From positions 1-36,225 of the forward strand of contig CALGNF010000177.1 in NCBI GenBank assembly GCA_937958685.1: a stretch of DNA of 36,225 nucleotides, given 5' to 3'. Under the pieces are notes generated by a model. It was given only the letters and a program-made list of their open reading frames with translations. It was not told the DNA's origin and did no database searches. The stretch is from an uncultured Caryophanales bacterium (GTDB lineage Bacteria; Bacillota_I; Bacilli_A; Izemoplasmatales; Hujiaoplasmataceae). Of this stretch, positions 1 through 36,225 are shown in pieces. The position numbers and the translations under genes are program-made. The number at the start of each line of letters is the position of its first letter. The stretch's first letter is position 1.

Positions 1-44
1 ATCGTATTCGGTGACTGGAGTTCAGACGTGTGCTCTTCCGATCT
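1..44. other. Illumina adapter and index remnant (left end)
   Basis: These bases are index CGTATTCG followed by the standard TruSeq read-2 adapter ending in CTCTTCCGATCT. They are the exact reverse complement of 36181-36224. This is library sequence, not genome; a start codon at position 28 lies inside it and is artificial. Confidence 0.98.
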
Positions 45-327
45 GGGCAGACTGATGGAAGCGGGACGGGATAAGATCGCGGAAGCCAAGGCCAACGGCG
101 CCTGGGACAACCCGGCCGCCCTGCCGCCTTACGATCCCGAACAGACACAGATCCTGATCGATGCGCTTTCAAACTCACAGCTTGCGCGCGAGAATCTTCT
201 CAAGATGTCGTTGTCGGTTCAGCGGACCTACACGATGATGTTTCTGGACGCCAAAACAGAGGCTGGTCGAAAACGCCGCCTTGAACGCATCATCTCCCGG
301 CTCGAGCAAAACCTGAAACCGATGTGA
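45..327 (+). CDS. YdeI/OmpD-associated-type protein, C-terminal fragment
   Basis: This is the last 94 or so residues of a cytoplasmic protein whose beginning is lost at the contig edge; an apparent start at 28 and its first residues (MCSSDL) are translated adapter. The remaining sequence has the pattern seen at the end of YdeI/OmpD-associated family proteins: a WDNPA segment, an acidic-proline stretch, a short helix with SNSQLARENLL, then a Tyr-containing helix followed by DAKTEAGRKRRLERII. The family is small and poorly understood; members are annotated as bacteriocin-protection or OmpD-associated proteins, but no biochemical role is secure. The TGA stop lies 88 bp before the next gene. The family assignment is by recognition of this C-terminal pattern only. 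Confidence 0.65.
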
Positions 328-415
328 GAGGCGTACATCACCCAACAGCAACAACGCCATATCATGACCGAATCACCAAAAACACGATAATTCCCATAAT
401 TGAAAGGGTGGCCTT

Positions 416-1429
416 ATGCACAACATGATCGGCAACACGCCATTGCTCATCATCGATTATCTTTACAAAAAAGAACCGCGCCGGCTTTATGCCAAGGCGG
501 AATATTACAACCTGACGGGGTCGATCAAGGACCGGATGGCCAAATATATCATTGAGGAATCCTACAAGGACGGCACGTTGCATCGGGGCATGCCGATCAT
601 CGAGGCCACCAGTGGCAACACCGGAATCGCGTTTTCGGCCCTCGGGGCGATGTATGGGCATCCCGTGCACATCTTCATGCCCGAGTGGATGTCGAACGAA
701 CGAAAGCAGATGATCCGCAAGTACGGCGCGATCCTGCATGAGGTCACCATGGAGGAAGGCGGTTTCGCCGGGTGTGTCGCCCTGGCCGACGAGTTCGCCC
801 GCACCATCGGCGGCTTTCGCCCGCAGCAGTTCTTCAATCCCTACAATGTCGAGGCGCATTTCATGACGACCGGACTCGAGATCTGCACACAACTTGACAA
901 ATTGCAGATCCGCCCTGACGGCTTCGTGGCCGGTGTCGGCACCGGCGGCACGATCATGGGCGTCAGGAAGCGTCTGAAGAAGAAACATCCGCATGTGAAG
1001 ATCTTTCCGCTCGAACCGGCGCAGGCGGCCATCATGAAGACGGGCGACCCTGGTGGCAAACACCGAATCCAGGGAATCGGCGACGGGTTCATCCCGCAGA
1101 TCGTCAAACCGGAAGAACTGGACGACATCATCGTCATTGACGATGGGGATGCGATCCTGATGACGCAAATGCTGGCCAAGAAGCTCGGACTCGGTGTGGG
1201 CGTCTCCAGCGGCGCCAATTTCCTCGGCGCCGTCATGGTCCAAAACCAGTTCGGCGGCGATTTCACCGTCGTGACCGTCTTCAGCGACGATTCCAAGAAA
1301 TACTTGTCGTCCTCCCTGCTGCTTGATGAGCCGATCAAGCCGGGATTCATCACTCCCGACATCGAGCTGTTGTCGATGGACGCGGAATGCATCTGCGACA
1401 AGCGGATTTTCGCGGGGACCTGCAACTAA
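416..1429 (+). CDS. PLP-dependent cysteine synthase family protein
   Basis: This 337-residue cytoplasmic enzyme is of the fold-type II PLP family that contains O-acetylserine sulfhydrylase (CysK), which makes cysteine from O-acetylserine and sulfide. Seen in the sequence: the N-terminal IGNTPLL signature, the Schiff-base lysine in LTGSIKDRMA (K38), the phosphate/substrate loop TSGNTG (65-70), the PLP phosphate-binding GTGGT (175-179), and a GVSSGAN segment near the C-terminus. Length fits CysK plus a short extra tail ending in a Cys-containing segment (DAECICDKRIFAGTCN). The ATG at 416 follows GAAAGGG. A possible promoter (ATGACC at 364, GATAAT at 386) lies just upstream. Cystathionine beta-synthase-like or D-cysteine desulfhydrase-like activity cannot be excluded, since no serine acetyltransferase or methionine-cycle gene is nearby. 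Confidence 0.85.
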   Translation: MHNMIGNTPLLIIDYLYKKEPRRLYAKAEYYNLTGSIKDRMAKYIIEESYKDGTLHRGMPIIEATSGNTGIAFSALGAMYGHPVHIFMPEWMSNERKQMIRKYGAILHEVTMEEGGFAGCVALADEFARTIGGFRPQQFFNPYNVEAHFMTTGLEICTQLDKLQIRPDGFVAGVGTGGTIMGVRKRLKKKHPHVKIFPLEPAQAAIMKTGDPGGKHRIQGIGDGFIPQIVKPEELDDIIVIDDGDAILMTQMLAKKLGLGVGVSSGANFLGAVMVQNQFGGDFTVVTVFSDDSKKYLSSSLLLDEPIKPGFITPDIELLSMDAECICDKRIFAGTCN

Positions 1430-1579
1430 GCGTTTTCCAGGTAACCATTTGGCGACAAAACCACGAAAAAAGAGCGCGCAAGCTTACAACAATGAATAAA
1501 CATTCATCGGCCGAGGGCGTGAGAAATGAGCCCTTTTTAACCATTTTCAAGTTCATGAGAAAAAACGTGAGCAAATCTT

Positions 1580-1608
1580 TTGACATCCCTTTCAAGCTAT
1601 AATATAAT
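1580..1608 (+). promoter_or_regulatory. Consensus sigma-70/A promoter of the matrix operon
   Basis: TTGACA at 1580-1585, a 17-base spacer, and TATAAT at 1603-1608: both hexamers match consensus exactly. Transcription would start near 1615, about 25 bases before the riboswitch aptamer. The 334-bp gap 1430-1763 holds this promoter, the riboswitch and its terminator. The part before the promoter shows only a short inverted repeat (ATGAAT/ATTCAT, 1492-1507). Confidence 0.85.
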
Positions 1609-1638
1609 TTAGCCGACGAAAAAAATAAATAGAATGAC

Positions 1639-1732
1639 AAAGCTAAAATCGAAGTGATTCGATGACAGAAAACTACAGGGTCTCCGATGGAGATAGCCAG
1701 CTGCCATTTGAAAATCGACTTTAGCTTTTTTT
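1639..1732 (+). terminator. Riboswitch 1 expression platform (conditional intrinsic terminator)
   Basis: Bases 1639-1652 (AAAGCTAAAATCGA) are complementary to 1715-1728 (TCGACTTTAGCTTT) with one A/C mismatch, and the second arm runs into seven T residues (1726-1732). The 5' arm is exactly the sequence needed for aptamer P1 and for the GNRA hairpin, so aptamer folding and terminator folding exclude each other. Inference: ligand binding would free the T-rich arm and allow read-through, an ON switch. The terminator loop of about 62 nt is long but contains the TCTCC/GGAGA hairpin. Confidence 0.6.
1640..1705 (+). ncRNA. GEMM/c-di-GMP-I-like riboswitch aptamer 1
   Basis: The layout is that of the GEMM (c-di-GMP-I) aptamer. 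The P1 5' arm AGCT (1641-1644) pairs with AGCT (1699-1702). A hairpin ATCGAA/TTCGAT (1648-1653, 1658-1663) is capped by the GNRA tetraloop GTGA. A junction GACAGAAAAC corresponds to the family's GACGCAAAGC. A second arm TCTCC/GGAGA (1681-1685, 1689-1693) follows GGG, and the element ends in ATAGCCAGCTGCC. It shares nearly all invariant positions with the second copy at 5278-5346 while the stems differ by compensating changes. The family match is by eye; some key positions deviate, so ligand identity is not certain. It precedes a TasA/SipW-type operon, a sensible c-di-GMP target. Confidence 0.7.
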
Positions 1733-1763
1733 GTCAAAAAAACCATCTAAAGGAGTGTTAATC

Positions 1764-2249
1764 ATGTTTAAGAAATTTCTGGCAGTAATCGCATTGGCTC
1801 TGGTATTGGGCGGAAGCGCCCTGGCATTCGCCTGGTGGGACAACCTTTCCGCAAACCGTGAGGAAGTCATCACCATCGGACAAGGTGTCACCCTGCAAGT
1901 CGCAGCTGTAGCCACCGCTCCAGAAGGGAAAGTCCTCGTTCCGGCCGGCGTCGTTTTAAAGGCAAATGACGTTACCGAAGTTGTCCTGACCTACAACGTC
2001 AAACTCGACCTTGAAGTTCTCACCGCCCTTGATCTGACAGTATCCGCCAGCAACATCCAAATCGGCGGCAGCTCCGAGCACGAAGCGTTGGTCACGATCG
2101 ACATCGCCCAAGCGGCAGCCACCGTCAACAACGCTGATGTCCTCGTCACCGTAACAATCACGCTTGCGCAACCAGACACTGAAGAAGTCTATCTGGAAAT
2201 CATCAACCAGGATATCACCTTCACCCTGACCTTCTCAGCATCGCAGTAA
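1764..2249 (+). CDS. TasA/CalY-like secreted fibre protein 1 (SipW-type signal peptide)
   Basis: This is a 161-residue secreted protein, first gene of the riboswitch-controlled operon. An N-terminal Lys pair and hydrophobic stretch lead to AFAWWDNLSANRE, the aromatic-plus-Asp mature start typical of SipW-dependent precursors. The rest is almost entirely predicted beta strand: IGQGVTLQV, a KVLVPAG turn, NDVTEVVLTYNVKL, and a closing strand ITFTLTFSASQ that resembles the last strand of TasA and CalY/camelysin. Inference: it is processed by the signal peptidase encoded in the same operon and assembles into surface or matrix fibres. The start is the ATG at 1764 behind AAAGGAGTG, which lies beyond the terminator; an in-frame TTG at 1731 lies inside the T-run and has no ribosome binding site. 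It is a close paralogue of the next gene. Confidence 0.75.
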   Translation: MFKKFLAVIALALVLGGSALAFAWWDNLSANREEVITIGQGVTLQVAAVATAPEGKVLVPAGVVLKANDVTEVVLTYNVKLDLEVLTALDLTVSASNIQIGGSSEHEALVTIDIAQAAATVNNADVLVTVTITLAQPDTEEVYLEIINQDITFTLTFSASQ

Positions 2250-2295
2250 CTAAAAAAAACAAAAAAAACATAGAAAAATATAAGGAGAAAAAATC

Positions 2296-2880
2296 ATGAA
2301 AAAAGTATTTGCATTAATCGCTTTGGCAGCATTGTTAGTTGGTTCCACAGTTGTCGCTTTTGCCTGGTGGGATAGTCTACGGGCAGACAGAGACGAAACG
2401 TTCGAAATCGGTTATGGTGTCAGACTCCAGGTCGACAGCGAACTTCAGGACACCCGTGCGCTTGTTCCCGCCGGTTCGTTCTATGCCGCTTATGAGGCGG
2501 ACTATACCACGGCTTATGTCTTTGAATACGTACTCAGCCTCGAAGAGCCTCTCACAGAAGGCATGACCGCCAATTTGAACGTTGAGATCACGGATTTCGT
2601 CCTCGGCACCTACACCTATGGTTTCAACAACGTTGAATCCGTCGTGACCATCGATATCAACGGCACGACCGAAGCCGACGGCGCCTGGGTTCTGGAGAAT
2701 GTTTTCACCGATGAAAACAACGAAGTAACTGTCACCGTCACCCTGACGCTCATCGCCCATCCGAATGCGGAATTCGCCAGCCATTATGCGGCTGTCGCCG
2801 GCCAGTTGCCGACTTTCTCGATCGGTTTCGAGGTTGAGAACACTTCGAGTTCTGAAGCTCCCGAATCACCCCTTCAGTAA
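2296..2880 (+). CDS. TasA/CalY-like secreted fibre protein 2 (SipW-type signal peptide)
   Basis: This is a 194-residue secreted paralogue of the preceding gene, 46 bp downstream and in the same transcript. The precursor begins MKKVFALIALAALL and reaches AFAWWDSLRADRDE, then IGYGVRLQV, matching the first protein position by position around the expected cleavage site. A beta-rich body follows, with a C-terminal strand (PTFSIGFEVENTSSS) and a short Ser/Glu/Pro tail that the first protein lacks. The start ATG at 2296 follows AAGGAGAAAA. Two similar subunits in tandem suggest either a co-assembling pair or major and minor fibre subunits; the sequence does not show which. Secretion through Sec and cleavage by the SipW homologue downstream are inferred from the signal peptide type. 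Confidence 0.75.
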   Translation: MKKVFALIALAALLVGSTVVAFAWWDSLRADRDETFEIGYGVRLQVDSELQDTRALVPAGSFYAAYEADYTTAYVFEYVLSLEEPLTEGMTANLNVEITDFVLGTYTYGFNNVESVVTIDINGTTEADGAWVLENVFTDENNEVTVTVTLTLIAHPNAEFASHYAAVAGQLPTFSIGFEVENTSSSEAPESPLQ

Positions 2881-2919
2881 TCCCAAAAAAACAGCCAGTA
2901 CGACAACATGAAAACCGGA

Positions 2920-2951
2920 GCCGGGCCCGTTGACAACCAACCCGGCCCGGC
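2920..2951 (+). promoter_or_regulatory. GC-rich mRNA hairpin between fibre genes 2 and 3
   Basis: GCCGGGCC (2920-2927) pairs perfectly with GGCCCGGC (2944-2951), with an inner GTTG/CAAC helix (2929-2932, 2938-2941). No T-run follows, so it is not a standard terminator. It sits 8 bases before the GGAGGG ribosome binding site of the third gene. It may stabilise the upstream mRNA or limit expression of the downstream genes; this role is inference. Confidence 0.6.
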
Positions 2952-2969
2952 CTGCTCCCGGAGGGCCTT

Positions 2970-3545
2970 ATGGAAGAACTGAATAGCATTACATCCTCGA
3001 TTTTCCACTTCAAGAGCAAACGGCTGTTGGTGTTGATACTGCTCGGTTTCGTCTCGATCAACTTCGGGATCGGCTATTCGCTGTGGGACAAGGCAAATCA
3101 GGTCGTTGACGATCCGATCATCGATATCGGCGTCGGCGCTGTCATCCAGGTTTCCGAAACCCTCAATCCCGGACCCAACCAGAAACTCATTCCCTATGGC
3201 GCTTTCAAAGGCGCAAACGACATCGAAGAGTTCATCTACACCTACACCGTAAGGCTCAACAAGGACGGCATGCTCACCGCGAAGATCAACAGACTGCTGG
3301 TGGGCGAAGACGCGACGCTTACACACATGTTCACCGTCACGGTGATCGATGAGAACCGGCAAGTCGAAGGCGAAAACCAGTTGACGACAAGTTTTCAGAA
3401 GGAAGCGGAAGCGGAATATCACACCGCCGTCATCACCTTCAGGATCCGCCTCAATCACCCAACCACCCAAGCGGAGTATCTGGCGATCCAAGGCAAGCGC
3501 ATCAACTTGACTTTTACCTTCACCGCCAGCGAGAAAACAGACTGA
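2970..3545 (+). CDS. TasA/CalY-like secreted protein 3 (SipW-type signal peptide)
   Basis: This is a 191-residue third member of the operon's secreted beta-rich family. Unlike proteins 1 and 2 it has a long cytoplasmic lead of about 18 residues before the hydrophobic stretch LLVLILLGFVSINF. After that GYSLWDKANQ replaces the usual AFAWWD. The body keeps the family pattern: IDIGVGAVIQV, KLIPYGAFKGANDIEEFIYTYTVRL, and the terminal strand INLTFTFTASEKTD. It is more divergent than the first two and separated from them by an 89-bp gap with a stable hairpin, so it may be a minor subunit, anchor or assembly factor, analogous in position to TapA-type accessory proteins. That role is inference; no TapA sequence similarity is visible. 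The start ATG at 2970 follows GGAGGGCC. Confidence 0.7.
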   Translation: MEELNSITSSIFHFKSKRLLVLILLGFVSINFGIGYSLWDKANQVVDDPIIDIGVGAVIQVSETLNPGPNQKLIPYGAFKGANDIEEFIYTYTVRLNKDGMLTAKINRLLVGEDATLTHMFTVTVIDENRQVEGENQLTTSFQKEAEAEYHTAVITFRIRLNHPTTQAEYLAIQGKRINLTFTFTASEKTD

Positions 3546-3570
3546 ACCCCAATGAAAGGAGCGAGCCCCA

Positions 3571-4116
3571 ATGTCCAAAACAATTCTGAAAACGAAGTTT
3601 GGCAAATCGCTCCTGGAGGGGCTCAGGTTTTTCCTCATCGTCGGCATCATCTACGGCATCGGCTATGTCATCCTCAATTATGTCCCCTTCTTTGCCAAAC
3701 ATGAGCATTACGTGATCGCCACCGGCAGCATGACTCCCGTCATCGACCCCGGCGACGTGGTCATCATCGACAACAGCGTCTTGCTGGACGATCTCGTTGA
3801 GGGCGACATCATCGCCTTCAGGGCGGTGATCGACGACAGCGGGGAAGAACGGGTCGTGGTGCATTATCTCGCAAGTGTCGTTGAAGACGACGAGGGCGTC
3901 AGGACTTACCAAACCAAACCACATGTTTCCGAACGCCTGGACGACTGGGAGCTGACTGACGAAGACATCATCGGCATCCATGTCCTGACGATCAGCAACA
4001 TTGGCCGGCTGCTCCTCTTCGCCCAATCGCTCATCGGCCGGATCATCATCATCGTGGACATCGTCATAATCTATTACCTGTTTAAAATCCTGTTCAAAGA
4101 CAAAAAGAAAGCCTAA
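3571..4116 (+). CDS. sipW: SipW-type signal peptidase I
   Basis: This is a 181-residue membrane signal peptidase of the archaeal/ER type (SipW branch), expected to cleave the precursors of the TasA-like proteins around it on the outer membrane face. There is an N-terminal transmembrane helix at about 18-38. The catalytic serine lies in ATGSMTPVI (S53) with the following DPGDVV loop. A histidine in VVVHYL (H98) replaces the lysine of the usual bacterial enzyme, the hallmark of this subtype. A second hydrophobic helix sits near the C-terminus (about 152-176), followed by KDKKKA. The gene begins 25 bp after the third fibre gene with GAAAGGAGCGAG before ATG 3571. Its position in the middle of a run of SipW-dependent substrates makes the functional link strong. 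Confidence 0.9.
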   Translation: MSKTILKTKFGKSLLEGLRFFLIVGIIYGIGYVILNYVPFFAKHEHYVIATGSMTPVIDPGDVVIIDNSVLLDDLVEGDIIAFRAVIDDSGEERVVVHYLASVVEDDEGVRTYQTKPHVSERLDDWELTDEDIIGIHVLTISNIGRLLLFAQSLIGRIIIIVDIVIIYYLFKILFKDKKKA

Positions 4117-4149
4117 CCCCAAACAAGGAAATCAAAGGAGGTGAGGGAC

Positions 4150-5106
4150 ATGGCGGGCATCAAAAAACTATTGGCATTATTCATCTTTGCGCTGATCGGA
4201 ATCTCCGGCACGACGATGCTGGGATACAGCCATTTTGACGATCTGGACCAGGATCGTCCCCTTGCGGTTTCCCTTGGCTTCTGGGATTTTCCGGGTGTAC
4301 CCTTCGCAAATTTCGATGATCGGTTGGCTTCCGGATTTTTCACGCTCTTCGGTGTTGACACGCTGACCGATCTTTATGCCAACACGACGTTTTCGCAGAT
4401 CATGAACGCCGCCAGCAAAACCACCAACGGCGGCAGCACCTATTCTGGCACCGGATACACGATTTCCGGCGTCGAATTCGCCAATCAGGCATGGCAGATC
4501 CGTGGGGATGCGGTCTACACCTCGGGCAACACCTCGCTCGGCTTCGTCAGGCAGCTTGACCGCAGCCTGAACACATCCTCCCAACCGATCCATCAGGTGA
4601 TGCCTTCGGATATTGCCAGTCCGCTTCCTTACCCGGAATACAGTTTTTTCACCGCCTATGACATCAAGAATTCCGTCACCGGCAACGCCTACGGCCTGCG
4701 GCTTGACAACCAGGTCGTGATGACGACGATGAACCCGGTCGCGAATCTGGACTCGATCTCCTTCTATGCGCTCCGCGGCTTGAAGATCAACTCCGCTGAA
4801 AGACTTGTCAACCGCCAGTTCGTCGTCCAAATCAGTGCGACCGGCATTGAAGGCTCGTTCGTGAATGTCGGCACCGCCCAGACGCTGCAAGCACCGCCGA
4901 CGGCCATCGAGGTCTTCAATGCGTCCGCACCCGCCAGCCATGCGTTCCCGTTCTATGAATTCGTCCTGACGACGACGCAGAAAAACAATATGCCCGCATC
5001 CGGTTACTACGTGCGGATCAGTTTCAGCGGCGGCGTCCAAGGCAACGGCGGCAGTTCCACCCGTTCCCGCATGGTGATCGACGATTTCCAGATCAACAAC
5101 GACTAA
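4150..5106 (+). CDS. Large secreted beta-rich protein with SipW-like signal peptide
   Basis: This 318-residue secreted protein is the last gene of the operon. Its N-terminus (MAGIKKLLALFIFALIGISG) leads to a GYSHFDDLDQDR segment that parallels the WWD starts of the fibre subunits, so it is probably also a SipW substrate. The mature part does not resemble the small subunits. It has a Ser/Thr/Asn/Gly-rich stretch (about 85-105), then alternating strands with a late SGYYVRISFSGG and a terminal MVIDDFQINND. The latter resembles jelly-roll carbohydrate- or matrix-binding domains that end in IDDIxI-type strands; that comparison is structural intuition only. No catalytic motif is visible. It is likely a matrix-associated adhesin. 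The ATG at 4150 is preferred over the in-frame GTG at 4141 because AGGAGGTG (4135-4142) is correctly spaced from it. Confidence 0.65.
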   Translation: MAGIKKLLALFIFALIGISGTTMLGYSHFDDLDQDRPLAVSLGFWDFPGVPFANFDDRLASGFFTLFGVDTLTDLYANTTFSQIMNAASKTTNGGSTYSGTGYTISGVEFANQAWQIRGDAVYTSGNTSLGFVRQLDRSLNTSSQPIHQVMPSDIASPLPYPEYSFFTAYDIKNSVTGNAYGLRLDNQVVMTTMNPVANLDSISFYALRGLKINSAERLVNRQFVVQISATGIEGSFVNVGTAQTLQAPPTAIEVFNASAPASHAFPFYEFVLTTTQKNNMPASGYYVRISFSGGVQGNGGSSTRSRMVIDDFQINND

Positions 5107-5110
5107 GCCC

Positions 5111-5147
5111 GACACAAAGAGACCTAAAAAGGTCTTTTTTTTGTGTC
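5111..5147 (+). terminator. Intrinsic terminator of the fibre operon
   Basis: AGACC (5120-5124) pairs with GGTCT (5131-5135), extended outward by GACACAAA against TTTGTGTC. The run of eight T residues is at 5135-5142. It lies 5 bp after the stop of the last operon gene and separates it from the second riboswitch unit. Confidence 0.85.
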
Positions 5148-5179
5148 CATTGCAGAAATCAAAAAAATACGCGGCTCTA

Positions 5180-5208
5180 TTGCCATATTTTTGGATTCGT
5201 GATATTGT
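5180..5208 (+). promoter_or_regulatory. Candidate promoter for riboswitch 2 unit
   Basis: TTGCCA at 5180-5185, 17 bases, then TATTGT at 5203-5208. The -35 is near consensus but the -10 is weak. It is the best candidate between the operon terminator and the second riboswitch. Confidence 0.35.
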
Positions 5209-5249
5209 AACATTATCAAAACAAAGCCATGCGGTGAATTGTGTGCCTG

Positions 5250-5365
5250 CACTTCCCGGATGAATGCTTGGTTTGATAAAGCCAAACCCGGAGCGATCCG
5301 GCGACGGAAAACTATAGGGTCTCGACAGAGATAGCCAGCTGCCTTTCTAGACATTCATCGAGGTG
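5250..5365 (+). promoter_or_regulatory. Riboswitch 2 expression platform (SD-masking long-range helix)
   Basis: GATGAATG (5259-5266) is perfectly complementary to CATTCATC (5352-5359), and CACTTC (5250-5255) can pair with the ribosome binding site GAGGTG (5360-5365) with one G-U pair. This helix encloses the whole aptamer and would bury the Shine-Dalgarno of the gene starting at 5372. No terminator T-run is present, so control is probably translational. The direction of control (ON or OFF) cannot be read from sequence alone. Confidence 0.55.
5278..5346 (+). ncRNA. GEMM/c-di-GMP-I-like riboswitch aptamer 2
   Basis: This is a second copy of the element at 1640-1705. AAAGCCAAACC is followed by a hairpin CCGGA/TCCGG (5288-5292, 5297-5301) with GNRA loop GCGA. 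The junction is GACGGAAAACTATAGGG, and an arm TCTC/GAGA (5320-5323, 5328-5331) leads to ATAGCCAGCTGCC. The stems differ from copy 1 by paired changes while single-stranded positions are kept, strong evidence for a conserved RNA. AAAG-C-CAAACCCGG-GCGA-CCGG closely resembles GEMM aptamers, but the base expected before CAAAC reads C rather than G. An alternative hairpin GGTTTG/CAAACC (5270-5275, 5283-5288) would destroy the aptamer and may be the ligand-free state. Confidence 0.7.
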
Positions 5366-5371
5366 AAAAGC

Positions 5372-5854
5372 ATGAGAACACTCTTCATGTTGCTTTTCGG
5401 TTTCTGTTTTGTTTTTTTTGGCACCGAAACAGCTTACTCGTATTGGGAAAACCAACAGGATATCATCAAGTTGCAGAACTCAGGCGACAATGAAACGGTC
5501 ATCATCAGCGAGCTTGCCTTGCAAAGCGAGGGAGCGCGGCTGATACCCGAAGGCGCCCTCCGGGGCAAAGACGACGTGACGGAAATCGTTTATGTCTATC
5601 AGGTCGAGATCCAACCGGGACACACACTGGAAGTTCATCCGGAAGCAGTAGCCATCATCAAGGATGGCATCAGAATCCCGGATGGGGATGGTCTGGTCAT
5701 CTTCCGATTCGAGACGGATGAAATCGATGCCGGACACTTGCTTGTCACGCTCCATGTCAGCCTGAGGATGCCCGAAACCGAAGCCCAACGCACGCTGCTT
5801 CAAGGCGGGAAGGTTGTCTTTTCCTTGGCCTTCACCCAAACAATGCAGCCGTAA
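5372..5854 (+). CDS. TasA/CalY-like secreted protein 4 (SipW-type signal peptide)
   Basis: This is a 160-residue secreted member of the same family, in its own riboswitch-controlled unit. The hydrophobic start MRTLFMLLFGFCFVFFG leads to TAYSYWENQQD, a textbook SipW-type cleavage region. It then follows the family plan: RLIPEGALRGKDDVTEIVYVYQVEI, LLVTLHVSLRMPETEAQR, and a terminal strand KVVFSLAFTQTMQP. It lacks the IGxGV motif of the others, so it is a divergent paralogue. The ATG at 5372 is chosen because GAGGTG (5360-5365) is spaced six bases from it; an in-frame GTG at 5363 lies inside that site. Processing by the SipW homologue at 3571-4116 is inferred. A separate riboswitch of different mechanism suggests it is made at different times or amounts from the main operon. 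Confidence 0.72.
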   Translation: MRTLFMLLFGFCFVFFGTETAYSYWENQQDIIKLQNSGDNETVIISELALQSEGARLIPEGALRGKDDVTEIVYVYQVEIQPGHTLEVHPEAVAIIKDGIRIPDGDGLVIFRFETDEIDAGHLLVTLHVSLRMPETEAQRTLLQGGKVVFSLAFTQTMQP

Positions 5855-5894
5855 TCTTTTAATATAACCAGAAAAACCCCTTAATCGCAAAGCC

Positions 5895-5923
5895 GATTTC
5901 GCTTTTTTGCGAAATCCTTTTTT
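5895..5923 (+). terminator. Intrinsic terminator after fibre gene 4
   Basis: GATTTCGC (5895-5902) pairs with GCGAAATC (5909-5916) around a T6 loop, followed by CTTTTTT. It ends the second riboswitch unit. Confidence 0.9.
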
Positions 5924-6019
5924 CATGTTTCTTGCACCGGCCGCCACGGCTTCCCCCGGGAAGCGCGATGTTGGCACCGCAAGGGATTTAATGTGGTGCC
6001 GGCAATTTCATTTCAAGGG

Positions 6020-6048
6020 TTTTTGCCGGGCGGTCCTTGTGCTATAAT
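6020..6048 (+). promoter_or_regulatory. Extended -10 promoter of the Mrp-type operon
   Basis: TGCTATAAT at 6040-6048 is a perfect extended -10 element. The -35 region (6020-6025, TTTTTG) is weak, as usual for extended -10 promoters. Transcription would start near 6055, about 38 bases before the first gene. The rest of 5855-6092 shows the terminator and two short inverted repeats (CTTCCC/GGGAAG at 5950-5963; GGCACC/GGTGCC at 5973-6000). Confidence 0.65.
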
Positions 6049-6092
6049 AGTCATATATCTTTTAGGAGATCGTATCGGAAAGGCTGTGTGCG

Positions 6093-6581
6093 ATGAAGAA
6101 AAAGTACAGCGCTGTCTCGCTATTTGGCTTTCTGCTCTTGTTTTGGTTGATTTTGGGCGCCGATTTGACGCTTGTCCAAGCCTTGATCGGCACCTTGGCC
6201 TCGTTTCTTGTCGTGTGGTTCAATTATGACCTGGTGTTCAACCATCAGGAAACCAGCAAACTGACCTTTCGCCTCATCGGCCGTTTTTTCCGTTTGGCAG
6301 TCGTTTTGGTGGTGGCCATCGTCAAGGCCAACTTTCACGTGGCGGCGATCGTGCTTTCCCCACGAATGAAAATCCAACCGGGATTCCGGAAAATCAGGAA
6401 CCCCTTGCGAAAAGACCTCAATCAGGCGCTTTACGCCAATGCGATCACCCTGACGCCGGGAACGCTCACCGTGGATCTTGATGATCAGGAGATCCTTGTC
6501 CACGGATTGGAAACGAACAGCGTCAGCTCACTGGAAAACAGCAGTCTTGAACGGGCGTTTGTCCTACTGGAGGCCGAGTGA
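6093..6581 (+). CDS. mnhE: Na+/H+ antiporter subunit E (MnhE/MrpE)
   Basis: This 162-residue membrane protein is the first gene of the Mrp/Mbh-type antiporter operon. MrpE is a small subunit needed for assembly of the multi-subunit cation/proton antiporter. Hydrophobic segments lie at about 9-30, 33-50 and 65-88. The soluble tail carries the family signature NAITLTPGTLTVDL and then a VHGL segment. Length matches the family (about 160). The ATG at 6093 has a modest GGAAAGG site nine bases upstream. The stop codon overlaps the start of mnhF (TGATG), so translation is coupled. Confidence 0.9.
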   Translation: MKKKYSAVSLFGFLLLFWLILGADLTLVQALIGTLASFLVVWFNYDLVFNHQETSKLTFRLIGRFFRLAVVLVVAIVKANFHVAAIVLSPRMKIQPGFRKIRNPLRKDLNQALYANAITLTPGTLTVDLDDQEILVHGLETNSVSSLENSSLERAFVLLEAE

Positions 6582-6847
6582 TGGTTGCCAATGTTGTGAT
6601 CGTCTGCACGATCCTGATTCTGCTCATGACATTTGTCGGTCTAATGCGGGCATTGATCGGCCCGACCGCCGCCGATCGGATGGTCGCCATCAACATGATC
6701 ACGACGAAAGTCGCGACGATCATCGTGATGATCGCCCTGGTGACCGCCCAGGAACAGTATGTCAGCGTTTCCCTCGTCTACGCCCTGATCGGCTTTATCG
6801 CCACAATCGGCGTCAGTCGTTATCTGATGAAAGGAAAGTTGAAATAA
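6581..6847 (+). CDS. mnhF: Na+/H+ antiporter subunit F (MnhF/MrpF)
   Basis: This 88-residue protein has three hydrophobic helices. The family signature between helices one and two is present: LMRALIGPTAADRMVAINMI, in the position of the conserved RALxGPTxxDR motif of MrpF, with its conserved Asp. It acts as a membrane subunit of the antiporter. The start at ATG 6581 overlaps the mnhE stop and is served by GGAGG at 6569-6573; the in-frame GTG three bases earlier is less well spaced. It is followed after one base by mnhG. Confidence 0.92.
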   Translation: MVANVVIVCTILILLMTFVGLMRALIGPTAADRMVAINMITTKVATIIVMIALVTAQEQYVSVSLVYALIGFIATIGVSRYLMKGKLK

Positions 6848-6848
6848 C

Positions 6849-7163
6849 ATGCGCATCGCTCTTGACATCTTGGCGATCATTTTCGTCGTTTCCGGATCAT
6901 TCTTCATCTTGGTGGGCGTGATCGGGCTGATCCGCATGCCCGATGTTTTCTGCCGCTTGCACGCGACCACCAAGTGCGACACGATGGGAGCGGGCCTGAT
7001 TTATCTCGGCCTCGTGTTTTGGCAAGGACTCACGTTCACCTCGTTGGTCATTTTGGTCATCCTCGTGTTCATCTGGCTGACCAACCCGACGGCGGCGCAT
7101 TATATCGCCAAAAGCGCTTATCAGCGGCTTAAGACCGAAACCGAAGAGGAGGATGGCGCCTGA
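6849..7163 (+). CDS. mnhG: Na+/H+ antiporter subunit G (MnhG/MrpG)
   Basis: This 104-residue membrane protein carries the MrpG signature: GVIGLIRMPDVFCRLHATTKCDTMG, where the conserved RxPDxxxRxHAxTK motif lies between two helices, and a third helix ends in LTNPTAAHYIAKSAY, another family hallmark. It is the third of the E-F-G triplet that, in Mrp and membrane-bound hydrogenase complexes, forms the sodium-related side of the machine. Its TGA stop overlaps the next start (TGATG). Confidence 0.93.
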   Translation: MRIALDILAIIFVVSGSFFILVGVIGLIRMPDVFCRLHATTKCDTMGAGLIYLGLVFWQGLTFTSLVILVILVFIWLTNPTAAHYIAKSAYQRLKTETEEEDGA

Positions 7164-7402
7164 TGGGTATTGTCAACGTGATCATCATCGTCTTTCTGAT
7201 CGTTTGCGCGATCGCTGTCGCCCGGACCAGGGATCTGCTCTCCGCGGTGATCATCTTTTCCGCCTACTCGCTGATGATGAGCGTGCTTTGGCTGTTGCTC
7301 AAATCACCGGACGTCGCCTTGACCGAGGCGGCCGTGGGGGCCGGAATCACCACGATCCTGTTTGTGGCCGTCATCAGCCGGACGCGGAGGTATGAGAAAT
7401 GA
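7163..7402 (+). CDS. DUF4040/MbhD-like antiporter subunit
   Basis: This 79-residue, three-helix protein corresponds to the first of two small domains found fused to the C-terminus of full-length MrpA, and to the separate MbhD subunit in membrane-bound hydrogenase-type operons. The key segment is SPDVALTEAAVGAGITTILFVAVI, with the conserved ALTEAAVGAG motif of that domain. Start and stop both overlap neighbours (TGATG before, ATGA after), so it is tightly coupled in the operon. Its presence as a free gene places this operon with the Mbh-like, split-MrpA arrangement. Confidence 0.85.
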   Translation: MGIVNVIIIVFLIVCAIAVARTRDLLSAVIIFSAYSLMMSVLWLLLKSPDVALTEAAVGAGITTILFVAVISRTRRYEK

Positions 7403-7704
7403 AACGCTATGTGCTCGCATTTCTCTTCATGGTCTTGTTCGGGGTTCTGGTCTACGGCGTTTTACAGATGCCGACCGCAGCCACGATCAATGCGCCCTCA
7501 TACAATGAGGCGATCGGTCATTACATCGACAACGCCGTTTCCGAAACCGGTGCGACGAACATCGTCGCGGCGATCCTCGCCGATTACCGCGGTTTCGACA
7601 CGCTCGGGGAGACGCTCGTGCTCTTCACTTCGATCGTTGCCGTCGCTTCCGTGCTGCGCGTGATCAGGAAAAAAGACGCTCAGGAGGATGCCGATGGAAG
7701 ATAA
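7399..7704 (+). CDS. MbhE-like antiporter subunit (split MrpA C-terminal part)
   Basis: This 101-residue protein has two hydrophobic helices flanking an extracytoplasmic loop. The segment NIVAAILADYRGFDTLGETLVLFTSIVAV is the hallmark of the domain that follows DUF4040 at the end of MrpA (or stands alone as MbhE): conserved NxVxxILxDYRxFDTLGE. It begins within the end of the previous gene and its last codons overlap the start of mnhB by 11 bases. It probably packs between MrpA/D-like and B/C-like subunits. Confidence 0.85.
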   Translation: MKRYVLAFLFMVLFGVLVYGVLQMPTAATINAPSYNEAIGHYIDNAVSETGATNIVAAILADYRGFDTLGETLVLFTSIVAVASVLRVIRKKDAQEDADGR

Positions 7705-8131
7705 GATCGTCAAGACGATAACGCGGATCATCATCCCCTTCATCCAGCTCTATGGCATCTTCATCATCCTTCACGGTCACGTCTCCCCCGGCGGCGGTTT
7801 TTCCGGCGGCGCCCTGATCGGCACCAGCCTGATCTTGCTGACGCTGGTTTTTGGCATCGACAAGGCCAAGCGCAAGATTCCCCATAACGTTTCCGAGATC
7901 ATCGAAAGCGGCGGCATGATGGTCTTTGTGGCCATCGGCATCGTCGGCTTGGCGCTTGGCGGCAATTTCCTTGCCAATATCGAGACGGGATTCCCGCTTG
8001 GTGAACCCGGAACGATCCTGTCGGCGGGCATGATCCCGCTGTTGATGATCGCGATCGGCATCAAGGTCGCTTCGACGATGAACTCCCTGTTCCATCTTTT
8101 GATTGAAGGTGAGATCCATGAAGATAATTGA
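7694..8131 (+). CDS. mnhB: Na+/H+ antiporter subunit B (MnhB/MrpB)
   Basis: This 145-residue membrane protein has four hydrophobic stretches. The MrpB signature is clear: LYGIFIILHGHVSPGGGFSGGALIG, matching the conserved HGHxxPGGGFxGG motif. A second ATG at 7688 touches the AGGAGG site, so the one at 7694, spaced six bases, is the likely start. The end overlaps mnhC. It is part of the antiporter membrane arm. Confidence 0.92.
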   Translation: MEDKIVKTITRIIIPFIQLYGIFIILHGHVSPGGGFSGGALIGTSLILLTLVFGIDKAKRKIPHNVSEIIESGGMMVFVAIGIVGLALGGNFLANIETGFPLGEPGTILSAGMIPLLMIAIGIKVASTMNSLFHLLIEGEIHEDN

Positions 8132-8501
8132 GTCGATCATGGAGAACATCAATTATGTCGGCGCCATCGCCCTGTTTCTGATCGGCCTGCATACGGTCGT
8201 GACGCACCGGAATCTCATCAAACGGGTGCTGGGCGTCAACATCATGGGCACCGGGGTGCTCTTGTTCTTCACCTCGATCGGCAATGTCGCCGGCGGCGAG
8301 CCGCCAATCTTCATCCCCGGAAGCGTACCCGGGATTTTTGTCAATCCGTTGCCGTCGGTGTTCATCTTGACCGGGATCGTCGTCGTGGTCTCGATCACCG
8401 TTTACAGTCTCAGCCTGGTTGTCAGGATCCATGAGGCTTACGGCACCATCGACCAACAGGAGATCACCGAGATGATCAAGGAAGAGGAATACCATGATTG
8501 A
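8118..8501 (+). CDS. mnhC: Na+/H+ antiporter subunit C (MnhC/MrpC, NuoK-like)
   Basis: This 127-residue membrane protein is homologous to NuoK of complex I. Helices lie at about 12-30, 36-55 and 85-105. The motif LIKRVLGVNIMGTGVLLFF matches MrpC (KxxxGxxxxxxxxNLxF type), and VNPLPSVFILTGIVV corresponds to its third helix, with the conserved PxPxxLxLTxIVI pattern. The ATG at 8118 follows GAAGGTGAG; an in-frame TTG at 8103 lacks a site. It overlaps mnhB before and mnhD after. Confidence 0.92.
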   Translation: MKIIESIMENINYVGAIALFLIGLHTVVTHRNLIKRVLGVNIMGTGVLLFFTSIGNVAGGEPPIFIPGSVPGIFVNPLPSVFILTGIVVVVSITVYSLSLVVRIHEAYGTIDQQEITEMIKEEEYHD

Positions 8502-9984
8502 CCAACTGCCGATCATCAACATGATCATGTTCTTGGTCCTCGCGCTGGCGATCCCCTTTCTGCGCAAGGTTTCCTTCCGCCTGACGCTGATCTTGGGTTT
8601 CGTCGTCTTGGGGCTCGTCACGGTCTCGTCGGTCTTCATCCTCACCGATGTCATGGCTTCAGGACCGATCCTTTATCGTTTGGGCGGCCATGAACGTCTG
8701 ATCGGAATCGAACTGGAAGTCGACCTGATCGCCGCCTTGATTTCCCTCTTCATCCTCGGACTGGCGCTCGTGATCTACATCTATTCCACGGGCGATGCCA
8801 CTGAAGGCATCGAAGAGCGCGAATATGCCCGTTATTACATCCTGTTCTTCATCTTGATGTTCTCCCTGTTCGGGATGGTCTATGCGAACGATCTCTTCAA
8901 CAACTACGTTTTCATGGAAATCATGTCGATCACCACCTGCAGCATCATCTCGATCAAGCGGAAGAAAGACACCTACACCTCGGCGTTCCGCTACGTGATG
9001 CTCAATGAGATCGGGTCGCTGTCGTTTCTCTTTGGCGTCGCTTTGCTCTACATGGCCACCGGTTTCACCAACATCACTCTGCTCCAGCAGGCGCTTTCTA
9101 CCTTGTGGCCGGCGTATTCGGCGAATGTGATCATCGCGCTTGGCTTCATGCTCGTCGGTCTTGGTATCAAGGCCGCCATCTTCCCTTTCCACATTTGGCT
9201 GCCCGATGCCCACGCGAGCGCTCCCAGCACCTCCTCCGCGATCCTGTCGGGGATCGTCATCAAGATCTACCTGTTCGTGATGATCAAGGTTCTCTTCAAA
9301 GTCTTCGGTCTGAGGATTCTCGACGATCTCAACATCTCGGCAGCGCTGATCGCAATCGGCAGTCTCGGGATGATTTTCGGGTCGCTGTTTGCGATCGCGC
9401 AAAAAGATATCAAACGCTTGCTCGGCTACTCCTCGATCGCGCAGGTCGGCTATATCGTCCTCGGTATCGGGTTGTTCTCCGAGCTCGGGCTCGCGGCCTC
9501 AGTCTTCCACATCTTTTCCCACGGCATGATGAAAAGCGCCTTGTTCCTGTCGGTCGGCATCGTCGTCTTCCAGACGAAAAGGCGTAAAATCGCTGATTTT
9601 GCCGGTCTTGGCCAGCAACTGCCGCTGTCGATGGGCGTCTTCGGCATCGCCGCCCTGGCGATGATCGGTCTGCCGCTCACAAGCGGGTTCATCTCCAAAC
9701 TCACCCTGGGTGTTGCGGCTCTCGACCACAATCAGGGCTATTTGATCGTCATCGTCATCTTGAGCAGCCTCTTGGGCGTCATCTATTATCTGCCGATCCT
9801 CGTGTCCGCTTTTTTGAAGCGGATTCCCGAAGATGCCGCCAGGCCGCATCTTGAGAAGGTGCCGCGCCCGATGATCGCGGCGATCGTCATCCTCGCGCTC
9901 GCCATCATCGTCTTCGGCGTTTTTCCCAACTGGATCCTGGATATCATCGAACAGGCCGTCGCCACGCTCGGCCTGCCGGCTTGA
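8494..9984 (+). CDS. mnhD: Na+/H+ antiporter subunit D (MnhD/MrpD, NuoN/M-like)
   Basis: This 496-residue polytopic protein is of the proton-conducting NuoL/M/N family, with about 14 helices. Conserved functional sites are visible: a glutamate in helix five (YVFMEIMSITT, E142), the GLGIKAAIFPFHIWLPDAHASAPS block with its channel lysine and the discontinuous-helix proline, and a KRLLGYSSIAQVGYI segment with lysine and histidine-lined helices after it (FHIFSHGMMKSALF). It is one of two large antiporter-like subunits in the operon and probably carries a proton path. It overlaps the mnhC stop by eight bases. Confidence 0.93.
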   Translation: MIDQLPIINMIMFLVLALAIPFLRKVSFRLTLILGFVVLGLVTVSSVFILTDVMASGPILYRLGGHERLIGIELEVDLIAALISLFILGLALVIYIYSTGDATEGIEEREYARYYILFFILMFSLFGMVYANDLFNNYVFMEIMSITTCSIISIKRKKDTYTSAFRYVMLNEIGSLSFLFGVALLYMATGFTNITLLQQALSTLWPAYSANVIIALGFMLVGLGIKAAIFPFHIWLPDAHASAPSTSSAILSGIVIKIYLFVMIKVLFKVFGLRILDDLNISAALIAIGSLGMIFGSLFAIAQKDIKRLLGYSSIAQVGYIVLGIGLFSELGLAASVFHIFSHGMMKSALFLSVGIVVFQTKRRKIADFAGLGQQLPLSMGVFGIAALAMIGLPLTSGFISKLTLGVAALDHNQGYLIVIVILSSLLGVIYYLPILVSAFLKRIPEDAARPHLEKVPRPMIAAIVILALAIIVFGVFPNWILDIIEQAVATLGLPA

Positions 9985-9995
9985 GGAGGTGAAGC

Positions 9996-12134
9996 ATGAA
10001 ACCACGAATGGCTGATGGTCAAGAAAACAAACGGACGCTGAAGGACATCATCACGACCCAATCCTCGATTCTGGTCGGAATCTTGTTCCTGATGATCGTC
10101 ATTTTCCTGTTGTTTCGCGCCAACGCCTTCGGTCTGGCCGATTGGTTTGCGACCAGCGGCGCTCTCATTGCGTTTTTCCGCCAATTGATGCGTTTTTCCG
10201 GTTGGCCGTTGGTTTTGATCGCCATTCCGCTCATCGGCGCGTTTTTGGAAATGGCGTTTGGGCAGAAGCGGGTCATCAAAAGGGATCGCGTCGTCATTTT
10301 GCTGACCTTTCTCACGATCGTCGTCGTCTTCCTGATGTATCCGGCGGCAAGCTCAGAGGGTTTGGTGCTGAAACTGCCGGGCATCATGGGGCTCGGGCTG
10401 GGGTTCCGGGTGGATATGCTCGGCTATACGGTTTTGTTCATCTCCGTGGTTGTCTGGTTTCTGGTCATGGTCTACGCCCATGAATACATGAAACTGGAAA
10501 AACACTGCACAAGATTCTTCTTCTTCATGGCCCTGACATTCTCAGCGGTGCTCGGCACGATCATGGCCGGCGACCTTTTGACGATGTTCCTCTTCTTCGA
10601 GATCATGACGTTCACTTCGTTCATGCTCGTCGTCCATGGCCAAAGTGACGAATCGTACCGCGCCGGCCACAATTATCTGATCATGGGTCTGATCGGCGGC
10701 TTTCTGATCCTCGCGGCGATGCTCCTGCTCTACTTTTTCGTGGGCGATCTGGAGTTTGCGAGCGCGATCACGAAACTCGGCGAACTCGGCAACCTGCGTT
10801 ACTGGATCATGGCGTTGCTCGTCCTCGGATTCGGCATCAAAGCCGGGATGGCGCCTGTCCACTTCTGGCTGCCCCGGGCACATCCCGTGGCCCCGACGCC
10901 GGCGAGCGCCTTGCTTTCGGGTGTGATGATCAAAGTCGGCGCTTTCGGGATCTTGCGGGTGGCTACGAGTTATTTCTTTCCCGACAAGACGATGATTACC
11001 GATTATTTGGATCCGCTATGGCTAACAACCCAAACAATCGGGACAGCCATCATCTGGTTCGGCATCGTCACGATGGCGATGGGCGTGTTTCTCGCCCTCC
11101 AGCAAAGCCACATGAAGCGGATGCTGGCCTACCATTCGGTCAGCCAGATGGGTTATATCATCATGGGGGTCGGGATCGCCCTGTATCTCGGTTACCGCGG
11201 GGCCATGGGTTATGCCGGGGCGCTCTATCACATCATCAACCACGCGCTCTTCAAAACCCTGCTCTTCATGGTGGCGGGCGTCGTCTATTATCATACCAAG
11301 GAATACGACATGTACAAGCTCGGCGGCTTGTGGAAGAAACTGCCGCTGACAGCCACGGTCTGCCTGATCGCCTGTCTGGGAATCAGCGGGATCCCGCTTT
11401 TCAACGGCTTCATCTCCAAATCGATCCTGCATCACGGCATCATCGAGGCTTTCGAATACGGCCATCCCTCGTTCCGCCTCGCCGAGATCCTCTTCATGAT
11501 CGTGAGCATCGGGACGGCTTGTTCATTCATCAAGTTCTTCTATTACGTGTTTATCCGCAGGACGGACAATCCCTATCCCCGCTTGAAACGCGAATATACG
11601 ACGCTTGACGCCGCCATGGCGATGTTGGGGCTGTTCATCATCTTCGTCGGCGTGGCGCCCCGGTTCCTGCTTGGCAACTTCATCATTCCCGCTCTCAACC
11701 AGACGGCTTACGATCCCTATTTCATCGACCACTATATCGTCTCGCTGAGGTTCTTCACCTGGGAGGATCTGGGCAATGCCGGCATCGTCGTCTCAGGTGG
11801 CTTCGCGCTGTTTTTCCTTGGGACCCGTTTCCACTGGTTTCACCTGAAACTGCCCAAGTGGCTGAGCCTGGAGTATGTGTTTTTCTATCCCGGATACGTG
11901 TTCATGAAACAAATGTGCCGGCTGATGTACGGTGACAAGTGCCCGATCGACCAGGAAGAAATGCGCACACTTTCTGTCGATGATGAGAACGTGAGTTTCA
12001 CCGACCGCTTCACCGTCGCCCTCAAGGTTTTCAACCGCCGCTACGAACGCAGCATCATCCAAAGCGACGCCCTGATCTACACGGGCCTGATCACGGCTTT
12101 GCTCCTCTACATGTTTGTCTTTGGTAGGTTCTGA
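9996..12134 (+). CDS. Second large antiporter-like subunit (MrpA/D type), 712 aa
   Basis: This is a second NuoL/M/N-family subunit and the last gene of the operon, with a strong GAGGAGGTGA site. An extra N-terminal helix (about 24-45) precedes the core. Core motifs are present: the helix-five glutamate (LFFEIMTFTSF, E202), GIKAGMAPVHFWLPRAHPVAPTPASALLSG, and a HMKRMLAYHSVSQMGYI segment. After the core there is a C-terminal extension of about 150 residues with two hydrophobic segments separated by a charged stretch (KCPIDQEEMRTLSVDDENVSF). It is shorter than full-length MrpA and lacks the fused DUF4040/MbhE domains, which are separate genes upstream. It probably fills the MrpA-core or second D role. 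Confidence 0.85.
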   Translation: MKPRMADGQENKRTLKDIITTQSSILVGILFLMIVIFLLFRANAFGLADWFATSGALIAFFRQLMRFSGWPLVLIAIPLIGAFLEMAFGQKRVIKRDRVVILLTFLTIVVVFLMYPAASSEGLVLKLPGIMGLGLGFRVDMLGYTVLFISVVVWFLVMVYAHEYMKLEKHCTRFFFFMALTFSAVLGTIMAGDLLTMFLFFEIMTFTSFMLVVHGQSDESYRAGHNYLIMGLIGGFLILAAMLLLYFFVGDLEFASAITKLGELGNLRYWIMALLVLGFGIKAGMAPVHFWLPRAHPVAPTPASALLSGVMIKVGAFGILRVATSYFFPDKTMITDYLDPLWLTTQTIGTAIIWFGIVTMAMGVFLALQQSHMKRMLAYHSVSQMGYIIMGVGIALYLGYRGAMGYAGALYHIINHALFKTLLFMVAGVVYYHTKEYDMYKLGGLWKKLPLTATVCLIACLGISGIPLFNGFISKSILHHGIIEAFEYGHPSFRLAEILFMIVSIGTACSFIKFFYYVFIRRTDNPYPRLKREYTTLDAAMAMLGLFIIFVGVAPRFLLGNFIIPALNQTAYDPYFIDHYIVSLRFFTWEDLGNAGIVVSGGFALFFLGTRFHWFHLKLPKWLSLEYVFFYPGYVFMKQMCRLMYGDKCPIDQEEMRTLSVDDENVSFTDRFTVALKVFNRRYERSIIQSDALIYTGLITALLLYMFVFGRF

Positions 12135-12165
12135 TGCTTGCATCCAAGCAATAAACTTTTCCATG

Positions 12166-12190
12166 AACCGAGCTTTTGGGCTCGGTTTTT
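12166..12190 (+). terminator. Intrinsic terminator of the Mrp-type operon
   Basis: AACCGAGC (12166-12173) pairs with GCTCGGTT (12180-12187), followed by a T-run to 12190, 32 bp after the last antiporter gene. Confidence 0.9.
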
Positions 12191-12194
12191 GCAT

Positions 12195-12223
12195 AAAAAA
12201 GGAAACCGCAAGATGCGATTTCC
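12195..12223 (-). terminator. Intrinsic terminator of the LemA-TPM operon
   Basis: Read on the minus strand, GGAAA and TTTCC (12219-12223, 12201-12205) enclose CGC/GCG, and the hairpin is followed by six T residues (plus-strand A-run 12195-12200). It lies 25 bp beyond the TPM gene stop, so two terminators face each other between convergent operons. Confidence 0.8.
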
Positions 12224-12247
12224 AAAAAAACAGGCAGATATTTCGGA

Positions 12248-13051
12248 TCAGCGACGCCGGCGGAAGATTCCCATGCCGCCGCTCGAGCCGCCTCCGCCGC
12301 GGTTGCCGACAAGCGATCCCCCGCCGAAACCGGCAAGCAAAACCAAGGTCAGGATCGCCCCGATCTTGTCCCAAAGCGAGGAAAAGGGCGAAAGCAGAAA
12401 CAGGACCAGGTTCATCGATACCGGATCATCGTCGAAATCGCCCTCATAATTGAACAGGTACTCCTCGTATTCTTCCATGTCGTAGTTGAACGAGGAGTAG
12501 CCATAGGCGCCAACGTAGATTTCGGTCAGCAGTTCGTAAAGCAGATTGACGACCCCGAGGTCGATCAGATAATCCCAATCCTCATTCAACAGGTAATCGT
12601 CGACCATCCGTCCCAGTTTTGCGGGTGTCAGGTATTGTTCCATGCGATAACCGACTTCGATCTGGCATTCGGCAAGATCAAGAGATGCAGCATCACCGAC
12701 GGTCTCCTCAACGAAAAACAACAGCACGAGCACACCCATGTCGTTCTTGCCGATCCGCCATTTGCGAAAGAGTTCCGTCTTGTCGTAGTCGGCAATTTCG
12801 GAAACGGACGTGACCGCAAACGTCGCGACGACGATCTGCGCGCCGCCCTCCGGCTCATCAAGAGTCATCTCGTAGAGGCGTTCACCCTCGCCGACGATCG
12901 TCGCTCTGGTCCCCGCCATCAAGACATTCGCGAAATCGTTGACATAGTACGCCTGGGTCGGACGGGGGTACTTGCCACCATTCCCAAAAGCAAAGACGGC
13001 CATCGCGATGGCGACGACCAGAAACAAGATCAAGCGAACCAGTTTATACAT
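12248..13051 (-). CDS. TPM-domain membrane protein
   Basis: This is a 267-residue protein with an N-terminal signal/anchor helix (about 5-22), a TPM (YgcG/Psb32-type) domain over about 35-175, and a second hydrophobic helix near 228-245. The tail is glycine-rich and ends in four arginines, typical of this family. The TPM domain pattern includes AYYVNDFANVL at its start, IVVATF, a WRIGKNDMGVLVLL strand and a QIEVGYRMEQYLTPAKLG segment. An acidic Tyr-rich stretch (about 180-215) is unusual. The molecular role of bacterial TPM proteins is not settled; frequent pairing with LemA, as here (five-base gap), suggests a joint envelope function. The start codon has only a weak upstream site, implying coupling to the LemA gene. 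Confidence 0.8.
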   Translation of the reverse strand: MYKLVRLILFLVVAIAMAVFAFGNGGKYPRPTQAYYVNDFANVLMAGTRATIVGEGERLYEMTLDEPEGGAQIVVATFAVTSVSEIADYDKTELFRKWRIGKNDMGVLVLLFFVEETVGDAASLDLAECQIEVGYRMEQYLTPAKLGRMVDDYLLNEDWDYLIDLGVVNLLYELLTEIYVGAYGYSSFNYDMEEYEEYLFNYEGDFDDDPVSMNLVLFLLSPFSSLWDKIGAILTLVLLAGFGGGSLVGNRGGGGSSGGMGIFRRRR

Positions 13052-13056
13052 TCTAC

Positions 13057-13653
13057 CTATTCGGAGAAATCGATCTCGGGAACCTCATCGGCACCGTCGT
13101 TCATTTTCCAAAAGGGAAGATCCTTTTCAAAGCCCAGCATCGAAGCGTACAAAATCCGGGGAAATCTCCGCACGGAGGCATTGTAGGCTTGGACCGCGTT
13201 GTTGTAGTCGCGGCGGGCAACCGCAAGAGCGGACTCGGTTGCCGAGATCTCGTCGATCAACCCGAGATAAGCGGAAGTCGCGGAAATGTTCGGATTGTCC
13301 TCGGCGACCATCAAGGCGAAAAGATCGGTGAGCGCGAGCGCTTCCAATGCGTCGGCTGCAATCAGCGCGTCCATATCGCCGGCCTCTTTGGCGCTGGCAT
13401 AGGCCGCTCTGGCGCTGGTGATCGCATTATAGATTGATTCCGCATGTTCCTGCAATCCGTCGACTGCGGCGACGATCTGAGGAATCTTGTCGTGGCGTTC
13501 CTGGAGCCTTACTTCGATTTGGGCGTATTTGCCGTCGATGTCAACATCGAGGTCGACAAGATTGTTGTAGCCGAAGATCATACCGATTCCAAGAATGATG
13601 ACACCCAGGATAGGTACTCCCACTACGGCAAGAATGATAGCGCTTTTCGACAT
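13057..13653 (-). CDS. lemA: LemA family protein
   Basis: This 198-residue protein has one N-terminal membrane helix (about 5-28) followed by an almost entirely helical outside domain. The family pattern is clear: GYNNLVDLDVDIDGKYAQIEVRLQERHDKIPQIV corresponds to the YNxLVxLxxxVxxAWSxIxVQLQRRxDLIPNLV block, and ARRDYNNAVQAYNASVRRFP to the conserved RxxYNxAVxxYNxxxxxFP motif before a terminal FEKDLPFWK. The latter is a variant of the usual YxxxxxF ending. Function is unknown; LemA proteins often accompany TPM-domain proteins. The start follows AAAGGAGAC. Confidence 0.9.
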   Translation of the reverse strand: MSKSAIILAVVGVPILGVIILGIGMIFGYNNLVDLDVDIDGKYAQIEVRLQERHDKIPQIVAAVDGLQEHAESIYNAITSARAAYASAKEAGDMDALIAADALEALALTDLFALMVAEDNPNISATSAYLGLIDEISATESALAVARRDYNNAVQAYNASVRRFPRILYASMLGFEKDLPFWKMNDGADEVPEIDFSE

Positions 13654-13686
13654 TGCTAATGTCTCCTTTTTGTTCGATATGTGTTT

Positions 13687-13715
13687 ATTATAGCGCTACC
13701 GCCGGCAACACGCAA
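13687..13715 (-). promoter_or_regulatory. Promoter of the LemA-TPM operon
   Basis: On the minus strand, TTGCGT (plus 13710-13715), a 17-base spacer and TATAAT (plus 13687-13692). Transcription would begin about 30 bases before lemA. A 15-base word, CAATGAATAAACATT (13713-13727), overlapping the -35 also occurs at 1490-1504. Confidence 0.75.
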
Positions 13716-13850
13716 TGAATAAACATTTTTTTCGCGGGATTTCCCTTCGCCGATCCATCGAGTTCAATCCCAATCCCCAACCGGGCGCCCAAAAGCGGAC
13801 ATGATATGTCCGATATGTGTTGAAATGAGCGCGTTTTTTGGAATATGCGA

Positions 13851-13879
13851 TTGTTTACCGGGCGGCAAAGATGTATAAT
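13851..13879 (+). promoter_or_regulatory. Promoter of the DUF2500-like gene
   Basis: TTGTTT at 13851-13856, 17 bases, TATAAT at 13874-13879. It is divergent from the lemA promoter and about 30 bases before the GTG start at 13909. Confidence 0.75.
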
Positions 13880-13908
13880 CTAGGTATCATATTCTAGGAG
13901 CAATCAGC

Positions 13909-14625
13909 GTGATAGACCCTCTGGAAATCATCGTCATCGTCGTTATCTTGTTTTCTCTTGGCGGCGCCGGCTACGCCATCGCTTATATGCTCGGCAGACG
14001 CCGCAAGATGCGCAGCCTTCCCGTCAAGACGGAACCGGCCGTTCTGATCGGCATCGATTGCGAAGACAGGCAGGTAAATGAAAATTTCACATCGGAAACC
14101 GTCGTGGCCGGCTCCCATGGGAGAGTGAGCGACTATCGCGCGCGATTCCGACTGAAGGATAATCGCCGGATAACCTTTAAAGTCAAACGCAAATATGCTT
14201 TGACTTTTCATGATGGCGATGCCGGTCATCTGACATATCAGGGCGAACGGTTCATCGGTTTTTCCGTTACCGGCAAGACCAACCCCGCAACGGAAACCTA
14301 TTTTCCCGGACGCAGGCGCATCCCGCCGACGGTGCTTGTTTACGGCGAAGCTCGGCAGATAGGCCTCTCGGTCCTCTCTGACAAACCGGTCAGGTGCGAC
14401 AAAACCGATCTTGAACGCCTGGCCAAAGATTTGCTAAGTGACGACACCGATTGGTTTTTGGTCCTCACCGACAAAGGTGGCAGGCGTCTGCAAATCGAAA
14501 GAGACGGCCCCAAGGACATCATCTGCACCTACGCAAGCGGCAACGATGAGACGATCGATAAATGTGGTTTGGCCACACTTGCCGAACGACTGAATGCATT
14601 TCTCAATTTTTCGGATAATCGATAG
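13909..14625 (+). CDS. DUF2500-like membrane protein
   Basis: This 238-residue protein has one N-terminal membrane helix (about 7-27) and a cytoplasmic or surface domain. Residues about 70-115 match the DUF2500 pattern: YRARFRLKDNRRITFKVKRKYALTFHDGDAGHLTYQGERFIGF, a strand-rich segment with the family's GDxGxLxYQGxRFxxF ending. DUF2500 itself is about 110 residues and of unknown function. The remaining 110 or so residues add a second alpha/beta portion (LSVLSDKPVRCDKTDLERL, DTDWFLVLTDKGGRRLQIE) that I do not recognise. The start is a GTG with AGGAG nine bases upstream. It probably shares a transcript with the lipoprotein gene 51 bp downstream. Confidence 0.6.
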   Translation: MIDPLEIIVIVVILFSLGGAGYAIAYMLGRRRKMRSLPVKTEPAVLIGIDCEDRQVNENFTSETVVAGSHGRVSDYRARFRLKDNRRITFKVKRKYALTFHDGDAGHLTYQGERFIGFSVTGKTNPATETYFPGRRRIPPTVLVYGEARQIGLSVLSDKPVRCDKTDLERLAKDLLSDDTDWFLVLTDKGGRRLQIERDGPKDIICTYASGNDETIDKCGLATLAERLNAFLNFSDNR

Positions 14626-14676
14626 GACCTATCATCATCAAAATAGATCAGATCAATACTTGAAAGGAGCAAGACC

Positions 14677-16773
14677 ATGAGAAGACTGTTTTTCCTGAGT
14701 TTGGCATCACTCTTTCTGTTTGCCCTAAACATGTGTGGTTCGAGGACAGAAGAGACGACAACCGTCATCCCTGTGACCACGACGACCGCCGAGGTGACAA
14801 CCACCACCCAACCACCGGCAACGACCACGACCGCCACGCAGACCCAACCGCCGACCACCACCCAGCAGATGGCAACGACAACTTCTGTCACCACGGCGGT
14901 TTCGACAAGCGCATCGATTATGACTACCACCCAAACGACCGCTGGCACGACCTCGCAAACGACCACGCCGCCGACGACCACCATCATCACAACCCTGACT
15001 GAGGCGACAACCACAACGCCAACATCGGCAACGACCGTGACGACCGTCACCGTGGTCACAACCACAACGACGACGGAAACGACGACAGAACCGGTCACCA
15101 CCATCCCTACAACCACGGTGACCACCATCCCGGAAACGACGATTCCCGAGACAACCACAACCACCGAGGCTGAGTTCACACCGATCGCCACGGTTCTTGC
15201 CACGCAACCCACTGGCGAAGTAAAAGTTAGAGGGATTGTCTACTATGCAATTCCCGCCATTACGGGAAGAGCGTCTTACTACATTTATGACGGAACAGGT
15301 CATATCCTTGTGATCGATGACAATGCAGTAGAGATCGGAGACGGCGTTGAATTGACGGCATCTTTTGACAAAAGCGAGCCATCGCCACAACTTATCAACG
15401 TCACGAGTATCACGGAAAATGCGGATATGACGGTTATGCCGGAGTATGTGGTCACCGAGATGTCTGACATCGCCTCACATCCCAAGACAGACTTCGCTTT
15501 TTACGGCAGCCCGTTGACGATCACCGGTGTCGTTGCCCCAATGGGACCCCCAGGTCAATTTATGCTCGAGAGTGTTCCAAACAAAGTTATTCTAAACGGC
15601 AAAGCCTTCACTTCAGGCAATCCCTTCCTTGGTTTGAATGGTCAGACGGTTACCATCAACGCTGTAGTGCACTTCTATGACGATATGATGTCCGCCTGGC
15701 ATGTCCTCTATGATCCGGCATACCCCATCGAAGGATCAGGGGATCCCTACGTCGACTATCCGTTTGTTCCGGGAGTGGGGGGAGCACTGATGTTACCGAC
15801 CCCATCTGAACCAGAAGCAGGCAAATTCGGCGGCTTTATGATCACCGATGTCAACATGGAAAAAGACAGCATGTTTGGCACAATACATACAGTTGCCGAC
15901 ATGTGGTTTCCCCCGGCCAGCGATTTTGGTGGCACGTCCTACACGCTGCAATATTACGATACGGGCGACCAAATCTGGAAAAACTGGCAACATTATGACG
16001 AAGATCTGACGACCACCGGTGATAACTTCAGTCTGCGGATGTATGAGTCGCGGACACTGAGATTGAAAATGAACGGCGGCCCGATGGACGGCTATACCTC
16101 CAACGAGCAAGCTTACAGCCTGCCAACTGTTTATTGCGATTTCACGGGGTGGTCTGTGTCCTACGGAGTCAATGAACAGGGAATCATGTTGCCATTTGTC
16201 GGTTTCACGATTGAAGCCTCGTTCACTGCCATCAATTTCGCCGGTGAGGAGAACGTTGATGTCTCGGACACTTTGATCTACAAATGGTATCGCGTCGATC
16301 CTGTGACATACGCGATGACCCTGATCGCGGGCGCCACCGGACAGACGGCATATAATACCACACCTGCCGATATCGGCTACTACATCGCCGTCAAAGCCGA
16401 AGGCGACGGCGTCGACTCCAGCGGGTTTTCGCTGTTCTTGCTTGAGACAATCGTCATCATGGGCAATCTCGGCCATATCACGGACGCCACCGCCAACGGC
16501 TTCACAGTTAACCTTTTCTATCTTGTCGATGGCCTCGAAACCTTCAACTTCACTGTCTATGATCAAGACTGGGAATTCGTTCAGGTCATGGAGGTCGTCC
16601 AGGGAGACAACGCCGCCATCTATCATGTCACATTGAACGGTGCGTCCATCACGACTGAATATACCATCAATTACACCACTGACTCCTGGGCTATGCAATT
16701 CGACATGGGCATTGGTGGAGAGATGCACCATTATATGGAGTTTTACACCGTCCAGCTAGTCCTGCCCGAATAA
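14677..16773 (+). CDS. Thr-rich surface lipoprotein with OB-fold-like domain
   Basis: This is a 698-residue exported protein. The signal peptide MRRLFFLSLASLFLFALNMC ends at Cys20; the lipobox (LNMC) is atypical but position and context favour lipidation. Residues about 25-165 are a Thr-dominated linker with Pro, Ala and Val, probably an extended stalk. Residues about 170-345 look like an OB-fold of the kind found in surface lipoproteins (VKVRGIVYYAI, YYIYDGTGHILVI, GDGVELTASF, then a second similar unit TITGVVAPMGPPGQFML). The C-terminal half contains Ig-like strands (ITFxGxxNVDVSDTLIYKWYRVD type, about 500-580) and a final beta domain. It may display a binding domain beyond the cell wall. 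The ATG follows AAAGGAG spaced seven bases. No enzyme motif is visible. Confidence 0.65.
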   Translation: MRRLFFLSLASLFLFALNMCGSRTEETTTVIPVTTTTAEVTTTTQPPATTTTATQTQPPTTTQQMATTTSVTTAVSTSASIMTTTQTTAGTTSQTTTPPTTTIITTLTEATTTTPTSATTVTTVTVVTTTTTTETTTEPVTTIPTTTVTTIPETTIPETTTTTEAEFTPIATVLATQPTGEVKVRGIVYYAIPAITGRASYYIYDGTGHILVIDDNAVEIGDGVELTASFDKSEPSPQLINVTSITENADMTVMPEYVVTEMSDIASHPKTDFAFYGSPLTITGVVAPMGPPGQFMLESVPNKVILNGKAFTSGNPFLGLNGQTVTINAVVHFYDDMMSAWHVLYDPAYPIEGSGDPYVDYPFVPGVGGALMLPTPSEPEAGKFGGFMITDVNMEKDSMFGTIHTVADMWFPPASDFGGTSYTLQYYDTGDQIWKNWQHYDEDLTTTGDNFSLRMYESRTLRLKMNGGPMDGYTSNEQAYSLPTVYCDFTGWSVSYGVNEQGIMLPFVGFTIEASFTAINFAGEENVDVSDTLIYKWYRVDPVTYAMTLIAGATGQTAYNTTPADIGYYIAVKAEGDGVDSSGFSLFLLETIVIMGNLGHITDATANGFTVNLFYLVDGLETFNFTVYDQDWEFVQVMEVVQGDNAAIYHVTLNGASITTEYTINYTTDSWAMQFDMGIGGEMHHYMEFYTVQLVLPE
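14755..15170 (+). repeat. Degenerate Thr-codon repeat (stalk of lipoprotein 1)
   Basis: About 140 codons are dominated by ACN (Thr), mostly ACC/ACG/ACA in runs such as ACGACCACC and ACAACCAC. It encodes an extended Thr-rich linker. A second tract of the same kind lies in the next gene at about 16985-17205. Such tracts change length easily by slippage or recombination. Confidence 0.8.
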
Positions 16774-16785
16774 TCACCATCTCAA

Positions 16786-16812
16786 AGAAGCGACCAAGTC
16801 GCTTCTTTTTTT
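16786..16812 (+). terminator. Intrinsic terminator after lipoprotein 1
   Basis: AGAAGCGAC (16786-16794) pairs with GTCGCTTCT (16798-16806), followed by seven T residues to 16812. Confidence 0.9.
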
Positions 16813-16841
16813 GAATAATCCCGGCAAATTCACCGCGGTGA

Positions 16842-16870
16842 TTGAATGGTGCCGCTCGCGATGCTATAAT
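16842..16870 (+). promoter_or_regulatory. Promoter of the LRR lipoprotein gene
   Basis: TTGAAT at 16842-16847, 17 bases, TATAAT at 16865-16870 with an extended -10 TG (16862-16863). It lies 49 bases before the GTG start at 16919. Confidence 0.8.
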
Positions 16871-16918
16871 GGCGATGTCTGCACCTGAAAAGATTGTCAT
16901 ACTATTCGGAGGTTTTTT

Positions 16919-18349
16919 GTGAATCGACCAAAAATCGCTGTTTTGGCCTGCTTTTTTATACTAACTTGTGGCGCTTGTTCGGAAGCGACGACATTGGCGT
17001 CAACCACAACTTCAGAAACGACACAGACAACCAGCGTTGTCACAACCACAGCCGTTTCACCAACGACAACTGCTCAAACGACCCTCCCTGTAACTACGAC
17101 AACCGTGACGACGGCCACGACGACCGTCGCACCGTCGACGACGTTCACCACCGCGAACACCACCGAAGCGCCTGTGACGACCACCGAACAACCACCGACG
17201 CTTGCCGAAGTGACGATCAGTTTCGATGCCCAGGGCGGATCGCTGGTTTCACATATTGTCGGTGTAACCGGTGAAGCGGTCGAAGCACCGCTCGCCCCGG
17301 TCAGGGAAGGATATGAGTTTGCCGGCTGGTATTTATCGGTTGAGGCAACTGAAGCATATGCCTTCACGGTCATGCCGGAGACTAATCTCACGCTATATGC
17401 CGACTGGGCGACTGCGGGACTTACCTATGTCCTCCTTGATGACGAGGAGTCTTACGAAGTCAGCGGCGAGGAACTTGTCGATCTGGAATTGACTTCGATC
17501 ACCCTGCCGAAACGAAACGACAATAAGCCAGTAACCAAGATTGCCGCCGCCGGATTCGCCGATTTCGCCTATCTTCAGGAAATCGTCATTCCGGATACAA
17601 TCGAAATCATCGGCGACAATGCATTTTATGGATGCAACGACATCCAAAACATCCAGTTGCCTGCAAGATTGAGGGAACTCGGTTCGAGGCCGTTCATGAT
17701 GTGCGCGAGCCTGACTTCGATTTCTATCAGCGAAACCAATCAGTATTTCACCGTTCATGAGGGCGTGCTCTTCAACAAGGACATGACGACATTGATCCGT
17801 TATCCTTCAGGTTTGACAGCGCAAGCGTACACCATTGGACCAACGGTCACCGCCATTGGCGCCCATGCGTTCACAAACTGTTACTTTCTGGAAAACGTGG
17901 AAATCGGTCCGAACGTGACAGCCATCGGCGAATGGACTTTCTACCGTTCTCCCAATCTCGACAACATAGTGATTCCCGACAACGTCACCGACATCGGCAT
18001 CTACGCTTTCAGCGATTGTTATGGCTTGCGGACGGTTGCGATCGGATCCGGCCTGTCCACGATCAGCGCCAACATGTTTTACTGGTGCAACAACCTGCAG
18101 AGCATCACGATTCCCGCCAATATCAGCCTGATCGGCTACATGGCCTTCTACGAATGCCATTCGCTCACGAGCGTCTACATCAACCGATCGATCGGCGCCG
18201 GCGAGATCTTTGGCGGAACGTTCATGTTCTCCAATACCCACTCGACGCTGACGATTTACATGCCTGACAGTGAGACTGTGAATCATTACAAGACTGTCGC
18301 TACCGGAGCGTGGATCAGCTATCGGAGCAGAATCCAAATCCAACCATAG
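16919..18349 (+). CDS. Surface lipoprotein with InlB-type repeat and BspA-type LRRs
   Basis: This is a 476-residue exported protein. A signal peptide ends at a Cys in LTCGACS (Cys20), a plausible lipobox. Residues about 22-95 form a Thr-rich stalk like that of the preceding lipoprotein. Residues about 98-165 are a Listeria-Bacteroides (InlB B-type, Flg_new) repeat: TISFDAQGGSLV, EGYEFAGWYLS, LYADW. Residues about 165-470 are leucine-rich repeats of the BspA/LRR_5 type, with recurring AFxxCxxLxxVxIGxxVTxIGxxAF units, for example FTNCYFLENVEIGPNVTAIG and FSDCYGLRTVAIGSGLSTI. Such proteins act in adhesion or binding of host or matrix components; the partner here is unknown. The GTG start is supported by CGGAGG spaced six bases. 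Confidence 0.85.
   Translation: MNRPKIAVLACFFILTCGACSEATTLASTTTSETTQTTSVVTTTAVSPTTTAQTTLPVTTTTVTTATTTVAPSTTFTTANTTEAPVTTTEQPPTLAEVTISFDAQGGSLVSHIVGVTGEAVEAPLAPVREGYEFAGWYLSVEATEAYAFTVMPETNLTLYADWATAGLTYVLLDDEESYEVSGEELVDLELTSITLPKRNDNKPVTKIAAAGFADFAYLQEIVIPDTIEIIGDNAFYGCNDIQNIQLPARLRELGSRPFMMCASLTSISISETNQYFTVHEGVLFNKDMTTLIRYPSGLTAQAYTIGPTVTAIGAHAFTNCYFLENVEIGPNVTAIGEWTFYRSPNLDNIVIPDNVTDIGIYAFSDCYGLRTVAIGSGLSTISANMFYWCNNLQSITIPANISLIGYMAFYECHSLTSVYINRSIGAGEIFGGTFMFSNTHSTLTIYMPDSETVNHYKTVATGAWISYRSRIQIQP
16985..17205 (+). repeat. Degenerate Thr-codon repeat (stalk of lipoprotein 2)
   Basis: About 70 codons rich in ACN, encoding the Thr-rich linker between the lipid anchor and the InlB-type repeat. 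It resembles the tract in the upstream lipoprotein and may be a recombination partner for it. Confidence 0.75.
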
Positions 18350-18379
18350 TCTTCAAACGAACATAGAGGTGATGAATCA

Positions 18380-19204
18380 GTGGCAAACGACAACAACCAG
18401 AAACTTATCGCCGCAGCCAGAGAATTCCTGAAATTCGATTTCAAATCGGCAGTCAGGCCATCGGACCAAATGCGAAAACTGCCGCAACCGCCGCTAGCAA
18501 AGCCAGCGGTGTCCGAAACAAGAATCGCCTTGCCGAAAGATCATCGCAATCTTGAGCTCAACAACGACATCCTCAGCCTGATTTTCCACCGCGAGAGCCA
18601 TCGCGTCTATACGCAAGGGGTGATGAGCCTCGGCCAACTTGCCTTTTTACTCTGGGCCACCCAAGGTGTCAAGGCAATCCGCGGTCAAAGGTATGCGACA
18701 TTGCGCACGGTGCCGTCAGGTGGAGCCAGACACCCGTTTGAAACCTATCTGTATGTCAATGATGTCGAAGGCTTGACACCCGGCAGATATCACTATTTGC
18801 CGCTGACGCATGAGCTGGAATTTCTGGGAACGCTGGATAACGCAAAGCCAAAGATCAGCAGTTCGCTCTTGGGACAGGATTGGGCCACGAACGCAAATGT
18901 CCTCTTCTATTGGTCGGTTATTCCCTACCGGGGCGAATGGCGCTACACCAATTGCGCCCATCGGATCATGCTTGTCGACATCGGCCACGTCTGCCAAAAT
19001 CTGTATATCGCCTGCGAGGCGCTTGGTTTGGGAACATGCGCGATCGGCGCTTTTTCCCGCGATGAATGCGATCGCCTGTTCGCACTCGACGGCGAAGAGG
19101 AATTCACACTCCTCGCCGCTCCCGTCGGGACGATCTCACCGCTAGACAAAGACAAGGAACAGGATTTCTACGCCTTTCTCAAAGAGGAAGCGGGCAACAA
19201 ATAA
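18380..19204 (+). CDS. SagB/ThcOx family nitroreductase-like protein
   Basis: This 274-residue FMN-dependent oxidoreductase is of the nitroreductase superfamily, SagB/ThcOx branch. In thiazole/oxazole-modified peptide systems SagB homologues oxidise azolines; many members occur alone and have unknown substrates. Visible features: HRESHRVYTQGVMSLGQLAFLLWATQG, then LRTVPSGGARHPFETYLYV (the FMN-contacting SGGARHPxE block, typical of the branch), GRYHYLPLTHELEFLG, and GHVCQNLYIACEALGLGTCAIGAF near the C-terminus. No YcaO, SagC or precursor peptide gene lies in the window, so a peptide-modifying role is not supported. The start is GTG 18380 behind GAGGTGATG; an ATG at 18372 is out of frame. It lies 30 bp after the LRR lipoprotein, probably in one transcript. 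Confidence 0.85.
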   Translation: MANDNNQKLIAAAREFLKFDFKSAVRPSDQMRKLPQPPLAKPAVSETRIALPKDHRNLELNNDILSLIFHRESHRVYTQGVMSLGQLAFLLWATQGVKAIRGQRYATLRTVPSGGARHPFETYLYVNDVEGLTPGRYHYLPLTHELEFLGTLDNAKPKISSSLLGQDWATNANVLFYWSVIPYRGEWRYTNCAHRIMLVDIGHVCQNLYIACEALGLGTCAIGAFSRDECDRLFALDGEEEFTLLAAPVGTISPLDKDKEQDFYAFLKEEAGNK

Positions 19205-19248
19205 CCGATGAGCCCTCAATGACAAAAACCGTGCCGAGGGCAACCTGT

Positions 19249-19298
19249 CGCTTTTCGCCTGCAAAGCGTTTTTTGGCGTTAGAATCAGTCGAAAAGCG
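19249..19298. repeat. Inverted repeat upstream of the hut promoter
   Basis: CGCTTTTCG (19249-19257) and CGAAAAGCG (19290-19298) form a perfect nine-base inverted repeat with 32 bases between. GCCTAC (19310-19315) and GTAGGC (19354-19359) form a second one reaching the hutH -10 region. They could be regulator sites for histidine control or part of a terminator for the upstream gene; the sequence does not decide. Confidence 0.4.
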
Positions 19299-19343
19299 CC
19301 CAGACATACGCCTACTTACCCAGGCTGATAAGGCCTAAAACCC

Positions 19344-19372
19344 TTTATTTTTGGTAGGCAATAAGATATAAT
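19344..19372 (+). promoter_or_regulatory. Promoter of the histidine utilisation operon
   Basis: TATAAT at 19367-19372, 24 bases before the hutH start codon. The matching -35 position (19344-19349, TTATTT) is weak, suggesting an activator or an otherwise regulated promoter. Confidence 0.55.
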
Positions 19373-19395
19373 GATAAAGAAGGCCAGGTGATAGC

Positions 19396-20907
19396 GTGTA
19401 CGCCATCAAGGGAAAAGAACTCAGGTTGGATCAATTCGTCAAGATCGCCAGATACAAGGAAGAAGTCTGCATTGCCAAGGAAAATGTCGAACTGATCAGA
19501 CAGGCATCGGACTTCGTGCAGGGTATTGTCGCCAGCGAACGTCCGGTTTATGGCATCAACACCGGCTTTGGCAAACTGGCGAATGTGGCAATCAAGAAAG
19601 CGGAAGTCAAGAAACTGCAGAAAAACCTGCTTATGAGCCACGCTTGCGGCGTGGGCGACCCTTTTTCAACGGAAGTCGTCAGAGGCATGATGCTGTTGAG
19701 GATCAATGCGCTTGCCAAAGGCTACAGCGGCATCAGGCTCGGCACTTTGGAGAAGATGGTCGAGTTTCTCAACAAGGATGTCACGCCCATCGTCTATTCC
19801 CAGGGAAGTTTAGGTGCGAGCGGTGATTTGGCGCCGCTTGCCCATATGTCGCTACCGCTGATCGGTTTGGGAGAGGTCGAATATCTGGGCAAGAGGCTGC
19901 CGGCAATTGAAGGTTTGCGACAGGCGGGAATCGCACCGCTGCCCGACCTTGAGGCCAAGGAAGGCTTGTCGCTGATCAACGGCACCCAGGCCATGACCGC
20001 CGTCGGCGCGTTTGTCATCTATGATGCCCTCAATTTGGAAAAGACGGCGACGCTCGCCCTTGCGCTTACGATGGAAGCCTTGGAAGGCATCATCGACGCC
20101 TTTGATCCCAAAATCCATGCCTTGAGGGAACATGCCGGTCAGCAATTGATCGCCAAACGCATCACCACGCTTCTTTCAAACAGCCGATTGATCACCAAAG
20201 ATGGCCAAAAACGTGTTCAGGACGCTTATTCGCTCCGTTGCGCCCCCCAAGTGCACGGCGCCTGTCTGGATGCCTTGTCGCATGTGTGCTCCGTAGTGGA
20301 ACGGGAAATGAATGCCGTGACGGACAACCCCGTCATCTTTGCGGACACCGGCGAGGTCATTTCCGCCGGCAATTTTCATGGCGAACCGCTGGCGCTCGCC
20401 TTCGATTATCTCGCGATCGCCATGAGCGAACTCGCCAACATCAGCGAACGACGGATCGAACGGTTGGTCAACGCCCAACTTTCCGAAGGCCTGCCGCCGT
20501 TTCTTGTGAAGACTCCGGGAATCAATTCCGGCTTCATGATCGTGCAATACAGCGCCGCGGCGCTTGTCAGTGAAAACAAGGTGCTTGCCCATCCCGCAAG
20601 CGTCGATTCGATTCCGTCTTCGGCAAATCAGGAAGACCATGTCTCGATGGGGACGATCGCCGCCAGAAAAGCAAGGCAAGTCCTGGATAACGCCACCAAT
20701 GTCATCGCCATGGAATTGATGACCGCGGCACAGGCCGTGGCATTCCGTGGTGTCGATAAGCTCGCAGACAGCACGCGCAAGGCACATGAACTGATCCGCG
20801 CCGAGATTCCCTTCATCGAGGAAGATGTCACGATGTATCCCTTGATCCATAAACTGGCCGCAAGCGTCCATGCGGGCGCCTACGCGGGCCTGATCAAGGG
20901 GGAATGA
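19396..20907 (+). CDS. hutH: Histidine ammonia-lyase
   Basis: This 503-residue cytoplasmic enzyme catalyses the first step of histidine degradation, converting L-histidine to urocanate and ammonia. The Ala-Ser-Gly triad that cyclises into the MIO cofactor is at residues 141-143 in GSLGASGDLAPLAHMSLPL, the family signature. YGINTGFGKLAN near residue 55 contains the conserved active-site tyrosine and NTGFG motif. Other hallmarks are QDxYSLRCAPQVHGACLD and SSANQEDHVSMGTIAARKA. Length is typical (about 500). It begins with GTG behind AGGTGA and opens a five-gene pathway operon; the last codons overlap the hutU start region. Confidence 0.97.
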   Translation: MYAIKGKELRLDQFVKIARYKEEVCIAKENVELIRQASDFVQGIVASERPVYGINTGFGKLANVAIKKAEVKKLQKNLLMSHACGVGDPFSTEVVRGMMLLRINALAKGYSGIRLGTLEKMVEFLNKDVTPIVYSQGSLGASGDLAPLAHMSLPLIGLGEVEYLGKRLPAIEGLRQAGIAPLPDLEAKEGLSLINGTQAMTAVGAFVIYDALNLEKTATLALALTMEALEGIIDAFDPKIHALREHAGQQLIAKRITTLLSNSRLITKDGQKRVQDAYSLRCAPQVHGACLDALSHVCSVVEREMNAVTDNPVIFADTGEVISAGNFHGEPLALAFDYLAIAMSELANISERRIERLVNAQLSEGLPPFLVKTPGINSGFMIVQYSAAALVSENKVLAHPASVDSIPSSANQEDHVSMGTIAARKARQVLDNATNVIAMELMTAAQAVAFRGVDKLADSTRKAHELIRAEIPFIEEDVTMYPLIHKLAASVHAGAYAGLIKGE

Positions 20908-20909
20908 AC

Positions 20910-22937
20910 GTGAAGCAAACGACAACCATCGATCTCGGGACGATTTTCACCGAACTTCCCGACTATCCCACATTTGTCTCCAACGTTCGCCGCGCACCGA
21001 AACGGGAAATGAACCTCACCGATGCGGATGTCGCCCTGGCACTGAAAAACGCGCTTCGCTACATCCCCAAGCGGTGGCATGAAACCCTTGTCGAGGAGTT
21101 CCTCGAGGAACTGATGACGCGTGGGCGCATCTATGGCTACCGCTTCCGTCCCCAAGGACGGATCTGGGGCCGGCCCCTCAACGAATATCGGGGCAAGACC
21201 GTCGAGGGCAAGGCTTTCCAGGTCATGATCGACAACAATCTCGATTTCGAGGTCGCGCTTTATCCTTATGAACTCGTGACATACGGCGAAACCGGAGCGG
21301 TCATGCAAAACTGGATGCAATACCATCTGGTCAAAAAGTACCTGGAGATCATGAATCAAAACCAAACGCTGGTGATGATCTCCGGGCATCCCTTGGGACT
21401 TTTTGACGCACATGAACATTCGCCGCGCGTCCTGATGACCAATGGACTGATGATCGGCCAATTCGACAATCTCCACCATTTCAACCGGGCAGCGGCCTTG
21501 GGAGTTGCCAACTACGGCCAGATGACCGCCGGCGGCTGGATGTATATCGGCCCGCAAGGGATCGTGCACGGCACCTATTCGACATTGCTGAATGCGGGTA
21601 GAAGCAAACTGGGAATTCCCGCCGACAGCGATCTGGCAGGCCGCCTGTTCGTTTCCTCCGGTCTTGGCGGCATGTCGGGAGCCCAAGGCAAGGCGATCGA
21701 GATCGCCGGTGGCGTCGGCATCATCGCCGAAGTCGATCACTCCCGGATCAATACCAGAAAAGACCAAGGCTGGGTGAGTATCATCGCCGATACGCCCAAG
21801 GCCGCCTTTGCGGCCGCAAAAGCGGCGACCACGGCCAAGAAGCCGCTCGCCATCGCTTATGCTGGCAATATTGTCGACCTTTTGGAATATGCTGTCAGGA
21901 ACCAGATTCACATCGACCTTTTGTCAGACCAGACCAGTTGCCATGCCGTTTACGAGGGTGGTTACTGCCCGGCCGGAATCACCTTCGCCGAACGAACAGA
22001 ATTGCTTGCCACTGATCATGAGCGCTTCTGTGAGCTTGTGAATGCCAGCTTGGCAAGACATTTTGCCGCCATCGGCAAACTCATCGCCAACGGGACCTAT
22101 TTCTTTGACTATGGCAACAGTTTTCTCAAGGCGATTTACGATTCCGGCATCACCGACATCTGCAAGAACGGGGAAAACGATCTCGATGGTTTCATCTGGC
22201 CGAGTTATGTCGAGGACATCATGGGACCGATCCTCTTTGATTATGGCTATGGCCCCTTCCGCTGGGTCTGCTTAAGCGGCAAGGACGAGGATCTGGATAG
22301 AACCGATCACGCGGCGATGGCGATGATCGACAAAGAGCGTCGATTTCAAGACCTCGACAATTATCTGTGGATCAAGAACGCGAAACAAAACAAGCTCGTT
22401 GTCGGCACCAAAGCCAGGATCCTCTACCAGGATGCCTATGGCCGGCTCAAGATTGCGCTCAAATTCAATGAGATGGTGCGCTTGGGCGTGGTCGGGCCAA
22501 TCATGCTCGGCCGCGATCATCATGACACCGGCGGCACCGATTCGCCGTTTAGGGAAACAGCGAACATCAAGGACGGATCCCAGATCATGGCCGAAATGGC
22601 AACCCAGATCGCTCTTGGCAACAGCGCCCGCGGAATGAGCCTGGTCACGCTCCACAACGGAGGCGGTGTCGGGATCGGCAAGGTCGTCAACGGTGGTTTC
22701 GGGATGGTGCTCGACGGCTCGGAAAGGGTCGATCAGATCTTAAGAGGCGCCATGGTCTTCGATGTCATGGGCGGTGTTGCAAGACGCGCCTGGGCACGAA
22801 ACCCAAATGCCATTGCGACCGTGACGGAGTTCAACACCATGGACAATAACGCTCTGATCAGCCTGCCGTCTATCGCCGATGACGAACTGATTGCCAAGGC
22901 TATCGGAAAATATCAGAACAGAAAGGAATCAGAATGA
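20910..22937 (+). CDS. hutU: Urocanate hydratase (long form)
   Basis: This 675-residue cytoplasmic enzyme is the second step, converting urocanate to 4-imidazolone-5-propionate with NAD+ as an electrophilic cofactor. Recognisable parts are SGHPLGLF, TNGLMIGQFDN, YGQMTAGGWMYIGPQGIVHGT, SSGLGGMSGAQGKAIEIAGG (the Rossmann-like NAD-binding segment), DLLSDQTSCH, and RDHHDTGGTDSPFRET with HNGGGVGIGK near the end. Classical HutU is about 555 residues; this one belongs to the longer type. The GTG at 20910 is preferred because AAGGGGG (20896-20902) is spaced seven bases from it; the ATG at 20904 touches that site. It overlaps the end region of hutH and the start of ftcD. Confidence 0.96.
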   Translation: MKQTTTIDLGTIFTELPDYPTFVSNVRRAPKREMNLTDADVALALKNALRYIPKRWHETLVEEFLEELMTRGRIYGYRFRPQGRIWGRPLNEYRGKTVEGKAFQVMIDNNLDFEVALYPYELVTYGETGAVMQNWMQYHLVKKYLEIMNQNQTLVMISGHPLGLFDAHEHSPRVLMTNGLMIGQFDNLHHFNRAAALGVANYGQMTAGGWMYIGPQGIVHGTYSTLLNAGRSKLGIPADSDLAGRLFVSSGLGGMSGAQGKAIEIAGGVGIIAEVDHSRINTRKDQGWVSIIADTPKAAFAAAKAATTAKKPLAIAYAGNIVDLLEYAVRNQIHIDLLSDQTSCHAVYEGGYCPAGITFAERTELLATDHERFCELVNASLARHFAAIGKLIANGTYFFDYGNSFLKAIYDSGITDICKNGENDLDGFIWPSYVEDIMGPILFDYGYGPFRWVCLSGKDEDLDRTDHAAMAMIDKERRFQDLDNYLWIKNAKQNKLVVGTKARILYQDAYGRLKIALKFNEMVRLGVVGPIMLGRDHHDTGGTDSPFRETANIKDGSQIMAEMATQIALGNSARGMSLVTLHNGGGVGIGKVVNGGFGMVLDGSERVDQILRGAMVFDVMGGVARRAWARNPNAIATVTEFNTMDNNALISLPSIADDELIAKAIGKYQNRKESE

Positions 22938-23905
22938 TGAAGATCGTGGAATCGGTACCGAATTTCAGCGAAGGTCGGGATCATGACAAGATAGCGAGGA
23001 TCATGGCGGTGTTTGCCGATCATCCCGAAATCAAGGTCGTGAACGTTGAACCGGACGCGGATTACAACCGGACGGTGGTGACGCTGCTTGGCGAAGGCGA
23101 AAAAATGATTGCGGCGCTCCTCGATTTCGTCGGGAAAGTCCGCGATGAAATCGACCTCAATCATCACCAGGGACAGCATCCACGCATGGGCGCCGTCGAT
23201 GTGATCCCCTTCATCCCGGTCGCCAACGTCCAGATGAAGGAATGCGTCGCCTATGCCGAAACCCTGGGCAAACTAATCAGCGAACAATACGAAGTTCCCG
23301 TCTTCCTCTACGCCGAAGCTGCCAGAGACGAAGTAAGAGAAGCGCTTCCCAACATCCGCAAGGGCGAGTTTGAGGGCATGAAAGAGAAAATAAAAGATCC
23401 CGTTTGGCATCCGGATTTCGGAAAGCCGGAAATCCATCCGACTTTCGGCGCCGTCGCCGTCGGCGCCAGGCAATTTCTGATCGCCTACAACATCGATCTT
23501 TCCACCAATGATGAAAGCATTCCGCAAGCGATCGCCAAAACGATCAGGAAGTCAAGCGGCGGCTTCCAGTCGGTCCAAGCCGGTCCGGCGACCTTGGAGC
23601 AGCGCGGACATGTGCAGGTGACGATGAACATCCTCGACCACAAAAAGAATCCGCTTTATCGGATCTACGAAACGGTCAAGATGGAAGCCAGACGCTACCA
23701 TGTCGAAGTGACGGGGGCGGAGATCATCGGCTTGCTTCCCCGCGAGGCGCTCGAAAAATCGCTCGAGTACTACTTCGCCGTGGCCGGCCTCCAGACGAAT
23801 CCCAAAAATCTTTCCATCGCGGAGTTGGCCGAGGCCGCCGTCTCGTTCTTGAAACTGCGGGATTTTTCCGCCGACAAGCTCATCGAGTCATTTCTCGAGG
23901 TTTGA
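22934..23905 (+). CDS. ftcD: Glutamate formimidoyltransferase
   Basis: This 323-residue cytoplasmic enzyme transfers the formimino group of N-formimino-L-glutamate to tetrahydrofolate, releasing glutamate. It starts with the family signature ESVPNFSEGRD, followed by HPEIKVVNVEPDADYNRTVVTLLG, the conserved NHHQGQHPRMGAVDVIPFIP block containing catalytic histidines, and HPTFGAVAVGARQFLIAYNI. It corresponds to the transferase half of the animal bifunctional protein; the cyclodeaminase half is the separate gene at 25177. It uses the folate route instead of HutG or HutF. The start overlaps the hutU stop, with AAAGGA seven bases upstream. Confidence 0.96.
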   Translation: MMKIVESVPNFSEGRDHDKIARIMAVFADHPEIKVVNVEPDADYNRTVVTLLGEGEKMIAALLDFVGKVRDEIDLNHHQGQHPRMGAVDVIPFIPVANVQMKECVAYAETLGKLISEQYEVPVFLYAEAARDEVREALPNIRKGEFEGMKEKIKDPVWHPDFGKPEIHPTFGAVAVGARQFLIAYNIDLSTNDESIPQAIAKTIRKSSGGFQSVQAGPATLEQRGHVQVTMNILDHKKNPLYRIYETVKMEARRYHVEVTGAEIIGLLPREALEKSLEYYFAVAGLQTNPKNLSIAELAEAAVSFLKLRDFSADKLIESFLEV

Positions 23906-25165
23906 ATGATGCCGGCCGACCTCCTCATCCACAGCATCAAGCAACTCTACACCCAAAACCACCTACCGCCTGTCAGGGGCAAGTGCATGAGCGATATCCG
24001 GATCATCGACGACGCCTACGTGGCGATCACCGGCGAGCGCATCTTGAGTTACGGCAGTGGCGATTACCGGGAACATCTTGGCGACGCCACGGTCATGATT
24101 GATGCCACGGGTTTGATCATGCTGCCGGGACTGATCGATTCCCATACACACCTCGTCCATGGCGGATCGCGTGAAGACGAGTTTTCCCTGAAGCTTCAGG
24201 GCGTGCCGTATCTGGAAATCTTGCGGCAAGGGGGCGGCATTCTGAACACGGTCGCCAAGACCAAGGCGGCCAGTTTTGCCGATTTGTACGCGCAAGCCCG
24301 GGATTCCCTCGATGAGATGTTGCTTTATGGTGTGACCACCATCGAGGCCAAATCCGGATATGGTTTGAATTTGGCAACGGAGATCAAGCAGTTGGAAGTG
24401 GCCAAAAAACTTGACCAGGATCATCCGATCGACATCATTTCAACCTACCTGGGCGCGCATGCGTTACCCAATGAATATCACAACGACAAGCCTGGATTCA
24501 TCGCCAAAGTCATCAAGGATTTGGGAGAAATCAAGCGACTGGGACTGGCTGATTACGTCGATGTCTTCTGCGAGAAGGGTATCTTCGAACTTGACGATAC
24601 CCGAGTGATCATTGAAAAGGCACGCGAACTCGGTCTCAAGCCCAGACTGCACGCCGACGAGATGCACACGCTCGGAGGGGCCGGACTCGGAATCGCCTAT
24701 CAAGCGGCGAGCGTCGACCACTTGATTGCCATCAGCGACACCGACATCGACAAACTAGGTTCAAGCAACACGATTGCCAATTTGCTGCCGGCGACATCAT
24801 TCTTCTTGAACAAGGACTATGCGCCGGCGCGCAAACTCATCGATCATGACGCCGCCGTCGCTATCGCCAGCGACTACAATCCGGGGTCGACGCCTTCGGA
24901 GAATTTCCAACTCACGATGCAACTCGCCGGCAATAAGCTCGGCATGTATCCCGCGGAGATTTTGACAGCTTCGACGATCAATCCGGCATTCAACCTGGCT
25001 CTGGCCGCTGACCGCGGCAGCATCCAAACCGGCAAGCGTGCCGATCTCGTCCTGATGAAAGCCAAGAACCTGGATTATCTGATCTATCATTATGGCATCA
25101 ACCATACGGTCCATGTCTTCAAAAACGGCAAGCAAGTCGTCAAAGACAGACACTTGATCTATTGA
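23906..25165 (+). CDS. hutI: Imidazolonepropionase
   Basis: This 419-residue cytoplasmic metal-dependent amidohydrolase is the third pathway step, hydrolysing imidazolone-5-propionate to N-formimino-L-glutamate. The metal-binding HxH is in LPGLIDSHTHLVHGGSREDEF, later ligands in HADEMHTLGGAG and DHLIAISDTD, and the C-terminal aspartate in AIASDYNPGSTPSENFQL. The EAKSGYGLN segment is typical of HutI. Length fits the family. It directly follows the ftcD stop, with CGAGG five bases before ATG 23906 (a second ATG at 23909 is equally possible). Gene order places ftcD before hutI, although its reaction comes after. Confidence 0.96.
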   Translation: MMPADLLIHSIKQLYTQNHLPPVRGKCMSDIRIIDDAYVAITGERILSYGSGDYREHLGDATVMIDATGLIMLPGLIDSHTHLVHGGSREDEFSLKLQGVPYLEILRQGGGILNTVAKTKAASFADLYAQARDSLDEMLLYGVTTIEAKSGYGLNLATEIKQLEVAKKLDQDHPIDIISTYLGAHALPNEYHNDKPGFIAKVIKDLGEIKRLGLADYVDVFCEKGIFELDDTRVIIEKARELGLKPRLHADEMHTLGGAGLGIAYQAASVDHLIAISDTDIDKLGSSNTIANLLPATSFFLNKDYAPARKLIDHDAAVAIASDYNPGSTPSENFQLTMQLAGNKLGMYPAEILTASTINPAFNLALAADRGSIQTGKRADLVLMKAKNLDYLIYHYGINHTVHVFKNGKQVVKDRHLIY

Positions 25166-25176
25166 AGGAGGTTGCG

Positions 25177-25824
25177 ATGAAACTTACACAGATGACCCTC
25201 ACCGATTTCGTCAATGAAATCGATTCGAAATCACCGACTCCCGGCGGCGGTTCGGTCAGCGCCCTCGCGGCGGCAATGGGGGCGGCACTCGCCCGGATGG
25301 TCGGCCATCTGACGATCGGCAGGAAACGATTTCTGGCCTTGGGTGAGGCGACCCAAAGCGAATTCACAACGTTGTTCAACGAAATAGCCCTCATCAAGGA
25401 CAGGCTCCTTGCCGCCGTCGATCTGGACACTGCAGCGTACAATGGAGTCATGGAAGCTTTTCGTCTGCCCAAGGAGACGGAAACGGAACAAAATCTTAGA
25501 AGCGCCGCGATTCAGGAAGCGACCGTCAAGGCAATCGAAGTGCCCCTGGCGGTGGCCAAGGAGTCTTTTGGCCTGCTCGAGAAGCTGGGCCCCCTCATTC
25601 TTCACGGCAATCCGAACACCTTGTCGGATGTAGGCGTCGGCGTGATGATGCTCGCAGGCGCGATCGAGGGCGCAGCCCTCAACGTCAAGATCAACCTTGC
25701 CGGTCTTTCAAACAAGCAAAACGCCCGCGATTATCAGCACGAAGTCGAAGTCTTGCTCGCAAAGACGATTCTCCTGAGGGATACCGTACTTCGCGACATT
25801 CACCAGCAGTTACGCATCGAATAG
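25177..25824 (+). CDS. fchA: Formimidotetrahydrofolate cyclodeaminase
   Basis: This 215-residue, mostly helical cytoplasmic enzyme converts 5-formimino-tetrahydrofolate to 5,10-methenyl-tetrahydrofolate and ammonia, feeding one-carbon metabolism. Family signature at the N-terminus: FVNEIDSKSPTPGGGSVSALAAAMGAAL, with the conserved PxPGGGSxxAL motif; later GNPNTLSDVGVGVMMLAGAIEGAALNVKIN matches the SDxxVAxxxAxxAxxGAxxNVxIN block. AAGGAGG at 25165-25171 fixes the ATG at 25177. It completes the pathway from histidine to glutamate, two ammonia and a C1-folate. Confidence 0.93.
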   Translation: MKLTQMTLTDFVNEIDSKSPTPGGGSVSALAAAMGAALARMVGHLTIGRKRFLALGEATQSEFTTLFNEIALIKDRLLAAVDLDTAAYNGVMEAFRLPKETETEQNLRSAAIQEATVKAIEVPLAVAKESFGLLEKLGPLILHGNPNTLSDVGVGVMMLAGAIEGAALNVKINLAGLSNKQNARDYQHEVEVLLAKTILLRDTVLRDIHQQLRIE

Positions 25825-25836
25825 GGAGGAATGAAC

Positions 25837-26481
25837 ATGCAATTCTTCATCGACACCGCCAATATCGACGAAATCAGAACCGCAAGCACCTGGGGAATCA
25901 TCGACGGAGTGACCACCAATCCATCCTTGATCGCCAGGGAAGGTAGGAACCTTGGGGAAACGATCAGGGAGATCACGACCTTGATCGACGGACCGATCAG
26001 CGCCGAAGTACAGGAAGCACCGGCGGAAGCGATGGTCAAGGAAGCGTTCAGCTTCGCCCAAATCCATCCGAACATCATCATCAAGGTTCCGATGACCTTT
26101 GAGGGCATCAAGGCGACCAAAACCTTGAGCGCCCACGGCATCAAAACCAACGTGACGCTCGTGTTCAGCGTCCCGCAGGCACTGATGGCCGCCAAGGCCG
26201 GCGCAACCTATGTATCGCCATTCATAGGTAGAATCGATGACTTCACCGCTTCGGAACGGGCGGGATCCGACCTGGTGGAGGATATCCGGATCGCCTTCGA
26301 TAATTATGGGATCGAAACCAAGATCATCGCCGCCTCGATCAGACACACGCAACACGTGACCCAGGCCGCGCTGGCGGGAGCTGATGTCGCCACCATCCCC
26401 TTCAGGGTCTTGCTGGACATGATTGAACATCCGCTGACGACCAAAGGGCTGGCAATCTTCAGGGATGCCGCCAAGAAGTAA
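25837..26481 (+). CDS. Transaldolase/fructose-6-phosphate aldolase family protein
   Basis: This 214-residue cytoplasmic TIM-barrel enzyme is of the small transaldolase (TalC/FSA) family. It begins [13 protein letters not shown], has GVTTNPSLI (24-32), the Schiff-base lysine in IIIKVPMT (K83), [29 protein letters not shown], and [25 protein letters not shown]. Members transfer or cleave dihydroxyacetone units (sedoheptulose-7-P/erythrose-4-P or fructose-6-P); the exact activity cannot be told from sequence. AGGGAGG at 25823-25829 supports ATG 25837 rather than the adjacent ATG 25831. It is the last gene before a terminator and is probably cotranscribed with the hut genes, without an obvious pathway link. 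Confidence 0.92.
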
Positions 26482-26502
26482 GGGAGCAATCCCTTTTTTT
26501 TG
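26480..26502 (+). terminator. Intrinsic terminator of the hut operon
   Basis: AAGGGA (26480-26485), a GCAA loop and TCCCTT (26490-26495), followed by a run of T residues, overlapping the stop codon of the transaldolase gene. Confidence 0.85.
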
Positions 26503-26553
26503 TGAGGAAATTTTGAATATTGCTGGTACCAGGCATTAACCGAGCCGGCTTCC

Positions 26554-26582
26554 TTGACATATGACACCCTGTCATATACAAT
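26554..26582 (+). promoter_or_regulatory. Promoter with embedded palindromic operator (tetR-ABC operon)
   Basis: TTGACA (26554-26559), 17 bases and TACAAT (26577-26582). The spacer is filled by a perfect palindrome, ATATGACA-CCC-TGTCATAT (26559-26577), eight-base arms with a three-base centre. It touches both hexamers, so a bound dimer would block RNA polymerase. The nearest candidate ligand is the TetR-type protein encoded 30 bp downstream. Confidence 0.85.
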
Positions 26583-26611
26583 AAAATCAGGTATGAGGGA
26601 GTTGGTTCAAA

Positions 26612-27235
26612 ATGCCGACGAAAACTTTCCATAATCTATCCCCCGAAAAAAAGCACAGGATTGCCGCAGCAGCCAGAAAAGAGTTTTCGGCATCACCTTT
26701 CGCCGAAGCCTCCATCAACCGGATTGTCAAGGAAGCGGGTATCTCCCGCGGCAGTTTCTATATGTATTTTGTGGACAAGTATGATCTTGTCTTCTTCCTG
26801 CTGGAAGACTTCAAAAGCAAGTTCCGCGCGGCAGTCACCACCATCGGCGAAACATCCAAGGGAAATCTTGGGAAGATGATGGGCGATCTTCACGACCTGT
26901 TCCATGAGGCGATGTCCGACAGCGACAACCGCAACTTCATCAGCAACTTCATGATCTTCTCCTTCTCAGAGAAGGCCTGGGAGCAGGCAGGCACCTGTTT
27001 TTCCGAAGAGCCTTTTGCCGATCTCAAGCATTATGTTCTGAACAACATCGATCGAGCGAACATCAAGGACAACTTCAAAGATGACCCGGAACTGATCGTC
27101 GACGCGGTGTTTCTGGCGCTCAAAAATGTGCTCGGACAGACCTTCATCGCCGGCTACGGGCGCGAGGAATCACATAAGCGATTTATAAGACAATTGCAGC
27201 TGATCCAATATGGATACTTAAGAAACGAGGAATGA
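26612..27235 (+). CDS. TetR/AcrR family transcriptional regulator
   Basis: This is a 207-residue DNA-binding protein. The N-terminal helix-turn-helix domain (about 8-55) has the family pattern: KKHRIAAAARKEFSASPFAEASINRIVKEAGISRGSFYMYFVDKYDLV, with the recognition helix GISRGSFYMYF. The C-terminal helical ligand/dimer domain is not diagnostic. A perfect palindrome inside its own promoter indicates autorepression, and the ABC exporter gene overlaps its stop codon, so it probably represses both until an exported compound binds. The ligand is unknown. GAGGGAG lies ten bases before the ATG. Confidence 0.92.
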   Translation: MPTKTFHNLSPEKKHRIAAAARKEFSASPFAEASINRIVKEAGISRGSFYMYFVDKYDLVFFLLEDFKSKFRAAVTTIGETSKGNLGKMMGDLHDLFHEAMSDSDNRNFISNFMIFSFSEKAWEQAGTCFSEEPFADLKHYVLNNIDRANIKDNFKDDPELIVDAVFLALKNVLGQTFIAGYGREESHKRFIRQLQLIQYGYLRNEE

Positions 27236-27237
27236 CC

Positions 27238-29451
27238 ATGCTAAAATTAATCGGAATTGACAAAAGCTATACCACCGGCACCTTCACCCAAAAAGCGCTT
27301 GACAACGTGACGCTTGACTTCCGCAAGAGTGAGTTCGTCACGGTGCTAGGCCCTTCCGGATGCGGCAAGACGACCCTGCTCAATATCATCGGCGGCCTTG
27401 ATCATTATGACCAAGGAGACCTGATCATCAGTGGAAAGTCCACCAAGGATTTCGCGGATACGGAATGGGACATGTACCGCAACAACTCAATCGGGTTCGT
27501 TTTCCAAAGCCACAACCTGATCCAACACCTGAGTGTTTTACAAAACGTCGAAATGGGCATGACGCTGAGCGGCGTTTCGGCACCCGAGCGCAAGAAAAGA
27601 GCCCAGGAAGTGCTGGAACAGGTCGGATTGAAGAATCACATGCATAAACGGCCGAATCAACTATCAGGCGGGGAATCGCAAAGAGTGGCGATCGCACGGG
27701 CGTTGGCAAACAATCCTGATGTCGTGCTGGCTGATGAACCGACCGGCTCGCTTGATTCTGTCACCAGTATTCAGATTCTCGACTTGATCAAGAGAATAGC
27801 AAAGGATCGTCTGGTCATCATGGTCACGCACAACGCGGAATTCGCCGAGCGCTACGCGACAAGGATCATCAGATTGAAAGACGGCAGCGTCATTGACGAC
27901 ACCAATCCGGTAAGAGAGCAAAAGGAACTCCATTCTGAATTCGCGCTCAAGAAAACGGCGATGAGTTTCGTCACCGCCGTGATATCCTCACTGAACAACA
28001 TCCGCACCAAACTTGGGCGCACGCTGCTAACGGCATTTGCCGGCAGCATCGGCATCATCGGCATCGCTTTGATCATGTCGCTTTCAAACGGCATGGACCA
28101 ACAGATTGCGAACTTCGAGAGGGACACGCTTTCCGGCTATCCAATCTCGATCACCGATTCCAAGTTTGATTTTCAAAAGATCAGGGAAATGCGCGAGGAG
28201 GATCTCCCCACCTATCCCGACACCGACTTCGCGACAATCTATGATGAAAACCGGCTCCAGCAGTACTTTTTGCCGAACATCATCACTAGCGACTATGTCG
28301 ACTATGTCAACGATTATGTCACCAATATCGCGCCGACACAGATCGTCGGCGTCAAGTATGTGCGCAAAATGAATTTGTCCTTGCTGCGCTATAACGAAGA
28401 TTCCGCCTCCTATACCCGGATCTACAATGAGTCGAAGATTTCCACACCACAGAATCCTGGGAGTGTCCTCGGTTTTGTTTCCAGCAGATTCACCTTGCTC
28501 CCCGACGGCGTGGTGTTCCAAGACAACTATGACCTTCTATATGGCACAATGCCGGCCAATGATTTGGATAACAACATGTTCCAGGTCGTGATCGTCGTTG
28601 ATGAGTACAACCGCATCTACCGCTCCACGCTCGAACGGTTGGGATACACCGTGGATGAACAGGAAGAATATCCCTTCGCCGATATCGTCGGCAAGACCTT
28701 CAAATTGTTTGTCGGTGTCTATGATGCGGACACATCCGATGTTTCGATGGCTCTTGATGTCGAAATCTCCGGGGTTGTCCGCAGCAAACAGGGATCCAAT
28801 GTCAACCTCTTCTACAACGGGTTTGGCTATACTTCGGATGTCGTCGATTATCTGGCGGATACTTATCCCGATGAGGTCGGCGACGTCAGCAGCATCTATA
28901 TATATCCCTTGAGTTTTGAGGACAAGGACGCGCTGAAGGTCTATCTCGACGCCTACAACGAAAGATTCGCCGCCGATAGTCCCGAAAAGGTCGATTATGT
29001 CGATCAGGCGGCGACCTTCACCTCGATGGCCAAGGGCATCGTCGACACGATCTCGATTGTCCTTGTCGCTTTCGCCTCGATCTCGCTCGTCGTTTCCTCG
29101 ATCATGATCGCGATCATCACCTACATCTCGGTGCTTGAGCGAATCAAAGAGATCGGCGTCCTGCGCGCCCTGGGGGCGCGAAAGAAAGATATTGCCCGGG
29201 TCTTCAATACCGAGAACATGCTGATCGGTCTGGGGGCTGGCATTGTCGGTATCCTGATCTCGGTTCTGCTCATCATTCCCATCAACATCATCATCGAGCA
29301 TCTGGCCGACATGGGCAATGTCGCGAAACTCTCGCCGGTCCACGCATTTGCCCTGATTGCGATCAGCGTGGTGCTCGCGCTTGTCGCCGGCTTGATTCCC
29401 GCGCGGATCGCTTCCAAGAAGGATCCCGTCGTTGCCTTGCGCACCGAATAG
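27238..29451 (+). CDS. MacB-like ABC transporter, ATPase fused to FtsX-type permease
   Basis: This 737-residue protein is a cytoplasmic ATPase domain (about 1-225) fused to a membrane part. ATPase motifs are Walker A GPSGCGKTT, the Q-loop in GFVFQSHNL, signature LSGGESQRVAIARAL, Walker B VVLADEPTGSLD, and H-loop MVTHNAEFA. The first membrane helix is near 265-285 (TLLTAFAGSIGIIGIALIMSL). A large outside domain (about 290-600) follows, then three helices with the FtsX-type sequence ISVLERIKEIGVLRALGARKKDI and a terminal LIPARIASKKDPVVALR. This is the topology of MacB/LolCD-type mechanotransmission exporters. It likely moves or extracts a peptide, antibiotic or lipid under TetR control. ATG 27238 is preferred over 27232, as CGAGGA is six bases upstream. 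Confidence 0.93.
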   Translation: MLKLIGIDKSYTTGTFTQKALDNVTLDFRKSEFVTVLGPSGCGKTTLLNIIGGLDHYDQGDLIISGKSTKDFADTEWDMYRNNSIGFVFQSHNLIQHLSVLQNVEMGMTLSGVSAPERKKRAQEVLEQVGLKNHMHKRPNQLSGGESQRVAIARALANNPDVVLADEPTGSLDSVTSIQILDLIKRIAKDRLVIMVTHNAEFAERYATRIIRLKDGSVIDDTNPVREQKELHSEFALKKTAMSFVTAVISSLNNIRTKLGRTLLTAFAGSIGIIGIALIMSLSNGMDQQIANFERDTLSGYPISITDSKFDFQKIREMREEDLPTYPDTDFATIYDENRLQQYFLPNIITSDYVDYVNDYVTNIAPTQIVGVKYVRKMNLSLLRYNEDSASYTRIYNESKISTPQNPGSVLGFVSSRFTLLPDGVVFQDNYDLLYGTMPANDLDNNMFQVVIVVDEYNRIYRSTLERLGYTVDEQEEYPFADIVGKTFKLFVGVYDADTSDVSMALDVEISGVVRSKQGSNVNLFYNGFGYTSDVVDYLADTYPDEVGDVSSIYIYPLSFEDKDALKVYLDAYNERFAADSPEKVDYVDQAATFTSMAKGIVDTISIVLVAFASISLVVSSIMIAIITYISVLERIKEIGVLRALGARKKDIARVFNTENMLIGLGAGIVGILISVLLIIPINIIIEHLADMGNVAKLSPVHAFALIAISVVLALVAGLIPARIASKKDPVVALRTE

Positions 29452-29454
29452 CAG

Positions 29455-29479
29455 AAACCGGTCTATGACCGGTTTTTTT
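29455..29479 (+). terminator. Intrinsic terminator of the tetR-ABC operon
   Basis: AAACCGGTC (29455-29463) and GACCGGTTT (29467-29475) around TAT, followed by T residues to 29479. Confidence 0.92.
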
Positions 29480-29532
29480 GTGGCTTGATCCTACTTGGAC
29501 GAAAAAATATCATCTTCTGTCTTCGACACGAA

Positions 29533-29566
29533 TTGTCTATACTTTGAATACCAGGTATGATATAAT
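29533..29566 (+). promoter_or_regulatory. Promoter of the cyclase-like/SPT-like operon
   Basis: TTGTCT (29533-29538), 17 bases, TATGAT (29556-29561), overlapped by an extended -10, TGATATAAT (29558-29566). Transcription would start about 25-30 bases before ATG 29598. Confidence 0.7.
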
Positions 29567-29597
29567 ACGAAATCATGAAAAACAAAGGGGTGGTCAG

Positions 29598-30305
29598 ATG
29601 AAAGACATCAGACAGAAAATCGCCGAGATTCTTGGCCGCGAGGAAGACCTTTCCGAGTTTGATCCAGCCAGCGCTGACGACATGGTTGAGACCTACGACG
29701 AGTACGAGTACGAAGAACTTTACAGCGATCTGTACGTGATGGTCAAGAACATCGACGATTTCTATGGCACCCACTCCCATCCGAAGGCGGCCTCGCTTCT
29801 CGAATCGTTCCTGCTCGAGGCCATGGTCCTGTTAAAGGAGGATCCGGAAGTCATCGTGGTCGAATCGGGCGATTTCTTCGTCAGATCGACGAGTTACACT
29901 CCCGACGCCGAAGCGGTGATGCATCTATTCGAAAACGTCGTCATGATCAACTCGATGGCGGAACTCTACAATCAAGCGCTTCAAGATGTCGAGCTAGAAC
30001 CGATGGCGATCGGCATCGGCCTTGTGACCTTCCCCAGGGAAGTGATCAACGAGGAGTTTGAGGAAGAACGGCAGCCTGGATCGGACATCGAATTCGATTA
30101 CGGCATCGACTTCAACAACACGGCCATGAAGTTGGCAATCATCGCCAACAGCGAGGAAATCGAACCGATCATCGTCAATGATATGGCTTATGACATGCTG
30201 ATCGACATCGACAAAGCGTTCTTTGAGACCAATCTCGCCAAGGATTTTCTCGAGGATGAGGAATTAACGGTATACCATGGCAACATCGTCACCGACGACA
30301 TTTGA
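29598..30305 (+). CDS. Class III nucleotide-cyclase-like protein, degenerate
   Basis: This 235-residue acidic cytoplasmic protein does not give a simple family match. Its middle follows the order of a class III adenylate/guanylate cyclase domain: VMVKNIDDFYG (47-57) where cyclases have FxDIxGFT, ESGDFF (89-94) where they have GD with the second metal aspartate, MAIGIGLVTFP (136-146) where they have RIGIGIHTG, and YGIDFNNTAMKL (168-179) where they have IGDxVNxAARL. D92 and the transition-state asparagine (N174) are kept; the first metal aspartate is N51 and the arginine is K178. It could be a weak cyclase, a nucleotide sensor or a pseudoenzyme. The start ATG 29598 follows AAAGGGGTGG. It is 26 bp before the SPT-like gene, in the same transcript. 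Confidence 0.45.
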   Translation: MKDIRQKIAEILGREEDLSEFDPASADDMVETYDEYEYEELYSDLYVMVKNIDDFYGTHSHPKAASLLESFLLEAMVLLKEDPEVIVVESGDFFVRSTSYTPDAEAVMHLFENVVMINSMAELYNQALQDVELEPMAIGIGLVTFPREVINEEFEEERQPGSDIEFDYGIDFNNTAMKLAIIANSEEIEPIIVNDMAYDMLIDIDKAFFETNLAKDFLEDEELTVYHGNIVTDDI

Positions 30306-30331
30306 TGAAAGACGGATATCAGGGGGATTTT

Positions 30332-31540
30332 ATGGATCTATTCAAGAAGTGTTATGATTTCACCACGGTCGAAGAATTCAAGGCGATGGGGATCTACCCC
30401 TATTTCCACGCGCTCGAGACCAAGCAAGACATCGAAGTCACGATGGAAGGCAAACGGAAGATCATGATCGGTTCGAACAACTATCTTGGTCTTACCGGCG
30501 ATCCCCGGGTTGTCAAGGCCGGCATCAAGGCTTTTGAGGAGTTCGGTTCCGGAGTGTCCGGTTCCCGGTTCCTCAACGGCACGTTGACGACACATATCAC
30601 CCTTGAAGCCGAACTGGCCGAATTTTTGAACAAGGAAGCCTGCATGACCTTCTCCACGGGTTTTCAGACCAATTTGGGTATTCTATCGGCAATTGCGGGA
30701 CGCAACGACATCATCTTCTGTGACAGAGAGAACCACGCGTCGATCTATGACGGCGCCCGTCTCAGTTACGGGACGATGGTCAGGTATCACCACAACGACA
30801 TGGAAGATCTGGAAAAACAACTTGCGGCAGCCGATCCTGAAAAAGGGAAACTGATCGTCACCGATGGGGTCTTCTCGATGTCGGGCGACATCTGCAAACT
30901 CCCGGAAATTGTTGCCCTTGGAAAAAGATACGGCGCCCGGATCATGGTCGACGACGCGCATGGCTTTGGCGTCCTTGGCGAAAGGGGACGCGGAACGGCC
31001 GAATACTTCGGTTTGGAGCAGGAAGTCGACATCATCATGGGAACGTTCTCGAAATCGCTCGCGAGTCTTGGTGGCTACATGGCCGCCGATCGGGTCGTCG
31101 TCGATTATGTCAAGCACAAATCCCGTCCGTTCATCTTCTGCGCCGCGATCACGCCGGCCAATGCCGCCACGGCGCTCGAAGCCCTCAGAATCTTGAGAGC
31201 CGAACCTGAAAGACCCAAAGCGCTGCTGGAGATCGCCGCCTATATGCGCAAACGCCTGCTCGAAAAGGGACTCAAGATCATGGACTCCTCGATTGCGCCG
31301 ATCATACCGATCTACACCTATACGATGTTGAGAACGCTGGTCGCCTGCAAAAAGTTGTTTGACAGAGGTGTCTACGTCAATCCGGTCCTGCCACCGGCGA
31401 CACCGGAGGGCGAATGCCTGATCCGCACCAGTTACACCTCCACCCACACCAAGGCCCTGATGGACGAAGCCGTCGAAATCATCGCCGATGTCTTGCGCAA
31501 TCTGCCCGAAAACGACGGCGAACTATTGGAACATCTATGA
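30332..31540 (+). CDS. Serine palmitoyltransferase-like alpha-oxoamine synthase
   Basis: This 402-residue PLP enzyme is of the alpha-oxoamine synthase family (SPT, KBL, BioF, HemA), which condenses an acyl-CoA or acyl-ACP with an amino acid. The N-terminal block GIYPYFHALE, MIGSNNYLGLTGDP and GSGVSGSRFLNGTLTTHITLEAELAEFLNKEA, then FSTGFQTNLG, resembles bacterial serine palmitoyltransferases more than KBL or BioF as I remember them. The cofactor lysine is K241 in GTFSKSLASLGGYM; VDDAHGFGVLGERGRG carries the PLP-contacting Asp and His. The next gene, a reductase, overlaps its stop, which suits 3-ketosphinganine production and reduction. Glycine acetyltransferase (KBL) is the main alternative. 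AGGGGGAT fixes ATG 30332. Confidence 0.75.
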   Translation: MDLFKKCYDFTTVEEFKAMGIYPYFHALETKQDIEVTMEGKRKIMIGSNNYLGLTGDPRVVKAGIKAFEEFGSGVSGSRFLNGTLTTHITLEAELAEFLNKEACMTFSTGFQTNLGILSAIAGRNDIIFCDRENHASIYDGARLSYGTMVRYHHNDMEDLEKQLAAADPEKGKLIVTDGVFSMSGDICKLPEIVALGKRYGARIMVDDAHGFGVLGERGRGTAEYFGLEQEVDIIMGTFSKSLASLGGYMAADRVVVDYVKHKSRPFIFCAAITPANAATALEALRILRAEPERPKALLEIAAYMRKRLLEKGLKIMDSSIAPIIPIYTYTMLRTLVACKKLFDRGVYVNPVLPPATPEGECLIRTSYTSTHTKALMDEAVEIIADVLRNLPENDGELLEHL

Positions 31541-32340
31541 TCGCCAAGGGGAAAGTCGTCGTTATCACCGGCGCTTCCAGCGGCATCGGACTGGCGATCG
31601 CGGAGCATCTCACCGCCAAAGGCCATCATGTCTTCGGGTTGTCCCGGACTACGCCCGCCAACCCCAAATATAGCCACATTGCTTGCGATGTGACCAAAGC
31701 GGAACAATTGGATGTGGCTGTCGCCGAAATCACCAAAGTGACAGGCAAAGTCGATGTTCTGATCAATTGCGCCGGCATCGGGATCGGCGGTGCGATCGAA
31801 GAAACCGCGGAAGCGGCCTTCGACAAGATCTTTGCCGTGAATGTCAAAGGCGTCTTTCTGACAACCAAAGTTTTCCTGCCCCTGCTACGCGACGGGAACC
31901 AACCCAAAATCATCAACATCGGTTCGGTCGCCGGAACCCTGACGATCCCGTTTCAAGCGTTTTATTCGATGACCAAAGCGGCCGTGGCCAGTTTTTCGGA
32001 AGCATTGCGGATGGAAGTGAAACCACTGGGCATCGGGGTCTGTACGATTCTACCAGGCGATACCAAGACGGCATTCACCGCCAACCGCGAGAAAAACGAG
32101 ACCGCCCCTGCCTCGCCCTACGGCAAACGGATCGAACGTTCGCTGAAGCGGATGGAAATCGATGAACAACAGGGCGCATCACCGCTTTCGGTTGCCAAAG
32201 TGATCACCCGACTGCTTGGCAAAAAGAAACTCCCCGTCCAAGTCACTGTCGGATCTGTGTACAAGTTGTTTATTTTTTTGCACCGGCTGTTGCCCAAACG
32301 ACTGGTCAACTGGATCCTCTACCAAATGTACGGAAAATAA
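31537..32340 (+). CDS. Short-chain dehydrogenase, candidate 3-keto-sphinganine-type reductase
   Basis: This 267-residue NAD(P)-dependent oxidoreductase has a classical SDR fold: TGASSGIG (nucleotide loop), NCAGIG, catalytic S130 in NIGSVAG, and Y143/K147 in FYSMTKAA, with PGDTKT after. The last 30 or so residues (VGSVYKLFIFLHRLLPKRLVNWILYQMYGK) are hydrophobic and basic, suggesting membrane contact, as expected for an enzyme working on a long-chain lipid. The start codon overlaps the stop of the SPT-like gene (ATGA), so the two are translated together. Inference: it reduces the 3-keto product of the upstream enzyme. The SDR family is broad and substrate cannot be read from motifs. Confidence 0.85.
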   Translation: MIAKGKVVVITGASSGIGLAIAEHLTAKGHHVFGLSRTTPANPKYSHIACDVTKAEQLDVAVAEITKVTGKVDVLINCAGIGIGGAIEETAEAAFDKIFAVNVKGVFLTTKVFLPLLRDGNQPKIINIGSVAGTLTIPFQAFYSMTKAAVASFSEALRMEVKPLGIGVCTILPGDTKTAFTANREKNETAPASPYGKRIERSLKRMEIDEQQGASPLSVAKVITRLLGKKKLPVQVTVGSVYKLFIFLHRLLPKRLVNWILYQMYGK

Positions 32341-32347
32341 GCAAAGC

Positions 32348-32371
32348 AAAAGCAGACGGGTCTGCTTTTTG
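32348..32371 (+). terminator. Intrinsic terminator after the SDR gene
   Basis: AAAAGCAGA (32348-32356), loop CGGG, TCTGCTTTT (32361-32369). The T-run is short because it is part of the stem, so termination may be partial and rlmD may be read from upstream. Confidence 0.7.
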
Positions 32372-32388
32372 CCTCTATGGGGGTTATC

Positions 32389-33717
32389 ATGTTCAAAGAA
32401 CTGGTCGAAGCCAAAACCATCAATGATCAGGGTTACGCCGTCATCAACGTTAACAAGCGACCATACCAAATCGCCAATCTCCTTCCGGGCGAAACGGCTG
32501 AAGTAGCCTTTTTCGACAATGGTTACGGCAAGGTGGAAAAACTGATCACCAAGAGCGATGCCAGGCAGAAACCGAAATGCCCCTGGTTTGCCGTCTGCGG
32601 TGGCTGCCAGTTGCAACACATCGCCTATGAGACGCAGCTGGAGATGAAAGAAAGACGCCTGAAGGCGTTGCTTGCGGCCAGCGGGGTGGATGAAAAGACG
32701 GTCCTACCGATCATTGGCATGAAAGATCCCTACAATTACCGCAACAAATCCCAAATGATCATCTCGGAAAAAGGCAAAAAGATCATGGCTGGGCTTTATG
32801 AGGAAAACACCCACAATATCGTCAACGTCGATTATTGTCCGATCCAAAACGACAAGGCCAACGAGATCATCAAGACCGCGAGAAAACTGATCCAGGACCA
32901 AAACATCAAGCCGTATGATGAAAAACGGAACACCGGTTTGATCCGCTACCTGTTTGTGAGAATCGCCGAAGCCACGGGCCAGGTATTGGTGGCGATCGTG
33001 ACAGCCGAGGAGAAATTCCCGGGCCGAAACAACTTCGTCAAGGCTTTGCGGATTTTTCATCCCGAAATCACGACGATCATCCAAAACGTCAACTCCCGGC
33101 AAACCTCGATTGTCTTGGGCGAATTCGAGCGCGTCCTTTATGGCATCGGCCACATCGAGGACGAATTACTTGGCAAAAAGTTCCTCATCTCCGCCAGGAC
33201 CTTCTATCAGATCAACCACCATCAGACGCAGATCCTCTATCGAAAGATTCTGGAACTTGCCAAACCCAAGGGGACCGATACTGTCCTTGACATCTATTCC
33301 GGCATTGGAACAATCGGCATGTGTTTTGCGGAGCATGCGAAGCAGGTGATTGCTGTTGAAGCAAGCAAGGCCTCTGTGCACAACGGCATTCTCAATGCCA
33401 AACAGAACAAAATCCGCAACATCCGTTTCCAGATGGCTGATGCTCTTGATTACTTGCATAATTATGCAGAGAAGGCAAATACCGCCGACATCGTTATCGT
33501 CGATCCGCCGCGGGAAGGCTTGACAAAACAGGTCGTCAACGCCATTGTTGCGATCAAACCCAGCAAGCTCGTCTACGTTTCCTGCAATCCGGAAACATTG
33601 GCAGCCGACATCAGGGAGTTCATGTTGGGCGGCTATACCGTCAAAAAGGCGTTGCCAATCGATATGTTTCCGCAAACGATCCACGTGGAAACTATATCAT
33701 TGCTTTCATTAAAATAG
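32389..33717 (+). CDS. rlmD: 23S rRNA (uracil-C5)-methyltransferase, RlmD/TrmA family
   Basis: This 442-residue cytoplasmic SAM-dependent RNA methyltransferase makes 5-methyluridine, most likely in 23S rRNA. The iron-sulfur cysteines lie in CPWFAVCGGCQLQH with a further Cys in VDYCPIQ, the usual arrangement. The SAM-binding motif is VLDIYSGIGTIGM. IVDPPREGL and the catalytic Cys in VYVSCNPETLA complete the family signature. The N-terminal part is a shortened TRAM-like region. GGGGG before ATG 32389 sets the start; ATG 32377 is upstream of it. The last 11 codons lie inside a 69-bp direct repeat whose other copy is 1.87 kb downstream, so the gene end was rebuilt by, or was the target of, an insertion or duplication. 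Confidence 0.92.
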   Translation: MFKELVEAKTINDQGYAVINVNKRPYQIANLLPGETAEVAFFDNGYGKVEKLITKSDARQKPKCPWFAVCGGCQLQHIAYETQLEMKERRLKALLAASGVDEKTVLPIIGMKDPYNYRNKSQMIISEKGKKIMAGLYEENTHNIVNVDYCPIQNDKANEIIKTARKLIQDQNIKPYDEKRNTGLIRYLFVRIAEATGQVLVAIVTAEEKFPGRNNFVKALRIFHPEITTIIQNVNSRQTSIVLGEFERVLYGIGHIEDELLGKKFLISARTFYQINHHQTQILYRKILELAKPKGTDTVLDIYSGIGTIGMCFAEHAKQVIAVEASKASVHNGILNAKQNKIRNIRFQMADALDYLHNYAEKANTADIVIVDPPREGLTKQVVNAIVAIKPSKLVYVSCNPETLAADIREFMLGGYTVKKALPIDMFPQTIHVETISLLSLK

Positions 33718-33750
33718 CACTTGTTATATACTTGACACGTACTTGACAAC
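33682..33750 (+). repeat. 69-bp direct repeat, copy 1 (contains rlmD 3' end)
   Basis: A perfect 69-base match to 35555-35623. It begins CACGTGGAAACTATATC, includes the last 11 codons and stop of rlmD, and ends CGTACTTGACAAC. The base on each side differs between copies. The 1804-bp segment between the copies holds the RHS fragment and the small membrane protein gene. Confidence 0.97.
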
Positions 33751-34996
33751 AAGTTCTACTGTCACAACAACTCAAATATCGAGAAGAGAGTTTTCCTATA
33801 ACAACACCTGGGGCGACCAGCTGACAAACATCAGTGTATTCCAAGGAGCAAATCAGATTGGCGACATTGATTACACGTATGACAACAGCGGAAATCCGTT
33901 GTCTCAGATTGATTCCATAGCTGGAGCGAGCACTTCGTATTCGTGGCAAGGAAGACAACTTAGCTCGTATATGTCTTATCCTTCTGAGAATTGGGCAACA
34001 TACAAATATAACAGCGAAGGAATCAGAGTCTCAAAGTATGCTAACTATGTCCAATACACCTACATTCTCAATCAAGATCAGATAGCGGTCGAGTATCGGG
34101 GGAACAATACCATCTACTATACATATGATGTCGATGGCTCGCTACTGAGTATGAACTACAATGGCAATGAGTATTTCTACATCACGAATATCCAAGGAGA
34201 TGTCATTGAACTTGTTGACATCAGTGGCAACACTGTGGCAAGATATAAGTATGATGCCTGGGGTAACATCAGGAACATCTATGATTCCGGTTTGGGAATA
34301 GCAAACATCAATCCGTTTAGATACCGAAGTTATTACTATGACACAGAATCAGGGCTATATTACTTACAGTCGCGATACTATGATCCAAAGATTGGTAGAT
34401 TTATCAGCTCTGATGGCATGGTCGGCAGTATCGGTGATGTGCATAGCCATAACATGTATGCCTATTGTGCAAATAATCCAGTAATGTATGTTGATCCATC
34501 AGGAAAAGTTCTTATATTGACAATTCTAGTTTCACTTGTGTTTGTATTTTCGGTGACTGCGCTCTATGCATCATCTTTACCCGAAGAGGCTCGACCGGGA
34601 GAAAACATTACGTTTTCTGGTTCCTCAACCCCTGACCCATTAGCGTTCGATGGAGAAATCTTAGGTTATGGAGTTGAGTTTCAACACGTTCCTCAAGGGA
34701 TGACATGTAACCTATACGGTGTGTGTCATGAATACTCGGAATGGGATATTCAAGCAAAATTGTTGGGAATCAACCTTATCTCGTCAAATGACACAAAAAC
34801 GGTGAGTGTTTCACTTTCAGTTATTTATCTTTCGTTTGAAATTGATAACCAAAACAAGATCTCATCGTGGGGTGGTGGAATCTCGCTTGGCATATCTGGA
34901 GGGGTCACTTATGTCGGTTCGGCAAGCGCGTCAATTGACATAGATATTGTTGGGTTAATAAGAGATTTGATTAGAGGAAAACAAGATGGAAACTAA
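33743..34996 (+). CDS. RHS repeat-associated core protein, 5'-truncated orphan tip
   Basis: This open frame of about 417 residues has no ATG or ribosome binding site at its upstream edge; its first possible start (TTG 33743) lies in the direct repeat. Residues about 15-200 are YD/RHS repeats (YTYDNSGNPLSQI, YKYDAWGNI). Residues 190-250 are the RHS core end: NPFRYRSYYYDTESGLYYLQSRYYDPKIGRFISSDG, then NMYAYCANNPVMYVDPSGK. After DPSGK comes a variable tip of about 155 residues with a hydrophobic helix and a Gly-rich end, matching no toxin I recognise. In complete RHS proteins a shell of repeats encloses such a tip. This looks like a silent orphan cassette that could recombine onto a full-length gene elsewhere. 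Its AT-rich composition differs from the rest of the window. Confidence 0.8.
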   Translation: MTTSSTVTTTQISRREFSYNNTWGDQLTNISVFQGANQIGDIDYTYDNSGNPLSQIDSIAGASTSYSWQGRQLSSYMSYPSENWATYKYNSEGIRVSKYANYVQYTYILNQDQIAVEYRGNNTIYYTYDVDGSLLSMNYNGNEYFYITNIQGDVIELVDISGNTVARYKYDAWGNIRNIYDSGLGIANINPFRYRSYYYDTESGLYYLQSRYYDPKIGRFISSDGMVGSIGDVHSHNMYAYCANNPVMYVDPSGKVLILTILVSLVFVFSVTALYASSLPEEARPGENITFSGSSTPDPLAFDGEILGYGVEFQHVPQGMTCNLYGVCHEYSEWDIQAKLLGINLISSNDTKTVSVSLSVIYLSFEIDNQNKISSWGGGISLGISGGVTYVGSASASIDIDIVGLIRDLIRGKQDGN

Positions 34997-35396
34997 TAAA
35001 AGCGAAATAACAACCAGATACAAAAGAAGCGTTTTGTTAGATAATGTTTTCGCTATGTTACCATTGTTGCTCTCTATCGTGATTGGAATTCAAGTGGGAG
35101 AATCTTTTTTTGATTCAATAGCGTTTGTACTTTTCTCGGGCTGGATTGTTGCCATGATATATATACTTTTCTCTGACATAATATGCTTCTCTCGAAGTTT
35201 TGGTAAACGAATATATCATATCAAAGTTTTTAACAACGATTCAAGCAATAGAAAGGTATCAATTGCTACCTTAGTACATCGTCATATCCTTGAATTGACA
35301 ATTCATCCTTTGTTTACGAAATCTTTTCACTCAAAAGCGGACATGATTGACAAGTTAACACAGACTCACATTGAGATGATAAAGAAAGACATCTAA
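34986..35396 (+). CDS. RDD-like small membrane protein, candidate immunity protein
   Basis: This 136-residue protein has two hydrophobic segments (about 20-38 and 42-66) and a basic-start pattern YKRSVLLDNVFAMLP that resembles RDD-family membrane proteins, in which an Arg and an Asp lie in the first helix; RSFGKRIYHIKVF after the second helix also fits. The start overlaps the RHS stop by 11 bases with GAGGA upstream, so it is coupled to the RHS tip. Genes placed directly behind RHS or other polymorphic-toxin tips commonly encode immunity proteins; that role is inferred from position only. A membrane-located immunity protein would suit a tip that contains a hydrophobic helix. Confidence 0.55.
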   Translation: METNKSEITTRYKRSVLLDNVFAMLPLLLSIVIGIQVGESFFDSIAFVLFSGWIVAMIYILFSDIICFSRSFGKRIYHIKVFNNDSSNRKVSIATLVHRHILELTIHPLFTKSFHSKADMIDKLTQTHIEMIKKDI

Positions 35397-35440
35397 CTGA
35401 TATTTGATCAAATCAGACGAAACGACATAGTTTATGAAGG

Positions 35441-35504
35441 AAAATATGTTTCCGATCTTCAAAAAACGTGGAGTGGGGAAACATATTTTTGCCCAAAATA
35501 TGTT
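35441..35504. repeat. Inverted-repeat cluster AAAATATGTTTCC
   Basis: AAAATATGTTTCC (35441-35453) and GGAAACATATTTT (35477-35489) are perfect 13-base inverted repeats. AAAATATGTT recurs at 35495-35504, so the middle copy could pair with either neighbour. It lies just after the RDD-like gene and may be an element end, a switchable RNA structure or a terminator. Confidence 0.7.
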
Positions 35505-35554
35505 ACTGACGTATATTTAACAGCACTTTTTCAAGCAACGACGTACTTTCAACG

Positions 35555-35623
35555 CACGTGGAAACTATATCATTGCTTTCATTAAAATAGCACTTGTTAT
35601 ATACTTGACACGTACTTGACAAC
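35555..35623 (+). repeat. 69-bp direct repeat, copy 2
   Basis: Identical over 69 bases to 33682-33750, including the sequence of the last 11 rlmD codons and stop, but here without the rest of the gene. A strong terminator follows 42 bp later, as expected if this marks the original downstream flank of rlmD before the RHS segment was inserted. Confidence 0.97.
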
Positions 35624-35664
35624 GTTTTTTAGATCAATCAAAATATAACAAATCGAGTAAAAGC

Positions 35665-35705
35665 AGCTATCAGATACCTTCATCAAGGGTCCGATGGCTT
35701 TTTTT
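35665..35705 (+). terminator. Intrinsic terminator downstream of repeat copy 2
   Basis: AGCTATC-A-GATACC (35665-35678) can pair with GGGTCCGATGGCT (35687-35699) with wobble pairs, one mismatch and one bulge, followed by seven T residues (35699-35705). It is possibly the original rlmD terminator. Confidence 0.6.
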
Positions 35706-35827
35706 GCTATATGAGCAAATATTGTCCTTTGTGGAAACATATCTGTTTCAAAATAATCATTTATCATCCTTGATTCGTATCGATAAGTGATACTCTATCA
35801 ATATCAAAAATCTTTTTTGAATTACTG

Positions 35828-35896
35828 ACAAGTTGCACAACAATAAATAGACATAGTGCACAATATAAATGCGACAAATTGCACAATAGTATTGAT
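35828..35896 (+). repeat. Three 23-bp iterons upstream of the ATPase gene
   Basis: Three head-to-tail units of exactly 23 bases (35828-35850, 35851-35873, 35874-35896) share the pattern ACAnnnTGCACAA followed by an AT-rich half. The core TGCACAA recurs every 23 bases, about two helical turns, so a protein would bind on one face. The third unit overlaps the promoter -35. Confidence 0.75.
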
Positions 35897-35920
35897 TATC
35901 AGGACTTTCAATGATACAAT
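35892..35920 (+). promoter_or_regulatory. Promoter of the truncated ATPase gene
   Basis: TTGATT (35892-35897), 17 bases, TACAAT (35915-35920). The start point would be near 35927, leaving a leader of about ten bases containing GGGTGAT. It is adjacent to the iteron array, suggesting direct control. Confidence 0.7.
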
Positions 35921-35936
35921 GTGAATGGGTGATACT

Positions 35937-36180
35937 ATGGAAAAATACTATACAAGAATTATAGACAAAGTATTGAAAGAAGAACTAAATGCTTTTGGTG
36001 CCGTATTAGTTAACGGTCCTAAATGGTCCGGAAAGACAACTACAGCAAAACAATATGCAAAAAGTATACTTAACATGCAAGATCCTGCGCAAAAATCGAA
36101 TTATCTAAAAACCGCAAAAATAAACCCTCTTATTTTGTTACAAGGGGAAACACCACGATTAATTGATGAATGGCAGCTTG
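35937..36180 (+). CDS. AAA-family ATPase (AAA_14/DUF4143-type), N-terminal fragment
   Basis: The first 81 residues of an ATPase cut by the contig end. MEKYYTRIIDKVLKEELNAFGAVLVNGPKWSGKTTTAKQ contains Walker A (GPKWSGKTT), and TPRLIDEWQL is the Walker B region of the AAA_14/DUF4143 type, common in bacterial genomes and often linked to accessory regions. Function of these proteins is unknown. The residues that seem to follow (IGRAHV) are translated adapter and must be removed. ATG 35937 is spaced from GGGTGAT; ATG 35925 precedes that site. The ligand of the upstream iterons may be this protein or another regulator. Confidence 0.8.
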
Positions 36181-36225
36181 AGATCGGAAGAGCACACGTC
36201 TGAACTCCAGTCACCGAATACGATC
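36181..36225. other. Illumina adapter and index remnant (right end)
   Basis: AGATCGGAAGAGCACACGTC and the rest of the TruSeq adapter, followed by index CGAATACG and ATC. Reverse complement of the left end. Not genomic. Confidence 0.98.

Follow-up and report, generated by a model that had tools for sequence, protein, structure and literature searches.

The window, by which we mean the whole contig stretch of 36,225 nt that was analysed, contains within positions 1580-5854 of the + strand what we read, with a probability of about 0.7, as one locus of SipW-processed secreted subunits under two c-di-GMP-I riboswitches, the first (A) acting on transcription and turning its genes on, the second (B) acting on translation and turning its gene off. 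A and B both belong to the class-I c-di-GMP riboswitches (RF01051), and with gathering thresholds Rfam cmscan finds exactly two matches in the entire window:

1632 to 1708, + strand: aptamer of riboswitch A, c-di-GMP-I (RF01051), 51.2 bits, E 2.5e-7; G20 at 1642, A47 at 1669, C92 at 1704
5271 to 5346, + strand: aptamer of riboswitch B, c-di-GMP-I (RF01051), 49.2 bits, E 7.6e-7; G20 at 5281, A47 at 5308, C92 at 5342

The original prediction of two GEMM-like riboswitches is borne out by these scores, the gathering score of RF01051 being 35 bits; it had placed the elements correctly, at 1640-1705 and 5278-5346, if slightly short. The GNRA-capped P2 (GUGA and GCGA), the common junction and the ATAGCCAGCTGCC end that it described are all found in A and B, as is a compensatory stem change, the two-pair P1b being CU:AG in one element and CC:GG in the other. 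The closing stem P1 of B comprises 8 bp with an extension to the Shine-Dalgarno sequence (SD), and for A a short candidate only was picked by eye. Covariation in homologous leaders, which had been proposed as a check, is present: over 84 aptamers, 97.1% of cells in the Rfam-derived structure are paired and 218 are double-change cells, a count reached in 0/500 shuffles, and covariation of P1b, P2, and P3 amounts to 0.480 vs 0.221 in shuffles (0/500). Counting instead the pairs that show at least one double change gives 11, barely above shuffles (9.7; 22/500).

Both window RNAs, and 66 of the 84 aptamers, possess the pocket G20/A47/C92, from which c-di-GMP is predicted as the ligand of both; positions follow Vc2 numbering, in which A47 and C92 are ligand contacts. 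An A at position 20 is the hallmark of cGAMP (GEMM-Ib) riboswitches, and it is missing from the window, where 1642 and 5281 are G. A G20A mutant binds cGAMP as described in PMC6274999. Wiring to a cyclic dinucleotide had been proposed in general terms; the pocket predicts c-di-GMP, and not cGAMP. RF03167 (c-di-GMP-I-GGC), characterised by a G at position 47 (our reading of the family name from its consensus) and a score >59 bits, was rejected for the window RNAs as well, since 1669 and 5308 are A and this family is not reported for the window; all 84 counted aptamers carry A47, and some from relatives are labelled RF03167 by Rfam. That the RNAs sense another cyclic dinucleotide, for example 3',3'-cGAMP, seems very improbable: some relatives do carry G20A (7/84) or C92U (11/84), and position 20, equivalent to G11 of Cd1, is presented in PMC9262584 as a selectivity factor and not as a hard filter, but both window RNAs keep all three pocket residues and the Hypr serine is found in none of 35 distinct GGDEF domains (52 GGDEF matches) from three genomes other than the window's own.

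The re-checked gene order agrees with the one first proposed, three mutually homologous small secreted proteins coming ahead of a SipW-like signal peptidase and a larger secreted protein, after which element B leads into a fourth member of the homologous set:

1580 to 1608, + strand: sigma-70-type promoter of the tasA1-sipW unit, TTGACA-17-TATAAT, 12/12 consensus match, by consensus only
1764 to 2249, + strand: tasA1-like small secreted protein, 161 aa (homologue search, beta-rich model)
2296 to 2880, + strand: tasA2-like secreted protein, 194 aa (hhalign against the tasA1 family, 99.7%)
2970 to 3545, + strand: tasA3-like secreted protein, 191 aa (hhalign against the tasA1 family, 99.7%)
3571 to 4116, + strand: SipW-like signal peptidase, ER type (NCBIfam SipW match, Ser53/His98)
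4150 to 5106, + strand: larger secreted protein, 318 aa, end gene of the tasA1-sipW unit (ORF with N-terminal hydrophobic stretch)
5116 to 5139, + strand: terminator-like hairpin closing the sipW unit and separating both units
5180 to 5208, + strand: promoter-like element before B, TTGCCA-17-TATTGT, 9/12, a TG lying ahead of the -10; start predicted around 5215
5372 to 5854, + strand: tasA4-like secreted protein, 160 aa, encoded immediately downstream of riboswitch B (hhalign against the tasA1 family, 99.5%; beta-rich model)

Both promoters are consensus matches, of a kind also expected by chance in this region. The larger secreted protein has no family match in Pfam or NCBIfam. A viral or plasmid origin of the locus was considered and rejected, no relative being found among viral_contigs and no near-identical one among plasmids.

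The peptidase matches the NCBIfam SipW model with E 1.5e-11 and 44.2 bits, missing the equivalog cut-off of NF046067 (190 bits), and by its sequence it is better called SipW-like than a certified SipW. Its profile also matches SEC11C (E 4.7e-5), and Ser53 and His98, which we take to be the ER-type Ser/His catalytic pair, are invariant across 56 sequences. The tasA1-like protein has 139 homologues besides itself at E<=1e-3, and four of the 120 matches listed are named Candidatus Izemoplasmatales; the tasA4-like protein, used alone as database query, finds itself as the sole match. AlphaFold models of both are beta-rich (pLDDT 84 and 81, respectively). The four genes had been called TasA/CalY-like, and they are indeed mutually homologous, SipW-linked and beta-rich in their models, but Pfam, PDB sequences, and hhalign link none of them to TasA, CalY, or BsaA by sequence: the Pfam camelysin family PF12389 has no match at E<=1 among the window proteins and is absent from the 14 families matched by 50 tasA1-alignment members at E<=0.05, PDB sequences contain no relative of the tasA1-3 families, and hhalign of the window family with Clostridium BsaA-family proteins gives 11.8%, that is, no detectable relation. 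The label TasA-like is to be understood as a qualified one, for which linkage to SipW, protein size, the signal peptide, and the beta-rich models are the grounds, and the locus probably builds a surface fibre, which we infer to be of TasA type. In the tapA-sipW-tasA locus of Bacillus subtilis, as presented in PMC9674648, genes for small secreted proteins are likewise accompanied by one for a dedicated SipW; TasA is described there as a jellyroll fibre protein and control is exerted by SinR, whereas the window proteins lack detected sequence similarity to TasA. SipW-dependent, polymer-forming matrix proteins are also reported for sipW-bsaA of Clostridium perfringens (PMC7395162).

Riboswitch A precedes the tasA1-sipW unit, and its aptamer competes with an intrinsic terminator:

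1638 to 1653, + strand: 5' arm of the competing terminator, overlapping G20 and the 5' strands of P1b and P2; duplex CAAAGCTAAAATCGAA with ATCGACTTTAGCTTTT, -14.1 kcal/mol
1714 to 1732, + strand: 3' arm of the terminator with a 7-T run (stem 1638-1653 : 1714-1729, then T7)

For RNA 1616-1734 the terminator fold reaches -23.8 kcal/mol vs -14.0 kcal/mol with the aptamer forced, and a transcript cut at 1708 adopts an aptamer-like fold (-15.5 kcal/mol). In the longer RNA 1615-1780, which folds barely better than shuffles (z -1.21), the minimum free energy structure is another fold and the terminator stem is kept in the centroid only. Among 44 A-type leaders with a T run within 40 nt, other A-type aptamers having been dropped, the terminator arm pairs better with the 3' strand of its own aptamer than with those of others (-16.7 vs -12.4, 0/2000); for pairing with the 5' strand of the aptamer, support is weak across the 44 (-9.0 vs -8.3, 41/2000) and in the 5'-arm subgroup (58/2000, n=6). 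We read the terminator as built on the 5' strand in the window and five relatives and on the 3' strand in most of the 44, and the 5' arm of the window terminator is unusually distant. Without ligand, the terminator would form at the expense of the strand bearing G20, P1b, and part of P2; with ligand, the aptamer would retain this strand, so that polymerase would continue into tasA1-tasA2-tasA3-sipW and the gene for the larger secreted protein. Because the terminator arm contains the pocket, c-di-GMP should turn this unit on, and A is predicted to be a terminator-type, transcriptional ON switch. The pilM riboswitch of Geobacter metallireducens, as described in PMC9262584, is a transcriptional ON switch in which aptamer and terminator are likewise mutually exclusive; it senses cGAMP, whereas riboswitch A of the window carries G20, as expected of a c-di-GMP pocket, and forms its terminator arm from the aptamer 5' strand.

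The B leader contains no recognised terminator, and its expression platform lies at the ribosome-binding site:

5215 to 5228, + strand: leader element 'a', located at the 5' end predicted for the mRNA and pairing with the coding region in relatives, a pairing unsupported in the window itself
5224 to 5269, + strand: upstream hairpin H1, rivalling P1 for its 5' strand; in the window -15.1 kcal/mol with z -1.46
5259 to 5266, + strand: P1 5' strand GATGAATG, duplex -22.6 kcal/mol; 5250-5255 (CACTTC) continues it as far as the SD
5352 to 5365, + strand: P1 3' strand (5352-5359) running into the SD GAGGTG (5360-5365)

Automatic A/B labels were hand-corrected for five riboswitches (L011, L183, L173, L180, L186) before the B tests, giving 31 B leaders. 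In cognate-strand tests over these, P1 (-16.7 vs -10.7) and H1 (-10.2 vs -7.0) both give 0/2000, and both signals survive thinning to 13 leaders; in the window's clade of eight, H1 gives 2/5000 and P1 is conserved without covariation (1115/5000). A helix P0, which would join the mRNA leader to roughly codons 8-12, was tested in three ways, of which only the ungapped-helix test is clear. P0 is supported outside the window's own clade and statistically absent within that clade (2651/5000); wide windows gave a weak signal (2/2000; controls 176/2000 and 45/2000), and free duplex energies a mean z of -0.89 with p<=0.05 in 7/31.

P1 (5259-5266 : 5352-5359, extended by 5250-5255 : 5360-5365) would bury the SD of tasA4, H1, being transcribed earlier, would take the P1 5' strand and leave the site open, and binding of c-di-GMP, coupled to P1 in this class, would favour the closed form, which suggests that B is a ribosome-binding-site-type, translational OFF switch. 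The two riboswitches, expected to be related, do share their aptamer class, but their platforms are not equivalent, with a terminator in A and an SD-sealing P1 in B, and are possibly of opposite sign. A less probable reading, though one to be taken seriously, has both riboswitches ON, c-di-GMP raising the whole locus and the bound B aptamer keeping the SD from pairing with a partner in the coding region. Joint induction would be the simplest biology for one fibre locus, the AUG region of the window B leader is able to form its own hairpin, and forcing the aptamer lifts SD accessibility in the window from 0.16 to 0.39; however, P1 of the B leaders reaches or adjoins the SD and shows covariation across the 31, and in PMC9262584 P1 belongs to the bound form in this class, though Cd1 shows no P1 there. 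Equilibrium folding does not discriminate polarity, finding no ligand-dependent SD exposure over the 31 B leaders (mean accessibility 0.350 free vs 0.348 aptamer-forced, lower when forced in 19/31); the window's own B leader folds barely better than shuffles (z -0.60). As P1 forms in equilibrium folding with or without the aptamer, B might also be vestigial or structural only, with tasA4 not regulated by it, which we consider improbable, given that the mutually exclusive H1 and P1 are both maintained and that 31/31 B-type aptamers have the G/A/C pocket, all 18 variants falling among the other 53.

The translational OFF reading of B has its closest parallel in Vc2. Control by Vc2 acts at the ribosome-binding site. 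As characterised in PMC9262584, Vc2 of Vibrio cholerae switches translation OFF and depends on P1, and it resembles B in aptamer architecture, pocket, and the importance of P1 for binding; the B type differs in adding a conserved upstream hairpin that rivals P1, in the leader : ~codons 8-12 helix added by relatives outside the window's clade, and in its target, a small secreted protein beside sipW. Somewhat short of an even chance, in our estimate, is the fuller proposal that c-di-GMP swaps fibre subunits, with sipW-tasA1 ON at termination and tasA4 OFF at translation, and that B would work by exchange among four strands, the site being open when the 5' end of the mRNA is paired to the P1 strand and closed when it is paired to roughly codons 8-12 of its own gene.

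Riboswitch control of the SipW-linked locus is supported by conservation in relatives, in addition to covariance models and covariation. Strong SipW-like matches (>=100 bits) have c-di-GMP-I riboswitches at the locus in 34/45 cases, in 32 genomes of a 90-genome order that includes MAGs named Izemoplasma and Izimaplasma; nine of the 11 loci without riboswitch are contig-truncated, and two (L198 and L201) are complete. One locus (L007) has its riboswitches downstream of sipW, where they precede a second tasA unit. Of 84 riboswitch matches, 73 lead into a TasA-like ORF, seven into another ORF, and four have no call by the start-codon rule. These counts pool RF01051 and RF03167 matches because the families overlap and Rfam prints the better one only; L011, L173, and L176 are printed as RF03167 in some scans, yet RF01051 is above cut-off. 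L186 and L202-L205 are included because of their riboswitches, not SipW, and L014 is a truncated locus also listed as L184. GGDEF domains occur in 90/90 genomes of the order, providing for c-di-GMP supply. In another difference from B. subtilis, the order is nearly without penicillin-binding transpeptidases (1/90 genomes vs 10/14 controls), and the related bacteria sharing the arrangement are apparently wall-less.

Of 80 SipW-like loci, Rfam was applied to the closest 11 and to 42 from the remaining 69. In these 42 more distant loci, which may include members of the order, c-di-GMP-I riboswitches number 0/42 and c-di-GMP-II riboswitches 2/42, the latter sitting in two Clostridium loci between sipW and BsaA-family (L061) or BsaA-resembling (L070) genes. 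This is another riboswitch class, and BsaA-family proteins lack a detectable sequence relation to the window proteins; we regard the arrangement as convergence with c-di-GMP-I at window-type loci. The aptamer class is already known, and tandem c-di-GMP-I riboswitches are described in PMC9481103 and, for Bc3-5 of Bacillus thuringiensis, in PMC4759541; several relatives likewise have two A-type aptamers in tandem before tasA1, whereas the window has single aptamers with two platforms before two separate units of one locus, a paired arrangement not found in the literature searched.

Matrix systems of the TasA type are known from walled Bacillota, where proteins such as SinR control them. In the order studied here, at least 32/90 genomes appear to couple a SipW-linked locus of secreted subunits to c-di-GMP at the RNA level, and a separate riboswitch class occupies a similar place in two Clostridium loci. 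If the two platforms are opposite in sign, one signal would alter the composition of the fibre and not its amount alone, and the helix between leader and coding region, if true, would widen the known repertoire of translational riboswitch platforms, reaching into the coding region.

Two c-di-GMP-I riboswitches are present in the window, both scoring far over the Rfam cut-off, and they are the sole Rfam matches (gathering thresholds) in its whole 36 kb. The two GEMM-like riboswitches of the original prediction are thus borne out as RF01051-class elements at both sites:

1632-1708: riboswitch A, followed by genes for three small secreted proteins (tasA1 to tasA3), for a SipW-like peptidase and for another, larger secreted protein
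5271-5346: riboswitch B, followed by the gene for a fourth small secreted protein (tasA4), with no gene between

One promoter-like sequence precedes A and another precedes B, and a terminator-like hairpin separates the A unit from the B unit. The predicted gene layout holds. The name TasA-like is not borne out by sequence: none of the small secreted proteins reaches the threshold of a named family. Profile comparison places all four in one family, and the predicted models of tasA1 and tasA4 are rich in β-structure. In the SipW-like peptidase the ER-type Ser and His are invariant and its best relative in the PDB is SEC11; its score is under the SipW equivalog cut-off. The stretch 11-44 of the window is adapter-like, presumably Illumina TruSeq adapter, and the first bases with the 5'-open ORF located there may be a chimeric assembly artefact. 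Since TasA is a jellyroll fibre protein cleaved by SipW (PMC9674648), a TasA-type role of the small proteins seems plausible.

A SipW profile retrieved 80 loci from public genomes (L-numbers denote fetched SipW-like or riboswitch loci in other genomes). Each of the eleven closest loci has c-di-GMP-I-type riboswitches (11/11); their genomes were deposited for example as Izemoplasma, Izimaplasma, Tenericutes, Mollicutes, Bacillales or Acholeplasmataceae. No c-di-GMP-I was found at L014 or L016, L014 being contig-truncated and on the same contig as L184, nor at any other of the 42 weaker SipW-like loci scanned. In 90 genomes from the order of one of the eleven closest-locus genomes, RF01051 matches at E≤1e-3 occur in 71 and exceed the cut-off in 69, a SipW-profile match occurs in 66, and all 90 encode a GGDEF domain. 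For SipW-profile matches of at least 100 bits, the fetched locus includes a riboswitch in 34 of 45 cases, from 32 genomes. In nine of the 11 riboswitch-less cases (L169, L172, L178, L179, L184, L185, L187, L188, and L195) the contig breaks off immediately upstream of sipW or of its tasA genes, and two of these truncated genomes possess a separate contig with riboswitches and tasA genes that ends right after them (L186 for L178, L202 for L172). The two real misses, L198 and L201, are complete SipW-like loci, including TasA-like proteins of 229-235 amino acids. As there are only two to six riboswitch matches per genome (eleven genomes counted), we infer that the linkage between sipW and riboswitch is far beyond chance. 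Most commonly, riboswitch A, often doubled, is followed by tasA1, tasA2/3, sipW, and the larger protein, and riboswitch B with tasA4 is situated downstream of, or just upstream of, this unit; in L007, riboswitches are located downstream of sipW, ahead of a second tasA unit. In L007, L010, L172, L178, L183, and L206, no more than a few kb separate T-box leaders from SipW-like genes.

Covariation in homologous leaders, proposed with the original prediction as a test, confirms the aptamer helices P1b, P2, and P3 over 84 aptamers. Of these aptamers, 66 have the ligand pocket G20/A47/C92 (Vc2 numbering); both window RNAs and every one of the 31 B-type aptamers are among them. From this pocket, in which G20 is described as a selectivity position (PMC9262584), c-di-GMP is the predicted ligand of the window riboswitches. 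Variant pockets have A20 in seven aptamers and U92 in eleven.

Aptamers with variant pockets
A20: L001:2496, L004:5118, L005:3543, L007:7897, L167:6262-6340, L193:2892, L199:113
U92: L186:5343, L194:3036, L181:4131, L183 (two), L197:2611, L192:2704, L205 (three), L200:2187-2262

The three U92 aptamers of L205 form a triple tandem. Four A20 aptamers (L001, L004, L005, and L167) lie directly upstream of a G20 aptamer preceding the same gene, and such a pair possibly constitutes a two-ligand tandem. In one tandem c-di-GMP-I cluster, the pocket is reported to be altered in the way characteristic of cAMP-GMP responders (PMC9481103). The Hypr serine is absent from the 35 GGDEF domains read in three genomes.

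Riboswitch A is expected to be an ON switch, since the bound aptamer excludes the terminator, whichever aptamer strand serves as terminator arm. Among 44 A-type leaders that have a T run close by, most use the aptamer 3' strand as this arm (e.g., AGTTGCC, GGCAACT, T run), and the cognate-strand test of terminator against this strand gave 0/2000. In the window, the arm is the 5' strand, holding G20 and P1b, and five relatives (L001, L004, L005, L006, and L167) apparently have aptamers of this kind too; this pairing is statistically weak, with 41/2000 over all 44 leaders and 58/2000 in a subgroup of six. For RNA 1616-1734 the terminator fold reaches -23.8 kcal/mol versus -14.0 kcal/mol with the aptamer forced, and a transcript ending at 1708 adopts an aptamer-like fold. 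For RNA 1615-1780 the minimum free energy structure is another fold, the terminator stem being kept in the centroid only. In L007, a second terminator-like hairpin seen by eye between riboswitch A and the gene (7975-8247), with no aptamer detected, is perhaps a decayed second riboswitch.

The 31 B leaders have no recognised terminator ahead of the start codon, which follows 18-31 nt downstream. Their closing stem P1 enters or adjoins the Shine-Dalgarno sequence, and an upstream hairpin, H1, occupies the P1 5' strand. Comparison of cognate with non-cognate strand energies gave 0/2000 for each helix, and support for both persists after thinning to 13 leaders (alignment-score similarity <0.72). 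H1 would represent the open form and P1 the closed form, which the ligand would favour by precedent of Vc2 (PMC9262584); equilibrium folding speaks neither for nor against this logic (mean Shine-Dalgarno accessibility 0.350 free versus 0.348 with the aptamer forced). In a third helix, the leader pairs with approximately codons 8-12 (cognate 21.2 versus 17.2, 0/2000; control region 102/2000). Against synonymous-codon shuffles its mean z is 2.0, with 14/31 at p≤0.05; two cruder versions of the test, run earlier, gave weaker support. According to a simple promoter scan, most of the 31 predicted transcripts would have the leader element close to their 5' end. Within the window's clade of eight, H1 covaries (2/5000), P1 is without covariation (1115/5000), and the leader-codon helix is unsupported (2651/5000).

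At two of the 42 weaker SipW-like loci, both from Clostridium, a c-di-GMP-II riboswitch separates sipW from BsaA-type matrix genes:

L061, 6582-6793: c-di-GMP-II riboswitch; BsaA membership over the NCBIfam cut-off
L070, 6561-6644: c-di-GMP-II riboswitch; BsaA-type gene assigned by resemblance only

Furthermore, c-di-GMP-I riboswitches lie upstream of MreB-like genes in L089, L112, L114, L121, and L124, called by N-terminal sequence and for L112 confirmed by Pfam (E 8e-106); in the order containing them, the PF00905 transpeptidase is found in 1/90 genomes. Still other c-di-GMP-I riboswitches of the order (L082, L086, L087, L088, L092, L094, and others) precede two unnamed families of secreted or membrane proteins, one starting like MSQK.RLA and the other with ...SSYAYFTN.

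Among the literature matches listed, in a limited search with most subscription journals outside its scope, titles and abstract beginnings mention no c-di-GMP riboswitch control of TasA, SipW, BsaA, or an Izemoplasma system, and PMC7395162 names riboswitch and c-di-GMP in its reference list only. Precedents exist for the aptamer class, for ON as well as OFF platforms, and for tandem copies; what appears new is the pairing of two platforms on one fibre-type locus, together with the helix joining leader and coding sequence.
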